From: Acidimicrobiales bacterium
Lineage (GTDB): Bacteria; Actinomycetota; Acidimicrobiia; Acidimicrobiales; DATDAH01
Reading direction: 5' to 3'
Assembly: GCA_016794585.1 (NCBI GenBank)
Contig: JAEUJM010000015.1
Coordinates: 1 to 64,000, forward strand
DNA length: 64,000 bases
Below are positions 1 through 64,000 of the stretch, piece after piece (position 1 is the stretch's first letter; every line of letters starts with the position of its first letter). A program made the translations under genes and the position numbers. The notes below the pieces were generated by a model. It did not search any database. It saw only the letters and a program-made list of their open reading frames with translations, and was not told the DNA's origin.

Positions 1-136
1 CAAGCGGTGCGGTCACGGCTTCCGCTCGTTCGAGAACTACCGGCTCCGAGTCCTGCTCCACGCCGGCGGGATCACCTGGCCCACCCGCCCACGCCCACCC
101 CGGATCCGAACCCGCTCTCCCCACTCAGTCGCGTAG
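1..136 (+). mobile_element. C-terminal end of an ISL3-like transposase (partial)
   Basis: From base 2 an open frame enters from outside the window and stops at TAG 134-136. Its visible residues include RSFENYRLRVLLHAGG followed by ITWPTRP and a basic tail. As I recall them, ISL3-family DDE transposases end with this kind of F-x-NYR-x-RLLLHAGG element and an Arg/Pro-rich tail. Only about 44 residues are visible, so I cannot tell whether the element is intact upstream. The 280 bases between this stop and the next gene hold no open frame I would support; an IS right end may lie there but I could not define an inverted repeat. Confidence 0.6.
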
Positions 137-416
137 AGCCAGCAATGGCCTGGAGATCATCGTTTCCTAGGCGTGGGCAGCCCAAGGGCGGCCGTCCAAT
201 CGCGGTCGCATTCGGACTGTCCGCCCCACGGCCATTCGGATTGTCACTCCGATGCGGCGTCGGACGGTTGAGGGCATCGATTCAGTGCGCCGGTCGAGCC
301 GGCCCCTCTGCCGGTGGGTTGCAGCGCCGCCGCCGGACCGTCACCGCTTGGGTACGGTTGCCCCCGCCGCCCGGTGACCGGGCGGCTCCACAGCGGCGAG
401 CCGGTCGGGGGGACCT

Positions 417-1724
417 GTGAGCGAAGAAGCGACGACGCCCACCACGGACGCTGCGGTGTCCGACAGCAACGAGGAGCTCAGCGGGCTCGATCGGCAGGAC
501 GACGCGCTCGCCGGCGGGCACCGGCTCGTCGATCTCGGGCCGGGGGTGTTCGGGCAGGAGCAGGCGGGGTGGCTCGTCACGATCGAGACCGCCGAGGGTC
601 TGGTGCAGATCGACACCGGTGATCAGGCGCCGGCGTCGCTGGCTGCCATCCGGTCGCGCACGAACGCACCGTTCACCCACCTCGTGTTCAGCCACGGGCA
701 CCAGCGTTACAACCTCGGGTGTCGGGACTGGGTTGCGGCGTGCGTCGCCGAGAGCGGGCGGATCCCGCAGGTGGTCGCCCACGAGAACGTGGTCCGCCGC
801 CAGGAGCGGTACCTCGAGTCGAACGGCCTGCAGAACCGCCTGCTCGAGCGGCAGTTCCGCTACCCGCCGGGGTCCCTGGAGGGCCGCGTCTTCCCCTTCA
901 CCCGGCCCACGCACACCTTCACCGACCGGTACGTGATCGAGATGCCGGGCCGCACGGTCGAGGTCCACTGGGCGCCGTCGGAGACCGACGACGCCATCGC
1001 CGCGTGGATCCCCCAGGACCGCCTGCTCTACGGCGGCCCCGCCTGCATCCCGTTCTTCCCCAACGTGGGCAGCCCGCAGCGGCCCCGCCGCGACCCGGTC
1101 CGATGGGCCGAGACCCTCGACCGCCTCGCCGACTTCGGCGCCGACGTGCTCATCTGCGAGTTCGGCCCACCGCTCGAGGGCTCGGACACGGTCGCCGACT
1201 TCCTGGCCACGACCGCCGCCGCACTGCGCTGGTGCCACGATGCCGTCGTCGCCCTCATGAACGAGGGGCGCAACGTCGCCGAGATCGTCAACACCCTCGA
1301 GCCGCCGCCCGAGCTGTTCGACCGGCCGTGGCTCCAGGAGGGCTACACCTCCATCGAGCACGTCTTCCGTGACGTCTACCGCGGCCAGTTCGGCTGGTGG
1401 GAGGACCTCAACCCGACGTCGCTGCACCCCGCCCACCCGGCCGACGTGGCCCGGGAACTGCGGGCGGCCATCACCGACCCCGACGCCGTGCTCGCCCGTG
1501 CCCGCGCCCTGGCCGAGGCGGGCGACGTGCGCCTGGCGCTCCACGTCGTGGACCTGCTGGCCCTCGGCGACGGCGACGAGCCCGCGGTGGTCGAGGCCCG
1601 CTCGCTCAAGGCCGAGCTCTGCCGGCAGGCGGCGCTCACCAACCCCTCCTACGTCACCCAGAGCCTCTACCTGCACGGCGCCGACGAGCTCGACCGGGCC
1701 AATGAAGCCGGCGGCGCCGGATGA
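417..1724 (+). CDS. MBL-fold alkylsulfatase-like protein with dimerization domain
   Basis: 435 aa, GTG start behind a G-rich RBS-like tract (about 406-412). The N-terminal half is metallo-beta-lactamase-like: LVQIDTG near residues 62-68 and THLVFSHGHQRYNLG near 87-101. The last ~120 residues match the alkylsulfatase dimerization domain (GWWEDLNPTSLHP, a DAVLARARALAEAGD helix, then SLYLHGADEL). Type III alkylsulfatases (SdsA1/BDS1) remove sulfate from alkyl sulfates with a dinuclear zinc site. Here the usual HxHxDH is HGHQRY (residues 93-98), so two zinc ligands are replaced and the activity is uncertain. An arylsulfatase lies nearby on the other strand. The family call is good; the reaction is not. 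Confidence 0.75.
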   Translation: MSEEATTPTTDAAVSDSNEELSGLDRQDDALAGGHRLVDLGPGVFGQEQAGWLVTIETAEGLVQIDTGDQAPASLAAIRSRTNAPFTHLVFSHGHQRYNLGCRDWVAACVAESGRIPQVVAHENVVRRQERYLESNGLQNRLLERQFRYPPGSLEGRVFPFTRPTHTFTDRYVIEMPGRTVEVHWAPSETDDAIAAWIPQDRLLYGGPACIPFFPNVGSPQRPRRDPVRWAETLDRLADFGADVLICEFGPPLEGSDTVADFLATTAAALRWCHDAVVALMNEGRNVAEIVNTLEPPPELFDRPWLQEGYTSIEHVFRDVYRGQFGWWEDLNPTSLHPAHPADVARELRAAITDPDAVLARARALAEAGDVRLALHVVDLLALGDGDEPAVVEARSLKAELCRQAALTNPSYVTQSLYLHGADELDRANEAGGAG

Positions 1725-1970
1725 GCGCCGTTCCGCCGCCGGGCGGCGCCGGCACCCACTTGCGTCCCCGCTCGGGGCGCGAAGCGAGGTGCAGGCCGTC
1801 GTGGGGGTCGAGGTGGACGGTGTCGGATGAGCGCCGTCCAGCTGCCGGCAGCCGACTGCGTACCCGCACCCCGTGTCTGGCGGGGTGCGGCCCGGTCGTC
1901 GACGTCAAAGGCGGGTACGCCGGATGAGCAGCATCCCGCCGCCGAGGGGCGCCGGCACCCACCTGCGGAC
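1720..1970 (+). repeat. Imperfect direct repeats of a gene start
   Basis: About 48 bases at 1720-1767 are repeated imperfectly at 1923-1970, which is the true start of the molybdopterin gene (ATGAGCnnCnTnCCGCCGCC, then GGCGCCGGCACCCAC). A shorter third copy, CGGATGAGCGCCGTCC, begins at 1825. The unit looks like tandem duplication of the 5' end of the downstream gene, leaving two decayed copies between the two genes. The upstream copies are followed by no conserved Fe-S cysteines, so they are not alternative starts. Confidence 0.6.
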
Positions 1971-4215
1971 CTGTCCGCTGTGCGAGGCCACGTGCGGGCT
2001 TGCGATCGAGGTGGAGGACGGCGCCGTGCGCCGCATCCGGGGCGACCGCGACGACGTCTTCTCCCACGGCTACCTCTGCCCCAAGGGCTCGTCGCTGAAG
2101 CACCTCCACGAGGACCCGGACCGGCTCCGGACCCCCCTGATCAAGGAAGACGGCCGCTTCCGGCCCGCCTCCTGGGACGAGGCCTTCGCCGTGATCGACG
2201 AGCGGGTGCGGCCGATCCTCGACGAGCATGGCAAGGACGCCGTCGCGCTCTACAGCGGCAATCCGTGGTCCCACAACTACGAGACCATCGTCTACACGCC
2301 GTCGCTCTACGGCGCCGTCGGCCGCAACCGCTTCGCCGCCGCCAGCGTCGACCAGCGCCCCCGCGAGATCGTCTCCAGCGTCCACTTCGGGGCCCGCACG
2401 GCCTTCCCCGTGCCCGACCTCGACCGCACGGACCTGCTCGTACTGCTCGGCACCGACCCGCTCGAGTCGAACGGCAGCCTCGCCACCGCGCCCGACTGGC
2501 CGGGTCGGCTCGCCGCCATCCGGGCCCGTGGCGGCCGCCTCATCGTGATCGACCCCCGCCGGTCCAAGACCGCCGAGGTCGCCGACGAGCACCTCGCCAT
2601 CGTCCCCGGCACCGACGCCGCGCTCCTGGTCGGGCTCGCCCACACCCTCTTCGACGAAGGCCTCGTCCGCCCGGGGCCGGCGGGGGAGTGGGTCGACGGC
2701 CTCGACGCCGCCGGCGCCGCCCTGGCCCCCTTCACCCCCGAGGTGGTGGCCGACACCTGCGGCATCACCCCGGACCGGATCCGGGCCCTCGCCCGCGACC
2801 TGGCCACGACCGAGCGGTCCGCCCTCCACGGCCGCCTCGGCACCTGCCTGGCCGACCTCGCCACCCTGTCGTCGTGGCTGCTCGACGTGGTCAACATCGC
2901 CGCCGGCAACCTCGACCGGCCCGGCGGCGTGATGTTCAGCCGCCCCGCCGCCCTCGGGTTCAACACCACCGGGAGACCCGGGGTCGGCATGGGCACCGAC
3001 TACGGGAACGTCCGCAGTCGGGTGAGGGGCCTCCCCGGCGCCTTCGACCAGCTCCCCGTGGCCTGTCTCGCCGAGGAGATTGAGACCCCCGGCGACGGCC
3101 AGGTCCGGGCCCTCGTCACCATCGCCGGCAACCCCGTCCTGTCCACGCCCAACAGCGACCGCCTGGCAGCCGCCCTCGACCGCCTCGACCTCATGGTCTC
3201 GGTGGACCTCTACCTGAACGAGACCACCCGCCACGCCGACGTGATCCTGCCGGTGCCGTCGCACCTCGAGCGCAGCCACTACGACGTGGCCTTCTACCAG
3301 TTCGCCATCCGCAACATCGCCAACTACTCACCGCCCGTCCTGGAGCGTACCGACGACCTGCCCCCGGAGTGGCAGACGCTGGTGCGCCTCACCGGCGTCC
3401 TCCAAGGCAAGGGCCCGGACCCCGACGTGGCCGCGATGGACGACGAGCTCGCCGGCCTGCTCGCCCTCCTCGCCACGGCCGACCCCTTCAGCCCCGTGCA
3501 CGGCTGGGACCCCGCCGACGTGCTGGCCGCGCTCGAGCCCCGCACCGGCCCCGAGCGCATCCTCGACCTCAACCTGCGCATCGGGCCCTACGGCGACGGC
3601 TTCGGCACCCGGCCCGCCGGCGACGGTCCTGGCCTCTCCCTCGACGTCCTGCTGGCCCACCCCCACGGCGTGGACCTCGGCCCGCTCGAGCCCCGCCTGC
3701 CCGACATGCTGCGCACCCCGACCGGCCGCATCGACCTGGCCACTCCCGAGTTCGTGGCCGACCTCGACCGGCTCCATGCACGCCTCGACGAGGACCGCCC
3801 GCCCCTGGTGCTGATCGGGCGCCGCCACCTCCGCTCGAACAACTCGTGGCAGCACAACACGCCGACGCTGGTGAAGGGCCGGGAGCGGTGCGTCCTGGCG
3901 ATGCATCCCGACGACGCCGCCGCCCGGGGCCTCGGCGACGGCGACCGCGCCCTCCTGCGCACCGACCTGGCCGAGCTGACGGTCACCGTCGACGTCACCG
4001 ACGCGGTCATGGCCGGTGTGGTGAGCCTGCCCTACGGGTGGGGCCACGACCTCGACGGCGCCCGACTGTCGGTGGCCTCGACCCGGCCGGGGGTCAACGT
4101 CAACCGCCTCGCCGGCAACGACCGGGTCGACCCTCTCTCGGGCAACCCCCACCTCAACGGCTTCCCCGTCGAGGTCACGGCGGCGCCGCCCGAGCCCGAC
4201 CCTGCCGGCGGTTGA
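1924..4215 (+). CDS. Molybdopterin-dependent oxidoreductase with [4Fe-4S] N-terminus
   Basis: 763 aa. The N-terminus carries TCPLCEATCGLAIEVE and CPKG (residues ~16-55), the C-x2-C-x3-C-x~27-C cluster ligands of the DMSO-reductase superfamily. The catalytic body follows (LLVLLGTDPLESNGS, GRLIVIDPRRSKTAE), and a C-terminal dinucleotide-binding domain ends with LSGNPHLNGFPVEV. Members are cytoplasmic or exported redox enzymes; no twin-arginine signal is present, so I infer a cytoplasmic protein. No residue in the window identifies the substrate and no partner subunit or cofactor gene is adjacent. ATG 1924 is chosen because the cluster begins soon after it; an in-frame start at 1873 would add 17 unrelated residues. 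The gene ends before a strong hairpin, facing the arylsulfatase. Confidence 0.85.
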   Translation: MSSIPPPRGAGTHLRTCPLCEATCGLAIEVEDGAVRRIRGDRDDVFSHGYLCPKGSSLKHLHEDPDRLRTPLIKEDGRFRPASWDEAFAVIDERVRPILDEHGKDAVALYSGNPWSHNYETIVYTPSLYGAVGRNRFAAASVDQRPREIVSSVHFGARTAFPVPDLDRTDLLVLLGTDPLESNGSLATAPDWPGRLAAIRARGGRLIVIDPRRSKTAEVADEHLAIVPGTDAALLVGLAHTLFDEGLVRPGPAGEWVDGLDAAGAALAPFTPEVVADTCGITPDRIRALARDLATTERSALHGRLGTCLADLATLSSWLLDVVNIAAGNLDRPGGVMFSRPAALGFNTTGRPGVGMGTDYGNVRSRVRGLPGAFDQLPVACLAEEIETPGDGQVRALVTIAGNPVLSTPNSDRLAAALDRLDLMVSVDLYLNETTRHADVILPVPSHLERSHYDVAFYQFAIRNIANYSPPVLERTDDLPPEWQTLVRLTGVLQGKGPDPDVAAMDDELAGLLALLATADPFSPVHGWDPADVLAALEPRTGPERILDLNLRIGPYGDGFGTRPAGDGPGLSLDVLLAHPHGVDLGPLEPRLPDMLRTPTGRIDLATPEFVADLDRLHARLDEDRPPLVLIGRRHLRSNNSWQHNTPTLVKGRERCVLAMHPDDAAARGLGDGDRALLRTDLAELTVTVDVTDAVMAGVVSLPYGWGHDLDGARLSVASTRPGVNVNRLAGNDRVDPLSGNPHLNGFPVEVTAAPPEPDPAGG

Positions 4216-4364
4216 TCCCAGCCGACGGCGCGCGTCCGCGAAAGCGGGCACCGTGCACGGGTGATCGGTTCCTTCTAGCGGCGTGTCGCCAAGCCGACGA
4301 GCGCGACGAAGGGGCGGCACCCACGTCGATCTCACCGAGCGTGTCCGTCACGCCCTCAGCCATG

Positions 4365-4413
4365 GAACTCGAGGCAATAGCCCCCGGAACCCGGGGGCTA
4401 TTGCCTCGAGTTC
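4365..4413. terminator. 23-bp perfect inverted repeat between convergent genes
   Basis: Arms 4365-4387 and 4391-4413 are perfectly complementary over 23 bp (outer part GAACTCGAGGCAATAG, inner part CCCCCGG) around a 3-nt loop AAC. It sits between the stop of the molybdopterin gene (4215) and the stop of the arylsulfatase (4488), so it is well placed as a bidirectional terminator. No T-tract follows on either strand. Its length and perfection also fit a dispersed palindromic element. Confidence 0.6.
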
Positions 4414-4487
4414 GGCGTCGGCTGGGATCCGAACGCAGAGCGTGGCACGGGGTGCCATGCGCAGGCGACGAGGCCGGCGCCGGCCGG

Positions 4488-6833
4488 CTACTGGCGGAGC
4501 ATGGCCTCCCGGGCCTCGGCCGCGGCCTGCTCCGGGGTGGGGCGCTGCTCGGGCCGGGCGGTCGACAGCACGACCCGGTCGATGGTGCCGTCGAACGCGA
4601 AGGGCGAGTGGTAGCGCGGCCAGACCGCGGTCACCCCGTCGGTGCCCACCTCGATCCCCTCGGACGAGGAGAACGCGATGGGGTTCGTGTGGGCCACCTC
4701 GGCCTCGGCCTCGACCTCGCCGTCGAGCGACAGGCGCACACGGCCGGCGTTGGGCGACGTGCGCTCGAAGGCGACGTCGAGCACGAGCGGTCCCGGGCGC
4801 ACCGTCGAGCGGGACGTCGCCACCGTGTGCTCCTTGCCGAGGAAGTTGCTGACGAAGTGCACCCGGCCATCGAGCACGCACAGTGAGATGCCGCCGTCGC
4901 TGCCGCCGCACGACACGATCACCCCCTCGCCTCGGCCGTCCCCGTCGGGCACCTCGACCTCGGCGTGGATCGTGTACGAGCAGTCCCGCAGGACCGGTGA
5001 GCCCTGGCGCGGCAGGCGAACCCGTCCGGCGTAGGTGTAGGTCTCGCGCGGTTCGAACACGGTCGGGCGTTCGGCCAGCAGCCGTTCGAGCAGCGTGTCG
5101 TCGAGCGGGAGCACCTGATGCTGCTCGGCCTCGGACCACCAGAGGTCGACCAGCTCGGCCAGCTTCTCGGGGTGCTCCGCGGCGAGGTCGCGCATCTCGG
5201 AGATGTCCTCGTCGAGGTGGTAGAGCTCCCACACGTCGGCGTCGTGGTCCCCGTCGTGGAGCTCGTGATCGACCTGGCCGAGGCGCAGGACCATGGCGTT
5301 CGACCAGTGCAGGGCCACGGCCTTCCACCCATCGGCCCAGATGGCCCGGTGGGCGAACATCTCGAAGTACTGCCGGCGCTTGCGCGTCGGCGCGTCGGGC
5401 TCGGTGAGCGTGTAGAGCAGGCTCGTCCCCTCCACCGGTCGCTGGAGGTGGCCGTCCACCTGGTCGGGCCACTCGAGCCCGATGGCCTCGAGGATGGTCG
5501 GGGCGAGGTCGCAGATGTGGTGGAACTGGGAGCGGATCGCGCCCTCGTCGGTGAGATGGCCGGGCCACGACAGGATGAGCGGGTCGCGCGTGCCGCCCTC
5601 GTGGACGAAGGCCTTGTACATCCGGTTCGGGGTGTTGCCGGCCATGGCCCAGCCGGACGCGTAGTGAGGGTGGGTGTGCGGCGTCCCCCAGGTGTCGAGG
5701 CGGCCGACCATCTCCTCGAGGCTCTCGACCACGCCGTTCACGTAGCCGAACGAGTCGCACCGGCCCAACCGGGCCCCCTCGGCGCTGGCCCCGTTGTCGC
5801 TGAGGACCATGACCAGCGTGTCCTCGCGGAGACCGCCGCGGTCGAGGAAGTCGAGCAGTCGGCCGATCTGCTCGTCGGTGTGGGTCACCATCGCCGCGAA
5901 GACCTCCATCTGCCGGCTGAACAGGCGCCGGTGGTCGTCGCTCAGGTCGTCCCACGCCTCGACCCCGGGGTTGCGGGGGGGCAGGACCGTGCCCTCGGGC
6001 ACGATCCCCGCCGCCTTCTGGGCGTCGAGGGTCTCGGCCCGGATGACGTCCCACCCGTCGTCGAAGACGCCGCGGTAGGCCTCGATGTGGTCGGCGGGCG
6101 CGTGATGCGGGGAGTGCGTGGCGCCGAAGGCCAGGTAGGTGAAGAAGGGCCGGCTCGGCGCCACCGCCTTGAGGCCGGTGATCCACTCGATGGCGTGGTC
6201 CACGAGGTCCTCGCTGAGGTGGTAGCCGTCCTCGGGGCGGCCGGGCGCGTCGACCCGGTGGTTGTCCTCCCACAGGTCGGGCTCCCACTGCGACGTCTCG
6301 CCGCCGAGGAAGCCGTAGTAGCGGTCGAAGCCCTGGCCCAGCGGGAAGCGGTCGAAGGGCCCGGCGGGCGACACGTGCTCGTCGGGGGTGAGGTGCCACT
6401 TGCCGAGGGCCATGGTGGCGTAGCCGTGCCGGCGCAGGACCGCCGGCAGCATGGCCGTGTCCTTGGGGATGCGGCCGTTGTAGCCGGGGTAGCCGGTGGC
6501 CCGCTCCATGATCGTGGCCACGCCCACGCTGTGGTGGTTGCGGCCGGTCAGCAGCGCGGCCCGGCTCGGGCTGCACAGCGCGGTGGTGTGGAAGTTCTGG
6601 AAGCGCAGGCCCCGCGCGGCCAGGCGGTCGAGGTGGGGGGTGCGGATGCGGCCGGCGAGGCCGCCGAAGCAGCCGAGCTGGGCGAAGCCGAGGTCGTCGA
6701 AGAGGACGACCAGCACGTTGGGGGCGCCGTCGGGCGTGGAGGGTGGGACCGGCCAGGCGGGCTCGGACTCGGCGATGGTCCGGCCGATCGGTCCCGGGTG
6801 CTCGCCGCCCTCGGGGTAGGTGCGCAGGGCCAT
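4488..6833 (-). CDS. Arylsulfatase (type I, formylglycine-dependent)
   Basis: 781 aa. It hydrolyses sulfate esters using a formylglycine generated from cysteine by FGE. The signature CSPSRAALLTGRN starts at Cys87 (C-x-P-S-R), and metal-binding Asp residues lie in VVLFDDLGF (46-47). Further family motifs are MALGKWHL, VLSDNGAS and YHLDED. The C-terminal ~170 residues resemble the concanavalin-like extension of long bacterial arylsulfatases. No signal peptide is evident, so the location is unclear. ATG at 6833 has a GGAAGGGG ribosome-binding site about 8 nt upstream. No FGE gene is in the window. The sulfatase superfamily is confident; the natural substrate is unknown. Confidence 0.9.
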   Translation of the reverse strand: MALRTYPEGGEHPGPIGRTIAESEPAWPVPPSTPDGAPNVLVVLFDDLGFAQLGCFGGLAGRIRTPHLDRLAARGLRFQNFHTTALCSPSRAALLTGRNHHSVGVATIMERATGYPGYNGRIPKDTAMLPAVLRRHGYATMALGKWHLTPDEHVSPAGPFDRFPLGQGFDRYYGFLGGETSQWEPDLWEDNHRVDAPGRPEDGYHLSEDLVDHAIEWITGLKAVAPSRPFFTYLAFGATHSPHHAPADHIEAYRGVFDDGWDVIRAETLDAQKAAGIVPEGTVLPPRNPGVEAWDDLSDDHRRLFSRQMEVFAAMVTHTDEQIGRLLDFLDRGGLREDTLVMVLSDNGASAEGARLGRCDSFGYVNGVVESLEEMVGRLDTWGTPHTHPHYASGWAMAGNTPNRMYKAFVHEGGTRDPLILSWPGHLTDEGAIRSQFHHICDLAPTILEAIGLEWPDQVDGHLQRPVEGTSLLYTLTEPDAPTRKRRQYFEMFAHRAIWADGWKAVALHWSNAMVLRLGQVDHELHDGDHDADVWELYHLDEDISEMRDLAAEHPEKLAELVDLWWSEAEQHQVLPLDDTLLERLLAERPTVFEPRETYTYAGRVRLPRQGSPVLRDCSYTIHAEVEVPDGDGRGEGVIVSCGGSDGGISLCVLDGRVHFVSNFLGKEHTVATSRSTVRPGPLVLDVAFERTSPNAGRVRLSLDGEVEAEAEVAHTNPIAFSSSEGIEVGTDGVTAVWPRYHSPFAFDGTIDRVVLSTARPEQRPTPEQAAAEAREAMLRQ

Positions 6834-6882
6834 CGTCGGGCCCCTTCCTGCCGGCGGGGGCGGTCCGGCGTCGGCTCCGTCC

Positions 6883-7212
6883 GTGCCGGTCGCCCCACGT
6901 CCCCCCGGCGGCGACGACCGTAGTGCGGCGGCGGGGGCGGCGGCGACGGCGCTGGTCGTCCCCGGCGGGTCGTTCCTGGTGGGCGCGATCGGCATGCTCG
7001 ACCGGTTCGTCGACGGCCTCGGCGGGGACGGCCCCGATGCCGCGGCACTCCTGGCTGCCAGGGATCGCAACGTGAAGATCCGGCGCTCGGGCGCGTCCGT
7101 CGTCCGCCCCTCGCTCCGTCGGGCCGAGCGAGAGCTCGCCGAGGGAGCGGCGACGGAGGTCGAGGCCACCGGCGACGAGCCGCCGGCGCAGCCCTCGCTG
7201 TTCGACGACTGA
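6883..7212 (+). CDS. Hypothetical protein with SFLVGAIGMLDRFVDG element
   Basis: 109 aa from GTG 6883; GTG 6979 or ATG 6994 are alternatives, and the start is unresolved. It contains SFLVGAIGMLDRFVDGL followed by a charged region and ends in PAQPSLFDD. Its recognisable core is repeated at 15788-15839, where a 29-codon frame stops right after the same element. The C-terminal QPSLFDD looks like a sliding-clamp-binding tail, but that is resemblance only. The function is unknown; the gene is divergent from the arylsulfatase. Confidence 0.4.
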   Translation: MPVAPRPPGGDDRSAAAGAAATALVVPGGSFLVGAIGMLDRFVDGLGGDGPDAAALLAARDRNVKIRRSGASVVRPSLRRAERELAEGAATEVEATGDEPPAQPSLFDD

Positions 7213-7365
7213 CCGATTCTCGCTCGGACGGACGCCGTCGAGGGCGTTGCCCTCGTCGCCACCCTGCGCCATCATGGGCCGAGTCCAGCCGTTCGCCGTG
7301 CTGGAGTCCTTCGCAGCACGGACCGAGTGCCGCCTCCCGACCACGATCCCGGAGGTGCGCACCCG

Positions 7366-7923
7366 ATGCGTCTCGTCTTCCCGCCCTACGACGGTCCCCT
7401 GAGCGACGACTGGACCCGACCGCTCGAGGCCGTCGCCCGGACCATCGCCGGCGTCCGCCGCTACCGGTACTTCGACCTCGGCGACTTCATGATCATGGCG
7501 CAGGTCCGCCGCCGGGACCGGCCCGACCTCCACCTCTACAAGCACGTCTACACCCGTCGCTACCTCAACCTCGACGCCGCCGGGCACGCCTACCGCTACG
7601 TGTCGCCAAGAAGGTTGGACTCGAAGGGGAGCGGCCGGTACCTCGCCCACAAAGACCTGCGCGCCGCGCTCGATCACCTCGAGCTGTGGCTGTTGCCGTG
7701 GATGAAGCAGGGACTGGAGGAGTACCGCTTCGGTGTGCCGTTCGAGCACCGCTGGATCCTCGAGCCCGATGAGGTCGGCGACGCCGACGACGACGAGCTG
7801 TCGAGACGTGCCCGTCTCGAGATGGTCGAGATCCGGGCCTGGGCGCGCGAGCGACAGGACTGGTTGGCCGAGGCACAGGCCGAGAGCCAGGTCGATGCTG
7901 GTGGTGAAGAGGACTCGTGGTGA
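7366..7923 (+). CDS. Hypothetical protein, 185 aa
   Basis: ATG 7366 has a clear GGAGG at 7351-7355, which rules out the in-frame GTG at 7327. The protein is soluble: a beta-rich N-terminal half (RRYRYFDLGDFMIMAQV, LHLYKHVYTRRYLNLD), a helical middle (LRAALDHLELWLLPWMKQGLEEY) and an acidic, Arg-rich C-terminal helix. I do not recognise the family. It ends 47 bases before the start of the VapB-like antitoxin and is on the same strand. Confidence 0.6.
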   Translation: MRLVFPPYDGPLSDDWTRPLEAVARTIAGVRRYRYFDLGDFMIMAQVRRRDRPDLHLYKHVYTRRYLNLDAAGHAYRYVSPRRLDSKGSGRYLAHKDLRAALDHLELWLLPWMKQGLEEYRFGVPFEHRWILEPDEVGDADDDELSRRARLEMVEIRAWARERQDWLAEAQAESQVDAGGEEDSW

Positions 7924-7958
7924 GCCGATCGTTCAGCGGAAGATGTGGCACGCCGTGC

Positions 7959-7964
7959 TACGTT
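7959..7964 (+). promoter_or_regulatory. -10 box for leaderless vapB
   Basis: TACGTT followed by six bases (cgctgg) and then GTG 7971. The spacing places transcription start at or next to the start codon. There is no ribosome-binding site, which supports the GTG start. Confidence 0.5.
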
Positions 7965-7970
7965 CGCTGG

Positions 7971-8225
7971 GTGGCTGGTGAGATCAATCAACGAGAGCTT
8001 CGAAACGACAGCGGGCGGATCATGCGGGCGCTCGCTGAAGGCGAGTCGTTCATCGTCACTCGGAACGGCGAACCGGTCGGTGAGCTGACCCCACTGCGCC
8101 GACACCGCTTCGTGCGGGCCGAGGCCGCCACGGAGCTCTTCCGAAGCGCTGCCCCGGTCGACCCCGTCCGACTCCGCCACGACCTCGACCAGATCGCGGA
8201 TCAGGACATCGACCCTCGTGGCTAG
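7971..8225 (+). CDS. Phd/YefM-family antitoxin (VapB-type)
   Basis: 84 aa. It opens MAGEINQRELRNDSGRIMRALAEGE and continues FIVTRNGEPVGELTPL, the Phd/YefM fold in which the N-terminal half binds DNA and the C-terminal half (here FVRAEAATELFRSAAPVDPVRL) wraps the toxin. Start GTG 7971 is preferred over the longer in-frame GTG 7917 because the conserved domain begins there and a TANNNT box precedes it by six bases. It overlaps the PIN toxin gene by 8 bp, a typical antitoxin-first operon, and probably represses its own promoter together with the toxin. Confidence 0.85.
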   Translation: MAGEINQRELRNDSGRIMRALAEGESFIVTRNGEPVGELTPLRRHRFVRAEAATELFRSAAPVDPVRLRHDLDQIADQDIDPRG

Positions 8226-8631
8226 CCCCAACCGACCTGAACGGGGGCTCCTTGACACGTCGGTGGTCATCGATCTCGAACACGTGCCCGTCAGCTCTCT
8301 GCCGCTCGAGGTTGCCATCAGCGCCATCACGCTCGCCGAGCTCACCGCCGGCCCACACGCCACCGACGACCCCAGAGAACGCAGCCGACGCCAAGACCGG
8401 CTGCAACGAACCGAGGCCGCCTTCGACCCGCTGCCCTTCGGCGCGGACGCGGCCCGCGCCTACGGCAGGGTCTTCTCCGCCGTCATGAACGCCGGACGCA
8501 AGCCCCGGGGAGCTCGAGCCGTGGATCTGCTGATCGCCGCCACCGCCGTGGCTGAGGGTCTCCCCCTCTTCACCCGCAACCCCGACGACTTCCGAGCGCT
8601 CGACGACCTCATCGAGATCCACGCCGTGTAA
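8218..8631 (+). CDS. vapC: PIN-domain toxin (VapC family ribonuclease)
   Basis: 137 aa. PIN nucleases cut RNA (tRNA or rRNA in VapC toxins) with Mg2+ held by conserved acids. Visible here are LLDTSVVIDLE (Asp13), ITLAELTAGP (Glu41), RAVDLLIAATA and LFTRNPDDF, the full acidic set in order. GTG 8218 lies inside the antitoxin's last codons, so translation is coupled. Nothing suggests inactivation. The call is firm; the RNA target is unknown. Confidence 0.9.
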   Translation: MASPNRPERGLLDTSVVIDLEHVPVSSLPLEVAISAITLAELTAGPHATDDPRERSRRQDRLQRTEAAFDPLPFGADAARAYGRVFSAVMNAGRKPRGARAVDLLIAATAVAEGLPLFTRNPDDFRALDDLIEIHAV

Positions 8632-8747
8632 CCGCGGGCCAGTCCATGGCCGACACCCGGCGCCGCGCCGAGGTCTCCGGGCCGGTGACGCCATGGAGGA
8701 CCCCAGCAGGTCGGCGGCGAGACCGGGCCCGAAGAGGTGCAGGACGG

Positions 8748-9101
8748 TCAGAGGCCGGCGAGCACGAGGCCGAGGCCCAGGGAGGCGGCGTTCGCCACCG
8801 CCGCCACTTCCAACGACGCCCGCCACCCGCTCCCGGCCAGCAACCGGCACAGCGCCGCCTCGAGCAGCCACACCAGCAGCTCGGCCACGGCGACGGCCAC
8901 TACCGTCGAGGCGCCGGCCTGCTCGACCAGAGGGACGAGCACGAACCACAACAGGGGGTGTGAGACCACGTTGACCGCCACACCCACCGCCACCGCCCTC
9001 GACCTGGACACCGGCGCCAGCCGGGGCAGTAGCGCGGCGTACAGCGGCACCTCGACCGCCAGGGTGGCGCCAAGCGCGACGGGGTACGAGAGGTCAGCCA
9101 T
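8748..9101 (-). CDS. Small polytopic membrane protein, 117 aa
   Basis: Mostly hydrophobic with about four predicted transmembrane helices (LSYPVALGATLAVEVPLYAAL; VGVAVNVVSHPLLWFVLVPL; VVAVAVAELLVWLLEAAL; VANAASLGLGLVLAGL). The NVVSHPLLW element, with polar Asn and His inside a helix, is a recognisable feature of small bacterial membrane proteins of unknown role. It starts at ATG 9101, 20 bases from the start of a divergent membrane-protein gene, so the two probably share a control region. Function unknown. Confidence 0.55.
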   Translation of the reverse strand: MADLSYPVALGATLAVEVPLYAALLPRLAPVSRSRAVAVGVAVNVVSHPLLWFVLVPLVEQAGASTVVAVAVAELLVWLLEAALCRLLAGSGWRASLEVAAVANAASLGLGLVLAGL

Positions 9102-9120
9102 CGTCGGACTCGCCGTCGCC

Positions 9121-10047
9121 ATGGCGCTGGCGCTGGCGCTCTCGGTGCCGCTCGACGTGGTGGTCTTCGGCCTGCTGGCCATCGGGATGGTCCACGTGGC
9201 CCTCGAGGTCCGGTACGTGTCCGGTCACTACCACGGCCTGTTGCGGGGCCGCTTCCTGGTGGGCGTGAACGTCGTGCTGGTGTCCATCGTGGTCAGCCGC
9301 CTCCTGCTTCCCGGCGTGCTGCCCCGCGAGGTCGAGGTCCTCCTGCTGGTCGGGATGCTGGTCGCCACGGTGCTGCTGGCACGGTCGTGGCGGGCGCGGG
9401 CGGTGGGGCTGGCCGTGCTCGCCCCGGTGGCGGCGTTCGCCCTGGCCCGGCCCGACACCTGGTTCGTGCTCCAGGCGAACCTGCACAACCTGCTGCCGGC
9501 CGTGTTCCTCTGGGAGTGGTCGGCGACGATGGTGCACCCGACCCGCCGGCGGGCCCTGCGCGCCACGACGGTGGCGTGGGCCGTCGCCGTGCCCCTGGTG
9601 TTGCTGTCCGGCGTGCTCGACCCATGGCTGGCCACGGGCAGCTCGGCGGCGTCCGCCGCCGGCGGTGCCACCGTCCTCCCGTCGATCGTGGGCGATCCCG
9701 CCGGCCCCGCCGCTGCCCGCCTCCTCGCGCTGTTCGCCTTCGCCCAGGTCATGCACTACACGGTCTGGTGCTGGTTCTTCCCCCGCCACGCACCCGAGGC
9801 CACCGCCGCCTTCGAGGCCACGCCCGTCGGAGCGAAGCTGCGCGGGCATCGGCTCGTGCTGCTGGCCGCCGGGGTCACGGTTCTCGTCGCCGTCGTGGCG
9901 GCGCACGACTACACGCAGGGCCGCACCCTCTACACCTCGTTGGCCTCGTACCACGCCTACCTCGAGTACCCCGTGCTGATCGCCCTCACCATGGCGTGGG
10001 CCACGCGCCTCGGTCCCACCGCCGGGCGTGGTTGGATGGAGCCATGA
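9121..10047 (+). CDS. Multi-pass membrane protein, 308 aa
   Basis: Eight or so hydrophobic segments starting at MALALALSVPLDVVVFGLLA. Polar residues recur inside helices: MVHVALEVRYVSGHYHG, NLHNLLPAVFLWEW, FAQVMHYTVWCWFFPRHAPE, SLASYHAYLEYP. Several buried His residues suggest a metal or haem ligand set, but I cannot name a family. ATG 9121 is taken as the start; in-frame GTG 9064 would extend it into the divergent gene. The stop overlaps the next gene's ATG (ATGA). Confidence 0.65.
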   Translation: MALALALSVPLDVVVFGLLAIGMVHVALEVRYVSGHYHGLLRGRFLVGVNVVLVSIVVSRLLLPGVLPREVEVLLLVGMLVATVLLARSWRARAVGLAVLAPVAAFALARPDTWFVLQANLHNLLPAVFLWEWSATMVHPTRRRALRATTVAWAVAVPLVLLSGVLDPWLATGSSAASAAGGATVLPSIVGDPAGPAAARLLALFAFAQVMHYTVWCWFFPRHAPEATAAFEATPVGAKLRGHRLVLLAAGVTVLVAVVAAHDYTQGRTLYTSLASYHAYLEYPVLIALTMAWATRLGPTAGRGWMEP

Positions 10048-10211
10048 GCCTGCTGCTCCGCCTCGTCGTGCTCGCCGACATCCCCGCCACGCCGGAGGAC
10101 ACCGGGTCGTCGGGTCCGTCGCCGGCGCTGATCGTGGTCGGCGTCGTGCTCGTGGTGGCGGCGGCCGTCGGCGTCTGGCTGCTGGTCCGCCGCTCCCGCA
10201 ACTCGGACTGA
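10044..10211 (+). CDS. Small single-pass membrane protein, 55 aa
   Basis: Begins MSLLLRLVVLADIPATPEDT and has one transmembrane helix (ALIVVGVVLVVAAAVGVWLLV) with a basic C-terminus RRSRNSD. Its ATG overlaps the stop of the upstream membrane-protein gene in ATGA, so the two are translationally coupled and probably act together. Function unknown; the coupling and codon use argue that it is real. Confidence 0.55.
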   Translation: MSLLLRLVVLADIPATPEDTGSSGPSPALIVVGVVLVVAAAVGVWLLVRRSRNSD

Positions 10212-10355
10212 CCCCGGACCTGAACCGACGGCGCCTCGCACACCGAATAGCGAAACTCCTTGACATCCGGTCGGCGCCGATCGGCGAGCGACCTGGTCTG
10301 CGACTGGTCCCGGTCCGGGTGAGTTCCGCACTCCAGCCGTAGTGGTGGGGACGAC

Positions 10356-10784
10356 TCAGCCGCCCAGGACGGCGTCGGCGTCGAGCTTGAGGAGGATGAA
10401 CTCGAGCTGGATGTTGTCCGGGTCGCGCAGGACCAGCACGTCCCAGTTGTCCTCCTCGGTGATCCCGGTGTGGGACACGCCCAGGGCGTCGAGGTGGTCC
10501 CGCCAGGCGTCGAGAAGCTCGCGGGTGGCGACATTGAAGCTGAGGTGGTCGAGGCCGACACGGCGCTCGTCGAACGGGGTGCCGGGATTGGCGTCGTGCT
10601 GCTCAAGGCCGATGATCACGCCCGACGTCGGCTCCATCAGGTACTGCACCTCGTAGTCGTAGGGCTCGTTGCGCCCGCCGAACAGCGGGACCATGCCCAG
10701 CAGCTCGGTGTACCAGCGCGTGCTGGCCTCGAGGTCGATGACGCTGAGGTCGACGTGCGAGATCCCGGTGATGGCCGGCGGCAT
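10356..10784 (-). CDS. VOC-family (glyoxalase/bleomycin-resistance-fold) protein
   Basis: 142 aa. Starts MPPAITGISHVDLSVIDLEASTRWYTELLG; a second beta-alpha-beta module includes RVGLDHLSFNV and DPDNIQLEFI. In vicinal oxygen chelate enzymes the metal is bound by His/Glu at these places (H10, H-x-S-F, E near the end), and all are present. The chemistry could be isomerase, dioxygenase or resistance; nothing narrows it. The start at 10784 has an AGGAG nine bases upstream, which excludes the longer in-frame frame. Confidence 0.85.
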   Translation of the reverse strand: MPPAITGISHVDLSVIDLEASTRWYTELLGMVPLFGGRNEPYDYEVQYLMEPTSGVIIGLEQHDANPGTPFDERRVGLDHLSFNVATRELLDAWRDHLDALGVSHTGITEEDNWDVLVLRDPDNIQLEFILLKLDADAVLGG

Positions 10785-11004
10785 GGGGCGCTCCTTCGAG
10801 GCGGGCGGTGGCGCCATTGTGGGGTCGGGCCGGTCCGCTGTCGAGGAGTTGCGCCGGCGGCGCCGACGGGTCCCGGCCCGAGTCGGCCGACTGGTCGCGG
10901 CGGGTGGACGCCGGTCCTGGCCCTGCGCCTGCGGCGGCCGCCACCGAGCCTCGGGCGCTGGGTCTGGCCGGCAGGGCGCAGGGCTGGCTTGGTCAGAGCG
11001 TCGA

Positions 11005-11967
11005 TCAGGGAAGCGCGGAGCCGGTGACGATCACGCCGTGGGGGACGTCGACCGCTCCCAGCGAGCGCCAGGTCCGGCCGCCGTCGTGGCTCAGGTGGAC
11101 GCCGCCGTCGTCGGTCGCGAGCGCGGCGTGGGTGCCGCTCGCCGCCAGGTGGCGGGGCGAGACACCCGACAAGGGTTCGGGCAGACCGGCCACTGGCTCG
11201 AAGCGGTCGCCGTCGAGGAGGTACACGGCGGTGTCGCGTCCGGCGTGGCCCGACTGGGCGCTCACCAGGACGCCGGCGTCGGTGACGGCCACGGCGAGGA
11301 GGTAGGTCGCGTGCAGCCCGGCGTCGAGGTACTGCCACGTGCGTCCCTTGTCGGTGCTGCGGGCCAGCCCTCGCCGGCCGGTGGCCGCCCACATGGTCCC
11401 GTCGTCGTCGACCACCACCTGGTGGACGTCGTCGTGGAGGTCGATGGTCGCCCGCCAGTTCCGCCCGTCGTCGTCGCTGTGCAGGATGCCGCCGACGTGG
11501 ACGCTCACGTAGAGGTCGTCGCCGTGGGAGGCCATGGAGAAGATGTCCGGGGGCCCTCCCCAGGGCGTGGACCACTCGGAGCGGGTGGGGGCGTCGTCGA
11601 AGGAGGCCACCCGGACGAGGTCACTGCCCTCCAGCCGCCACAGCCGGGCCTCTGTCCCGCCCACGAAGACGGTCCCTCGGTCCTCGTGGATGCACAGACC
11701 CCGACCGTCGGTGAGGCGGGCGACCTCCTCGGCGCCGTCCGGGGTCACCCGCACGACCTCGGCGCCGTCGACGAGGGCCCACGCTGCGGCGGGGTCGGTC
11801 GCCGTCACCGCGGTGACGGCCCGGCCGGCCAGGTGCTCGGCCGGGCGGCCGCCGTGGTGCAGGCCGTCCTCGGCGGCGACGAGGACGAAGGGTCCCGTGC
11901 GCCCCTCGGTGGCGGCGGTGTGGGTGGTGGTGGGGCTGGCGGTGGCGGCGGAACCGGGGGCGGTCAT
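11005..11967 (-). CDS. BNR/Asp-box beta-propeller protein
   Basis: 320 aa. At least three Asp-box loops are visible: HSDDDGRNWRATID, RSTDKGRTWQYLD and LSHDGGRTWRSLG (S-x-D-x-G-x-T-W). These place it with sialidase/VPS10/Ycf48-like propellers. No signal peptide or lipobox is seen, so it is probably cytoplasmic. Sialidase activity is not supported: I see no catalytic Arg triad. ATG 11967 has GAGGAG ten bases upstream. The gene sits directly behind a MerR/SoxR-type promoter, so it is likely induced by a MerR-family sensor that is not in the window. Confidence 0.75.
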   Translation of the reverse strand: MTAPGSAATASPTTTHTAATEGRTGPFVLVAAEDGLHHGGRPAEHLAGRAVTAVTATDPAAAWALVDGAEVVRVTPDGAEEVARLTDGRGLCIHEDRGTVFVGGTEARLWRLEGSDLVRVASFDDAPTRSEWSTPWGGPPDIFSMASHGDDLYVSVHVGGILHSDDDGRNWRATIDLHDDVHQVVVDDDGTMWAATGRRGLARSTDKGRTWQYLDAGLHATYLLAVAVTDAGVLVSAQSGHAGRDTAVYLLDGDRFEPVAGLPEPLSGVSPRHLAASGTHAALATDDGGVHLSHDGGRTWRSLGAVDVPHGVIVTGSALP

Positions 11968-12003
11968 GGGCGGCAACTCCTCAGGCGGGCGGGTCTCGAA
12001 GGG

Positions 12004-12034
12004 ACGGTAGAACCTCAAGTCCACTTGATGTCAA
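12004..12034 (-). promoter_or_regulatory. MerR/SoxR-type promoter-operator
   Basis: On the minus strand TTGACA (12029-12034) and TACCGT (12004-12009) are 19 bp apart, the overlong spacing used by MerR-family activators. The spacer holds a palindrome, ACCTCAAGT-CC-ACTTGATGT on the plus strand (12012-12031; 9-bp arms, one mismatch, 2-bp centre), very close to the SoxR box CCTCAAGTTAACTTGAGG. It drives the BNR-repeat gene with a leader of about 30 nt. Confidence 0.8.
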
Positions 12035-12249
12035 GGGCCGAGCCGTGCGATGTCTGGCGCGGGCACGCCGGCGGGGTGTCCACGACGGCGAGGTCCTCCG
12101 CTTGCTCGAGGTCGAACCGGAAGAGGCTCGACCCGGTCACCTCGAAGCGGGACGCGTGCGCCACCTGCACAGCGGGTCGACACCCCCTGCGATCGCCGGT
12201 GCCGACGGGAGGGGCGGAATGCCTCCCGGCCCAATGTGTTGACCCCACC

Positions 12250-12603
12250 ATGACCGCCGGCCACACCATCACCATTGCCCCTGCCGACCTGCACGTCACC
12301 GTCACCGTCGACGGGGAAACCGTCGCCGAGACCGACCGACCGGTCCTGCTCGACGAGACCGGCCTTCCCACCCGCTACTACCTGCGCCGCGAGGACGTGA
12401 ACGTCGAGCTCCGTCCCACCAGCTTCGCCACTCACTGCCCCTTCAAGGGCGACGCGTCCTACTGGTCGGTGGCGGTCGGCGAGCAGGTGCACGACGGCAT
12501 CGCCTGGAGCTACGAGGCGCCCATCCCCGGCGCCGAGCAGATCACCGGCCTGGTGTGCTTCTTCCCCGAGCGGGCCGACATCACGGTGGCACCGGCCGCC
12601 TGA
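12250..12603 (+). CDS. DUF427-domain protein
   Basis: 117 aa. Contains TVTVDGETVAETDRPVLL, GLPTRYYLRREDV, then FATHCPFKGDASYWSV, the hallmark strand-turn region of DUF427, and ends in WSYEAPIPGAEQITGLVCFF. The family forms a small beta fold widespread in actinobacteria; its biochemical role is not established. It is separated from the MerR-type promoter by about 215 bases and is transcribed away from it. Confidence 0.85.
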   Translation: MTAGHTITIAPADLHVTVTVDGETVAETDRPVLLDETGLPTRYYLRREDVNVELRPTSFATHCPFKGDASYWSVAVGEQVHDGIAWSYEAPIPGAEQITGLVCFFPERADITVAPAA

Positions 12604-12755
12604 CCGGCGGCGGGCGCCCCGCTGCCGACCAGGACGGGGCATCGAACTCCTCGCGCAGTCGCTGATCTGCAGGTTCGACACCGACGTTCGAGACGGAGGT
12701 TGCCGATTCACCGCCCGCCGCGAGGGGCGGTATCGACACCTCGCGTCCGAGCCAG

Positions 12756-12920
12756 TTGGCCACGACCACCTTGTTGCTGGCGGTCGCCGCCCTGGGCTGT
12801 CTGGTCGCGGCTCTCGCGTGGGGCCGGTCGGCTCGGCACCGGCACAAGGTTTGGCGCCGGCGCGCGACGAACGCTCTGGTCAATCGGCCTGGCGCCGCCG
12901 CCGTTACCGCACGTCGATGA
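12756..12920 (+). CDS. Possible 54-aa single-pass membrane peptide
   Basis: From TTG 12756 the frame reads a hydrophobic helix (TTLLLAVAALGCLVAALAW) followed by an Arg-rich tail (GRSARHRHKVWRRRA). A membrane anchor plus basic tail is unlikely by chance, but no ATG or GTG exists in frame and no ribosome-binding site is visible. Its last 17 bases overlap the aldehyde dehydrogenase stop on the other strand. Apart from this frame, 12604-12903 holds nothing I can support. Confidence 0.25.
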   Translation: MATTTLLLAVAALGCLVAALAWGRSARHRHKVWRRRATNALVNRPGAAAVTARR

Positions 12921-14361
12921 CCGCTGTGCGCAGGTCGGTCATGTCGTGGAGGGTGTACTTGCCGCCGATGCGGCCCCAGCCGGTCCTGGTGCCGCCGGCG
13001 CCGCCGAAGGGCGGGTGCTGCTCCCAGAAGTTGGTCGACTCGTTCACCAGGACGGTGCCGACGCGCAGGTCGTCGATGTAGCGGTACGCCCGGCTCAGCG
13101 ACGAGGTGAACACCGCCGCTTGGAGGCCGAGGTGGGAGTCGTTGGCGAGGCGGACGGCCTCGTTGTCGTCGGCGAAGGTGGTGATGGGCAGGATGGGCCC
13201 GAAGGTCTCCTCCCGGAAGGCGGCCATGGTCGGGGTCACGCCGTCGAGCGCGGTGAGGGGCCAGTAGAGGTCGCTGGCGAAGCCGGTCGCCCGTTCACCG
13301 CCGGTGAGGACCCCGGCACCGGCCGCCACGGCGTCGGCGACGTGGGCGTCCATGCGGGCGGCGACGGTCTCGTTGTTGACCGGGCCGTAGGCGGTGTCGT
13401 CGGCCATGGGGTCGCCGAGGACGGGCTCGGCGGCGGCGGCGAGCAGGAGCGAGAGGAACTCGTCGTGCACCGACTCCTGCACGAACAGGCGCTCGGTGGC
13501 GACGCAGCACTGGCCGGCCACGAAGGTGGCGCCGAACACGGCGGCTTCGGCGGCGCGGGCCAGGTCGGCGTCGTCGCATACGATCTGGGGGCCGTTGCCC
13601 GACGCCTCGATCAGGGTGCGCTTGAGGCCCGCCGCCCGAACGATGGCCTCGGCGGTGTCGGCCGAGCCCACGAAGCCGATGCCGTCCACGCCGGCGTGGG
13701 TGGTGAGGGCGGCGCCGACGTCGCCCCGGCCGTGGACGACGTTGACCGCGCCGGCGGGGAAGCCGGCGTCCACGACGGCCTGGGCGAGGGCCGCCCCCGA
13801 CAGCGGCGTGGACTCGCTGGGCTTCATCACCACGGTGTTGCCGCCGCCCAGCGCCGCCGCCAGCAGCTCGGCGGGGATGTTCATGGGGAAGTTGAACGGC
13901 GTCAGCAGGGCGTAGACCCCGACCGGCTTGCGGTGGGTGAACACCCGCTTGGTGCGCTCGATGCTCGGCATCACGTGGGTCTCGAGGCGCTTGGTCTCCT
14001 CGGCGGCGAGCCGGAAGATGTCGGCCGACTCGACCAGCTCGTCCCGGGTCTCGGCGACGAGGGGCTTGCCCGACTCGGCGGTCATCTGGACGGCGAGGGC
14101 CTCGGCCCGCTCGTCGAGGAGGTCGGCGACGGCGTGGAGCAGCTCGGCCCGCTCGAACTCGGTGAGGCGGGCCAGCGCCGGCCCCGCCTCGACGGCCGCG
14201 GCCACGGCGGCATCGACGTCGGCGGCCGAGGCGCCGGCCACCTCGGCCACGATCGTGGTGTCGGCCGGGTTCTCGACCGCGACGACGGCGTCGCTCGTCC
14301 CGTCCCGCCACTCGCCGGCGATCAGCAGTCCCGTCGGCGTCCCCGCCCTCGTGGTGTCCAT
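12904..14361 (-). CDS. NAD(P)-dependent aldehyde dehydrogenase
   Basis: 485 aa, full family length. Catalytic Cys lies in FVAGQCCVATERLFV and the general-base Glu in TLIEASGNGPQIV, where most family members have LELGG. Other motifs present are TPFNFPMNIP, VMKPSESTP, EETFGPILP and NESTNFWEQHPPFGG. It oxidises an aldehyde to the acid, or acts as a semialdehyde dehydrogenase; the substrate cannot be told. The EASGN form of the Glu motif and the C-terminal NFWEQHPPFGG suggest the GAPN/succinate-semialdehyde-like subgroup. The start at 14361 has CAAGAT seven bases upstream, so it may be leaderless. Confidence 0.9.
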   Translation of the reverse strand: MDTTRAGTPTGLLIAGEWRDGTSDAVVAVENPADTTIVAEVAGASAADVDAAVAAAVEAGPALARLTEFERAELLHAVADLLDERAEALAVQMTAESGKPLVAETRDELVESADIFRLAAEETKRLETHVMPSIERTKRVFTHRKPVGVYALLTPFNFPMNIPAELLAAALGGGNTVVMKPSESTPLSGAALAQAVVDAGFPAGAVNVVHGRGDVGAALTTHAGVDGIGFVGSADTAEAIVRAAGLKRTLIEASGNGPQIVCDDADLARAAEAAVFGATFVAGQCCVATERLFVQESVHDEFLSLLLAAAAEPVLGDPMADDTAYGPVNNETVAARMDAHVADAVAAGAGVLTGGERATGFASDLYWPLTALDGVTPTMAAFREETFGPILPITTFADDNEAVRLANDSHLGLQAAVFTSSLSRAYRYIDDLRVGTVLVNESTNFWEQHPPFGGAGGTRTGWGRIGGKYTLHDMTDLRTAVIDVR

Positions 14362-14698
14362 GCCCTCGATCTTGCCCGATCCTCTCCCTCGTGCCCGGAG
14401 CGGGAGTCCACCGGGCGGTCACCGGAGTACTCCTGCCGCTCCGGCCGCCGCCGGCGCCGGCCGCCCTCACGAGGGGTGGACGGGGCGTTCGTCGATCGCT
14501 GTCAGAGGGCCTTCGTACCCTCGGCCCATGGCGATCGAGGCGACTCCCGAGCAGCGGCCAACCACAGAGCGGTGTGCACTGCGGCCCGCCTATGGGCTGC
14601 AGAATTCTGAAGGTTTGCAGGATGCTGCAGTCGTCGGGGGACGGGGAAGTCCCTCGGGGCCGGGGTGACGGCCCCACACTGGCGCGCGGGCGGCGCCT
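14362..14698. other. Gene-free region before the AbiEi-like gene
   Basis: With the operator and promoter this is a 378-base gap. I see no convincing gene; one 46-codon frame (about 14528-14668, starting MAIEATPEQRPTTERC) has no ribosome-binding site. Around 14597-14632 there is a locally A/T-richer stretch with CAGAATTCTG and repeated CTGCAG/TTTGCAGGATGCTGCAG, not explained by coding. Confidence 0.35.
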
Positions 14699-14733
14699 GT
14701 ACGGTGTACGTGGATCCACGTATACCGTACAAT
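14699..14733 (+). promoter_or_regulatory. 32-bp palindromic operator overlapping a leaderless -10 box
   Basis: 14699-14730 is a palindrome with 16-bp arms and one mismatched pair (left arm GTACGGTGTACGTGGA, right arm TCCACGTATACCGTAC). Its right end overlaps TACAAT (14728-14733), which stands six bases before ATG 14740. A protein bound here would cover the promoter, so autorepression by the AbiEi-like gene product is the simplest reading. Confidence 0.7.
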
Positions 14734-14739
14734 GTCGAC

Positions 14740-15756
14740 ATGGAGCCACGTGAGGCGGTGGCGGACGTGACGGCGGCGCTCTCTTCGCTTGACGTCGAGA
14801 TCCTCGACGCCGGCACAGATTCAGGTGACTCGCCGTCGGCGATCGTCGCCTCGGTCGACGGTCAGGAACTCACCCTCGAGGTCGAGGCGTTCAGCCGGGT
14901 GCGGCTCTCCGACGCACTGGGGTTGGTCCGGCGCCTCGGTGCGACACCCGGCGCGACGAGCCGTGTGGTCGTGGCGGCCGACCGCATCGACGCCGCCGCC
15001 AGGGCCGAGCTCGTCGACGCCGGCGTCGGCTACTGGGACCGGGCGACCCGTCGACTCGTGGTGCGGGCGCCGGGGGTGCGCATCGACTCGGTCGTCGACG
15101 ATCCTCACGTAGCCGCCCGGGTCGAGACGGGCGACGACGGGGCCCCGCTCCGCTCGCCGTTCTCGGGTGTCGGCGTTCGGGTGGCGTACTGGCTGCTCAC
15201 CCATCCCGATCAGTCGCTCGGGGTCCGGGCCGTGGCCAAGGACGTCGGCGCCTCGGCGACCCAGGTCTCTGCCGTGGCCCGGGCGCTCGAGCGGGCGCAC
15301 CTCCTCGACTCGCAGCGGCACGTGCCGGACACGCCGGCGCTGTTCTGGGAACTGTCCGAGCACTGGGCGCCGTCGTGGTCCCGGGACGTCGTCGCCGCCG
15401 AGCGGGCGATCATGGAGGACGGGGTCGTCGTCGGGACACTGGCCGCCGTCGCGTACGGGGCACCGGCCGTGGTCGGTGGTGCGGTGCCCTCGCTGTACCT
15501 GCCTCGGGCGGCCTTCGTCCCACCGCCCCCGACCGGCGGTAGCGAGTCGGGGGTGCGGGTCGCGGTGGCGCCGGCCCCGCAGGCCGCGGCGCCCTGGGGC
15601 CCGTCGCTGCCATTGCCCGGCGGCGTGAGCGCCCGGCCGGCGCATCCCGTGGCCATCGCCCTCGACCTGGCCACCGATCGGGGCCGGGGCCGGGAGATCC
15701 TCGCCGGCTGGGACCTCGATCCCGAGACGGCGAACGGCGCTCGGCGGGTCTGGTGA
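14740..15756 (+). CDS. AbiEi-like winged-helix regulator/antitoxin
   Basis: 338 aa. The N-terminal ~110 residues resemble a small nuclease-like or sensor fold (ALGLVRRLGATPGATSRVVVAADRID, GYWDRATRRLVVRAPG). A winged helix follows: VAYWLLTHPDQSLGVRAVAKDVGASATQVSAVARALERAHLLD. The C-terminus HPVAIALDLATDRGRGREILAGW matches the effector-like end of AbiEi-type antitoxins. AbiEi represses its own operon through inverted repeats, and exactly such a palindrome overlaps the -10 box here. The expected partner, an AbiEii nucleotidyltransferase, is missing: the next frame, coupled by GTGA, stops after 29 codons. The family call is moderately sure. Confidence 0.65.
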   Translation: MEPREAVADVTAALSSLDVEILDAGTDSGDSPSAIVASVDGQELTLEVEAFSRVRLSDALGLVRRLGATPGATSRVVVAADRIDAAARAELVDAGVGYWDRATRRLVVRAPGVRIDSVVDDPHVAARVETGDDGAPLRSPFSGVGVRVAYWLLTHPDQSLGVRAVAKDVGASATQVSAVARALERAHLLDSQRHVPDTPALFWELSEHWAPSWSRDVVAAERAIMEDGVVVGTLAAVAYGAPAVVGGAVPSLYLPRAAFVPPPPTGGSESGVRVAVAPAPQAAAPWGPSLPLPGGVSARPAHPVAIALDLATDRGRGREILAGWDLDPETANGARRVW

Positions 15757-15842
15757 CCGCGCCGGTCGTCCTGACGGTCGATGAGGACTCCTTCCTGGTC
15801 GGCGCGGTCGGCATGCTCGACCGGTTCGTCAATGGGTCCTGA
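15753..15842 (+). pseudogene. 29-codon remnant coupled to the AbiEi-like gene
   Basis: GTG 15753 overlaps the upstream stop (GTGA). The frame reads MTAPVVLTVDEDSFLVGAVG then MLDRFVNGS and stops at TGA 15840-15842. The part SFLVGAVGMLDRFVNG is nearly identical to the core of the hypothetical protein at 6883-7212. The overlap and sharp stop suggest the start of a longer partner gene that has been truncated. It could instead be a genuine small protein. Confidence 0.45.
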
Positions 15843-15861
15843 CGCGGCCTGTGCACGGTCG

Positions 15862-15867
15862 TAGGAT
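15862..15867 (+). promoter_or_regulatory. -10 box for leaderless MNT gene
   Basis: TAGGAT, then seven bases, then ATG 15875. There is no separate ribosome-binding site at a useful distance. Confidence 0.4.
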
Positions 15868-15874
15868 CTCGAGG

Positions 15875-16177
15875 ATGGCCGAGTCGCAGCGCCCGCTGCG
15901 GGCGCTCGTCGAGACGCACCGCCACGAGATCAAGGCGGCGGTGGCGCGCCACCGGGGCGCCTCCGCGACGGTCTTCGGCTCGGTCGCGCGGGGCGATGAG
16001 TCACCGCAGAGCGATGTGGACTTCCTCGTCGAGTTCCAACCGGGCGCCTCGCTGTTCGACTTGGCCAGGCTGGAGCTCGAGCTGCAGGAGCTGCTCGGCG
16101 TCGGGGTGGACGTCGTTTCCGCGGGCAGCCTGCTGCCAGAAGACGAGGACGTACGCGCCCAGGCCGTCGCCTTGTGA
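15875..16177 (+). CDS. mntA: MNT-type nucleotidyltransferase antitoxin (MntA)
   Basis: 100 aa. The minimal nucleotidyltransferase signature is intact: ATVFGSVARGDESPQSDVDFLVEF, that is GSxARG with two Asp in SDVD and the strand LVEF. In MntA-HepT systems this enzyme adds AMP to a tyrosine of the HEPN toxin and silences it. The HEPN gene follows with a 4-base GTGA overlap but is frameshifted. The 3' part, ELQELLGVGVDVVSAGSL, is typical of the family. Confidence 0.85.
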   Translation: MAESQRPLRALVETHRHEIKAAVARHRGASATVFGSVARGDESPQSDVDFLVEFQPGASLFDLARLELELQELLGVGVDVVSAGSLLPEDEDVRAQAVAL

Positions 16178-16589
16178 GCCGCAGCGACTGGAAGCGCCTC
16201 AACGACATCCGGCGGATGTGCGTGACCGCAGCGGAGCTCGTCGAGCGCGGTCGACCCGCCCTGGAGGCCGAGCCCGTGCTTGGCTCGCTCTGGAACGGAT
16301 CGTCGAGATCGCCGGTGAGGCTGCCAGCCAGATCGACGACGAGACCCGAGCCGCCCATCCACGGGTTGCGTGGCGGGAGCTGGCTGCGACCCGGACGATC
16401 CTCGCTCACGCCTATCACCGGGTCGACCGTGGCCTGCTCTGGGACATCGCTGAACGAGACCTTCCTCAGGTCGCGGAGGCGCTAGGGCACCCACGACCGA
16501 CGACGGCTCGGACCACGATGGCACCTCGTGACCTCGCCAGTGAGCTCGTGATCGAATGGACCGCAGTGGTCGGCCGCAGTCGCCGGTGA
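16174..16589 (+). pseudogene. hepT: HepT-like HEPN toxin, frameshifted
   Basis: The first frame from GTG 16174 gives MSRSDWKRLNDIRRMCVTAA and continues to EPVLG; the second frame continues LALERIVEIAGEAASQID, then RTILAHAYHRVD (the R-x4-H-x-Y HEPN RNase motif) and ends at TGA 16587-16589. One nucleotide is missing near 16279-16281; restoring it gives EPVLWLALERIVEI. As read, the catalytic motif is lost from the translated product. The two halves remain well conserved, so the change is recent or an assembly error. No slippery heptamer is visible. Confidence 0.8.
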
Positions 16590-16619
16590 CGGTCACGCCC
16601 GCTCGAGAAGGGCACCAAC

Positions 16620-16868
16620 ATGTCTGACGAACTCGATCTCGTGGCGGATCTGAACGCCGAGGACGATGACGGCCTCGGCTGGTCGACGATCGCCGACGCC
16701 GTCGACCCCCAGCGGGTGGTGCCTGGGGCGATGCTCCTCGCCGGCAACGGCGAGGCCCGTGCCGTGGTTCGCATCGCGGCTGTTGATCCTGATGGGCAGG
16801 TCCACTTCGCGGTTCTGCCGGGCTCGGTGGCCAAGAACCGGCACCTTCTCAGCCGCGTCGTCGCCTGA
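16620..16868 (+). CDS. Hypothetical protein, 82 aa
   Basis: ATG 16620 with AGAAGGG eight bases upstream. The acidic N-terminus (MSDELDLVADLNAEDDDGLG) leads into a compact beta-rich part (RVVPGAMLLAGNGEARAVVRI, QVHFAVLPGSVAKNRHLL). It resembles small binding domains found next to toxin-antitoxin genes, but I do not recognise the family. It lies between the frameshifted HEPN gene and the duplicated helicase tail. Confidence 0.55.
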   Translation: MSDELDLVADLNAEDDDGLGWSTIADAVDPQRVVPGAMLLAGNGEARAVVRIAAVDPDGQVHFAVLPGSVAKNRHLLSRVVA

Positions 16869-16887
16869 TCGCTGGCCAGGCGCCGCC

Positions 16888-17023
16888 TCAGTCCGAGAAC
16901 TCGGCGATGACGGCGAGGAGCTCGTCGCCGTAGTTCTCGACCTTGGCGGGGCCGATGCCGTGGCAGGCGAGGAGCTCGGGGAAGGTCGTGGGGCGGCGGG
17001 CGACGAGGTCGTCGAGGGTGCGG
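16888..17023 (-). pseudogene. Orphan copy of a helicase 3' end (136 bp)
   Basis: Identical to 18077-18212, the last 45 codons of the UvrD-like helicase gene, except for one synonymous change (16894 versus 18083). It encodes RTLDDLVARRPTTFPELL through AEFSD-stop but has no start and no upstream helicase sequence. It directly abuts the stop of the secreted-protein gene at 17027. Confidence 0.85.
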
Positions 17024-17026
17024 GCA

Positions 17027-17857
17027 TCAGGTCCGGGTGGTCACGGCCTTGACGGTGTCGCTCTGGTTCGGTGGCGCGTCGGACCGGGCGGTCACGCGCA
17101 CCTTGGCGACGTCGCCGCGCACCGAACCACTGCGGGCCGTGACCGTCACCTTCAGGTCCGTCGCGTATCCGACCTCGAGCTCCGGCGTCACGTACTCGCC
17201 GAGGGTCACCTGCCTGGTCACGTCCGTGCCGCCGACGGTGTAGCGGACGCGGAAGTCGGCGGTCGTCGTCGTTCCCGTCAGCCTGAGCGACTGGGGGACC
17301 CTGCCCGTGTTGATGGCCGAAACGACGTAGCTGACGGAGCCGCCGCGCCCGACGCTGGCCCTCCGGGTCTGGCCCTGGCCGGTCGAGTTGATCGTGCCGA
17401 GGCCGACCTCCGCGCCGAAGCGGCCCTGGCGCACGGTGAGGTCGGGCTGACGGTCCACGGCGAGGCGGGCGTCGATGTTCGCCGTGGTCGCCCCCGCCGT
17501 GACCGGCACCGGCGTCGCGTCCGCACGGCGACCGGCGTCGTTCCACCACTCGCTCGCGTACAACGGGTTGTAGGACGCCTCGGTGAAGTAGATGAAGTAG
17601 TTCCCCGGGTTGACGGGGATGGTCAGCTCGTACTTGCCGTCGGCGTCGGTCTGGACCGCCGTCCCGTCCGACGGGTCGCTCTGCGAGATGATCACGTAGA
17701 GCCCCGCGATGGGCTGGTTGTCGGCCTCGGCGGTCACCCGGCCGGTGATGGTCGCGGTGGCCCCGGCCGCCATCGCGGGCGCCGGCGATCCAGCACTGAC
17801 GCCGACGACCACCACCATCGAGGCGAGCAGGGCGACGGGAGGTCGGGGGAACAGCAT
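17027..17857 (-). CDS. Secreted protein with carboxypeptidase-regulatory-like domain
   Basis: 276 aa. A Sec signal peptide is clear (basic MLFPRPP, hydrophobic VALLASMVVVVGVSA, cleavage near APAMA-AG). Residues ~35-125 form a CarboxypepD_reg/SpaA-like beta-sandwich (ITGRVTAEADNQPIAGLYV, TDADGKYELTIPVNPGNYFIYF). A second beta-rich domain follows (SYVVSAINTGRVPQSLRLTG). It is probably extracellular or wall-associated, with a structural or binding role. TAGGGT lies six bases before the ATG, so it is likely leaderless. It sits exactly between two copies of the helicase 3' end. Confidence 0.75.
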   Translation of the reverse strand: MLFPRPPVALLASMVVVVGVSAGSPAPAMAAGATATITGRVTAEADNQPIAGLYVIISQSDPSDGTAVQTDADGKYELTIPVNPGNYFIYFTEASYNPLYASEWWNDAGRRADATPVPVTAGATTANIDARLAVDRQPDLTVRQGRFGAEVGLGTINSTGQGQTRRASVGRGGSVSYVVSAINTGRVPQSLRLTGTTTTADFRVRYTVGGTDVTRQVTLGEYVTPELEVGYATDLKVTVTARSGSVRGDVAKVRVTARSDAPPNQSDTVKAVTTRT

Positions 17858-18076
17858 CGGGGGACCCTACCGGCGCCGCATCGGGGGCTCCCCAGTCGGG
17901 GCGGCGACGATCGCAGCGGGGCACCGGCCCGGTGATCGACGGGGGGTTGCTCCCTTCGTATCGCTCGGACTGCGCGTGCGCGGCCGGGCCGTTGCGTCAT
18001 CGGCGGGAGCGGGCGCTGCCGGTGGGCCGCTGGGGAGTGCCCGAGTTTGCGTGCTGGCCCTGCGTGTCCTTCGGCT

Positions 18077-18212
18077 TCAGTCGGAGAACTCGGCGATGAC
18101 GGCGAGGAGCTCGTCGCCGTAGTTCTCGACCTTGGCGGGGCCGATGCCGTGGCAGGCGAGGAGCTCGGGGAAGGTCGTGGGGCGGCGGGCGACGAGGTCG
18201 TCGAGGGTGCGG
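18077..18212 (-). repeat. Resident copy of the duplicated helicase 3' end
   Basis: 136-bp direct repeat partner of 16888-17023 (135 of 136 bases identical), both in the same orientation and 1189 bp apart. This copy is continuous with the full helicase gene; the other is the orphan. Confidence 0.85.
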
Positions 18213-21085
18213 TCGGCGAACACCACGAACGCGGGCACGCCGTCGGCGGTCGACCTTGCCTTGCGCCACTGGCGCAGCGCCTCGTGGAGGGCGTGGGACT
18301 GCTTCCACGCCGCTGGGTCGATCGGCTCGGCGGGCTCCTTCGGGCCGCTCGGCTTTCCGCCCGCCGTCGGCCGAGACGGCGCCGGCGTCGGGGCCGGCCG
18401 GGGCGGGGGCTCGCCGGGCGCGGCCAACTCACCGAGGAAGGGCGACGGCGCGTCGGCCGGCGCCACCACGGTCACCGACGCCGAGCAGCGGGTGAGGGCC
18501 ACGTGGAAGATGCGGCGCTCCTCCTCCCGGCCGTCGAGCCCGACCACGAGGCGGTGGGGGAACAGGCGATCCGACACCTCGTGCACCACCACGTGGGGCC
18601 ACTCGAGGCCCTTCACCCGGTGGACCGTCGACAGGTGCACCCGGCCGCCCTCGCCGGCGGGCACCTCGGTGTTGAGCTGGTCGGTGAGCCAGCGCCGGAA
18701 GGTGCGAGGGTCGGGGTGGAGGGTGGCGAGCTGGTGCAGGGCGTCGAAGTCGTCGCCGTGGGTGGACCGGTCGACCCGCCCCCGTGACCGGTCCAGCGAC
18801 TCGACCGCCCCGCCGAGGCCGATGCGGTCCCGGACGGTGGCCATCACCGCCGCGGTGTCGCCGCCTCCGGCCACGACCCCGGCGACGAGGCGCAGGTCGG
18901 CGAGGAAGGCGAGCAGCTTCTCCTGGTCGCGCTCCCGGCTGACCCGGCCGGCGAGGCGCTCGAGGCCGCCCTGGTCGCGCTGCTCGGACATCCAGTCGAT
19001 CAGCTTTGGCGACAGCCCGCGCGGGGGACGGCGGGCCGCCTCCCGGATGGCCGCGCCCGACAGGCGTCGCGGGTCGAGGGCCAGGTCGAGCCACGCCAGC
19101 GCCGCCCGCACCCCGGTGCGCTGGAGCCAGGCCCGGATGCCCGGCACCGGGTCGACCGGGATCCCGCCCACGGCGAGCGCCACCTGCACCGGGGCCAGGG
19201 CGGCGTTCACCCGGGCCAGCACGACCACGTCGGACGGGGCGGCGCCGGCGTCGAGCTGGGCGCGGACGGCGTCGACCGTCGCCCCGACCGTCCCGTCCGC
19301 GGTGGTGACGACCTGCAGCGCGCCCTGTTCATCGACCCGGCCGGGCGCCGGCTCGACCGTCTTGGGCACTCGCCGGGCGTTGCGGGTGAGGAGGTTCCGG
19401 GCGGCGTCGATGGCCGCCGGCGGGCAGCGGTAGTTCACGGTCAGCGGGTGGCTGGCGGCGCCGGGGAAGTAGTCGGCGAAGTCGATCAGCCAGCGAGGAT
19501 CGGCCCCCTGGTAGCCGTAGATGGTCTGGTCGTCGTCGCCGACGCCGAACACGTCGTGGGCCGGCGCCGAGAGCAGGCGGATGAGCAGCAGGTGGGCGGG
19601 GGTGAGGTCCTGGAACTCGTCGACCAGCATCACCCGGGACGTCCGCTGGGCGGCCCGGCGGGTCTCGGGCTCCCGCAGCAGCACTTCCACGGCCTGGTAG
19701 ATCTGCTCGTCGAAGTCGACCGCACCGTCACGCCGCAGGGCCTCTCGATAGCGGGGGAAGACGTCGGCGAGCCCGTCGACGTCGCCCTGGTAGTCGGCCT
19801 CGACCTCGGTCGGGTCACGCAGGCCGAGGCGCACCTGGCCCAGGGCCTCGATCCACAGCGCCGCCGGGTCGGTGTTGGCCCGCCGGGGGAACTTCACGAG
19901 GCGCTCGAGGTGGTCCCGCACCTCCCGCTCGTCGAGCACGCGGGGCGGCCGGGCGCCGGGGCGGCGGAACGGGCCGGTGCCGCCGACGATGGCGAGGCCC
20001 AACGAGTTGAGGGTGCGGATCTGCAGGCCGGGCAGCTCGCCGAGGCGCTCGCGCATCTCGCCTGCGGCTCGGGTGTTGTAGGCGACGAGGGTGAGCGCGG
20101 TCGGCGGCAGCCCGCACCCGGCGACGAGGTGGCGGGCCCGCTCGGTGAGCGTGCGGGTCTTGCCCGAGCCCGCCGGCGAGATCACCCGGCACGGTCCGCC
20201 CCGGTGGGTGACGGCGGCGAGCTGGTCGGCGGCGAGGTCGGCCGTCGGTGCCGGGTTGGCCAGCGGCGTGACCCGACCGTGCTCGAGCCAGGTCCGGTGC
20301 AGGACGGGGAGCCCGTCGGCGGCGGCGCCGCCCAGGTCGAGGTCGAGGTTGAGCGGCCCGCCGTCGCACCACGCCGGCTCGCCGGAGGCGGTCCGGACGT
20401 CGGCAGTGCCTTCGGGGGCGATGGTCGTGCCGGCGGCCACGGCGGCGGTGACCGCCTCGTTGGTGGGGACGCCGCCGTCACGGAGGTCGAGAGCGTTGGA
20501 CCACACCAGGTGGACCAAGCGGTCGAGGGGGAAGGTGAACGAGGGGTCGAGGCGCCACGGCTCTCGGTCGTCGGTCTCGGCCGGGTGGCGGTCGAGGGTG
20601 GCGGCGAGCTCGACCACGTACGGCCGGCGCGCCGTCCACCATCCGGCGAGCTGGTCGATGACGGCGGCGGGGTCTCGCAGGGCCTCGTCGTCGAGGACGA
20701 CGCGGGGGCACGCCGCCCAGTCCGCCGGGGCGTCCTGGCCAGGCCGGACCACCAGCGAGCGTCCGAGCGCCGCCGGACCGGCGTGGACGGGCGCGGCCGG
20801 CGCCGGCGCCTCGGGTGACGGGGGAGCGGGGCGCTCTGACGACCTGCCGGGGCGGTCGGGCGACCTGCCTGGGCGGTCGGGCGCCGGGGGAGCGGGGCGG
20901 TCTGACGACCGGCCGGGGCGGTTGGCGCGTGCCGGCACAGAATCGCTGGAGGTGTCGATCCAGCCGTACGAGTCGTCGTCCGGCTCCGGCACGTCGCCCC
21001 GGGCCGACGGCGTCACCTGGTGGCAGGCGCGCACCTCGGACACCGTCTCGTGGGCGCCGCCGCAGTTCCCACACGCGATGGGCAT
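18077..21085 (-). CDS. UvrD/Rep-family superfamily 1 helicase with HRDC domain
   Basis: 1002 aa. Order of parts: a zinc-finger-like N-terminus (ACGNCGGAHETVSEVRACH); a low-complexity linker repeating GRSSDRP/GRSPDRP (about residues 50-100); Walker A ISPAGSGKTRTLTERA; LVDEFQDLTPAHL; VGDDDQTIYGYQGADP; motif VI HVALTRCSASVTVV; and a C-terminal HRDC-like domain (RTLDDLVARRPTTFPELLAC). It unwinds DNA 3'-5' during repair or recombination. The N-terminal extension of ~250 residues before Walker A is unusual for UvrD and unassigned. ATG 21085 is the first good start after the divergent promoter region. Confidence 0.85.
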   Translation of the reverse strand: MPIACGNCGGAHETVSEVRACHQVTPSARGDVPEPDDDSYGWIDTSSDSVPARANRPGRSSDRPAPPAPDRPGRSPDRPGRSSERPAPPSPEAPAPAAPVHAGPAALGRSLVVRPGQDAPADWAACPRVVLDDEALRDPAAVIDQLAGWWTARRPYVVELAATLDRHPAETDDREPWRLDPSFTFPLDRLVHLVWSNALDLRDGGVPTNEAVTAAVAAGTTIAPEGTADVRTASGEPAWCDGGPLNLDLDLGGAAADGLPVLHRTWLEHGRVTPLANPAPTADLAADQLAAVTHRGGPCRVISPAGSGKTRTLTERARHLVAGCGLPPTALTLVAYNTRAAGEMRERLGELPGLQIRTLNSLGLAIVGGTGPFRRPGARPPRVLDEREVRDHLERLVKFPRRANTDPAALWIEALGQVRLGLRDPTEVEADYQGDVDGLADVFPRYREALRRDGAVDFDEQIYQAVEVLLREPETRRAAQRTSRVMLVDEFQDLTPAHLLLIRLLSAPAHDVFGVGDDDQTIYGYQGADPRWLIDFADYFPGAASHPLTVNYRCPPAAIDAARNLLTRNARRVPKTVEPAPGRVDEQGALQVVTTADGTVGATVDAVRAQLDAGAAPSDVVVLARVNAALAPVQVALAVGGIPVDPVPGIRAWLQRTGVRAALAWLDLALDPRRLSGAAIREAARRPPRGLSPKLIDWMSEQRDQGGLERLAGRVSRERDQEKLLAFLADLRLVAGVVAGGGDTAAVMATVRDRIGLGGAVESLDRSRGRVDRSTHGDDFDALHQLATLHPDPRTFRRWLTDQLNTEVPAGEGGRVHLSTVHRVKGLEWPHVVVHEVSDRLFPHRLVVGLDGREEERRIFHVALTRCSASVTVVAPADAPSPFLGELAAPGEPPPRPAPTPAPSRPTAGGKPSGPKEPAEPIDPAAWKQSHALHEALRQWRKARSTADGVPAFVVFADRTLDDLVARRPTTFPELLACHGIGPAKVENYGDELLAVIAEFSD

Positions 21086-21178
21086 CAGCGCCGCCTGCTC
21101 AGCATCCGCTCGTTCTATCCGCCGCGAGGGTCGCCCGCGGCGAGTTTGACTGTCACAGGGCGTCGCCACGATGGGCGC

Positions 21179-21523
21179 ATGGCTATCTGTGACGACTGCG
21201 AACAAGAGATGCTCGTGGCCACCTCCTGCGTGGTGACCGAGCTGCACATCGACGGGAAGGCGTTCCCACTGGCCCGATGGGGATCCGAGCGTGGGTGGGG
21301 TCGGGCGAAGGGCCGGTGCGGCGACTGCGGCGTCCAGCCCGGCGGCGCCCACCACCTCGGGTGCGACATCGCCGAGTGCCCGCGGTGTCGGCGCCAGCTG
21401 ATCTCGTGCGGTTGCCCCTTCGACGAGTTCCCGCCCGACGAGTGGGACGAGGAGGACGAGCTGCCGTCGGATGAGCTGTTGGCCGACCTGCTCACGCGGT
21501 GGGCCGGCGATCGTCAGCAGTAG
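21179..21523 (+). CDS. Cysteine-rich putative zinc-binding protein
   Basis: 114 aa. Several knuckles are visible: MAICDDCEQEM, RCGDCGVQPGGAHHLGCDIA and ECPRCRRQLISCGCPF, followed by an acidic tail (DEWDEEDELPSDELL). The CxxC pairs and His residues could hold two or more zinc ions. I recall similar short proteins in actinobacteria but no assigned function. CACGAT lies six bases before ATG 21179. It diverges from the helicase gene, and its end overlaps the opposing PIN gene's stop by ten bases. Confidence 0.65.
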   Translation: MAICDDCEQEMLVATSCVVTELHIDGKAFPLARWGSERGWGRAKGRCGDCGVQPGGAHHLGCDIAECPRCRRQLISCGCPFDEFPPDEWDEEDELPSDELLADLLTRWAGDRQQ

Positions 21524-21876
21524 AGGATGGTGACGGTGTCGCTGGCGGCGCCGGCGCGCTTCGTCACCAGCGGCACGCCCAGCGTCTCGGCCAGGCGGAG
21601 GGTGACCGCGGTGTCGAGGCCGTCGTGGAGGTCGCCGAGGGCGGCGTCGACGGCGAGCGGCCGCGCCGGGAACCACTCGCCGACGATCCGGGTCACGGCG
21701 GCGTAGTCCGACCGGCAGCGGTCGGGCGCCCCCTCGTGGCGGACGGCGAGGTACTCGGCCAGCAGCAGTGTTGTGGCGTCCAGAGCGAGCACCTCGTCGA
21801 CCCCGTGGCGCGTGCCCTCGAGCACCCCCGCCAAGACCAACAAGCCGCTGGCGTCGGCCACGACGCTGTCGTGCAT
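21514..21876 (-). CDS. PIN-domain protein (probable VapC toxin)
   Basis: 120 aa. Begins MHDSVVADASGLLVLAG (first catalytic Asp) and has LLLAEYLAVRHEG (Glu position), LHDGLDTAVTLRLAETLGVPLVT (third and fourth acids). It is a little shorter and more divergent than the 8.2-kb VapC but keeps the pattern of type II ribonuclease toxins. It lies 10 bases downstream of an antitoxin-like gene on the same strand. Confidence 0.75.
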   Translation of the reverse strand: MHDSVVADASGLLVLAGVLEGTRHGVDEVLALDATTLLLAEYLAVRHEGAPDRCRSDYAAVTRIVGEWFPARPLAVDAALGDLHDGLDTAVTLRLAETLGVPLVTKRAGAASDTVTILYC

Positions 21877-21886
21877 GGGGCGCCCG

Positions 21887-22138
21887 TCAGTCGCCCAGCC
21901 GCTCGATGGCGGCGCGGCGGCGGTCGGCGACCCGACGCTGGATGGCGGCGAACTCGGCGTCCGTCATCGGGTCGGCGACGAGCGACTGCTGGGCCACGAG
22001 CTCGGAAGGCGATAGCCGGGCGGCGGTTCGCCGCAGGGTCTGGCGGATCCACTCCTGCTGGCTCATCCCCTCGGCCGCGGCCTGCTCGGACAGCCGGGCC
22101 AGTACCTCGGGGTCGACGTTCTTCACGTTCACATCCAC
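21887..22138 (-). CDS. Ribbon-helix-helix antitoxin (FitA/VapB-like)
   Basis: 83 aa. MDVNVKNVDPEVLARLSEQAAAEG followed by MSQQEWIRQTLRRTAARLSP is a clear ribbon-helix-helix; the C-terminal half (MTDAEFAAIQRRVADRRRAA) would contact the toxin. GTG 22138 is chosen because TACGAT stands six bases upstream (22145-22150) and the fold begins there. It is probably a dimeric autorepressor with the PIN protein downstream. Confidence 0.75.
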   Translation of the reverse strand: MDVNVKNVDPEVLARLSEQAAAEGMSQQEWIRQTLRRTAARLSPSELVAQQSLVADPMTDAEFAAIQRRVADRRRAAIERLGD

Positions 22139-22196
22139 GCTCCGATCGTAGCGAGCCGAAGCGCCCGGTGGTACCAGACTGGCACCGAGGGTTCGC

Positions 22197-23051
22197 TCAC
22201 GGGAGCGCACCGGAAGCGGCGTGCTGGCGCCGGCGGATCAGGGTGTCGCCGTCCCACTCGATGCCGAGGTGGGTGAACGCCGTGGACACCGGGAGGTCGG
22301 GGAGCCGAAGCAGGTGCGCATGGTGGGCGAGGGAGTCGAGGACCAGATCCTCGGGATAACCGTCGAGCACGACGTACTCGTCGTACGCGCCCTCGGTCCG
22401 CCGCCGGGCGGCCAGATCGAGGGCGGCGACCAGGGGTGAGCGGGCGAGCGGCGGGAGGCACCGCAAGTGGGTGCGTCCGACGGCCAGCGTGCGGCCGGAC
22501 ACGCCGACCGTCAGCACGTCGCCGACGCTGAAGGGATCGAGCCATCCGCGCGGCCCGGCCAGCGAGCCGTGCGGGTCGGCCTCGTCGTCGGTGGCGAACC
22601 CGAGGGCGCGCGCCGACGCCGTGAGCTCCGGGGTCGGGTAGGAGCGCGCCACCTTCACCTCACCACCGGACGCCAGCTGGTACCGATGCCGGTGGGCCGT
22701 GATCACGCAGAGGTCGAGGCCGAGGTCGAGCAGGGAACGCCGCTGCTCCGACGGCGTCAGCACGTGGGACAGCACCATGCCGTCGGCGATCGCGGGCACG
22801 AAGGCGATCACGTCGTCGCCGGTGCGGTGGAACCCGTCGAAGCCGAACTCGGTGAGATCCTCGATCATCCAGCGGTGGTCGTCCCCCTCCTCCACGGCAT
22901 CGAGCGGAGCGAACAGCCCGGCCCGGTGCATGAGCCCGTAGAGGTCGTCGAGGGGCAACGGGCCCAGCGTCTCGAGCAATGCCGCGACGGCGGGGCGCAG
23001 GTGGTCCTGCACCAGCTCGAACGGGTCAGGTGGGCGCGAGGGCGCGGCCAT
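22197..23051 (-). CDS. Conserved hypothetical protein, paralogue of the 46.8-kb protein
   Basis: 284 aa, soluble. The N-terminus looks like a helical winged-helix-type domain (VAALLETLGPLPLDDLYGLMHRAGLFAPL), then DDVIAFVPAIADGMVLSHVLTP. The middle bears GSLAGPRGWLDPFSVGDVL and the end LVLDSLAHHAHLLRLP and WDGDTLIRRR. Each of these blocks recurs in order in the protein at 46802-47617, so the two are paralogues. It starts 3 bases after the stop of the 170-aa gene upstream and is certainly cotranscribed with it. No catalytic motif is apparent; the function is unknown. Confidence 0.65.
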   Translation of the reverse strand: MAAPSRPPDPFELVQDHLRPAVAALLETLGPLPLDDLYGLMHRAGLFAPLDAVEEGDDHRWMIEDLTEFGFDGFHRTGDDVIAFVPAIADGMVLSHVLTPSEQRRSLLDLGLDLCVITAHRHRYQLASGGEVKVARSYPTPELTASARALGFATDDEADPHGSLAGPRGWLDPFSVGDVLTVGVSGRTLAVGRTHLRCLPPLARSPLVAALDLAARRRTEGAYDEYVVLDGYPEDLVLDSLAHHAHLLRLPDLPVSTAFTHLGIEWDGDTLIRRRQHAASGALP

Positions 23052-23054
23052 GAC

Positions 23055-23567
23055 CTACTCGCCGACGGCGATCGCGTCGAAGTCGCTGGGGCCGGGCTCG
23101 GGCCAGCGGGTCGTGCCGCTGGTCTCCTCGTGCATCGACCACCAGTGGCACCTGTCGTCGAACACGACCGCGTCGAGGAGGGTCAGGCCGACGGTGGCGA
23201 GCTCGTCGCGGAGGCGCAGGAACGCCTCGGCGTCGCCGTCGTCGACGGGCTGGCGGATGCCCGTGGGCCGGGAGTCGACGATGAGCCAGCGCTTCGGGCA
23301 GCCCCCGTCGGCGAGGCCGGCGATGCGGGACCGGTGGAGGTCGGACGGGTCGTCGGCCCAGCGCTTGACACCGTCGAGCGTCGAGGCCCGGAAGTAGCAG
23401 CGGAACCGGCCCGTGTCGTCGAGGTGCCAGACCTCGGGCCAGGTCTTCCACCCGATGAGGCGGTCGACCTCGGCCAGGGCGACCAGGTCGAGGGCGTCCT
23501 CGAAGCGGTAGGTGGTGATCTCGGGCGACGGCGAGTCGTCCGTCCAGCGGCGGGTGTAGGTGTGCAT
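23055..23567 (-). CDS. Hypothetical protein, 170 aa
   Basis: Starts MHTYTRRWTDDSPSPEITTY and has many aromatic residues (WKTWPEVWHLDDTGRFRCYF, CHWWSMHEETSGTTRWPEPG). Alternating strands and helices suggest a single alpha/beta domain. I recognise no family. It leads a two-gene operon with the 284-aa protein. A promoter motif shared with the 46.8-kb paralogue lies immediately upstream, and TAGCCC stands six bases before ATG 23567. Confidence 0.6.
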   Translation of the reverse strand: MHTYTRRWTDDSPSPEITTYRFEDALDLVALAEVDRLIGWKTWPEVWHLDDTGRFRCYFRASTLDGVKRWADDPSDLHRSRIAGLADGGCPKRWLIVDSRPTGIRQPVDDGDAEAFLRLRDELATVGLTLLDAVVFDDRCHWWSMHEETSGTTRWPEPGPSDFDAIAVGE

Positions 23568-23600
23568 GCTTCAGGGCTAGCATGGAAAGTACTGAAAAGC
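23568..23600 (-). promoter_or_regulatory. Promoter motif shared with the 47.6-kb paralogue
   Basis: Read on the minus strand: GCTTTTCA (23593-23600), TT at the same offset, CATGC, then TAGCCC (23574-23579) and six bases to ATG. The block GCTTTTCA lies exactly 25 bases before the ATG, as it does upstream of 47617. CATGG...CCATG flanks of this element also form an inverted repeat. Confidence 0.55.
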
Positions 23601-23781
23601 CATGAAGATGCGTAAGAGGACCGGGACGACCGGCGGGGGGAGGGTCGATCTCCGTCGCCTACCCGACGGGTTCCGCCTGCGGCGGTTCCAGAGGGCGGGG
23701 TCGGGCCACTGCTCGCCAACGACCGCCGGCGCCGGCGCCGGCGCCGGCCCGGGGCCGGTCGCCGTCTGGTAGGACGTCGCC

Positions 23782-24615
23782 ATGTTCCAGGTCGGGATCC
23801 ACCTTCCGCAGTACGGCCGGGTCGCCGGCGCCGAGGCCGTCGGGCGGGCGGCGAAGCTGGCCGAGGAGCGGGGCTTCGCCGGCCTCTGGGTCAGTGACCA
23901 CCTGGTCCAGCCCGCGGCGCAGGACTACCCGTCGCCCTACCTCTACGACCCGATGGTCACCCTCACCTGGGCGGCGGCGCTCACCTCCGAGATCGGCCTC
24001 GGCACGAGCGTGCTCGTCGCCCCCCAGCACAACCCGCTCGAGGCGGCCAACCAGCTCGCCAGCCTCGACAACCTGTCGGGCGGCCGACTGACCGTCGGTG
24101 TCGGCGTGGGATGGTCGGCGGGGGAGTACGCCGCCCTCGGCTACGACTTCGGCGACCGGGGCGACCGCCTCGACGAGATGCTCGACCTCTGGCGCACGGT
24201 GTGGCGCGACGACCCCGCCACCTTCCACGGCCGCTTCACGAGCTTCGACGACCTGCGGGTGCTGCCCCAGCCCGCCCACGACATCCCGATCTGGGTCGGC
24301 GGCTCGGGGCCCCGGGCCCGCCGGCGGGCGGTCGAGAAGGGCGACGGGTTCCACCTCATCGGCCTCGACCCCGACGAGGTGCGGGCGCCCATCGAGGCGC
24401 TGCGGGCCGAGCGCCCCGAGCCCGGGTTCACCATCTCGCTCCGCACCGGCTGGGACCCCCAGGGCATGGACCACGACCGCATCCGCGACGAGCGCGAGCG
24501 CTACGAGGCCGCCGGCGTCAGCTACGTCGTCGCCGCCCCGTGGCGCAACGACCTCGACGACTGGCTCCGCTCGATGGAGCTGCTCGCCGACCTCGTCGGC
24601 CTCGAGCCCCGCTGA
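23782..24615 (+). CDS. LLM-class F420-dependent oxidoreductase
   Basis: 277 aa, TIM-barrel luciferase-like. Visible: MFQVGIHLPQYGRVAGAEAV, GFAGLWVSDHLVQP, GTSVLVAPQHNPLEAANQLASLD, GGRLTVGVGVGWSAGEYAALG and DIPIWVGGSGPRARRRA. Such proteins transfer hydride from F420H2 or FMNH2; the actinobacterial short form favours F420. The substrate is unknown. TAGGAC six bases before ATG 23782 suggests a leaderless transcript. Confidence 0.9.
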   Translation: MFQVGIHLPQYGRVAGAEAVGRAAKLAEERGFAGLWVSDHLVQPAAQDYPSPYLYDPMVTLTWAAALTSEIGLGTSVLVAPQHNPLEAANQLASLDNLSGGRLTVGVGVGWSAGEYAALGYDFGDRGDRLDEMLDLWRTVWRDDPATFHGRFTSFDDLRVLPQPAHDIPIWVGGSGPRARRRAVEKGDGFHLIGLDPDEVRAPIEALRAERPEPGFTISLRTGWDPQGMDHDRIRDERERYEAAGVSYVVAAPWRNDLDDWLRSMELLADLVGLEPR

Positions 24616-24795
24616 GGCGCCGGCGGCGGGCGCCGAGCGGGTGAGGTGGAGGCGAGCACCTCCGGATTCCGGTCGCTCTCGCCTCCACCCTCATCGTCGC
24701 CGGCACGCACGGTCCTTGCGCGGGCCCGTCGCCCGCTCGACCTCACCGACGACCTCCCGGGTCGGGTCGCTCTCGTGGCGGGGAGGACCTGTTCG

Positions 24796-25302
24796 TCAGG
24801 CGCCGGCGGGGAGGGCGATCGCGGCGAGCTCGACCCGGACCCTGGCGTGGACCTTCACCACCAGCAGGCTCGGAGGCTGGACGTCGAAGTCGGTGACGTC
24901 GAGCTCGGTGGTACCCGAGAGGGTGAGGCTGCCGTCGTCGTCCCGCCACAGGTGCAGCACGCCCTCGAGGGGCCGCTGCACGCCGTGGAAGTCGAGGGTG
25001 CCCTCGCCGGCGTGCCCGTCGGCGCCCGGCACCAGTCCGGTCAGCGTCCCGGTGACCGTGGGGAAGCGACGAAGGTGGAGGCGGCGCTCGGCCTCGCGGT
25101 CGATCAGCGGGTTCCCCGAGCGCATCGACCCGAGTGCGATCTCGGTGCGGCCGGCGACCGGGGCGGTCGGGTCGAGCGCGCCGTCGGCGTCGAGGGTGAC
25201 GTCGAGCCAGCCGGTGGCGGGCGCGTCGGTGGTGATGGGGTGCAGGCTCGACGAGGCGTGGACGGTCACCGTCGACCGGGCGGGGTCCAGCTCGTGGCGC
25301 AC
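24796..25302 (-). CDS. YceI-like (lipocalin-fold) protein
   Basis: 168 aa. ELDPARSTVTVHASSSLHPI at the start, GWLDVTLDADGALDP, RRFPTVTGTLTG, GTLDFHGVQRPLEGVLHLW and LSGTTELDVTDFDVQPP follow the YceI beta-barrel order, which binds isoprenoid-like lipids. No signal peptide is present, unlike periplasmic YceI, so this is a cytoplasmic relative. Start GTG 25302 is supported by CACACT six bases upstream. The 180 bases to the LLM gene hold no gene. Confidence 0.7.
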   Translation of the reverse strand: MRHELDPARSTVTVHASSSLHPITTDAPATGWLDVTLDADGALDPTAPVAGRTEIALGSMRSGNPLIDREAERRLHLRRFPTVTGTLTGLVPGADGHAGEGTLDFHGVQRPLEGVLHLWRDDDGSLTLSGTTELDVTDFDVQPPSLLVVKVHARVRVELAAIALPAGA

Positions 25303-25359
25303 GACGCCAGTGTGGCGCGGGCGGGGCGATGGCCCACGGTCCGGGTCGGCGCCCGCACT

Positions 25360-25561
25360 TCGGTCCGATCGGGAGCCGGCCCGAGCCGCCACCGCCGCCT
25401 CGGTCCGGTCGGAGCCGGCCCGAGCCGCCACCGCCGCCTCGGTCCGGTCGGGCCACGGCTCGACCCGCCACTGCCGCCTCGGTCCGGTCGGAAGTCGGCC
25501 CGAGCCGCCGCCGCGGTCGTGTGGGCATCGGCCCGAGCCGCCACCGCCGCCTCGGTCGTCG
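25360..25561. repeat. Tandem ~39-bp repeats in an intergenic region
   Basis: Five units of 35-40 bp start at about 25360, 25400, 25439, 25479 and 25517, each built on TCGGTCCGGTCGGA then GCCGGCCCGAGCCGCCACCG. The first two are nearly identical and the later ones diverge. They occupy most of the 349-base gap between the YceI-like gene and the lipoprotein gene, a gap that otherwise holds nothing I can name. No spacers of CRISPR type exist. Confidence 0.75.
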
Positions 25562-25651
25562 AGGCTGCCGGCCGGCGCGCAGTACCCTCGCCCGCCGGCC
25601 CGCTCGGGCCGGACGATCGAGCACGCGACGGACGCGATGGAAGGGCACCCG

Positions 25652-26377
25652 ATGGGACGGTCAGGTTGGGCACGGAAGGCGGGCGCCGTCGCGGCCCTGA
25701 CCCTCGCGGCGGCGGCTTGCGGCAGCGGCGGCGGTGACGATGCCGCCCCGGCCGACGACACCACGGTCGGGACCTCCGTCGCCACGACCGACGACAGCGA
25801 GGCCGACAGCGCGGTCGGCGGGTGCCCCGACGCCACCACCCTCGAGGTGGTGAACGGCGAGTCGGCCCGTGGCGCCGCCGGCGACCCGGTGACACTCGCC
25901 AGCGGGCCCGTGGACGTCGCCACCTCGTTCGCCGACGATTCGGGCAGCAGCGCCAGCTTCGTGTTCGCCGATTATGAAGTGGCGGCCGACCCGCAGTTCG
26001 GGCTGTCGGCGCCCGTCGGCGACCCCGAGGTCCCCGCCGGCGGTCTCATCATGGTGGTCACCATCTCCACGGGCGGAGAGGGCGAGATCACCGCCGGCGA
26101 GTACCGCGCCCTCGAGACGGGGGAGGGCGCCGTCGACTCACCGGGGGACCTGACCGACCCCGACGCCACCATCCCGGACGTGCCGCCGAGCGTGAGCTTC
26201 GAGGCCCTCTACCTCGGCGACGACCGGGTCCTGCCCATCGGGTTCCACTCGGTGAGCGTCACCGAGATCACCGACACCGCCATCTGCGGCGAGATCACCG
26301 GCGACACCGGCGAGACCGAGCTCCAGGCCGACGGCTTCCCGGTGCTGGAGGGCACCTTCGTCGCCGAACGGGTCTGA
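25652..26377 (+). CDS. Putative lipoprotein, 241 aa
   Basis: Signal peptide with lipobox: MGRSGWARKAGAVAALTLAA then AACGSGGG, giving acylated Cys at about residue 22. An Asp/Thr/Ser-rich linker follows (DDAAPADDTTVGTSVATTDD), then a beta-rich domain with SASFVFADYEVAADP and PAGGLIMVVTISTGGEGEIT. Likely anchored outside the cytoplasmic membrane. The domain is not recognised. ATG 25652 is preferred to 25637 because GGAAGGG lies between them at the right distance. Confidence 0.7.
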   Translation: MGRSGWARKAGAVAALTLAAAACGSGGGDDAAPADDTTVGTSVATTDDSEADSAVGGCPDATTLEVVNGESARGAAGDPVTLASGPVDVATSFADDSGSSASFVFADYEVAADPQFGLSAPVGDPEVPAGGLIMVVTISTGGEGEITAGEYRALETGEGAVDSPGDLTDPDATIPDVPPSVSFEALYLGDDRVLPIGFHSVSVTEITDTAICGEITGDTGETELQADGFPVLEGTFVAERV

Positions 26378-26539
26378 GCCGCACGCTCCCACCGGGAGAC
26401 GGTCACCGCGGCGCCGCTATTCTGTGGGCGGATCAGTGGGTGACGGGCAGGCTCGGGCGATGGGACGGGTCACGCAGGCGGGGCGCGACGGCGTCGCTCC
26501 CGTGCACCCGCACGGCAATCGGCGACGTGGAGATCGATG

Positions 26540-29142
26540 ATGTCTGACGGGAAGAAGATCTTCGTCAGCTACCGCGAGGCGGACACCGAGAGCACCGCGG
26601 GTCGCATCCGCGACGCCCTCGTCCGCGAGTTCGGCAACGACCGGATCTTCTACGACGGCGAGAGCCTCTACTGGGGCGACAACTGGAAAGAGGCGATCGA
26701 CGAGGCCCTGGGCCAGACCGACGCCATGGTCGTGGTCATCGGCCAGCGGTGGTTCGACGAGTTCGAGCGCAAGGCCGCCTCCCGTGAGCGCGACGTGCAC
26801 AAGCAGGAGGTGCAGGCCGCGCTCCGCCAGGGCGTCCCGATCTTCCTCGCCCTGGTCGACGACGTCACCAAGCTGGACACGAACCGACTCCCGCACGGGC
26901 TCAAGAAGCTCGGCTCGATGGAGGCCCAGCCGCTGCTGAAGAAGGGCTTCATGGAGCGCTTCGTGCCCACCTTCGTCGAGGAGATCGGCAAGCGGCTCTC
27001 CGGCCCGGGCCCGGCCGCGAACGATCCCAGGACGGTGATCGTCGCCCCTCACGGCGAGGCCGACTTCCGGGAGATCGCACCCGCCGCCCGTGCCGTCCCC
27101 ACGGGCTCGACGATCTACGTCCGGCCCGGCCACTACCTCGAGGCGGTGACCGTGGACCGCGAGCTGCAGATCGTGGCCGAGGGCGAGCGCGACGAGGTGG
27201 TCCTCGAGGTGGACGACGGGACGGCCCTCACCTGGACGGCTCCGCAAGGCCTCGTCGAAGGGCTCACCGTCGTGGCCGCGGCCCGACGCGACGGCGTGGG
27301 CGTCCGGGTCGCCGCCGGCCGGGTGACCCTGGACGGCTGCGCGGTCTCGGCTCGGGGCCACGACCGGTCGACCGGGGTGATCATCGAGGGCGACACGGTC
27401 CGCCCCGTCCTGCGCCAGTGCGAGATCGCCGAGGTGCAGGTGGGCGTCGTGTTCGGCGAAGACACCCACGGCCGCCTCGAGGACTGCCGGATCGAGGGCG
27501 GGGAACACGGGCTGGACGTCCGCGACGGCGCCGATCCCGTCCTCCATGGCGGTGAGGTCCGCGGTGGCACGAGCGCGCTGCACGTCGCGCGGGCCCTCGG
27601 CAGCTACGAGGCGGCGGTCCTCGCCAGCCCCGGGACCGCGTTGGCGGTGTCGGGCGAGGGGGCCGCGCCGTGGGTGAAGGACTGCCGGATCGAAGGTGTC
27701 CGCACCGGCGTCGCCATCCTGGACGGCGCCGGCGGCACCTTCACCGACCTGGAGGTCGCCGGCGAGCCGGCCGTGGGGGTCGAGGTGGCGGGCCCGTCGG
27801 CGCCCGAGCTGCACCGGGTGGCGGTGGTCGGGGGCGGGGCGGCCGGCACCGAGGGGTTCTGCGTGGGCGGCGGCTCGTCCCCCCGCCTGCTGCACTGCAA
27901 CGTGACGAAGGTCGCGGTGGGCCTGGTGGTCAGCGGTGGCTCGCGGCCCGACGTCGAGGGCCTGCGGGTGCACGAGGTGACCGATCAGGGCGTGCTCGTC
28001 ACCGGCGCCTCCGCCCCTCGTCTCGCCGATTGCGAGATCTCGTCCGTCACCACCGGCCTCCTGGTCGACGGCGCGTCGACGCCCACCACCGACGGCCTGC
28101 AGGTGCACGGCTCCAAGGGCCACGCGCTGCACCTCACCGAGCAGAGCGCCGGCACCTGGGCGAACGTGGTGGTCACCGGATCGACGCTGGCGGGCATCAA
28201 GGTGGACGGAGGGGCCGACCCCACCTTCACCGACGTGACGATGAGCAAGCTCACCCGTCACGGCATCGTCGTCTACACCGCCGGGCGGGGCAGGTTCGAG
28301 CGGGTCCGCATCGAGGGCTCGAGCGCCGTGCTGAACGGCAAGCACTTCCCGGCGATCGCGGTCGCCGACGACGAGAGCAACCCGACGTTCCGTGACTTCA
28401 CCGTCGAGGGCGGGGCATCGTGCGGGGTCTGGGTCAGTGAACGGGGCGCCGGCACGTTCGAGGACGGGCGGGTGACGGGGACGGGCAAGCAGGGAGTGAT
28501 CGTCGAGACCGGCGGCGTCCCTACGTTCTCGGGCCTCGAGGTGCAGGGCGCCGGGGGCTCGGGCATCGCGGTGCTCGGCGGCGCGCCTCGGCTCACGCGG
28601 TGCACCATCGGCGACGTGGGCCGTCGGGGGTCGCCGTCTCCGGCGAGGCGCAGCCCGTGTTCGAAGAGATCACGATCGCGGGGTGCTCCTGGCACGGCAT
28701 CGCCGTCGAGGGTGCGGCCGTCGGGACCTTCCGACACCTCGACGTCTCGGGCGCCAAGAGGAACGGGGTCGACGTCGACGGCGGGTCGATCAGCCTCACG
28801 GACGCCACGATCCACGAGACGGTCGGGTTCGGCGTCGACGTCACCAAGGGTCGGGCAGAGATCGTCGACTCCGAGATCCACCGCACCGGAGCGGCGGCGA
28901 TCCGCGTCGCCAAGGACGGCGTGATCTCCGTCCGCGGCACGGAGGTGCACCACATCAAGGCCCCGGTCCAGATCAGGAAGTCCTGGTGGTCCGGGGCGGT
29001 CTATGTGGGCAAGGGGGCCACCGCGGCGTTCGCGGACTGCTCGTTCCACGACAACTTCGCCTCGGAGAACCCGGTGATGCGCCATGCCCAGGCAAAGACC
29101 GACCTCAGCGGCTGCACGAACTACGGCACGCCTTGGCCGTGA
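26540..29142 (+). pseudogene. TIR-domain / right-handed beta-helix fusion protein, frameshifted
   Basis: The N-terminal ~145 residues are a bacterial TIR domain: KKIFVSYREADTESTAGRIR, DRIFYDGESLYWGDNW, AMVVVIGQRWFDEF. A linker leads to DPRTVIVAPHGEADF and over 600 residues of parallel beta-helix repeats with recurring G-x-x-V-x-x-G-A-x-P turns. TIR domains commonly cleave NAD+ or make signalling nucleotides. The frame breaks at 28618-28620: adding one base to the GGG run restores GDV-G-PSGVAVSGEA and gives an ~868-aa protein ending at TGA 29140-29142. ATG 26540 has GGAG seven bases upstream. A clean single-base loss suggests assembly error, phase variation or recent inactivation. Confidence 0.75.
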
Positions 29143-29294
29143 CCGGCGACGGGCCGCGCCCTGACGCCACCGCCCGGCTCGGCGCCATGCCACACTGACC
29201 CCTCGTCGGCGACGACCCTCGGGTGCCGCCGACCGGGACCGACGACAAGCGATCTGGTGTGCCGGGCCCGACGCCCGGACGAGGGGAGGACCGA

Positions 29295-30845
29295 ATGGCC
29301 GACGAGACGCCGCTGCAGGAATCGGAGACGATGTGGGAGCTGGTGCAGCGCCGTGCGGCGCTGTCGCCCGACGCCCGGGTGCTGGTCGACCCGGACGGCC
29401 GTGCCCTCACCTTCGGTGAGCTGCACGATCGTGCCGAGCGGGTCGCCGCCGGCTTCCAGGCCATGGGCATCGGCCCGGGCGACAAGGTCACCTGGCAGCT
29501 GCCCAGTCGCATCGAGACCGTCGTGGCCTCGGTGGCCCTCGCCCGCCTCGGCGTGGTGCAGAACCCGATCCTGCACATCTACGGGGAGAAGGAGGTCGAC
29601 TTCGCCCTCCACCAGTTCGCCCCGAAGCTCTACCTCGGCCCCGGCGAGCTCTTCGGCGTCGACTACAACGCCCGTGCCGAGCGCCTGGGCGCCGACGTCG
29701 AGCCGCCCGTGCAGGTGCTCTCGGCGTACAGCGATCTCCCTGAGGGCGACCCGTCCACCCTCCCGCCGCCGCCCGAGTCCGGCGACGACGTCCGCTGGCT
29801 CTACTACACGTCGGGCACCACGTCGGACCCGAAGGGCGTCCAGCACACCGACAAGACCCTCATCGCCGGCGGCTACGGCCTCGCCCACGCCATCGAGTGG
29901 GACCCGGACGTCGACCTCGGCTCCATCGCCTTCCCCTTCGCCCACATCGCCGGCCCCGACTACCTCGTGCTCATGCTCGTCACCGGGGTGGGCGCGGTCA
30001 TCGTCGAGGGCTTCAACCTCGAGGCCATCCTGCCGGCGTTCCGGGAGTACGGCGTCACCTCGGCGGGCGGCTCGACCGCCCACTACCTGATGTTCCTCGC
30101 CGAGCAGCGCAAGGACCCGTCCACCCCGATCCTGCCTTCGCTGCGCCTGCTCGCCGGCGGCGGGGCACCCAAGCCGCCCGAGATCTACTACGAGGTCAAG
30201 CGCGAGCTCTGCGAGCTCGGCACCCTCCACGGCTACGGCATGACCGAGTGCCCGATGATCGCCCAGGGCTCGCCCAGCGACAGTGAGGACCAGCTCGCCA
30301 ACACCGAGGGCAAGCCCGTCTACGCCTGCGAGGTGCGCATCGTGGGCGAGGACGGCAACGTGTGCGCCGCCGGCGAGGACGGCGAGGTCCGCCTCAAGGG
30401 CCCGATGGTCTTCAAGGGCTACACCGACGAGTCGCTCAACGCCGATGCCTTCGACGAGAACGGCTACTTCCGCACCGGCGACGTCGGCCACCTGCGCGAG
30501 GACGGCCACATCGTGCTCACCGGCCGCCTGAAGGACATCATCATCCGCAAGGGCGAGAACATCTCCGCCAAGGAGATCGAGGACGTCCTCTACACCCACC
30601 CGAAGGTGGGCGACGTGGCCGTCATCGGCGTGCCCGACCGCGAGCGGGGCGAGATGGTGGTGGCCGTGGTCCAGGCCGCCCCCGGCGAGGACGAGCTCAC
30701 CTTCGACGAGATGGTGGCGCTCTGCCGCGACGCGGGCCTCATGACCCAGAAGATCCCCGAGCGCCTCGAGGTGGTCGAGGCCCTGCCCCGCAACGAGACC
30801 CTCAACAAGATCCTGAAGTACAAGCTGCGCGAGCAGTACGGCTGA
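29295..30845 (+). CDS. Acyl-CoA synthetase (AMP-forming, class I adenylate-forming)
   Basis: 516 aa, full length. The P-loop-like motif LYYTSGTTSDPKGVQHT, the A5 region LHGYGMTECPMIA, YFRTGDVGHLREDGHIVLTG and the C-terminal lysine region PRNETLNKILKYKLRE are all present. It activates a carboxylic acid with ATP to the acyl-AMP and then the CoA thioester. The substrate is not evident; context (thiolase, thioesterase and ethylmalonyl-CoA-mutase-like genes elsewhere in the window) fits fatty or aromatic acid degradation. A GAGGGGAGGA ribosome-binding site precedes ATG 29295. Confidence 0.9.
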   Translation: MADETPLQESETMWELVQRRAALSPDARVLVDPDGRALTFGELHDRAERVAAGFQAMGIGPGDKVTWQLPSRIETVVASVALARLGVVQNPILHIYGEKEVDFALHQFAPKLYLGPGELFGVDYNARAERLGADVEPPVQVLSAYSDLPEGDPSTLPPPPESGDDVRWLYYTSGTTSDPKGVQHTDKTLIAGGYGLAHAIEWDPDVDLGSIAFPFAHIAGPDYLVLMLVTGVGAVIVEGFNLEAILPAFREYGVTSAGGSTAHYLMFLAEQRKDPSTPILPSLRLLAGGGAPKPPEIYYEVKRELCELGTLHGYGMTECPMIAQGSPSDSEDQLANTEGKPVYACEVRIVGEDGNVCAAGEDGEVRLKGPMVFKGYTDESLNADAFDENGYFRTGDVGHLREDGHIVLTGRLKDIIIRKGENISAKEIEDVLYTHPKVGDVAVIGVPDRERGEMVVAVVQAAPGEDELTFDEMVALCRDAGLMTQKIPERLEVVEALPRNETLNKILKYKLREQYG

Positions 30846-30873
30846 GGGGCGGGCGGTCGGCCACCATGGGGGC

Positions 30874-31614
30874 ATGGGGGACGACCGCTACTACCGGCCG
30901 GCGCTGTCGCGCATCCATCACGAGGGGTTCGGGTTCCACGCCGACGCCTGTGCGCCGGGCATCCTCGCCCTGCTCGACGACGTGCGGCGGCGGGACGGCC
31001 TTGTCGTCGAGGTGGGTTGCGGCTCCGGGCTGCTGACCCGCCACCTGCTCGGCGCCGGCCACCGGGTGATCGCCACCGACGCCTCGCCGGACATGCTCGA
31101 CCTCGCCCGGTCGTATGCACCGGAGGCGGAGGAGCACCGGGTGCTGGCGCTGCCGGACGACCCGCTGCCCGAGTGCGACGCGATCGTGTCGACCGGCCAT
31201 GCCCTCAGCTACCTGCCAGACCGGACCACCCTCGAGGCGGCGCTCGTCGCCTGCGCCCGGGCGCTGCGCCCCGGCGGTGTGCTGGCCCTCGACCTCGAGG
31301 ACCTCACCACCCGCGACGCCCAGATGGCGAGGCCCCCGACCCCGTGGCTGGGTGACGACTGGGCGCTGATCATCGAGCGGGCCAGCGACGCCCCCGACCA
31401 CTTCGCCCGTTTGATGACCACCTTCATGCGGCGTCCCGACGGCACCTACGAGCGCGGCTTCGAGCGCCACGACAACGTGCTGGTCGACGTGGAGGGCGTC
31501 GTCCGCCCCCTGCTCGAGGCCGAGGGCCTCGCCGTCGACATCGGCCTCAGCTTCGGCACCGAGACGAACATGGAGGGCCTCATGGTCGTCGTCGCCCACC
31601 GCCCGCCGGACTGA
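30874..31614 (+). CDS. SAM-dependent methyltransferase (class I)
   Basis: 246 aa. Motif I VVEVGCGSGLLTRHLL (residues ~43-58), acidic HRVIATDASPDMLDLAR, post-II CDAIVSTGHALSYL and ALRPGGVLALDLED follow the class I order. The C-terminal half (FMRRPDGTYERGFERHDNV) is typical of small-molecule methyltransferases. The methyl acceptor is unknown. It lies 28 bases after the acyl-CoA synthetase on the same strand, although CACCAT six bases before the ATG would also allow an own promoter. Confidence 0.85.
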   Translation: MGDDRYYRPALSRIHHEGFGFHADACAPGILALLDDVRRRDGLVVEVGCGSGLLTRHLLGAGHRVIATDASPDMLDLARSYAPEAEEHRVLALPDDPLPECDAIVSTGHALSYLPDRTTLEAALVACARALRPGGVLALDLEDLTTRDAQMARPPTPWLGDDWALIIERASDAPDHFARLMTTFMRRPDGTYERGFERHDNVLVDVEGVVRPLLEAEGLAVDIGLSFGTETNMEGLMVVVAHRPPD

Positions 31615-31631
31615 CGGCCGGGTCGTCGCTT

Positions 31632-31675
31632 CTGGCTCCCGATCCGATCGCCAGGACGACCGAATCGGGAGCCAG
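31632..31675 (+). terminator. Inverted repeat downstream of the methyltransferase
   Basis: Perfect 12-bp arms CTGGCTCCCGAT (31632-31643) and ATCGGGAGCCAG (31664-31675) around a 20-nt loop, 18 bases after the methyltransferase stop. There is no T-tract, so it is a probable but not classical terminator. Confidence 0.5.
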
Positions 31676-31765
31676 TTCGGCAGGGCTCGGTCGTCCGGCG
31701 GCGTCGGGTGGCGCGAGAGGGCGCTGGGCGGCCCGTGGCCGGCGCCGGTCGTAGGCTCCGCGGCC

Positions 31766-32731
31766 ATGGGGGCCACCACGCGCGAGATCGTCGACCCGCA
31801 CCACCACCTCTGGCCGGCGGACTTCGCCGGCGGGGCGATGGGGGCCTACGGGCTCGACGAGTTGCGGGCCGACACCGACACGGTGCCGGAGGTCGTGGCC
31901 ACGATCTTCATGGAGTGCCACGCCTCCTACCGGCCCGACGGCCCTGAGCACCTCCGCCCGGTGGGGGAGACGGAGTACGTCGCCGGCCTCGCCGACGAGA
32001 GCGAGCGGACGCCGGGCGCCACCATCGTCGGGATCGTCGGCCACGCCGACCTCAGCCTGCCGATCGACCAGCTCGACGAGGTGCTCGACGCCCACGAGTC
32101 GGCGGCGGGCGGGCGGTTCCGGGGCATCCGGGACGCGCTGGCCAGCGTCCCGTCGGGGATGACGCTCATGATCCCCGGCGGCGCCGACCCCGATCGCTCG
32201 ACCGACGCCGACTTCCGTCGCGGCGTCGCCCACCTCGGCGAGCGGGGCCTGTCCTACGACACCTGGCAGTACCACGTGCAGCTCGGGGACCTGATCGAGC
32301 TGGCCCGGGCGGTGCCCGGCACGACCATCGTCTGTGACCACTTCTCGACGCCGCTCGGCGTCGGCGTGTGGGCCGGCCGCCACGACGAGATCTTCGAGGC
32401 CTGGTGCCCGCAGCTCGCCGAGCTCGCCGCCTGCCCGAACGTCGTGGCCAAGCTCGGCGGCCTGGCCATGCCCGACAACGGCTTCTGGCCCCTCGGCGGC
32501 GAGCGCCCCGACGTCGACGCGTTCCTCGCCGTGCAGGAGCGCTGGTACCGCCACGCCATCGACTGCTTCGGCCCCGACCGGTGCATGTTCGAGTCGAACT
32601 TCCCGGTCGACAAGATCAGCGTCGACTACCCCGTGGTGTGGGAGGCCTTCGAGCGCATCGCCGCCGAGTACCCGGCCGACGAGCAGGCCCAGCTCTTCGC
32701 CGGCACCGCCCGCCGCGTCTACCGCGTCTGA
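31766..32731 (+). CDS. Amidohydrolase-family 2 (TIM-barrel) protein
   Basis: 321 aa. Metal ligands are visible at REIVDPHHHLW (residues ~6-16), TIVCDHFSTPLG and FESNFPVDK near the C-terminus, the H-x-H...H...D set of the ACMS-decarboxylase/lactonase-like branch. Members hydrolyse lactones or decarboxylate acids. A sequence-based substrate call is not possible. TAGGCT lies eight bases before the ATG. It ends convergently toward the phosphofructokinase gene. Confidence 0.85.
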   Translation: MGATTREIVDPHHHLWPADFAGGAMGAYGLDELRADTDTVPEVVATIFMECHASYRPDGPEHLRPVGETEYVAGLADESERTPGATIVGIVGHADLSLPIDQLDEVLDAHESAAGGRFRGIRDALASVPSGMTLMIPGGADPDRSTDADFRRGVAHLGERGLSYDTWQYHVQLGDLIELARAVPGTTIVCDHFSTPLGVGVWAGRHDEIFEAWCPQLAELAACPNVVAKLGGLAMPDNGFWPLGGERPDVDAFLAVQERWYRHAIDCFGPDRCMFESNFPVDKISVDYPVVWEAFERIAAEYPADEQAQLFAGTARRVYRV

Positions 32732-32800
32732 CGCCGCCCCGTTCGTACACGCCCTGCCACGCAGGTGTTGCCAACTCCATACCAGAACGAAGTGGGGGGC

Positions 32801-34102
32801 TCAGCCCGGGGGCGGGGCGTCGGCGGCGGCGACGTGGAGGTCGAGTGCCGGCGGCTCCTTGGCCACGATGGGCTCGAACATGGCCCGGAAGGCGTCGACG
32901 GACAGGCCGGCGGCGTCGGCCAGCGCCGCCAGCTCGTCGGCGTCGTCGAAGTCGTCGCGGCGCACCCGCAGCATGTAGCGGCGGGCGATGGCGTAGCGGG
33001 TGGAGTTGACGTCGACCACCCGCACGGCGGTGCGGCCGGTCTCGGGGTCGAGCATCTCGGCGAAGGGCACGGGCACGAAGTGCCCCGCCTGCATCGTGAT
33101 CATCACGCCGCTGCCCCCGGAGATGAGGTACTTGGCGGCGCAGTAGCCGAGGTCGCGCGTGTACTCCATGTCCACCGGGATGGGGTCGGCGCACCGCAGC
33201 TCGTAGCCGACGTCCTTGGCCACGATGGTGGTCTTGATGCCGAGCTCGGCGAGGCGCTCGCGCACCTTCACCTTGAGGATCTGGCCGATGTCGATCTCCG
33301 CGATGCGGACGTGGCCGTGCTCGTCGAGCTCCACGTCCTCGAGCTCTTCGAGCTCGGCGGGGTCGAGGCTGAGGACCACGCCCTCGGCGATCACCGCCAC
33401 CCCGTCGCGGCGACCCGCTCGGCGACGCTTGATGATGCTGCCCACGAGCGTGTCGACCAGCTCGGACAGCGCGATGTGGTCGCCGAACTCTTCGGGGATC
33501 AACGTGATGGTGGCCCCCGCGGCCTTGCCGATGCCGAGGGCGAGGTGGCCGGCCTTCCGTCCCATCGCGATGACGAAGTACCAGCGCCCCGTGGTCTTGG
33601 CGTCGGTCATGAGGTTCGAGACGATCCCCACACCCTGATGGCGGGCGGTCTGGAAGCCGAAGGTGTCCACCCACGGCGGCAGGTCGAGGTCGTTGTCGAT
33701 GGTCTTGGGGGCGTGGACGACCTGGAGCCGGCCTTCGGAGCGCTCGGCGAGGCGCATGGCCGAGTAGGCGGTGTCGTCCCCGCCGATGGTGATCAGGTGG
33801 GTGATGCCGAGGCGCCCGAGCGAGTCGATGCAGGCGTCGAGCAGGGCCGGGTCCTTGGTGGGGTTGGCCCGGGCGGTGCCAAGGATCGACCCGCCCCGGA
33901 AGTGGATGCGGCTCACCGACTCGGCCGTCAGCTCGGTGACATGGCTCGTGTCGCCGGCCATGAGGTGCTCGAAGCCGTCACGGATGCCGATCACGGGCAC
34001 CCCGGCCAGCTCGGCGCGGATGGTGGCCGCCCCGATCACGCTGTTGATCCCCGGCGCGGGGCCGCCGCCGACGAGGATCCCGAGCTTGGCGTCGTTGGTC
34101 AT
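32801..34102 (-). CDS. 6-phosphofructokinase, probably PPi-type
   Basis: 433 aa. LGILVGGGPAPGINSVI at the start, ITIGGDDTAYSAMRLAE (residues ~105-120), HAPKTIDNDLDLPPW (~130-144) and VIAMGRKAGHLALG are the family motifs. ATP-dependent enzymes usually have GGDGS and PGTIDND; Asp in GGDD and Lys in PKTIDND mark the pyrophosphate-using group. It phosphorylates fructose 6-phosphate in glycolysis, reversibly if PPi-dependent. ATG 34102 has GGAGGG five bases upstream; the in-frame GTG 34108 would overlap that site. Confidence 0.85.
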   Translation of the reverse strand: MTNDAKLGILVGGGPAPGINSVIGAATIRAELAGVPVIGIRDGFEHLMAGDTSHVTELTAESVSRIHFRGGSILGTARANPTKDPALLDACIDSLGRLGITHLITIGGDDTAYSAMRLAERSEGRLQVVHAPKTIDNDLDLPPWVDTFGFQTARHQGVGIVSNLMTDAKTTGRWYFVIAMGRKAGHLALGIGKAAGATITLIPEEFGDHIALSELVDTLVGSIIKRRRAGRRDGVAVIAEGVVLSLDPAELEELEDVELDEHGHVRIAEIDIGQILKVKVRERLAELGIKTTIVAKDVGYELRCADPIPVDMEYTRDLGYCAAKYLISGGSGVMITMQAGHFVPVPFAEMLDPETGRTAVRVVDVNSTRYAIARRYMLRVRRDDFDDADELAALADAAGLSVDAFRAMFEPIVAKEPPALDLHVAAADAPPPG

Positions 34103-34380
34103 GTGCACCCTCCGGTCTCGACCACTCCCAGCATGGCCGCTTCCGCGCCGTCTCGTCTCGCCCCGAGCGGCCCCCGGCCGGAATTCACCCGCCCGTCATC
34201 GATGAGGGGCAGCTCGCTGCCGCCGGCGAGCATCCCGATCATCCACCGACTCGACCGAGTCGCGACGAGCGGGTGCCGCCCCGATCGCGACGGCGCCAGC
34301 CGTCGCCCGCGGGTGAGGATCGAGCGCAGCTCCCGCGGCACGATGAGGGTCGTCGACCTCGTTGGTTCGGGTCTGCGAGC

Positions 34381-34599
34381 ATGGGCGTCGTGAGCATGGT
34401 GACGAGCGACCTGAGCGAGCTGCACGAGTTCGACTGCCCCCGCTGTGGGCAGCCGGCCGCCGCCCGTTTCTACGGGCCGTGCGACCCCTGCCGCGACCAG
34501 TTGCGGGCCACCCTCGGGGGCGAGCAGCACGAGCTCGAGAAGACCATCTACGAGACCAAGATCAACGTCGTTCCCAACCACGTCGCCACGAAGGAGTGA
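34381..34599 (+). CDS. Small zinc-ribbon-like protein, 72 aa
   Basis: Holds HEFDCPRCGQPAAARFYGPC then DPCRDQLRATL: four Cys in CxxC...CxxC spacing, fit for one zinc. The C-terminal part (LEKTIYETKINVVPNHVATKE) is charged. ATG 34381 or ATG 34396 could start it; no ribosome-binding site decides. It may bind nucleic acid or protein; the family is not recognised. It lies 48 bases before the PatB-like gene. Confidence 0.6.
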   Translation: MGVVSMVTSDLSELHEFDCPRCGQPAAARFYGPCDPCRDQLRATLGGEQHELEKTIYETKINVVPNHVATKE

Positions 34600-34647
34600 C
34601 GGCGGGCGCGTGACGGCGGGTCGGGTGGCCACGAGCGGCGCCGGCCG

Positions 34648-36003
34648 ATGACCTCCTCGCGCTTCGACGACGTCTCGGTCGAGCGGCTGCGGCGCCGGCG
34701 CACGGTGAAGTGGTCGCTCTACGGCCCCGACGTGCTGGCCGCCTGGGTGGCCGAGATGGACTTCGACGTGGCGAAGGCGGTGAAGGCGGCGCTGCTCGAC
34801 GCCGTCGAGCGCGAGGACTTCGGCTACGTCGAGGCCGACACCTCCGAGCTCACGGACGCGGCCGCCGCCTTCTTCACCGCCACCTACGGGTGGGAGGTGT
34901 CCCCGCGGCGGGTGTTCCTCGTCGCCGACGTCCTGGCGGGGATCGCCGGCGCCCTCGGCGCGTTCGTGCCCGCCGGCGCCCCCGTCGTCCTCCCGACCCC
35001 GGCCTACCCGCCGCTGTTCGACGTGATCGAGCTGTCGGGCCGGCCGGTGGTCCCCGTGGCCATGATCGGCGGCGACGGCGGCGGGATGGCCGTCGCCCCC
35101 GCCGGCCCAGGCGACCCGGCGTCGCCCGGCTCGCCGAGGCGGTCGAGCGAGACCGCTGCCGAGGCGGGCACGACCGCCGGCGCCTCACCGGCTGCCGGTC
35201 CGCCCCCCACGTCGGGCACCGCCCTGCGTGCAGCAGTGCTGGACCTCGAGCGCATCGACGCGGCCCTCGCCGCCGGCGCCCGAGCGGTGCTGCTCACCAA
35301 CCCGCACAACCCCACCGGTCGGGTCTTCACCGCCGGCGAGCTGCAGGGCCTGGCGGCGGTGGTCGACCGCCACGGCGGCCGGGTGATCGCCGACGAGGTG
35401 CACGGGCCGCTCACCTCCCCCGGCCACCCGTTCGTGCCGTACGCCTCGGTGTCGGATGCGGCGGCGGAGCACGCCGTGACGGTCATCTCGGCATCCAAGG
35501 CGTGGAACCTGGCCGGCCTCAAGTGCGCCCAGGTGGTGGCCACCAACCACGACGACGCCGACCAGTGGCGGCGCCTCCCGCTGTTCGCCGTGCCCGGCCC
35601 CTCGCCCCTCGGCATCGCCGCCTCCGTCGCCGCCTACCGGGACGGCCTCGACGCCCGGGGGTGGCTCGCGGATCTGGTGGCGTACCTCGACGGGAACCGC
35701 CGGCGCCTGGTCGAGCTCGTCGGCGCCGAGCTGCCCGGCGTGCGCCTCCACCCACCCGAGGGGACGTTCCTCGCCTGGCTCGACTGCGCCGCGCTCGGCC
35801 TCGAAGACCCCGCCCGCTTCTTCCTCGACGAGGCCCGGGTGGCGCTCAGCGACGGCCCGCCCTACGGCGGAGGACTGGACGTCTCGGGTCCCGGCGGTGG
35901 AGCGTCCTCCTACGCCCAGCACGTGCGCCTCAACTTCGCCACCTCGGCGGCGCTGCTCGACCGCATCGTCGGGTCGATGGGGGAGGCCCTCCGTCGGCGC
36001 TGA
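34648..36003 (+). CDS. PLP-dependent C-S lyase/aminotransferase (MalY/PatB type)
   Basis: 451 aa. LYGPDVLAAWVAEMDFDVA is the MalY/PatB N-terminal signature. LPTPAYPPLFDVIE, LLTNPHNPTGRVFT and SASKAWNLAGLKCAQVV (PLP Lys) follow, and ARVALSDGPPYG near the end. It probably cleaves cystathionine or another S-conjugate to pyruvate, ammonia and a thiol. About residues 148-192 are an inserted Ala/Gly/Pro/Ser-rich stretch (PGDPASPGSPRRSSETAAEA) absent from typical members, probably a flexible loop. Confidence 0.85.
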   Translation: MTSSRFDDVSVERLRRRRTVKWSLYGPDVLAAWVAEMDFDVAKAVKAALLDAVEREDFGYVEADTSELTDAAAAFFTATYGWEVSPRRVFLVADVLAGIAGALGAFVPAGAPVVLPTPAYPPLFDVIELSGRPVVPVAMIGGDGGGMAVAPAGPGDPASPGSPRRSSETAAEAGTTAGASPAAGPPPTSGTALRAAVLDLERIDAALAAGARAVLLTNPHNPTGRVFTAGELQGLAAVVDRHGGRVIADEVHGPLTSPGHPFVPYASVSDAAAEHAVTVISASKAWNLAGLKCAQVVATNHDDADQWRRLPLFAVPGPSPLGIAASVAAYRDGLDARGWLADLVAYLDGNRRRLVELVGAELPGVRLHPPEGTFLAWLDCAALGLEDPARFFLDEARVALSDGPPYGGGLDVSGPGGGASSYAQHVRLNFATSAALLDRIVGSMGEALRRR

Positions 36004-36100
36004 CCGGCTGGAGAACCCTTGAGCGCTCGACCGGACAGCGGTACCGTCGACGTGCTGTCCGACTTCCCCTCCGTGACCGAACGATCGGAAGGGTGTGTCC

Positions 36101-36421
36101 ATGGCCATCGACGAGACGGCTCGATTCGAGCTGCACGAAGGACTTCGAGAGGTGCTGGGTGACGCGAGAGCGGATGCGCTGATGAGCCTGTTGCCACCGA
36201 CGGGCTGGGCCGACGTGGCCACCAAGCACGACCTCGACGTGATCCGAGACGACATCGTCCGGCTCGAAGCGCGGATGGATGAGCGCATCGCATCAGCGGT
36301 CGACATGCTCGAGGCCCGGCTGATGGCGGCCTTCCACCGAGAGATGATCCGGCAGTTCTGGGCGCTCGCCGGCACCCTGGTCGCCGTCGCCGCCATCCTC
36401 ACCGCCAACAACGTCTGGTGA
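36101..36421 (+). CDS. Coiled-coil protein with C-terminal membrane anchor
   Basis: 106 aa. A helical region ALMSLLPPTGWADVATKHDL leads into a heptad coiled coil (VIRDDIVRLEARMDERIASA, VDMLEARLMAAFHREMI) and a C-terminal transmembrane helix (FWALAGTLVAVAAILTA). The layout resembles CCDC90/DUF1640-like or Bdr-like proteins. ATG 36101 has GGAAGGG seven bases upstream; in-frame GTG 36095 lies inside that spacer. Role unknown, perhaps a membrane-tethered oligomer. Confidence 0.65.
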   Translation: MAIDETARFELHEGLREVLGDARADALMSLLPPTGWADVATKHDLDVIRDDIVRLEARMDERIASAVDMLEARLMAAFHREMIRQFWALAGTLVAVAAILTANNVW

Positions 36422-36513
36422 TCCGGAACCGGCGGCCGGCAGCCGGGCGCCTGAGCGTCCGACGGGTCAGTGGGCCGGAGAAAGCGACGGGTCTCGCCTG
36501 CCGGGCGGCGGCG

Positions 36514-36519
36514 TAGCGT
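36514..36519 (+). promoter_or_regulatory. -10 box for leaderless thioesterase gene
   Basis: TAGCGT, then six bases (cggcgc), then ATG 36526, with no ribosome-binding site. Confidence 0.5.
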
Positions 36520-36525
36520 CGGCGC

Positions 36526-37011
36526 ATGCCTGACGCCGCCGCCGACCCGCTCGCCCCTCGCGCCGCCGCCCACGCCCCGCTGCCCGACGACGCCGCCGCG
36601 CTCTGGAAGAACTTCTGCGTGTGGCCCGACCGGGTGTACCTGCCGAAGTTCCTCGGCTTCGAGGTCGAGGAGCTGCGCGAGGACTACTGCCGGCTCCGCC
36701 TGCCCTACCGACCCGAGCTCGAGCAGCCCGCCGGCCCCGTGCACGGCGGTGCCGTCGCCTCGCTCATCGACACCGTGGTGGTGCCCGCCGTCGGCTGGGT
36801 GTTCCCCACCGTTCCTCAGATGCTCACGCTCACGATGAACGTCGAGTACCGGGCGGCGCTGATCCGGGCCGACGCCGTGGCCGAGGGCTGGATCACCCAG
36901 CGGGGCAACTCGATCGTGTTCGCGGAGGCCGAGGTCCGGGCGGCCGACGACGCCCGGGTGGTGGCCAACGGCCGCCTCGTCTACAAGGTCCGTCCGGCGA
37001 CCGCGGCCTGA
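36526..37011 (+). CDS. PaaI-type hotdog-fold thioesterase
   Basis: 161 aa. The motif GPVHGGAVASLIDTVVVPAV holds the PaaI-type HGG and the following Asp of the active site. YRAALIRADAVAEGWITQRG and VFAEAEVRAADDARVVANGR are the remaining hotdog strands. It hydrolyses acyl-CoA thioesters in the cytoplasm. It lies just upstream of the P450 gene, but a separate promoter follows, so they are not an obvious operon. Confidence 0.85.
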   Translation: MPDAAADPLAPRAAAHAPLPDDAAALWKNFCVWPDRVYLPKFLGFEVEELREDYCRLRLPYRPELEQPAGPVHGGAVASLIDTVVVPAVGWVFPTVPQMLTLTMNVEYRAALIRADAVAEGWITQRGNSIVFAEAEVRAADDARVVANGRLVYKVRPATAA

Positions 37012-37070
37012 CCACGGCCGGACCACGGCCGGACCATGCGGTGCGGTCGCCCTCGGCTGCGGCTCGGACG

Positions 37071-37076
37071 TACCGT
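37071..37076 (+). promoter_or_regulatory. -10 box for leaderless P450 gene
   Basis: TACCGT, then six bases (ttggta c), then GTG 37083. It supports GTG 37083 over the in-frame ATG 37137. Confidence 0.5.
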
Positions 37077-37082
37077 TGGTAC

Positions 37083-38372
37083 GTGAGCGCTGAAGCAGGG
37101 CCCCGGTCGGAAGGGGCGCCGTCGCCGGCGGACGGGATGACGCCGGACGAGACCGTCGCCGCCTTGTTCTTCCAGCCCGACGCCCTCGACGACCCGACGC
37201 CCTACTACCACCACCTTCGTTCGGTGGCCCCGGTGCACCACAGCGGCACGGGCGCCATCTTCCTCAGCCGCTACGAGGACTGCCGCGAGGTCCTGCGGGA
37301 CAACCGCTTCGGCAAGTCGAACCGTGAAGGCGACAGCCTCATCCCCAGCAGCGACCCCGCCGCCACCGAGTTCCGCCGGGACCTCCTCCGCCGGCGGGGC
37401 GCCAATCGGCCCATGTCGATGTTGTTCCTCAACCCGCCGACCCACACCCGCCAGCGCGGGCTGGTGTCGCGGGCGTTCACGCCCCGGCGGGTCGAGGAGA
37501 TGAGATCGCGCATCCGCACCCTGGCCGACGGCGTGGTCGACCGCTTCGTCGAGTCCGGCGGTGGCGACCTGCTCGACGCGATCGGCTTCCCCCTGCCGGT
37601 GGCCGTCATCGGTGCCATGGTCGGGGTCCCCGAGCCCGACTGGCCCCAATTCCGCAGCCTCATCACCGCCGCGGCCGCGGGCATCGAGGCCGGCGCCAGC
37701 GTGGACGACCTGAAGGCTGCGGAAGCCGCCAACGCCCAGGTCTACGGCTACTTCCAGGACCTCGTGGCCGAGCGCCGCGCCCAACCGCGCGACGACCTGT
37801 TGTCGGACCTGCTGGCGGTGAACGACGACGGCGACCGCCTCAGCGAGCCCGAGATCATCGTCGTGGCCATGCTGCTGTTCGCCGCGGGCTTCGAGACCAC
37901 CACGAACCTGATCGGCAACGGCACCGTCGCGCTGTTGCGCAACCCGGACGAGATGGCCCGCCTCTGGGCGGATCCGACCCTGCTGCCCACCGCGGTCGAG
38001 GAGATGCTCCGCTGGGACTCGCCGGTGCAGCTCGACGTCCGCACCGCGCTCGAGCCGGCCGAGGTGGCGGGCGAGCCGGTGGACGTGGGCCAGAGCGTGG
38101 TCACCCTGCTCGGGGCGGCCAACCGGGACCCTGATCACTTCACCGACCCGGACCGCTTCGACGTCGGCCGCGACGAGGGCCCGCCCATGAGCTTCGCCTC
38201 GGGCATCCACCACTGCCTCGGTGCCAACCTGGCCCGGGCCGAGGGGCAGGAGGTGTTCGCCGCCCTTCGCGACCGCTGCCGCACCATCGAGCTCGACGGG
38301 CCGCTCGTGCGGCGTCACCGCATGACCCTCCGCGGCTTCCAGGCCGTTTCCGTGCGCGTCACGCCCCGCTGA
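37083..38372 (+). CDS. Cytochrome P450 monooxygenase
   Basis: 429 aa, soluble bacterial type. The I-helix LLFAAGFETTTNLIGNG carries the oxygen-activation motif, VEEMLRWDSPVQ is the ExxR motif, and the haem thiolate is Cys378 in SFASGIHHCLGANLARAE. NPPTHTRQRGLVSRAFTP is the usual C-helix region. It needs a ferredoxin or similar electron donor, none of which is adjacent. The substrate is not predictable. ATG 37137 is an alternative start; a GTG start six bases after TACCGT is preferred. Confidence 0.9.
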   Translation: MSAEAGPRSEGAPSPADGMTPDETVAALFFQPDALDDPTPYYHHLRSVAPVHHSGTGAIFLSRYEDCREVLRDNRFGKSNREGDSLIPSSDPAATEFRRDLLRRRGANRPMSMLFLNPPTHTRQRGLVSRAFTPRRVEEMRSRIRTLADGVVDRFVESGGGDLLDAIGFPLPVAVIGAMVGVPEPDWPQFRSLITAAAAGIEAGASVDDLKAAEAANAQVYGYFQDLVAERRAQPRDDLLSDLLAVNDDGDRLSEPEIIVVAMLLFAAGFETTTNLIGNGTVALLRNPDEMARLWADPTLLPTAVEEMLRWDSPVQLDVRTALEPAEVAGEPVDVGQSVVTLLGAANRDPDHFTDPDRFDVGRDEGPPMSFASGIHHCLGANLARAEGQEVFAALRDRCRTIELDGPLVRRHRMTLRGFQAVSVRVTPR

Positions 38373-38413
38373 GACCACCGCGTCCCGGTGATCGGCTGAG
38401 ACATCCGTCACGA

Positions 38414-38433
38414 TTGCTAGATTTTTCTAGCAA
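38414..38433. promoter_or_regulatory. A/T-rich inverted repeat upstream of the HbhA-like gene
   Basis: TTGCTAGA-TTTT-TCTAGCAA, 8-bp perfect arms, 42 bases after the P450 stop. On the plus strand the T-run lies in the loop, not after the stem, so an operator is more likely than a terminator. TTGACG (38439-38444) follows at once and may be the -35 box of the highly expressed-looking gene at 38547. Confidence 0.4.
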
Positions 38434-38546
38434 AGAGGTTGACGTTCGCGAACATGCTTGCAAGAGTGAGCACAGGCGCCACCGGAGCGAGCTGCACGAC
38501 CTCCGGGAGCGCCGTCCGAGACGCCGAAGAGTGAAGGAAGCGCCAG

Positions 38547-38888
38547 ATGTCTGAAGTCATCGAGCAGCTGAACGAGTTCGAAGCCAAGGCCCTCGAGCTC
38601 CTCGAGCAGATCCAGGAGCCCATCGTGGACGGCGTCCGCAGCGCCGTCGAGTGGGCCGACGAGAAGCTCCCCGAGGCCATCAAGGTCCCGAACCTCGACC
38701 GCCTCGGCACCGTCGACGAGTACGTCGACTTCGCCTTCAAGGCCGTCGACGCGGTGGTCAAGAACCAGAAGGCCTTCGTGGGCGAGCTGGTCACCGTCAC
38801 CGCCCCCGTGCGGGCCAAGTTCGTCGATGCCGACGCCAAGCCCGTGAAGCCCGTCAAGGCCACCAAGCCCGCGGCGAAGGCGGCCTGA
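38547..38888 (+). CDS. HbhA/phasin-like helical protein
   Basis: 113 aa. Helical throughout: IEQLNEFEAKALELLEQIQE, VDGVRSAVEWADEKLPEAI, YVDFAFKAVDAVVKNQKAFV, ending in a Lys/Ala/Pro tail (AKPVKPVKATKPAAKAA) like mycobacterial heparin-binding haemagglutinin and phasins. Such proteins coat lipid or polyester granules or the cell surface. A GAAGGAAG ribosome-binding site, strict C/G-ending codons and a strong terminator point to high expression. No PHA synthase is in the window, so the granule role is inferred only from likeness. Confidence 0.6.
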   Translation: MSEVIEQLNEFEAKALELLEQIQEPIVDGVRSAVEWADEKLPEAIKVPNLDRLGTVDEYVDFAFKAVDAVVKNQKAFVGELVTVTAPVRAKFVDADAKPVKPVKATKPAAKAA

Positions 38889-38979
38889 CCCACAGGACTC
38901 GGGAGCTCGATCGTCGTCCCCCCACGACAGATCGCTCCCGATCGGGGCGCCACCGCTTCGGCGGCCGCCCCAACAACCA

Positions 38980-39023
38980 GGAGAGGAGGGCCTTCCCCCC
39001 AGGCCCTCCTCTCCGGTCGTTTT
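38980..39023 (+). terminator. Rho-independent terminator
   Basis: 14-bp perfect stem, GGAGAGGAGGGCCT (38980-38993) with AGGCCCTCCTCTCC (39001-39014), 7-nt loop, then GGTCGTTTT. It ends the HbhA-like transcript. A second hairpin closed by a TTCG loop precedes it at about 38943-38972. Confidence 0.85.
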
Positions 39024-39027
39024 GGGC

Positions 39028-39453
39028 TCAGTCGGCGGGGCGCAGGAGGACGACCGGGATCTCCCGGTCGGTCTTCTCCTCGTACTCCGCGAAACCCGGG
39101 AAGCGCTCCTTCTGGGTCTCCCAGATGGTCGAGCGCTCCTCGCCGGCGAGGATCTCGGCCCGCACGGCCTTCGTGTCGGCGCCCACCTCGATGCTGGCGT
39201 CGGGATTGGCGCGCAGGTTGTGGAACCAGTCGGGGTTGTCGGGGGCGCCGGCCTTCGAGGCGAAGATGGCCCAGCCGCCGTCGACGGCCTGGTACATGAC
39301 GGGGGCGATGCGTTCCTGGCCGGTCTTGGCGCCGGTGGAATGCAGGAGCAGCAGCGGCGCTCCTTCGAACTGACCGCCGACCTGGCCGTCGTTGGCCCGG
39401 AACTCGGCGATGATCTGCGCGTTCCAGTCGTTCATGTCGGGCGTTTCGGACAT
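39028..39453 (-). CDS. Ddn-like F420H2-dependent reductase
   Basis: 141 aa. Characteristic blocks are APLLLLHSTGAKTGQERIAPVMY, DGGWAIFASKAGAPDNPDWFHNL and RANPDASIEVGADTKAVRAEI, the deazaflavin-dependent nitroreductase family. Members use F420H2 to reduce quinones or nitro compounds. ATG 39453 is chosen for a GAGGTG site six bases upstream. It converges on the HbhA-like gene's terminator. Confidence 0.9.
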   Translation of the reverse strand: MSETPDMNDWNAQIIAEFRANDGQVGGQFEGAPLLLLHSTGAKTGQERIAPVMYQAVDGGWAIFASKAGAPDNPDWFHNLRANPDASIEVGADTKAVRAEILAGEERSTIWETQKERFPGFAEYEEKTDREIPVVLLRPAD

Positions 39454-39624
39454 CGGTGCACCTCGTGGTTCGTCGTGGTCTCGTCGGGGGTCGGCCCGCG
39501 CGGGGGTCACGACCATCGATGGCTGAACCCCTGTGCACCCGTCGTTGTTCCCCTCCGGCCTCAGCAGGTCCCCTCGACGAGGACGATGGCCCGCAGCCGG
39601 GGTGGACAGCGCCACGGTGACGCC

Positions 39625-39630
39625 TACCCT
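39625..39630 (+). promoter_or_regulatory. -10 box for leaderless 44-aa frame
   Basis: TACCCT, then six bases (ccggcc), then ATG 39637. Confidence 0.45.
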
Positions 39631-39636
39631 CCGGCC

Positions 39637-39771
39637 ATGACGTCACCTCTCCCGCCCCCTCCGGACGGCGACCCCAGCGGCGGTCCGAGCATCGACGTGC
39701 TCCCCGACGGGCCGATGGTGGTCAACCGGAGCGTCGCCCTCTCTCGCCGCCGCCAGGTCGACCCGTCGTGA
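39637..39771 (+). CDS. Small protein, 44 aa, coupled to the GNAT gene
   Basis: MTSPLPPPPDGDPSGGPSID then VLPDGPMVVNRSVALSRRRQ. The stop overlaps the GTG of the acetyltransferase gene (GTGA), and a -10 box stands six bases before the ATG, so it is probably translated. The segment DGPMVVNRSVAL loosely recalls the N-terminal strand of CDGSH iron-sulfur proteins, but no Cys/His cluster follows. It may be a short leader-type protein. Confidence 0.4.
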   Translation: MTSPLPPPPDGDPSGGPSIDVLPDGPMVVNRSVALSRRRQVDPS

Positions 39772-40079
39772 GTGAGGTCGCGGTCGTCCACGCCCCGGAC
39801 CAGGGCCGCTTCGAGGTCCGCGTCGACGGCGAGGTGGCGGGGTTCGCCGAGTACGTCCTCCGCGACGGGCGGTACGTGTTCACCCACACTGAGGTCGACC
39901 CCGCGCACGAAGGCGAGGGCCTCGGGTCCACGTTGGCGCGCGGCGCACTGGATCAGGTGCGGGCCGAGGGGGCGCCGGTGGTCCCGCTTTGCCCGTTCAT
40001 CGCGGCGTGGATCGAGCGCCATCCCGACTACGACGACCTCGTCGACCACGAGGAGCTTCGCCGACGCCGGGACCGCTGA
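39768..40079 (+). CDS. Small GNAT-type N-acetyltransferase (YidJ-like)
   Basis: 103 aa. RFEVRVDGEVAGFAEYVLRD, FTHTEVDPAHEGEGLGSTLA (acetyl-CoA loop) and VPLCPFIAAWIERHPDYDDL are the marks of the short GCN5-related group. It presumably transfers acetyl from acetyl-CoA to an unknown amine. GTG 39768 overlaps the upstream stop; there is no independent ribosome-binding site. Confidence 0.85.
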   Translation: MSEVAVVHAPDQGRFEVRVDGEVAGFAEYVLRDGRYVFTHTEVDPAHEGEGLGSTLARGALDQVRAEGAPVVPLCPFIAAWIERHPDYDDLVDHEELRRRRDR

Positions 40080-40101
40080 CGCGCGGCGCGGGGGCGGAGG
40101 G

Positions 40102-41481
40102 TCAGGCGCGGGAGCGGGCCTGGCGGAGCACCGACGCGACGGACTGGTCGATGTCGATCTCGGTGGTGGCGCGGCTCGACAGCGACATCCGCAGGAGCGT
40201 GCGGCCCTGCCACTCGGTGGTGGCGAGCCAGCAGGTGCCCTCGGCCTGGACCGCGGCGGCGATGGCGCGGTTGGTGGCGTCGTCGCCCGCGTCGGCCAGC
40301 ACGATGTTGAGGACCACGTCGTTGGCGATGCGCAGCCCGCCATCGGCGAGGCCGGCGGCGAAGCGTCGGGCCATCGCACAGAGGTGGTCGACGACGTGGG
40401 CCACCCCGTCGCGACCGAGGTGGCGCAGGAGCGCCCACGTGGCGAAGCCCTTGGCACGGCGGGACGACTCCATGGTGAAGTCGGACATGCCCAGGTCGGC
40501 GCCCCCCGATCCCGTCAGGTAGGCCGCCGAGTAGCGCACGGCGGCGGCGTGCACCTCGGGCCGCGAGCAGATCGCGAAGCCCGAGTCGTAGGTGAGGTTG
40601 AGCCACTTGTGGCCGTCGCAGCCCCACGAGTCGGCCCCCTCGATGCCGTCCACCAGGTGGCGGGTCGTGGGGCTGGCCGCCGCCCACAGGCCGAAGGCGC
40701 CGTCGACGTGCACCCAGGCGCCGTGGTCGCGGGCGACGCCGATCGCCTCGCGCAGCGGGTCGCAGGCGCCGGTGTTCACGTTGCCGGCTTGGAGGCAGAC
40801 GATGGTCGGCCCCGGCGGCTGCGCGGCGAGGGTGTCGGCCAGGGCGTCCGGGCGGATGGCGCCGTTGACGTCGACGTCGACCGGCTCGAGGGTGTTCGTG
40901 CCGAAGCCGAGCAGGCGCAGGGCCCGATCGATGGTGGCGTGGCGCTCGGCCCCGGCCACGATGCGCACCCGTGGCGCGCCGGCCAACCCGTCGGCCTCGA
41001 CGTCCCAGCCCGCCTCGGCGAGCACGTGGTGGCGGCCGGAGGCGAGCCCGACGGTGTTGGCCTCCTGCCCGCCGGTGACGAACCCGACCGAGGCGGTGGG
41101 GGGCAGGCCCAGCAGCTCCTTCAGCCAGCCGCCGGCAACCTCTTCGGCCATGGCCCCCGAGGGCGTCAGCACGCCGTTGTAGGCGCACTGGTCCCAGCCC
41201 GCGGTGACCATGTCCGCGGCGACGGCGAGCTCGTAGGAGCCGCCGATGACGAACCCGAAGAAGCGCCCGCCGGCGGTGTGCACCAGCCCGGGCTCGGCGG
41301 CCGCGACCAGCTCGTCGAGCACCTGCTCGGCGGGCAGGGTGGCGGTGGGCAGCGGGAGGGAGAAGGCGGCGCGCAGCTCGTCGGGCGTCGCCGGCCCCGC
41401 GACGGGGAGCTCGCCCACCCGGGAGCGGTAGGCAGCCGCCACCTGGGCGGCCCGGGCGAAGAGGGCGTCGACGTCGCTCAT
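40102..41481 (-). CDS. PLP-dependent group II amino-acid decarboxylase
   Basis: 459 aa. SVGFVTGGQEANTVGLASGR, VHVDGAFGLWAAASP (Asp binding the pyridine nitrogen) and SWGCDGHKWLNLTYDSGFAI (PLP Lys) define the glutamate/aromatic-L-amino-acid decarboxylase family. LVHTAGGRFFGFVIGGSYEL is the substrate-side N-terminal region. The substrate (aromatic amino acid, aspartate or glutamate) cannot be fixed. ATG 41481 is used; the longer frame to 41523 lacks any start signal. Confidence 0.85.
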   Translation of the reverse strand: MSDVDALFARAAQVAAAYRSRVGELPVAGPATPDELRAAFSLPLPTATLPAEQVLDELVAAAEPGLVHTAGGRFFGFVIGGSYELAVAADMVTAGWDQCAYNGVLTPSGAMAEEVAGGWLKELLGLPPTASVGFVTGGQEANTVGLASGRHHVLAEAGWDVEADGLAGAPRVRIVAGAERHATIDRALRLLGFGTNTLEPVDVDVNGAIRPDALADTLAAQPPGPTIVCLQAGNVNTGACDPLREAIGVARDHGAWVHVDGAFGLWAAASPTTRHLVDGIEGADSWGCDGHKWLNLTYDSGFAICSRPEVHAAAVRYSAAYLTGSGGADLGMSDFTMESSRRAKGFATWALLRHLGRDGVAHVVDHLCAMARRFAAGLADGGLRIANDVVLNIVLADAGDDATNRAIAAAVQAEGTCWLATTEWQGRTLLRMSLSSRATTEIDIDQSVASVLRQARSRA

Positions 41482-41643
41482 GCCCCGAGCCTGCCCCACG
41501 GCGCCTCGTGACGCACTCGTCACCGCGCCGTCCGCGCCAGGAGTGATCGACGTGCCGGCGCCGGCGGCCGTCGTCGACGAACGCCTGGCCGGGCTTCACG
41601 GGGTCGCCGGGCCCGGCTCACGCCGGGCGGGCATCATGGTCGC

Positions 41644-42303
41644 TTGACCGACGAGCCCCGCGACCCGCCGTTCGACCTCGCCGAGACCGACCGCCTGCTG
41701 AGCACGACTCGCAGCGTGCGGCGCCGCCTCGACCTGGACCGGCCGGTCGAGTTGTCGGTGGTCCTCGACTGCCTCCGCGTCGCCACGCAGGCGCCGACCG
41801 GCAGCAACCGTCAGGACTGGCGCTGGATGGTGGTCACCGACCCGGCCAAGAAGGCAGAGATCGCCCGGCGCTACGCCGAGAACGGCACGGGGTACCTGAC
41901 CCGGGCGGCGCAGGAGGCGACGGACGAGCGGACGCGCCGGGTCTATGAGGGTGCCCTGGCCTTCACCGAGGTGCTCCACCGGGTGCCGGTCCTGGTGATC
42001 CCGTGCATCGAGGGCCGTTTCGACGGCGTCCCGAACGGGGTGGCGGCCTCCTCGTACGGCTCGATCCTCCCGGCGGCGTGGAGCTTCCTGCTGGCCCTGC
42101 GCTCGCGGGGGCTCGGCTCGGTGTGGACCACGCTGCACCTCTTCCAGGAGCGCGCGGTGGCCGAGCTCCTCGGCATCCCCGACGACGTGACCCAGGTGGC
42201 GCTGTTCCCCGTCGCCTACACGATCGGCACCGACTTCCGGCCGGCGGCGCGGCGTCCCGTCGAGGAGATCACCTTCGTCGACACCTGGGGCGCCACGCCC
42301 TGA
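41644..42303 (+). CDS. Nitroreductase-family FMN protein
   Basis: 219 aa. STTRSVRRRLDLDRPVELSV and LRVATQAPTGSNRQDWRWMVV give the FMN-binding N-terminus. SSYGSILPAAWSFLLALRSRGLGSVWTTL and FPVAYTIGTDFRPAARRP give the helical core and C-terminus. It reduces nitro groups, quinones or enones using NAD(P)H or F420H2. TTG 41644 is the only start before the domain, with CATCAT six bases upstream. It diverges from the decarboxylase gene. Confidence 0.8.
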   Translation: MTDEPRDPPFDLAETDRLLSTTRSVRRRLDLDRPVELSVVLDCLRVATQAPTGSNRQDWRWMVVTDPAKKAEIARRYAENGTGYLTRAAQEATDERTRRVYEGALAFTEVLHRVPVLVIPCIEGRFDGVPNGVAASSYGSILPAAWSFLLALRSRGLGSVWTTLHLFQERAVAELLGIPDDVTQVALFPVAYTIGTDFRPAARRPVEEITFVDTWGATP

Positions 42304-42420
42304 GCAGCCGGGTCCGCCTCCGATGTCGCCTGCCGCGTTGGGGGCCGGTCGCGCAGGACGCGTAGCGTCGGCGGGACGGGGGGCGACGCACGCCGCCGTG
42401 ACGAGGAAGAGGGACACCAC

Positions 42421-43644
42421 GTGGCTGAGGCGCTGATCATCGACGCATGCCGGACCCCCCGGGGGATCGGGAAGCAGGGCAAGGGGTCGCTCGCCCACCT
42501 GCACCCGCAGCACCTGGCCCGGACGGTGCTCGCCGCCCTGGTCGACCGCAACGGCTTCGAGACCGCCGACGTCGACGACGTCATCTGGGGCACCAGCTCG
42601 CAGGTGTGCGAGCAGTCCGGCGACCTCGGGCGCATGGCGGCGCTCGACGCCGGCTACGACATCACCGCCAGCGGCGCCACCCTCGACCGCTTCTGCGGCT
42701 CGGGCATCACCAGCGCCAACTACGGCGCCCACGCGGTGATGGCGGGCATGGAGGACCTCGTGGTCACCGGTGGCACCGAGATGATGTCGCTGCCCAAGAA
42801 GGGCCTGCTGCCCATGGGCGCCAACAACCTGCACCTCCAGGCCATCCACCCGCAGTCCCACCAGGGCGTCTGTGCGGATGCCATCGCCAGCCAGGAGGGC
42901 ATCCCCCGTGAGGCGCTGGACGCCCTCGCCGCGGAGTCGCAGCGGCGGGCCGCGGTCGCCATCGACGAGGGCCGCTTCGACAAGAGCCTCATCCCGGTCC
43001 TCAACCTCGACGGCACCGTCGCCCTCGACCACGAGGAGTTCCCCCGGCCCCAGACCACCGAGGAGTCACTGGCGCAGCTCTCACCGAGCTTCCCCGCCGT
43101 GGCCGACTACCGCCACACCGAGGACAGCCTCACCTTCCGTGAGCTCATCAACCAGAAGTACCCCGATCTCGTCATCGAGCACGTCCACCACGCCGGCAAC
43201 TCCTCGGGCGTGGTCGACGGGGCCGCCGCGATCCTGATGGCCAGCGAGGACTACGCCAAAGCGCACGGCCTCACGCCGCGGGCGCGCGTGGTGGCCACCG
43301 CAAACATGGGCGACGACCCGACGTTGATGCTCAACGCCCCGGTGCCGTCGGCCCGCAAGGTGCTGGCCAAGGCGGGCATGACCCTCGACGACATCGACCT
43401 CCTCGAGGTGAACGAGGCCTTCGCCGTGGTGGTCGAGAAGTTCCTGCGCGACCTCGAGGTGGACCGCGACAAGGTGAACGTCAACGGCGGCGCCATGGCT
43501 CTCGGCCACCCCATCGGGGCCACCGGCGCCATCCTCATCGGCACGGTGCTCGACGAGCTCGAGCGCCGCGACCAGCAGGTCGGCCTCGTGACCATGTGCG
43601 CCGGCGGCGGCATGGCCCCCGCCATCATCATCGAGCGCGTCTGA
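42421..43644 (+). CDS. Acetyl-CoA C-acyltransferase (thiolase)
   Basis: 407 aa. Nucleophile Cys92 in LDRFCGSGITSANYG, EVNEAFAVV, GGAMALGHPIGATGA and CAGGGMAPAIII form the complete thiolase active site. It either cleaves 3-ketoacyl-CoA in beta-oxidation or condenses two acyl-CoA; which one is not settled. An AGGAAGAGGG site precedes GTG 42421, and TAGCGT at about 42364 is a likely -10 box with a leader. Confidence 0.9.
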   Translation: MAEALIIDACRTPRGIGKQGKGSLAHLHPQHLARTVLAALVDRNGFETADVDDVIWGTSSQVCEQSGDLGRMAALDAGYDITASGATLDRFCGSGITSANYGAHAVMAGMEDLVVTGGTEMMSLPKKGLLPMGANNLHLQAIHPQSHQGVCADAIASQEGIPREALDALAAESQRRAAVAIDEGRFDKSLIPVLNLDGTVALDHEEFPRPQTTEESLAQLSPSFPAVADYRHTEDSLTFRELINQKYPDLVIEHVHHAGNSSGVVDGAAAILMASEDYAKAHGLTPRARVVATANMGDDPTLMLNAPVPSARKVLAKAGMTLDDIDLLEVNEAFAVVVEKFLRDLEVDRDKVNVNGGAMALGHPIGATGAILIGTVLDELERRDQQVGLVTMCAGGGMAPAIIIERV

Positions 43645-43671
43645 CCCCACCCTGGGTGCGCCCGGGGCCGG

Positions 43672-44424
43672 TCAGGGAGGCGCGTCGTCGAGCAGCGTCG
43701 GGGCGCGATCCGGGATGGTGACGACGCGCTCGGCGAGGGCGGCGGCGACGGTGGCGCGGCCGGCGTCGGTGGTGTGGGACCAGGGGGCGTCGGGGCGGAA
43801 GGGGGTGGCGAGGCAGAGGCGGCCGCCGTGCACGGCCCGGCGCACCTCGGCGCGGCGCAGGTGGGCGGTGAGGGGGTGGGCCAGCAGGGCGATGACGGCG
43901 CCGCCGGCGTCGAGCGCGGCGGTGGATGCGGCGGCGTCGACCGCAGTGGCGAAGCCGCCCGTGAGGGCGGTGTGGCCGTCGCTCGCGACCTGGCGGGCGG
44001 CGGCGCGCACCGCCCCGAGTGTCGACTCGTCGTCGACCGCCGCCCCGCCCTCGGCCGCGATGGCCACACAGGGTCCGGACAGCCACTCGAGCGGGCCGAC
44101 GGTGTGCAGCACCGGCGGCGCCTGCGCCCCCATCCCCGCTCGGAGGCGGGCGGGGTAGCGGGGGTCGAGCGCGGACAACAGGGTGATGCCTTGACGCTCG
44201 GCCTCTTCGACCGAGAAGGCGAACGCAGTGGCCCGGCCGAGCAGGGTGCGGAGTCGGTCGGCGTCGGGGCGGTCGGCGGGCACCTCGGTGAGCAGGGGCG
44301 CGAGGTCGCCCACCTCGGCGACCAGGGCCCAGAACTTGCGGGCCTTCAGGGGCGGGGGACCCTCGCCGGCGAGGGGGCTGGTGAGGAGCAGGGCGGCGAG
44401 CACGCCGTCGTCGAGGCGGGCCAT
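43672..44424 (-). CDS. DprA/Smf-like Rossmann-fold protein
   Basis: 250 aa. The N-terminal helical part is followed by QGITLLSALDPRYPARLRAG and PPVLHTVGPLEWLSGPCVAI, the DprA entry; GGFATAVDAAASTAALDAGG and AVIALLAHPL are the nucleotide-fold part. True DprA loads RecA on single-stranded DNA during transformation, yet this copy stands 108 bases downstream of a RecQ-phosphoribosyltransferase fusion. That pairing matches ShosA (DprA-like antitoxin) with ShosT (PRTase toxin), so an antitoxin or regulatory role is likelier than natural competence. The start at 44424 has no obvious ribosome-binding site. Confidence 0.75.
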   Translation of the reverse strand: MARLDDGVLAALLLTSPLAGEGPPPLKARKFWALVAEVGDLAPLLTEVPADRPDADRLRTLLGRATAFAFSVEEAERQGITLLSALDPRYPARLRAGMGAQAPPVLHTVGPLEWLSGPCVAIAAEGGAAVDDESTLGAVRAAARQVASDGHTALTGGFATAVDAAASTAALDAGGAVIALLAHPLTAHLRRAEVRRAVHGGRLCLATPFRPDAPWSHTTDAGRATVAAALAERVVTIPDRAPTLLDDAPP

Positions 44425-44446
44425 CAGGCTCGCTCGGCCGCGTTCC

Positions 44447-44486
44447 GGGTACTGGTGTGTGTCGCGGAGAACACAGGGGAGTACCC
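44447..44486. promoter_or_regulatory. Inverted repeat between recQ-PRTase and dprA-like genes
   Basis: GGGTACT (44447-44453) pairs with AGTACCC (44480-44486), and inner GTGTGT with ACAC. It lies in the 108-base gap just upstream of the DprA-like start and may be an attenuator or an operator within the operon. Confidence 0.4.
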
Positions 44487-44532
44487 AGAAGGGGAGGGAG
44501 GGTGAGGGGAGGGGTGCATGGCGGCGTCGGGA

Positions 44533-46668
44533 TCAGTCGCCGCCGGCCTTGGCGAGGGCGAAGGGGAGGACGGGGCCCGAGCCGGCCTCGAGCAGGGCGG
44601 CGCCGGCCACGGTGAGAGTCCAGCGGGAGTCGACGAGGTCGTCCACGAGCAGCACCGGGCCGGGAGGCACGTCGGCGGTGGGGGCATAGGCACCCCAGAG
44701 GTTGCCCACCTGCTGGGCGCTGTTGTGCATGTGGGCCTGCGGCTCGATGGCCCGGGTGAGGGTCAGCGCGGGCACGAAGCGCAGATCGAGTGCCCCGGCC
44801 AGACGCTCGGCGAAGTCGACCAGGAGCGACGCCGCGGGCCCGGCCCCGGGCACCGTCGTGATCCACGCCGGCGCCGGGTCGGGACGCCACGTGCCGGCGA
44901 TGGCCTGCACCGCACCCTGCACCAACCGGTCGTCGTAGGGCTCGCCCGCGACGCGGGCCTGCTTGACGAGGTCGCCCCAGCCGGCATCACCCAGGACCGA
45001 CAGGGCCCGGCCGTCCAGCAAGCGCCGGTCCTTGGGGATGTTGCCCGACAGGGCCTCGACGTCGCGCGGCCACTGGCGGCGGGGCTCGATGGAGAGCGGG
45101 GAGGAGCGCAGGAAGGTGCGGGCCGCCTCGACCAGGTCGACGTCGAAGGTCAGGGCGGCGCCGGCCTCGGCGCTGCTCTGGCCTCGACACACCGAGCAGC
45201 GTCCGCAGTCGGTGTCGACCGGGTCGTCCAGTTCGGCCCGCAGGAAGCGCATGAGGCAGGTGCCGTCGGTGCCGTAGCGGGCCATGGCCGCCTGCTCGGC
45301 CCGGCGGGCGGTGGTGACCCGCTCGACCCGCTCGTCGTCGTACGACCACGGCACGAGGGTGCGCTGCCACGCCGATCCCACCCGCTCGACCGCCCCCTCG
45401 GCGTCGAGGATCTTGAGCATCCCCTCGAGGCGGGAGCGACGGACGTTGACCTCGGCCTCGATCTCGGTGATCTTCACCGGGCCGCCGGCGTCCTCGAGCA
45501 GGGTGATGACCTGCTCGGCCTGCTCTCGGGGCGGGAAGGCGGTGCGGATGAAGTAGTCCTGGATGTCGGCGTCCTCGTGGCCCCGCAGCAGTACGACCCG
45601 GGCACGGTCGAGGGCGCGCCCGGCCCGACCCACCTGCTGGTAGTAGGCGATCGGGGAGCCGGGGCCCTGGTAGTGCACGACGAAGCCGAGGTCGGGCTTG
45701 TCGTAGCCCATGCCCAGCGCCGAGGTGGCCACGAGGGCCTTCACCTCGTTGCTCCGCAGCGCCTCCTCGGCCACGAGGCGCTCGCCGGGCTCGGTGGCGC
45801 CGGTGTACGAGAGCACCGACAGGCCACGGCTGCGCAGCCAGGCCGCCACCCGCTGGGCGTCGGCGATGGTGAGGCAGTACACGATGCCGGTGCCCTCCAT
45901 GGCGGGGACCTCGGTGGCCAGCCAGGCCATGCGCTCGGCCTGCGAGGGCAGGTCGATGACCTCGAGCTCGAGGCTGGCCCGGTCGAGGCCGCCGCGGATC
46001 TCGACCGCCCCCTCACCGAGCTGCTCCTCGACGTCGGCCACCACCCGGTCGTTGGCCGTGGCGGTGCAGCCGAGGACGGGCACGCCCCGGGGGAGGCGGT
46101 CGAGCACCCGGGCCAGGCGGCGGTAGTCCGGGCGGAAGTCGTGGCCCCAGTCGCTGATGCAGTGGACCTCGTCGATGACCAGCAGGCCGACGGTGGCCAC
46201 GAGGTGGGGGAGCACGTTGGCGCGGAAGCGAGGGTTGTTCAGGCGCTCGGGGGAGATGAGCAGGACGTCGACCCCGTCGCCGAGGATCTCCTGCTCGACG
46301 ACGTCCCACTCGTCGGTGTTGGCCGAGTTGAGCGACGCCGCCCGCAGGCCGATGCGCTCGGCCGCCTCGATCTGGTTGCGCATGAGGGCGAGCAGGGGCG
46401 AGATGAGCAGGGTGGGGCCGCTGCCCTGGTCACGCAGGAGGCGGGTGGCGAGGAAGTACACCGCGCTCTTGCCCCAGCCCGTGCGCTGCACGACGAGGAC
46501 CCGTCGGCGCTCGTCGACGAGGGCCTCGATGGCCTCGAGCTGGTCGGTGTGGAACTCGGCGGTGGGACCGGCGAGGCGGTGCAGCAGGGCGCGGGCCTGC
46601 CCGGCGGTCGTGGCGTCCGTGGCGTTCGGGGAGCGGGTGTCGGAGGAGCTGGAGTCGGGACTGGGCAT
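44533..46668 (-). CDS. RecQ-family helicase fused to a phosphoribosyltransferase domain
   Basis: 711 aa. RecQ core: VVQRTGWGKSAVYFLATRLL (Walker A, Lys67), LVIDEVHCISDWGHDFRPDY (DEVH in place of DEAH, residues 166-169), GLDRASLELEV and QVGRAGRALDRARVV. A zinc-binding part follows (TDCGRCSVCRG). The last ~170 residues form a PRTase with VLLVDDLVDSRWTLTVAG, the PRPP loop, at about residues 672-690. No HRDC is present. RecQ unwinds 3'-5'; the PRTase may act on nucleobases or nucleic acid. It is probably the toxin/effector with the DprA-like gene as partner. Confidence 0.85.
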   Translation of the reverse strand: MPSPDSSSSDTRSPNATDATTAGQARALLHRLAGPTAEFHTDQLEAIEALVDERRRVLVVQRTGWGKSAVYFLATRLLRDQGSGPTLLISPLLALMRNQIEAAERIGLRAASLNSANTDEWDVVEQEILGDGVDVLLISPERLNNPRFRANVLPHLVATVGLLVIDEVHCISDWGHDFRPDYRRLARVLDRLPRGVPVLGCTATANDRVVADVEEQLGEGAVEIRGGLDRASLELEVIDLPSQAERMAWLATEVPAMEGTGIVYCLTIADAQRVAAWLRSRGLSVLSYTGATEPGERLVAEEALRSNEVKALVATSALGMGYDKPDLGFVVHYQGPGSPIAYYQQVGRAGRALDRARVVLLRGHEDADIQDYFIRTAFPPREQAEQVITLLEDAGGPVKITEIEAEVNVRRSRLEGMLKILDAEGAVERVGSAWQRTLVPWSYDDERVERVTTARRAEQAAMARYGTDGTCLMRFLRAELDDPVDTDCGRCSVCRGQSSAEAGAALTFDVDLVEAARTFLRSSPLSIEPRRQWPRDVEALSGNIPKDRRLLDGRALSVLGDAGWGDLVKQARVAGEPYDDRLVQGAVQAIAGTWRPDPAPAWITTVPGAGPAASLLVDFAERLAGALDLRFVPALTLTRAIEPQAHMHNSAQQVGNLWGAYAPTADVPPGPVLLVDDLVDSRWTLTVAGAALLEAGSGPVLPFALAKAGGD

Positions 46669-46801
46669 GGGAACCCCGGTGGGGTGGGCGGCGGGTCGTG
46701 GGGCCGGGAGAGGCCGAGGCCGCTGGGCGGCGGGTGGGGATGGCGGGTGGCGGACGTCGAGGAGCCACCATCGAACCTACGCCGGGGGTCTGACAATCAC
46801 C

Positions 46802-47617
46802 TCAGGGTCGGGCTCGGCGGAGGGTGTCGCCGTCCCAGAGGAGGCCGGCGGGTCCGAGGACGAGCGAGAGCGGGACCGCCGGTGCGCGCAGCAGGGTCGG
46901 GTCGTGGGCGAGGGCGTCGAGGAGCACGTCGGTGGGGCCTCCGTCGACCTCGTCGGCGCACAGGCGACGTCGTTCGGCCGCGGCGGCGATGGCCTCGACG
47001 AGGGCAGGGTGCGGCGAGGTGACCGCGGCAGGGTCTGCCACCGGGACCACGGCAAGGGTCCCGCCGTTGCCGCCGGCGGCGACGTGGGCGCCGGCGACGA
47101 TCCCGCCCAGCCAGCCGGGCGGGCCGACCAGCGAGCCCTCCGGCGCGGCTCGGGCATCGGTGGGCAGGCCCAGGTCGATGGCCGCCTGGGCGAGGGCGGG
47201 ACGGGCGCCCCAGTCGTGACGCACCTCGGCGCAGCCGCCGCCGAGCAGTGGGAGCCGCGAGCAGCAGCGCACGAGGGCGGCGAGATCGACCCCCAGGTCC
47301 AGCACCTCCCGGTCGATCTCGCTCGCCGTGACCTGGTGGGTGAGGACCACGCCGTCGAGCAGGGTCGGCACGTGGGCGACGAGGTCGTCGCCGGTGGCGA
47401 AGAAGACCTGCTCGTCGTCGACCACCCATTCGACGAGGCCGTGGAGGTCGCCGTCGTCGTAGCCCTCCGCGACCAGCGGGGCGAAGTGGCCCGCCCGTTG
47501 GAGGACGGCGGTGATGCGGGCGGTGGGCATGGGCCCGACCACGCCCAGGAGCGTGGCGACGAGGGGGCCGAGCTCGGCCTCGAACCGGGCCTCGAGGGTG
47601 GCGGTGTCGGTGTGCAT
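46802..47617 (-). CDS. Conserved hypothetical protein, paralogue of the 22.2-kb protein
   Basis: 271 aa. Shared blocks with the 22.2-kb protein, in order: LVATLLGVVGPMPTARITAV, QRAGHFAPL, GDDLVAHVPTLLDGVVLTHQ, GSLVGPPGWLGGIVAG, VLLDALAHDPTLLR and WDGDTLRR. The N-terminus may be a winged helix. The gene precedes the RecQ-PRTase gene by 133 bases on the same strand, so it could be a regulator or third component of that module. CATCTT stands six bases before ATG 47617. Function unknown. Confidence 0.6.
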   Translation of the reverse strand: MHTDTATLEARFEAELGPLVATLLGVVGPMPTARITAVLQRAGHFAPLVAEGYDDGDLHGLVEWVVDDEQVFFATGDDLVAHVPTLLDGVVLTHQVTASEIDREVLDLGVDLAALVRCCSRLPLLGGGCAEVRHDWGARPALAQAAIDLGLPTDARAAPEGSLVGPPGWLGGIVAGAHVAAGGNGGTLAVVPVADPAAVTSPHPALVEAIAAAAERRRLCADEVDGGPTDVLLDALAHDPTLLRAPAVPLSLVLGPAGLLWDGDTLRRARP

Positions 47618-47650
47618 CGCACGAAGATGGCATGAGAACATATGAAAAGC
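47618..47650 (-). promoter_or_regulatory. Promoter motif shared with the 23.6-kb operon
   Basis: On the minus strand: GCTTTTCA (47643-47650), then a 25-base interval to ATG that contains TT and CATGC at the same offsets as upstream of 23567. The presumed -10 is CATCTT (47624-47629). Confidence 0.55.
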
Positions 47651-47741
47651 TAGAGAACTCTTGTGAATCGGCGTGGTCGAGCGGCGCGTGGTGCCGTGCC
47701 TCGCTTCCCACCCCTCGGTCCGGGCGGGCCAAGATGGCGTC

Positions 47742-48296
47742 GTGCAACCGGTGGCGGGGAGCAGCGGGCGGGTGTCGTTCCGGCGGGCGGTGGCGGGGGT
47801 GCTCTTCACCGTGGCTCTCGTCGGCGCGGCGGGGTGCGGCGGCGGAGGGAGCGCCGGCGGTGGCGAGCCCAATCCGGGTGAGCTGTTCCCCGAACGCGCC
47901 AACCAGTTCCGGGAGGACCAGGAACGGGCGCTCGGCCAGGCGGCCGGGCTGTCGGGGTACACGACGTCGGTCGAGGCGGTGTCCTACGACGGGGACGGCA
48001 CGGTCACGGTCTCGGTGCGTATCGAGAACCGCGACGACGAGCCGCAGCCGATGTTCTCCACCGACTGGCAGTTGGTGTCCCCCGACGTCACCACCTACGA
48101 GCCGGTGTCGTCGACGCTCCCGTCCACGGGCGAGGTCGCCGACGAGCCCGTCACCGGCGACGTGGTGTTCGAGGTGGACGCCCTCGACGCCACCGGCGAC
48201 TTCTACGTGGTCTACAAGCCCGATCGCCTCGACGCCGCCCGAGGCATCTGGCAGTTCCCGGTACCCGACGGATCGGCGCCGGCCGAGGCGCCCTGA
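47742..48296 (+). CDS. Putative lipoprotein, DUF4352-like
   Basis: 184 aa. The N-terminus VSFRRAVAGVLFTVALVGAA then GCGGGGSAGGG is a lipoprotein signal. The mature domain (YTTSVEAVSYDGDGTVTVSV, RIENRDDEPQPMFSTDWQLV, GDVVFEVDALDATGDFYVVY) follows the DUF4352 immunoglobulin-like pattern. It should sit on the outer face of the membrane. GTG 47742 has CAAGAT six bases before it; the in-frame ATG 47673 would add an unlikely extension before the signal peptide. Confidence 0.65.
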   Translation: MQPVAGSSGRVSFRRAVAGVLFTVALVGAAGCGGGGSAGGGEPNPGELFPERANQFREDQERALGQAAGLSGYTTSVEAVSYDGDGTVTVSVRIENRDDEPQPMFSTDWQLVSPDVTTYEPVSSTLPSTGEVADEPVTGDVVFEVDALDATGDFYVVYKPDRLDAARGIWQFPVPDGSAPAEAP

Positions 48297-48317
48297 GCGG
48301 TCGGGGCGCAGCCGGCG

Positions 48318-49265
48318 TCAGGCGCCTGTGGCTGCCTTGGCGCCGGCGATGTCGAGCGGGATGCCGGTGGCGTCCTCGGACACCTGCCAGAGCGTGGCGA
48401 TGGCCTTCTGCATGCCGAGGCGGCGCAGGACGGGCTTGCGCACGGCCGGGCCGTTGTTCACGAAGAGCGGGCCGTAGAACTCGCCGCCCTTCGCCTCGGG
48501 ATCGGTGGCGGCGCGGAGCTGGGAGCGGGCGCCGTTCTGCGCGCTCATGCCCGTGGCGCCGGCGAGGGCGTGGAAGAACGGGGCCGAGGCGCCACCGCCG
48601 CCTTCAGCCACGGTGTGGGCCTGGAGGTCGGTGTTCGACAGCCCCGGGTGGGCGACGAGGCTGGCGGCGGCGACCCCGGCGCGCTCGAAGGCCTGCTGGA
48701 GGCCGAGGCCGAAGTGGAAGTTGGCCAGCTTGGCCCGGCCGTAGGCGCCCCAGGGCTTGTAGTGGCCTTCGAGGTCGAGGTCGTCGGGGTCGACGGCCCG
48801 GCCGATGTGGTGCGCCGTGCTCGTGACCGTCACCACACGGGCGGCGTCGGCCCGGAGCAGGGGCTCGAGGAGCAGCGCGGTGAAGGCCCAGTGGCCGAGG
48901 TGGTTGACCCCGAACTGCATCTCGAAGCCGTCGGCCGTGCGGCGCTCCGGCATCGCCATGAGGCCGGCGTTGTTCACGAGGATGTCGATGGTGGGACGCT
49001 GCTCGCGGATCTGGTCGGCGGCTCGGCGGACCGACGCGAGGCTGGCGAGATCGAGGGCGACGATGTCGAGCGCGGCGGCGGGATGGGCGTTGCGGATGGC
49101 GGACTCCGCGGCGGCGGCCTTGCGCTGGTCGCGCGCGGCCATCACCACGGTGGCACCGGCGCCGGCGAGGGCCTGCGCGGTGGCCAGGCCGAGCCCGCCG
49201 TTGGCGCCCGTCACCACCGCGGTGCGGCCGTGCAGGTCGGGGATGTCCTTCTCGGTCCAGGCCAT
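48318..49265 (-). CDS. Short-chain dehydrogenase/reductase
   Basis: 315 aa. [20 protein letters not shown] (TGxxxGxG), [23 protein letters not shown] and [12 protein letters not shown] (YxxxK) give the full SDR set. The length and the [20 protein letters not shown] segment match the WW-oxidoreductase/retinol-dehydrogenase-like subgroup. An NAD(P)-dependent alcohol/ketone interconversion is expected. ATG 49265 has GAGGAG ten bases upstream. Confidence 0.9.
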
Positions 49266-49405
49266 GGCACGTCTCCTCGGTCGCCGACAGCGTGGCACGT
49301 GGGTCGACGTCGAGCGCGGGTGGGATCGACCCTCGATGTTCACTCGCTGCTCATCTTGATGCCATTTCCGTGCTTTTCAACACCTGTGGAGATGGCTGTG
49401 GACGG

Positions 49406-52400
49406 TCAGTCCACCGCCGAACCCGCGAGCAGCGCCCGGACCTCGGCGCGTGCGGCATCGAGGTCGTCCACGTCGCGCTCGATGGCGCCGCCGGCGTGGC
49501 AGAACACGAGGCGGGCCGCCGCGACGGCGAGTCCGGTGCTGATCGCGAGGGCCTCCGCGTAGGTGGCGAGCTGGAGGCGGTACTGGCCGAGCTTGGCATC
49601 CACCGCGGCCTCGTCGGCCACGGCGTCGGTCTTGTAGTCGACGATGACCAGGCCCTCGGGGCCCTCGTAGAGGAGGTCGACGTAGCCCTCGACGGCGCGG
49701 TCACCCAGGGGAGCGGCGACGTAGGCCTCCCGCCACAGGCGACCGCCGGCGAGCGCGGCCCGCACCGACGCCGACGCCAGCGCAGAGCGGGCGAGGGTCT
49801 CGACCGTTCCCGCAAGGTCCGGGACGGCCTCGGCGAAGGCCTGCTGGGCGGCGAGGTCGGCGAGCCCGTCGCCGGTGGCGAGATCGACGACCTGGAGGGT
49901 GGCGTGCACCGCCCGCCCGACGGCGGTGCCCGCCCGTCCCCGCCGGCGCTGGAACGCGGGGCGGCCGGACTCGTCCGTCGCGGTGGCGTCGTCCTCGACC
50001 ACCTCGTCGGCGAGATCGTCCCGCTCCGCTGACGCCGTGGGATCACCCGGCGGACCCGCGGTGGGGTCCTCGAGGCGGCCCAGGCGGGCCACCGCGGTGG
50101 CGGAGAGCACCCGCGGGTCCCGGTTGCGGCGCAGCAACGCCGCTCGACGGCTCCGCCAGCGGGGCCGGTCGTCGTCCGCGGGGGCGGCAGAGGTGGTCGG
50201 CGGTGCGACCGGGACGCCGACGACGAGATCCTCGGGCAGGCGCCGAACGACCTCCTCGCCGAGGTCCGCGCTGCAGCGGGCGAGCGTGGCGCCGTGGCAG
50301 TCCACGCCTTCGAGGTGATGGGTGCAGACGATGAGGTGGTCGCGGGCCCGGGTGCAGGCCACGTAGAGGAGGCGCTGGCGCTCGTGGGCGTCCATCTCGG
50401 ACTCGTACTCGGCCTGGCGGTCGAAGTTGGCGGTGCTCGTGTCCTTGCGGATGCCGATGCCCGGCCGGAGGTCGTCCTCGTCCCACACCACCGTGACGCC
50501 ACGGCGGCCGTTGCCCCGCGCAGTCGTGAGCCCGCTGACAACCGTGATGGGGAACTCGAGCCCCTTCGCGCCGTGCACGGTCTTGATGGACACCGCCTCG
50601 TCGTCGGTCTCGGGGAGCAGGGGCTCGTGCACCCGACTGGTCTCCCGTGACTGGAGGTCGGCCCAGCGCAGGAAGGCGCGGAGACCGTGCCCGCCCGACT
50701 CTTCGAACTGGCGGGCCTGGTCGACGAGGAAGCGCAGCCGGCGCCACACCTCCCGCGGCCGGCGGTGGCCCAGTCCGAGGGCGAAGGCCTGGCGGTCCTC
50801 GAACAGCCGCTGCAGCAGGGCGCTCGGCTCCAGCCACCAGCGTTGGGCCGCGAGCTCGCGCAGGTGGGCCATGCCCGCCACCACCGGGTGGTCGTCGGGC
50901 AGCCGGTCGGGCGGCGGTTTGCGCAGGCTCCACTCGCCGCCCGCTGCGACGTAGGTGAAGAGGTCGACGTCCGAGCAGGCGTAGAGCGGCGAGCGCAGGG
51001 CGGCCACCAGCGCGATCCGGTCGGTGGGGTCGTCGATGGCCCGCAGGGCGCTCAGGGCGTCGCGCACCTCCTGGGTGTCGTAGACGAGGGTGCCCGTGTC
51101 GACCCGGTAAGGGATGGCGAGATCGTCGAGGGCGTCCTCGAGCTGACCGAGCGAGGTGCGGGTGGGCAACAAGACGGTGATGTCGGACAACCGGGCCGGG
51201 CGCCACGCCGGCGTTCCGGGAGCGGGCCGTTCCTCCTCGACGGGCCAGGCCGCGGGGTCGTCGCGGATGAGGGCGATGGCACGCGCGACGTCTGCGGCCT
51301 CTTCGGCCCGGAGCTCGGCGGCCTTCAGGGGCTTGGGTCGGCCGCCGCCGAGCAGCACGACCCGGTGGTCGCCGTGATCGCTGGCTGATCGTGCCGCGAC
51401 GAGCGCCCGATACTCGGGCTGCGCGGTGGGGACCTCCTCGGGCATCACCGAGGAGAAGATGTGGTTGACCCATTCCAGGATGGGCGCCACGGTCCGGAAG
51501 TTCTGCACCAGGGCGACGGGCTCGCCGCCGGCGAAGGCGGCCCGGGCCTGCAGGAACAGGCGGATGTCGGCCCGCCGGAACCGGTAGATGGACTGCTTGG
51601 GGTCGCCCACGAAGAAGATGCGGCCGGCCTCCACGGGCACGTCCGCCCAGTGGGGCGCCGCGACGGGGTCGGACAGTGCCGCGGCGATGCGCGTGGCGAC
51701 CTCGATCTGGATGGGGTCGGTGTCCTGGAACTCGTCCAGCAGGAGGCGCTGGTACCGCTCGTGCAGGGAACGCCGGGCGCGGGGGCTGGTGCGCACGAGC
51801 TCGCGGGCGAGCACCAGCAGGTCATGGAACTCGAGGCGACCCTCGTGGCGCCGCCGCTCGGCCTCGGCGTGGGTGAAGTGGGCGAGGCGCACCCGCAGGC
51901 GCTGGAGCACGTCGTCGGTCAGGTCCGCGAGCAGGGAGCGCCCGACGGTGCCGAGGTCGTCGACCGCGGCGCGGGCCGCGGCGACGTCGTGCCACCGGTC
52001 CTTGCGCCCGGACGAGCCGCCCTTCCACTTGGCGGGGTACTGGTGGAGCTGGGCCACCCGTTGGTACGGGTCCGCGTTGTCGAGGATGGCGTGGGCCTGG
52101 GGCAGCCAGGCGGTGACGAGCTTCTTGTACAGCGTGTCGTCGTGATCCGTGCACGACGAGAGGAGCGCCTCGACCGCGTCGACCGCCCGGCGCAGCGGGG
52201 CGAGGTCGAGTGCCGGCAGGGGGCCCGGATCGGGCTCGTCCGGATCGAGGCGGTCCCAGTTGTCGCTGAAGACCGCGGCGACGTCACGGAGCGAGGCCTG
52301 GGTGGGGAGCCCGTCGATGTGGATGTTGAGCAGGCTCGCGGTGACGACGAGCTCCTCGGCGCCCGGGTCGTCGAAGAGCTCGTCGAGGAACAGGGCCCAG

Positions 52401-52840
52401 CGGTCCTCGAAGGCCAACTGCGAGCTCACCTCGTCGAGCACCTCGACGCGCGGGGGGAGGCCGACGTCGAGGGGGTGCTCGCCCAGGATGCGCAGGGCGA
52501 ACGAGTGCAGGGTGCCGATGGCGGCCACGTCGCTCTCGGCGAGCGCGGCTTCGGCCGCGGCGCGGGAGGCGTCGTCGAGCTCGCCGTCGAGCAGCACCTC
52601 GAACTGCTGGCGGATGCGGTCGCGCAGCTCGGCGCCGGCGGCTTCGGTGAAGGTGATGGCCGCGATGTGACGCAGCGGGACGCCCTCGCGGAGCACCAGG
52701 TTGGTGACCCGCGTGACGAGCTGGGTGGTCTTGCCGGTGCCGGCGCCAGCCTCGACGAACAGGGTCTCGTGCAGCCCGGTGCGGGAGATCCGTTCGCGTT
52801 CGGCGTCGTCGACCAGTCCCGCCGACGGTGGCCCCGTCAT
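49406..52840 (-). CDS. addA: AddA-like helicase-nuclease subunit
   Basis: 1144 aa. LFVEAGAGTGKTTQLVTRVT (Walker A, residues ~28-47), LLLDEFQDTDPIQIEVATRI, FVGDPKQSIYRFRRADI and KTVHGAKGLEFPITVVSGL give the UvrD-type motor; the C-terminal RecB-like nuclease has LVIVDYKTDAVADEAAVDAK and QLATYAEALA. It resects double-strand breaks for recombination with the AddB-like partner encoded immediately upstream (4-base ATGA overlap). Chi recognition cannot be judged. Confidence 0.9.
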   Translation of the reverse strand: MTGPPSAGLVDDAERERISRTGLHETLFVEAGAGTGKTTQLVTRVTNLVLREGVPLRHIAAITFTEAAGAELRDRIRQQFEVLLDGELDDASRAAAEAALAESDVAAIGTLHSFALRILGEHPLDVGLPPRVEVLDEVSSQLAFEDRWALFLDELFDDPGAEELVVTASLLNIHIDGLPTQASLRDVAAVFSDNWDRLDPDEPDPGPLPALDLAPLRRAVDAVEALLSSCTDHDDTLYKKLVTAWLPQAHAILDNADPYQRVAQLHQYPAKWKGGSSGRKDRWHDVAAARAAVDDLGTVGRSLLADLTDDVLQRLRVRLAHFTHAEAERRRHEGRLEFHDLLVLARELVRTSPRARRSLHERYQRLLLDEFQDTDPIQIEVATRIAAALSDPVAAPHWADVPVEAGRIFFVGDPKQSIYRFRRADIRLFLQARAAFAGGEPVALVQNFRTVAPILEWVNHIFSSVMPEEVPTAQPEYRALVAARSASDHGDHRVVLLGGGRPKPLKAAELRAEEAADVARAIALIRDDPAAWPVEEERPAPGTPAWRPARLSDITVLLPTRTSLGQLEDALDDLAIPYRVDTGTLVYDTQEVRDALSALRAIDDPTDRIALVAALRSPLYACSDVDLFTYVAAGGEWSLRKPPPDRLPDDHPVVAGMAHLRELAAQRWWLEPSALLQRLFEDRQAFALGLGHRRPREVWRRLRFLVDQARQFEESGGHGLRAFLRWADLQSRETSRVHEPLLPETDDEAVSIKTVHGAKGLEFPITVVSGLTTARGNGRRGVTVVWDEDDLRPGIGIRKDTSTANFDRQAEYESEMDAHERQRLLYVACTRARDHLIVCTHHLEGVDCHGATLARCSADLGEEVVRRLPEDLVVGVPVAPPTTSAAPADDDRPRWRSRRAALLRRNRDPRVLSATAVARLGRLEDPTAGPPGDPTASAERDDLADEVVEDDATATDESGRPAFQRRRGRAGTAVGRAVHATLQVVDLATGDGLADLAAQQAFAEAVPDLAGTVETLARSALASASVRAALAGGRLWREAYVAAPLGDRAVEGYVDLLYEGPEGLVIVDYKTDAVADEAAVDAKLGQYRLQLATYAEALAISTGLAVAAARLVFCHAGGAIERDVDDLDAARAEVRALLAGSAVD

Positions 52841-55800
52841 CCCGCCACCTCCCCGGCGTCGTCATCTGCGGGTGCCGGTGGAAGGAGCCGGGTGAGCACC
52901 GCCACCTCGGGCGCGTCCGCCTTGGCCAGCTGGTGCTCGTCCCGGTCGCGAGGGCACAGTCGATCGAAGTCGCAGAACCCGCAGTTCTCGTGCGTGCGCC
53001 AGAAGGTCTCGTACCCGCCGGGCTGCGCCGGGAAGGCGCCGGCCTCGATGCCGTCGGTGATGGCGGTGAGCACCTCGCGGAAGCGGGCCCGGTGCCCGTC
53101 CTCCCACGGCCCGCCGTGCAGCAGGTAGTCGCCCCGTGCGCTGAGCATCCAGAAGTAGCTCGACGTCCCGGTGCCACCGAAGCGCTGGGCCACGGCCTCG
53201 GCGTACAACCCGAGCTGGAGCGTGGTGCCGCCCAGGACGGGATCCGACTCGAGGTCCTTGTACGCGCTGCCTTTCCCGCTCTTGTAGTCGACGACCACGT
53301 GCCCGCCGTCGACGGTGCGGTCGACGCGGTCGATGTAGCCACGGAAGGCCAGCGTCCGACCTCCCTCGAGCTCGATGCGCAGGGGCTCCTCTCCGTCGAT
53401 GCCGAACGGCTGCTCGACGGCCATCGGGGTGGACCCGAAGGCGGCTCGCCGCGCTGCGTCGTCGGCGAGGAACGCGTCGAGATCGGACAGGAGGAACCGC
53501 TGCTCGAGCCGCCACAACAGCTCGCGTCCCGTGCGGCCCTCGCCCCGGAAGCGGGCGAACACCTCGGCGGCGATCTCGCGGAGGCGGTCCCGGTCCGCCG
53601 CGGACCACGGCTCGTCGGGGTCGGGTGGGCCCTCGGGTCGCTCGATGGCCTCGCGGACGTATCGCTCGAGGACCTCGTGGAGCAGCGTGCCGCGATCGGC
53701 CGCCCCGATGGTGGTGACCGCCTCGGGCTCGGGGCGCTCGGCCAGCCCCAGCACCTGCCCGAGGAAGTAGCGGAACGGGCAGGAGGCCCAGGACTGCATG
53801 GCGGTGGCCGACAACCGCTTGCCCCCCGACGGGCTGGGGACGGGGAGCCCGGCGAGGTTGCCGTCCCATTCGGTGAGGTGCTCGCTGCGCCGAGCCCCTT
53901 GCGCGACGAGGCCGCGGCGCAGGTCGGGGCCGACGGCGGTACCGGTGAGCGGGTCGTGCCCGGCGCGGCGACGCGCCTCGAGCGCCGACAGGTCGCGTTC
54001 CACCAGCGAGACCGCGGCCGGGGCCCGGACGAGCCCGTCCGAGAACGAGCGCACCTCTCCCACCACAGGTTCGCCGAGGGCGCCGAAGTCGGTGCTGTGG
54101 ACGCGCTCGCCGTGGAGCGCGGAGGCGGTGTCGAGCAGCCACCGGGAGGGCAGCCGTGAGCGGCTGCCACGCAGGTCGCCGCGGGGGAACACGAGGATCC
54201 GGTGCTCGCGGCCGGCGTCGAGGGCGGCGAGCAGGTGCCGGTGCTGCTGGCGGAGGCCCTCGTCGCGGGTGAGGAGCTCGCCGTCGGCCGCCGCTCTGAC
54301 GTCGTCGGGCAGGAGGGCATCCTCGGAGCGGGGGCTCGGGCACGTGCCCTCGGCCATCCCGAGGACGAAGACCGCGTCGAGGTCGAGACCCGGGGCCATC
54401 GCCAAGGGCCCGTAGAGGACGCCGTCGCCGAAGCGACCGACCCGCCCCGCGGGCTCGTCGAGCTCGGCTTCGACGGCCCGTCGGAAGGTGGTGGTGCTCG
54501 GATCGGGGTCGAGGGTGTCGAGCAGGGCCAGCCGCTCCAGCGCCGCCTCGACCCGCTCGCTGGACGTGACCTCTGCGTCGGGCCACCCCCGCCGGGCGCC
54601 GGCCCGGCCGAGGAGGTGGACGAGCAGCTGCTGGGCTCGCTCGACCTTCGCCGTCCACCCCGTGGCCGCATCGACCGCCTCGACCATCTCGGCGAGGGCC
54701 GCCACCCAGGCGGCGAGTGCGCGGGCCCGGTGGGCGTCGTCGAGCAGGGCGGCGAGGTACCCCGGGCTGGTGGTCGGATCCTCGCCCAGCAGCCGGTGGC
54801 GCTCCTCGCGCTGGACGGCCAGGGTCTCGAGCTTGGCGGACCAGTCGTCGAGGCCTCCGAGCACGCCGGCGGCCCGCGACAGGTTCTCCCAGGCGCTCGT
54901 GGGCACCACCTGGCCCTCGTGGCGCAACGGCCCGGCGCTGGCCACGGCCAGCACGTCGGCCCGGCCCCAGGCCCGCTCGGGCAGGGCGAGGGCGTCGAGC
55001 AGCGTGCGCCCCGCGACCCCGTCGGCGAGCCTCGTGCGGGACGGGCCGTTGTGGGGCAGGTGCGCGGCCGCGAACTGCTCGTGGAGCGTGCGGGCGTAGG
55101 GGTCGGGGTCGGGGTGGAAGACGCCGATGCGGTCGAGGGGGGTGCCCGCTTCGGCGAGCGCGAGCACCTCGCGGCACACGGCCCGCACCTCCTCGTCGGG
55201 GTCGGACACGCTGATGATCCGGGTGCCGGTGGGCGACTCGGGGCGCCCCCGTTCGTCGCCGGCCTCGATGCCGACGCCGCGACAGGTGCGGAGGACCGAG
55301 CCGTCGGCGTCGTCGTCGCCCGTCAGTCCGACGATGACCGTGGACGGCACCGCGGCGAGCGCGGCGGCGACGAGCTCGGACTGCGCGGGGCTGAGCCGCT
55401 CGGGGAGGAACCACACGAGACGGCCGAGCAACGCGATGGCGTCTTCCTCGCTCCGCAGGCGCTCGGCGGCGACGTGGGCCCGGGTGTCCTCGTCGTAGAA
55501 GCGGTCGCCCAGCTCGCGCCCCACGGCCCGGTGGATGGCGACCAGGCTCGCGGTCCGCTCGTCGCCGTCGGCGAGGCGTTGCCGCGTCGGGGGTCGAAGG
55601 CGGCTGAGCTCGGCGTACAGGGCGACCACCGCCGCCTCGCTGGCGTGGTGGTCGGCGACGCGGCCGAAGGGCTCGGGCCGGCGGCGCAGCACGACGCGGG
55701 CGGCCGCGGCGAGCGCGGCGTTGGTGAGGGGGTGGCCCGGCAGCGAGTCGACCGCCAGCAGCTCGGCAAGGCGGAGCGGCGTGAGGAACGAGACGTTGGC

Positions 55801-56010
55801 CAGGCCGGGGCTGGAGCCGGTGCCGACGATGCCGCCGCCGATCAGTCGACGCACCGAGAGACCCGCCAGGTTCGACGACACCACGACGGTGACGGGGTCG
55901 AGCGGGTGGCCCTGCTTGGCGGCGGCGATGGCCTCCGCAAGCGCCTCGGTGGCCGGCCGGCCGTACGCGACGGTGCGCACGACGGGGCGGTGGGCGGCGG
56001 ACGAGGGCAC
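52837..56010 (-). CDS. addB: AddB-like nuclease subunit with Fe-S cluster
   Basis: 1057 aa. The N-terminal motor region is degenerate: no GKT Walker A is seen (VVVSSNLAGLSVRRLIGGG stands there), as in AddB. The C-terminal PD-(D/E)xK nuclease has VVVDYKSGKGSAYKD and QLGLYAEAVAQ, and Fe-S ligands are in SCPFRYFLG and CGFCDFDRLCPRDRDEH. It pairs with AddA. GTG 56010 is supported by TAGGTT six bases upstream. Confidence 0.9.
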   Translation of the reverse strand: MPSSAAHRPVVRTVAYGRPATEALAEAIAAAKQGHPLDPVTVVVSSNLAGLSVRRLIGGGIVGTGSSPGLANVSFLTPLRLAELLAVDSLPGHPLTNAALAAAARVVLRRRPEPFGRVADHHASEAAVVALYAELSRLRPPTRQRLADGDERTASLVAIHRAVGRELGDRFYDEDTRAHVAAERLRSEEDAIALLGRLVWFLPERLSPAQSELVAAALAAVPSTVIVGLTGDDDADGSVLRTCRGVGIEAGDERGRPESPTGTRIISVSDPDEEVRAVCREVLALAEAGTPLDRIGVFHPDPDPYARTLHEQFAAAHLPHNGPSRTRLADGVAGRTLLDALALPERAWGRADVLAVASAGPLRHEGQVVPTSAWENLSRAAGVLGGLDDWSAKLETLAVQREERHRLLGEDPTTSPGYLAALLDDAHRARALAAWVAALAEMVEAVDAATGWTAKVERAQQLLVHLLGRAGARRGWPDAEVTSSERVEAALERLALLDTLDPDPSTTTFRRAVEAELDEPAGRVGRFGDGVLYGPLAMAPGLDLDAVFVLGMAEGTCPSPRSEDALLPDDVRAAADGELLTRDEGLRQQHRHLLAALDAGREHRILVFPRGDLRGSRSRLPSRWLLDTASALHGERVHSTDFGALGEPVVGEVRSFSDGLVRAPAAVSLVERDLSALEARRRAGHDPLTGTAVGPDLRRGLVAQGARRSEHLTEWDGNLAGLPVPSPSGGKRLSATAMQSWASCPFRYFLGQVLGLAERPEPEAVTTIGAADRGTLLHEVLERYVREAIERPEGPPDPDEPWSAADRDRLREIAAEVFARFRGEGRTGRELLWRLEQRFLLSDLDAFLADDAARRAAFGSTPMAVEQPFGIDGEEPLRIELEGGRTLAFRGYIDRVDRTVDGGHVVVDYKSGKGSAYKDLESDPVLGGTTLQLGLYAEAVAQRFGGTGTSSYFWMLSARGDYLLHGGPWEDGHRARFREVLTAITDGIEAGAFPAQPGGYETFWRTHENCGFCDFDRLCPRDRDEHQLAKADAPEVAVLTRLLPPAPADDDAGEVAG

Positions 56011-56016
56011 GTCCGC

Positions 56017-56022
56017 AACCTA
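56017..56022 (-). promoter_or_regulatory. -10 box for the leaderless addB-addA operon
   Basis: TAGGTT on the minus strand, six bases (gcggac) before GTG 56010. Confidence 0.5.
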
Positions 56023-56039
56023 CGCCAGGGGTGTGACGG

Positions 56040-56282
56040 TTACGGCTGGTGCTGCGGGACGGCCTCGTCCGAGCGGACGTGCGTGGACGCCTCCGGGGCG
56101 TCGGCGGCGTCGGGGAGGGCGCACGACCCGCCGAAGGTGGCGGGCCAGCGCCGGCTGGCGGCGGCGGTGAGGGCGATCGCCACGGCGCCCGCCAGCAGAC
56201 CGACGAGGTCGCTGCCCGCGACCGTCGCCGCGGCCATGGCGGTGAACCCGCCGATGACGACGTACTTCGACAGCGAGCACAT
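56040..56282 (-). CDS. Small membrane protein coupled to thioredoxin
   Basis: 80 aa. MCSLSKYVVIGGFTAMAAAT and LVGLLAGAVAIALTAAASRR form two transmembrane helices; Cys at residue 2 and in GGSCALPD frame them. The ATG overlaps the thioredoxin stop (ATGA). The Cys placement recalls DUF2892/YgaP-type membrane domains that accompany sulfurtransferases, but the match is loose. It may work with thioredoxin in sulfur or redox handling at the membrane. Confidence 0.55.
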   Translation of the reverse strand: MCSLSKYVVIGGFTAMAAATVAGSDLVGLLAGAVAIALTAAASRRWPATFGGSCALPDAADAPEASTHVRSDEAVPQHQP

Positions 56283-56650
56283 CAGCCGGCCGCCGCCTCC
56301 TGCGCGAGCTGGGCCCGCACCTCGTCCATGTCGAGGGCCTCGGCCTGGGCGATGAGGTCCTCCAGGGCGGCGGCGGGAAGCGCGCCCGGCTGGGAGAAGA
56401 GGGGCACGCCGTCGCGGAAGATCATGAGCGTCGGGATGGACATGATGCCGGCGGCCTGGGCGAGGCCCTGCTGGGCCTCGGTGTCCACCTTGGCGAAGGT
56501 GACGTCGGGGTGCTGCTCGGACGCCGCCTCGAACACGGGCGCGAACATCCGGCAGGGACCGCACCACGAGGCCCACCAGTCGATGAGGACGGTGCCCTCG
56601 GACGAGACGGTGGACTCGAAGGTGGCGTCGGTGAGCTCGATGGTGGCCAT
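56282..56650 (-). CDS. Thioredoxin
   Basis: 122 aa. VLIDWWASWCGPCRMFAPVF gives the CxxC at Cys30-Cys33; ISIPTLMIFRDGV variant SIPTL holds the cis-Pro. The protein is cytoplasmic and slightly longer than trxA-type at its C-terminus (LIAQAEALDMDEVRAQLAQE). GAGG precedes ATG 56650. The regulatory palindrome upstream suggests stress-induced expression instead of housekeeping. Confidence 0.9.
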   Translation of the reverse strand: MATIELTDATFESTVSSEGTVLIDWWASWCGPCRMFAPVFEAASEQHPDVTFAKVDTEAQQGLAQAAGIMSIPTLMIFRDGVPLFSQPGALPAAALEDLIAQAEALDMDEVRAQLAQEAAAG

Positions 56651-56684
56651 GGGGTACCTCAGGGTTCTGGGCGGTGTCCGATCC

Positions 56685-56712
56685 AGTGTATCGATACCCC
56701 CTGGGGTACCAA
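56685..56712 (-). promoter_or_regulatory. Thioredoxin promoter with CsoR/CstR-like palindrome
   Basis: TACACT (-10, 56685-56690) and TTGGTA (-35, 56707-56712) on the minus strand, 16 bp apart. Within lies TACCCC-CT-GGGGTA (56695-56708), a C/G-tract palindrome of the type bound by the CsoR/RcnR/CstR (DUF156) repressors. GTATCGATAC (56688-56697) overlaps it. The site covers the -35 box and spacer, as expected for repression. Confidence 0.6.
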
Positions 56713-56735
56713 CCTCCCGCGGGACGACGCTTGGC

Positions 56736-56741
56736 TACCGT
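56736..56741 (+). promoter_or_regulatory. -10 box for leaderless hydrolase gene
   Basis: TACCGT, then six bases (ggtggg), then ATG 56748. Confidence 0.5.
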
Positions 56742-56747
56742 GGTGGG

Positions 56748-57695
56748 ATGCCTCTCGAGTCGCGGCTGTGGCCATTCGTGCAGGTGGCACGACGGGTCGA
56801 GGGCGGCGACCGGGGCACCCTCGTCGAGCGTCGGGCCCGGTCCGCCCGCCAGGCTCGCGCCGGAGGGTGGTTGGTCATGCGCCCGGGCCCCGAGCCCGCC
56901 GCCGTCGAGCACCGCCAGGTTCCCGTCGAGGGCGGGCAGATCCGGGTCCGGCTCTACCGGCCCGCCGGCCCAGGACCGCACCCCCTCTACGTCTTCCTCC
57001 ATGGCGGGGGATGGTGCCTCGGGACCCTCGACGAGCGAGATCCTCGCTGTCGGGCCATCAGCGCCGGCGCCGGCTGCGTGGTCGCCTCGGTGGACTACCG
57101 CCTGGCCCCCGAGTGCCAATACCCGACCGCAGTCGAGGACTGCTACGCCGCCCTCGGTGACCTGATCGACCACGCCGACGAGCTCGGCATCGATCCCTCG
57201 CTGGTCGCCATCGGCGGCGAGTCGGCCGGCGCCAACCTGGCCGCCGCCGTCTGCCTGATGGCGCGGGACCGCAGCGGCCCCACGCTCTGCCACCAGTGGC
57301 TCGACGTCCCGGCCACCGACTGCACGCTGTCCCAGCCCGGACACCGTGAGGTCCCTGACGGGTACCTCCTCGACGGCGCCGCCATCGACGAGTTCCTGGA
57401 CGCCTACCTGCCCGACCCCGCGTCGCGCGCCGATCCCTACTGCTCGCCGCTGCTGGCGAGCAGCCACGCCGACCTGCCGCCGGCGTGGATCATGACGGCC
57501 GAGTTCGACAAGCTGCGCGGCGACGGCGAGGCCTACGCGAACGTGCTCCGGCGCGACGGCGTCGGCGCCACCCACGTGCGCCTGACCGGCCACGTCCATG
57601 CCTCGTTCGCCTTCACCCGGCTGCTGCCCACGGCTCGGGCCTACGAGCGTGACGCCATCGCCGCGCTGCGCCGGGCGTTCGCTCGGGGCGCCTGA
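56748..57695 (+). CDS. Alpha/beta hydrolase (HSL-family esterase)
   Basis: 315 aa. The oxyanion motif FLHGGGWCLGT, VDYRLAPECQYPTAVED and the nucleophile elbow AIGGESAGANLAA are the hormone-sensitive-lipase family set. Asp lies in AEFDKLRGDGEAY and the catalytic His probably in LTGHVHASF. It should cleave short acyl esters. The family is well supported; the substrate is open. It diverges from thioredoxin. Confidence 0.9.
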   Translation: MPLESRLWPFVQVARRVEGGDRGTLVERRARSARQARAGGWLVMRPGPEPAAVEHRQVPVEGGQIRVRLYRPAGPGPHPLYVFLHGGGWCLGTLDERDPRCRAISAGAGCVVASVDYRLAPECQYPTAVEDCYAALGDLIDHADELGIDPSLVAIGGESAGANLAAAVCLMARDRSGPTLCHQWLDVPATDCTLSQPGHREVPDGYLLDGAAIDEFLDAYLPDPASRADPYCSPLLASSHADLPPAWIMTAEFDKLRGDGEAYANVLRRDGVGATHVRLTGHVHASFAFTRLLPTARAYERDAIAALRRAFARGA

Positions 57696-57723
57696 CCCAC
57701 GCCCGTTCGGGCGCGGACGCGGC

Positions 57724-57906
57724 TCAGCGCGGCCGGACGAGCAGCCAGGTGAGGGCGCCGGCGAGGAGCCCGGCGGCGATGTCGGCGTCGTGCAGGCCGT
57801 TGCCGGGGCGGACCGTCCAGACCACCGCCCCGATCCGGGTGTACGCGCCCACCAGCAAGGTCGTGGCCACGGCGACGAGCAGGGTGAAGGCCACGCGCAT
57901 CAGCAC
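57724..57906 (-). CDS. Small membrane protein, 60 aa
   Basis: Two hydrophobic helices (VAFTLLVAVATTLLVGAY and AAGLLAGALTWLLV) around VRPGNGLHDAD, with MLMR at the start and RPR at the end. No family is recognised. It is on the same strand as the GGDEF-like gene, 42 bases downstream of it. Confidence 0.5.
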   Translation of the reverse strand: MLMRVAFTLLVAVATTLLVGAYTRIGAVVWTVRPGNGLHDADIAAGLLAGALTWLLVRPR

Positions 57907-57948
57907 GGGACGAGGGTAGGTGGCGCTGTCGGGGACCGGACAGACCGG

Positions 57949-58734
57949 CTACGGCGCGACGGCGACCTCGATGCGGTCCTGGCGCCACTCGCGGGCGGCC
58001 TTCAGGGCCTGCTCGGTCTGCGCCAGGATCTCGTCGCTGTCGAAGGCGTGCGCCGGGTAGCAGGCCACGCCGGCCCAGAGGGTCTGGCCGGGAGCGGCCT
58101 CGGCCAGACGCCGGCGGATCCGCTCGACGGTCCAGATGGCGCCGTTCTCGGGGGTGTCCTCCAGCACGAGGGCGAAGCGGCCGTCGTCCATGCGACAGGC
58201 GGTGTCGGCATCGCGCACCGTGGCGGCGATGCTCTCGGCCACGAGCTTCGGGTCCGACGGCACCGGGTGACCGGACTCGAGGTCCTGCACGACGTCGAGG
58301 ATCACGACGGCCACGGGGCGGAGGTGGCGGCGGGCGGCGGAGATGCGGGCGTCGAGGGCGACCCGGAAGTACCCCTCGCTGAACAGCCCGGTCTGGGGGT
58401 CGGCGAGCAGGTCGGCCTCGCGGGTGGCCCGGTCGGCCCCGGCGGCGCCGGTGACCTCGGGGGGCAGGGGGATGCCGGGCGCCCCGAGGGGCGGGGGAGT
58501 GAGGTCGGCGGCGCCCATCGGCGGGGAGGCGGGCACCTGATCCTGCCGGTCCTCGAGCTCTCGCACGCGGGCGTCGAGGGCGAGGATCTGGGCGCGCTGG
58601 TCGCTGCGGCTGCGGTGCAGCGCCCACGCCAGGAGCGCGACGCCCAGCATCGCGAGTCCGGCCACCACCCCGAGGATCGTCGAGTCCACACCCACTCCTG
58701 CTGCTCCGAGCGCGGCACCGAGCGTGCCGCCCAT
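57949..58734 (-). CDS. Membrane protein with degenerate GGDEF domain
   Basis: 261 aa. One N-terminal transmembrane helix (STILGVVAGLAMLGVALLAW), then a coiled coil (QRAQILALDARVRELEDRQD), a Pro-rich linker and a GGDEF-like domain (DPQTGLFSEGYFRVAL, VVILDVVQ, CRMDDGRFALVLEDT, WAGVACYPAHAFDSDEIL). The GG[D/E]EF catalytic loop reads MDDGRF, so diguanylate cyclase activity is improbable. It may be a binding or scaffolding relative. The start at 58734 is the first ATG. Confidence 0.75.
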   Translation of the reverse strand: MGGTLGAALGAAGVGVDSTILGVVAGLAMLGVALLAWALHRSRSDQRAQILALDARVRELEDRQDQVPASPPMGAADLTPPPLGAPGIPLPPEVTGAAGADRATREADLLADPQTGLFSEGYFRVALDARISAARRHLRPVAVVILDVVQDLESGHPVPSDPKLVAESIAATVRDADTACRMDDGRFALVLEDTPENGAIWTVERIRRRLAEAAPGQTLWAGVACYPAHAFDSDEILAQTEQALKAAREWRQDRIEVAVAP

Positions 58735-58885
58735 CAGCGACCGGACAGGGTCCAGCCGCTCGCTGAAAGTCCCATCGGCGCGCCCAGCCTGCGAATCAAG
58801 GCCCTTCGGCTGGGTCGTCCGGCCCCATTCTTGCCCAGCGGGCGCCTGCCCGCGCCCGGGAGCGGGCCAGGAGCAGGGCGGGCCC

Positions 58886-60868
<1,983 letters not shown>

Positions 60869-60920
60869 TCTCCCCCTCGTCGGCACCGTGGGGCCAGAGA
60901 GAGTGGGATGATCTCCGGTC

Positions 60921-61859
60921 ATGGCGAGCGATGACGGCGGGATGATCACCGACGACGAGCTGGTCCAGCTCGAGGCCGATGTCGGCCGGGCCCTCGACGG
61001 CAAGGGCGAGGACCGGCTGAAGATCATGGGCTACGGCGTCACCGCCGTGGTGTTCGGCGTGCCCGCCGACGCGCCCCGGGTGGTGTGCAAGCGGCTGCCC
61101 CCCAACGCGTCGGAGGCGGACTTCGAGCGCCACAAGGCGCTGGTCGTGGACTACGTCGATCAGATGCGCCACGCCGGCGTGGCCGTGGTCGACACCGAGG
61201 TGCGGTCGGTCCCCTCCGAGGGGCCGGGTGGCGGCGTCACCGGCTTCGTCATCCAGCCCGTCGTGGAGAAGGCCTGCCTCGGTGACCAGGTCCTGGCCGC
61301 CGCCGATCCCGCCGACGGCCACCCGCTCATCAAGACGGTGGTCGACCTCGTCGCCGGCTTCACCACCGACCGACGGGGCATCGACGCCCAGATCACCAAC
61401 TGGGCGTGGGTCGACGGCAGCCACCGCTACATCGACGTCACCACGCCCTTCATGGTCGACGAGAAGGGTGACGTCGAGGTCGACCTCGAGATCTTCCTGA
61501 AGGCGGCGCCGGCGCTGGCCAAGGGCACGTACCGCAAGGAGCTGCCCGGCGCCATCTCCCGCTACTGCGACACCCGCTTCGCCCTCGTCGACCTCTGCGG
61601 CCTGCTCTACAAGAACGACCTCGACGCCTGGGTGCCCCAGGTCATCGAGGAGTGCAACCGGGTCGTCGACCGTCCCATCACCATCGATGAAGCCCGCAAG
61701 CACTACGACGGCGAGGTCAAGACCTGGTCGCTGATGAACCGCATGCTGCGGGCCGACCGCTTCTGGCAGCGCCACGTCCGCCGCCGGCGCTACGGCTTCT
61801 TCGTGCCGCCCATGGAGTACGACCCGAAGACCTGGAAGGCGAAGAAGAAGGCGTTCTGA
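60921..61859 (+). CDS. Protein-kinase-fold (aminoglycoside-phosphotransferase-like) protein
   Basis: 312 aa. IMGYGVTAVVFGVPADAPRV and VCKRLPP look like a nucleotide-binding N-lobe with the lysine. The C-lobe is less clear: DAQITNWAWVDGSHRYIDVT may hold the catalytic-loop Asn and metal Asp (D in IDVT). The end is very basic (RRRRYGFFVPPMEYDPKTWK). I recall such proteins as a conserved actinobacterial family of unknown substrate. Starts 52 bases from the divergent mutase gene. Confidence 0.6.
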   Translation: MASDDGGMITDDELVQLEADVGRALDGKGEDRLKIMGYGVTAVVFGVPADAPRVVCKRLPPNASEADFERHKALVVDYVDQMRHAGVAVVDTEVRSVPSEGPGGGVTGFVIQPVVEKACLGDQVLAAADPADGHPLIKTVVDLVAGFTTDRRGIDAQITNWAWVDGSHRYIDVTTPFMVDEKGDVEVDLEIFLKAAPALAKGTYRKELPGAISRYCDTRFALVDLCGLLYKNDLDAWVPQVIEECNRVVDRPITIDEARKHYDGEVKTWSLMNRMLRADRFWQRHVRRRRYGFFVPPMEYDPKTWKAKKKAF

Positions 61860-61952
61860 GCGGCCGGCGGTGTGCCCGATGTCATGAGGCAGCGGGCGGA
61901 CGGTCGTCGTAGGGTCGCACCCGAGGGGCGGACAACAGCGGCCGCCCAGAGC

Positions 61953-62354
61953 ATGGGGGTGGACGTGTACAGCAACGTCGTCGTGGGGGCCCACAAGTCC
62001 GACAGCGCGCGAGCGGCGGTCGAGCAGGCCACGCAGCTGGCCCGGACCACCGGCGCCCACCTGCATCTGGTGACCTCGGTTGCGAAGGACGCCGGCCCCG
62101 AATCGGCCGAGCGCAAGGACGCCGAGCGCTCGCTCGAGGCCATGCTCGTCGGCGTCGGGACCGTCCCGTGCTCCACTCACGTGATCCCCGGCGACGTGGC
62201 CAAGGGGATCGTGTCGGTGGCCGAGGACGTCGGCGCCGACCTGATCGTCGTCGGCAACAAGCGCATGCAGGGCGCCGGCCGGGTCCTCGGCAGCGTCCCC
62301 AACGACGTGGCCCACACCGCCCCCTGCGCGGTGCTCATCGCCAAGACCACCTGA
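61953..62354 (+). CDS. Universal stress protein (UspA family)
   Basis: 133 aa. YSNVVVGAHKSDSARAAVEQ, HLHLVTSVAKDAG, ADLIVVGNKRMQGAGRVLGS and HTAPCAVLIAKTT give the alpha/beta UspA fold with the ATP loop G-x2-G-x9-G-x-[ST]. It binds nucleotide and is usually induced by stress. ATG 61953 is the first start; nothing shows its promoter. Confidence 0.85.
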   Translation: MGVDVYSNVVVGAHKSDSARAAVEQATQLARTTGAHLHLVTSVAKDAGPESAERKDAERSLEAMLVGVGTVPCSTHVIPGDVAKGIVSVAEDVGADLIVVGNKRMQGAGRVLGSVPNDVAHTAPCAVLIAKTT

Positions 62355-62387
62355 CCGCACCCCGCTTCGGGTCGGCGCTCGCGCCGT

Positions 62388-63530
62388 TCAGGAGAGGCCC
62401 TTCGTGAGGAGCTCGGCGGCGCCGACCGCCTCGACCTGAGGCGCGAGAGCGAAGCGGTCGCGGCCGGCGTGAGCGACGAGGACTCGGTCCAGCGCGAGGT
62501 CATCGATGGCGTTGCGGATCGACGGTGTCAGGCGCGGGGCGTCGGTGCGCTTGACCTCGACGCCGATGCGCTCGCCGCTGTGGTCGACCAGCAGGTCGAT
62601 CTCGCCGCCACCGTGTGTGCCCCAGAACCACGCGTCGCGGACGTCGGCGCGCACGAGCAGCTGCTCGATGACGAAGCCCTCCCAGCTCGCGCCGAGCTTG
62701 GGGTGGGCGAGCAGATCCTGGTGGTCGTCGATCCCGAGCAGCCGGTGCAGGAGGCCGGTGTCGCGGACGTAGACCTTGGGAGACCGGATCTGACGTTTCG
62801 CGATGTTCGCGTGCCATGGCTGGAGCTGCCGGATGACGAGTGCGTCCGTGAGGGCGTCGAGGTAGCGGCGGACGGTCGGCTGTGACACGGCGAGGCTCCG
62901 GGCGATCTCGGCGCCGTTCCAGGTCTGGCCGTGGAAGTGGCCGACCATGGTCCAGAAGCGCCGCATCGTCGTGGCGGGGATGCGGACCCCGAGGTTGGCG
63001 AGGTCGCGCTCCAGGAACGACCTGACGTAGTCCTCACGCCAGTCGACGGAGCGCTCCTCGGTCTCGGCGAGGTAGGAGAGCGGGAGGCCTCCTCGGCCCC
63101 AGAGCCGGTCGAGCGCACCGGCCCCGACATCGACGAGCTCCAGGCCGGTCAGCTCGACGAGGGCCACGCGGCCGGCGAGGCTGTCGGCGGCCAGGCCGAC
63201 GAGGTCGGGGGAGGCCGAGCCGAGCACGAGGAACCGCCCGTTGCGTCGGTCCTCGTCGACCAGCACCCGCAGGATCGGGAAGAGGTCGTCGCGGCGTTGG
63301 GCCTCGTCGATGACGATCGTGCCGTCGAGGCCGGGCAGGGTGAGCGTCGGCGCACCGAGCCGAGCATCGTCCCGCGGGTCCTCCAGATCGAAGAAGTTGA
63401 CCTCGGGAGCGTCGACGACGGCTCGCGCCAGTGTGGTCTTGCCCGCTTGGCGTGGCCCGGTCAGGACGACCACCGGCGCCCGGTCGAGCGCGGCTCGCAC
63501 CCGGGAGGCGGCGGACCGGCGCTCGACCAT
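62388..63530 (-). CDS. AAA ATPase with DUF4143 domain
   Basis: 380 aa. [20 protein letters not shown] (Walker A) and [18 protein letters not shown] (Walker B) form the P-loop part. The middle [20 protein letters not shown] and a winged helix ([20 protein letters not shown]) lead to the PD-(D/E)xK-like DUF4143 end ([20 protein letters not shown]). Proteins like this are common, often horizontally moved, and of uncertain role. A leaderless promoter (TAGGAT) precedes ATG 63530. Confidence 0.9.
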
Positions 63531-63536
63531 CGTGAA

Positions 63537-63564
63537 ATCCTAACATCTACCCTTGGATTTACAA
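63537..63564 (-). promoter_or_regulatory. Promoter of the DUF4143 ATPase gene
   Basis: On the minus strand TTGTAA (63559-63564) and TAGGAT (63537-63542), 16 bp apart, then six bases to ATG 63530. The stretch is A/T-rich for this genome. Confidence 0.55.
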
Positions 63565-63630
63565 GGAGCTCCACAGGCGGTCGACAACGGGCCAAGGCCG
63601 AGACTGCATGAGGTCGGGCCTCCGGCCGGC

Positions 63631-63660
63631 GGAAGTTGAGTAGTCACGCGGGCGAAGTTG
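63631..63660 (+). repeat. Short direct repeat, possible IS-end remnant
   Basis: GAAGTTGAGTAG occurs at about 63632 and again at about 63655, in GGCGGAAGTTGAGTAGTC and GGGCGAAGTTGAGTAGGC. Motifs like TCAACTTCCGCC recall the multiple terminal repeats of IS21-like elements, but no transposase is adjacent. Confidence 0.3.
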
Positions 63661-63710
63661 AGTAGGCGCCACTCTTCACCCGGGCGCCGCGGGGGTCGAT
63701 GCTTGCTTCC

Positions 63711-64000
63711 ATGGCAACGGTCGAGGAGCAGGTGGCGCACATCTGGCGCCGCCTGGGCTTCGGGGCGGTGCGCAAGGAGATCAACGCCGGCATCGCCATG
63801 GGCACGGGCGAGCTCGTCAAGGCGCTGTTCCGCAAGCCGCTGACGCCGTTCGACGCCGCCGGCTTTCCGGTGGCGTCGGCCGATCAGAACCGCCACGCCC
63901 AGCGCCAACTCGAACTGATGGCCTTCGGCCCGTCGTCGACGGGCAGCGCCACCACCTCGCCGAACTACAACCCGCTCCAGGAGCGCCTGACCTGGACGCT
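63711..64000 (+). CDS. DUF1800-family protein, N-terminal part
   Basis: Runs off the window; 96 codons are visible. MATVEEQVAHIWRRLGFGAV and LQERLTWTL fit the start of DUF1800 proteins, which are often paired with DUF1501 proteins and exported. No signal peptide is seen in this part. ATG 63711 has no strong ribosome-binding site. Confidence 0.7.
   Translation, partial: MATVEEQVAHIWRRLGFGAVRKEINAGIAMGTGELVKALFRKPLTPFDAAGFPVASADQNRHAQRQLELMAFGPSSTGSATTSPNYNPLQERLTWT

Follow-up and report, generated by a model that had tools for sequence, protein, structure and literature searches.

NAD+-consuming TIR domains destroy cellular NAD+ in immunity, and TIR enzymes such as SARM1, the plant TIRs and SPARTA become active once they are brought together. 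The means of gating known so far for bacterial TIR domains are helical repeats, STAND ATPases, STING-like or Argonaute modules, and separate partners; SARM1 is gated by its ARM and SAM domains, unlike a protein with a beta-helix arm. A survey of conflict systems lists TPR, HEAT, pentapeptide and beta-propeller arms, and the beta-helix is absent from its text (PMC7159879). DSR2 places an NADase and a long arm in a single polypeptide, in which binding of a phage tail tube protein switches the N-terminal NADase on by decoupling it from the long C-terminal domain (PMC10973363). In Thoeris, TIR sensors recognize the capsid, indicating that a phage structural protein can directly trigger a TIR system (PMC11312562).

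Here we describe a gene of a high-GC bacterium that lies within the 64,000-nucleotide stretch of DNA analyzed in this work (hereinafter the window) and encodes, on the plus strand at 26537–29142, a TIR domain followed by a right-handed beta-helix. The order of parts, namely an N-terminal TIR_2 domain, a short linker (residues 156–166; 27002–27034, between the TIR domain and the beta-helix cap in alignments) and a repeat arm, is that of the bacterial TIR-TPR, TIR-PASTA and TIR-propeller proteins, from which the window protein differs in carrying a right-handed beta-helix as its arm. A search of those parts of the open-access literature that were available to us turned up no description of a TIR and beta-helix fusion.

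The TIR domain and its candidate catalytic glutamate

The TIR domain spans residues 1–155 (26537–27001, plus strand), of which residues 8–109 match the Pfam family TIR_2 (PF13676) at 38.1 bits, above the cut-off of 28 (E 2.5e-9); the motifs that led the original prediction to call a TIR domain are present at this place. Structure prediction, which had been proposed as a check, modeled both the TIR fold and the beta-helix fold. While a single-sequence model left the TIR domain unfolded, a five-row alignment (the window TIR and four relatives) yielded a TIR model with a pLDDT of 76. The SARM1 TIR domain is the best match to this model in both Foldseek (E 1e-6) and VIA (Z 17.1 over 140 residues, rmsd 2.5, sequence identity about 16%), and SARM1 TIR domains are likewise the best solved structures retrieved with a five-sequence TIR profile (E 2e-14).

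The window TIR resembles the SARM1/TIR-1 TIR in the position of the catalytic glutamate as well as in fold. In the profile alignment, the candidate catalytic residue E91 (codon 26807–26809, plus strand) falls on the glutamate of SARM1 DWVHKEIVTAL, which is E642; PDB entry 7cm7, a Foldseek match, names a SARM1 E642A mutant. The E91 column is glutamate in 30/30 related TIRs, and the residues at the invariant positions (Y12, R13 and D86) are retained as well. The glutamate, whose loss had been named as the observation that would speak against the fusion being what it seemed, is present at the SARM1 E642 position, and this alignment together with the SARM1 fold match backs the assignment of the TIR domain as a probable NAD+-consuming enzyme.

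An adaptor role would account for some of the same features: the TIR domain would dock non-enzymatically on other TIR proteins, for example the TIR-TIR-STAND protein encoded on contig C19, and the beta-helix would be the working part. Such a role fits the divergence of the window TIR, which few members of its set exceed and which places it on a long branch (1.85–2.2 vs a median of 0.6–0.7), the YRE that it carries where most relatives have YRR (glutamate replacing the second arginine), and the presence of a second TIR machine in the same genome. We nevertheless consider it unlikely, since the catalytic glutamate and the invariant positions are retained and the closest structure is that of an NADase, SARM1.

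A beta-helix arm encoded in two reading frames

The original prediction took 26540–29142 as one continuous fusion, but this span is not divisible by three and the gene is read in two frames. The first-frame open reading frame (26537–28924, plus strand) encodes 795 residues, the last ~100 of which are out of register: the beta-helix pattern is lost from it near 28621 and picks up in the other frame, in a continuation at 28600–29142 that ends with the stop codon at 29140–29142. The two coding frames meet at about 28619–28623, as judged from the beta-helix pattern and from GC3, which is 0.90–1.00 in the first frame to about 28.6 kb and 0.95 in the second frame beyond; because GC3 is high in each part's own frame, both parts read as coding sequence. 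The frame break is either an artifact of sequencing or assembly or a genuine mutation of recent date, and both explanations stand because our searches turned up no second genome of this species. We consider programmed frameshifting at this point unlikely. The break would cost the protein its last rungs, and the C-terminal fifth of the window copy may be damaged; a single open frame would give a protein of ~868 residues.

Taken further, the break could mark a decaying or dead gene whose truncated beta-helix no longer makes a working protein. The meeting of the two frames is consistent with decay, as are two negative results: the search for a sister genome carrying the gene intact came up empty, and exact-peptide scanning of about 85,000 genomes with the window protein returned no relative. 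Against it, GC3 remains high in the respective coding frame before and after the junction, as expected if the break is a sequencing error or arose very recently, and the TIR active-site residue is retained; we regard decay as doubtful.

The beta-helix directly follows the TIR domain on the same (plus) strand, as had been proposed, and opens with an N-terminal cap (VIVAPHGEADFREIAPAARAVPTGSTIYVRPGHYLEAVTV...; 27035–27260) that is recovered by BLASTP in a paralogue (L015, E 4e-10) and in a homologue from another genome (L112, E 1e-23), and by tblastn in L016 (E 5e-26). The first-frame part, cap included, covers about 530–535 residues (27035–28621, plus strand), is seen in the model and matches the Beta_helix family (PF13229) at 105.5 bits against a cut-off of 25.9 (E 2.8e-30). 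The second-frame part (28621–29142, plus strand) comprises 173 residues and the stop codon, scores as Beta_helix on its own (PF13229, E 7.5e-11) and aligns weakly with the paralogue C-terminus (BLASTP, E 0.001). The arm is thus longer than the ~600 residues first estimated, at about 708 residues over two frames (535 + 173). In a single-sequence model, residues 280–688 are all strand, with pLDDT mostly 80–94. Hydrophobic residues recur every 22–23 positions, one rung per repeat, from which we infer about 30 rungs including the cap. The modeled arm matches solved beta-helices whatever their function (VIA Z 25–33), so that the fold is established and the function uninformed; a PDB sequence search with the beta-helix returned zero matches. 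NosD and other right-handed beta-helix proteins share the fold, the match at profile level being weak (Pfam NosD, E 1.9e-7), and NosD itself was rejected as an assignment at 33 bits against the cut-off of 300 (NCBIfam TIGR04247); by its family name NosD is periplasmic, whereas the window protein starts with a TIR domain.

The same cap is common to the paralogue, the homologue mentioned above, a stand-alone 490-residue protein (G042) and beta-helices fused to EccA/CbxX-like AAA+ domains in Streptomyces plasmids and other large genomes of the phylum. In the latter proteins the homologous beta-helix precedes the EccA-like AAA+ domain (both the domain and the order were read by eye), and in Streptomyces type VII loci the beta-helix/AAA+ genes adjoin eccC, eccD and an S8 peptidase gene. 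The window protein was rejected as an EccA-like type VII ATPase, having no C-terminal CbxX/EccA AAA+ match, and a type VII EccC was detected in the source genome only far below cut-off. Judged from these sequence relationships, the module shared with type VII loci suggests a scaffold that binds proteins inside the cell, not one that reads carbohydrates.

With the TIR match beginning at residue 8, too close to the N-terminus for a signal peptide to fit in front of it, the protein appears to be cytosolic. The earlier view of the beta-helix as a sensor or scaffold is plausible and is strengthened by the occurrence of the same module as the non-catalytic part of EccA-like ATPases; the arm probably senses or scaffolds. 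The carbohydrate ligand proposed alongside fared less well: that the beta-helix has a carbohydrate as its ligand or substrate, on which the TIR domain reports, is very improbable. Lyases, epimerases or tailspikes account for many of the solved beta-helices with this fold, yet a profile search found no carbohydrate-active family over its cut-off in the protein (Pectinesterase reaches 14.2 bits against 27, E 0.018), there is no room for a signal peptide, any right-handed beta-helix would give such fold matches, and the nearest sequence relatives look like intracellular arms. An arm that binds or assembles proteins is likelier than a glycan reader, given relatives that look intracellular and a TIR domain that starts at residue 8.

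Recurrence and genomic context of the fusion

Confinement of the architecture to a single gene would have weakened the case for it, and the proposed search for the same fusion and its neighbors found two more. One is a paralogue encoded elsewhere in the source genome (G000, contig C19; L015:8719–11481), a 920-residue protein with TIR_2, TPRs, a C-terminal beta-helix and the same cap. In BLASTP comparisons with the window protein its TIR domain is 34% identical (E 9e-25) and its beta-helix 30% identical (E 4e-10), the beta-helix falling just short of the Pfam cut-off (22.5 vs 25.9 bits). In the TIR tree the two TIR domains are weakly supported sisters (83/87), which is compatible with one fusion event or two. 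The paralogue is divergent to a gene for a 1029-residue TIR-TIR-AAA16/NB-ARC-TPR STAND protein, which is followed by a patatin gene, whose product matches a PADLOC phospholipase effector (E 2.8e-40), and then by genes for a TrkA_N-RyR protein and a vWA protein. By its gene content, L015:8719–19900 is a conflict-type island. A gene for a T4SS coupling protein (TraG-like) lies near this island, at 2143–3573.

The second fusion, a 441-residue TIR-like and beta-helix protein (L112:9105–10430), is encoded in a genome from another family of the order (G721). It is collinear with the window protein from the TIR domain through the cap and rungs (27% identity over 447 aligned columns, E 1e-23), and its TIR domain lies under the Pfam cut-off (22.3 vs 28 bits). 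Its gene is flanked by M17 aminopeptidase and LigD-polymerase/Ku genes; the position beside LigD polymerase and Ku is a possible link to DNA-break repair.

Samples of up to 397 genomes of the order yielded the architecture only in the source genome and G721. A joined query of a typical TIR domain and a typical beta-helix found both at one place only in the source genome, among 396 of the phylum; searches of plasmids gave beta-helix or TIR matches, never both together. A scan with the two-paralogue alignment returned four TIR proteins, none with a beta-helix by phmmer, and neither a phage search nor an IMG/VR beta-helix scan gave a match. The architecture recurs and appears rare in the genomes sampled, a claim of lower confidence because the genome searches scored the best few candidates per genome.

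Other repeat arms on TIR domains of the order include PASTA and TPR arms (Pfam) and propeller- or WD-like arms (by eye); since these occupy the same place, the beta-helix reads as one more arm on a known plan of TIR plus repeat arm. One genome of this set (G008) encodes a TIR-PASTA protein (L017:4774–6666) and, separately, a TIR gene beside one for a CHAT-protease protein with a TPR-S sensor domain (L018:7068–11422).

From about 4 kb upstream to 3.6 kb downstream of the window gene lie genes for metabolic enzymes (a luciferase-like monooxygenase, an acyl-CoA ligase, a methyltransferase and an amidohydrolase, by Pfam match), a lipoprotein-like open reading frame and two open reading frames without a Pfam match. 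As originally noted, no STAND ATPase or defense partner is adjacent, the scanned neighbors being metabolic or without assignment, and none of them has a SIR2/SLOG or macro domain, as in the ThsA effector. Since the recognizable neighbors of the window copy are metabolic, guilt by association applies only to the paralogue. No PADLOC or NCBIfam defense family matches the TIR–beta-helix protein well. Assignment to Thoeris was rejected (18.7 bits against the ThcB4 cut-off of 220, no PADLOC ThsB match, no ThsA neighbor), as was assignment to the NLR-like TIR-STAND proteins, the window protein matching only TIR and beta-helix families and no NB-ARC/STAND NTPase. Elsewhere in the window, 15996–16868 encodes a HepT-like ribonuclease (PF01934) beside a small open reading frame, possibly a HepT/MNT toxin-antitoxin pair; 8218–8631 encodes a PIN-domain protein, possibly a VapC-type toxin, with a small open reading frame just upstream; and 49406–56010 contains a gene for a UvrD helicase with a PD-(D/E)XK nuclease and an overlapping large open reading frame, perhaps an AdnAB/AddAB-like pair.

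Proposed mechanism and implications

With a probability of roughly one half, we propose that the window gene encodes a solitary, cytosolic and regulated TIR effector that consumes NAD+ and whose beta-helix is a sensor or oligomerization arm binding a protein trigger. This reading builds on the two folds, the conserved catalytic glutamate, the recurrence of the domain pair, the lack of room for a signal sequence and the lack of a recognizable partner next door; what would follow from it is that the TIR domain is enzymatically active and gated by the beta-helix, that the ligand is a protein, and that the system acts in defense or regulated cell death. Weighing against it are the metabolic neighbors of the window copy, the poor matches to defense families, the divergent TIR domain with its YRE, the sub-cut-off TIR match of the G721 homologue and the frame break. 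At rest, the beta-helix would hold the TIR domains inactive, apart or unaligned. A protein trigger or partner would bind the beta-helix, which would then gather and line up the TIR domains, and the assembled TIR domains would consume NAD+ or make an ADP-ribose signal. By analogy, DSR2 may serve as a functional parallel: it works alike in joining an N-terminal NADase to a long C-terminal arm, with no homology claimed, and differs in that its NADase is a SIR2 rather than a TIR domain and its arm is mostly alpha-helical. It is also conceivable, if quite a long shot, that these proteins form a class of single-protein immune sensors in which a long beta-helix would recognize an invader protein, such as a phage structural protein, and align the TIR domains for NAD+ destruction without a STAND module or partner gene.

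The intact G721 homologue, which at 441 residues is short and practical to express, and the paralogue are better suited to experiments than the window copy. A beta-helix arm on a TIR domain would widen the known sensor repertoire, and would tie NAD+-based conflict proteins to an intracellular beta-helix module also present in type VII EccA-like ATPases.
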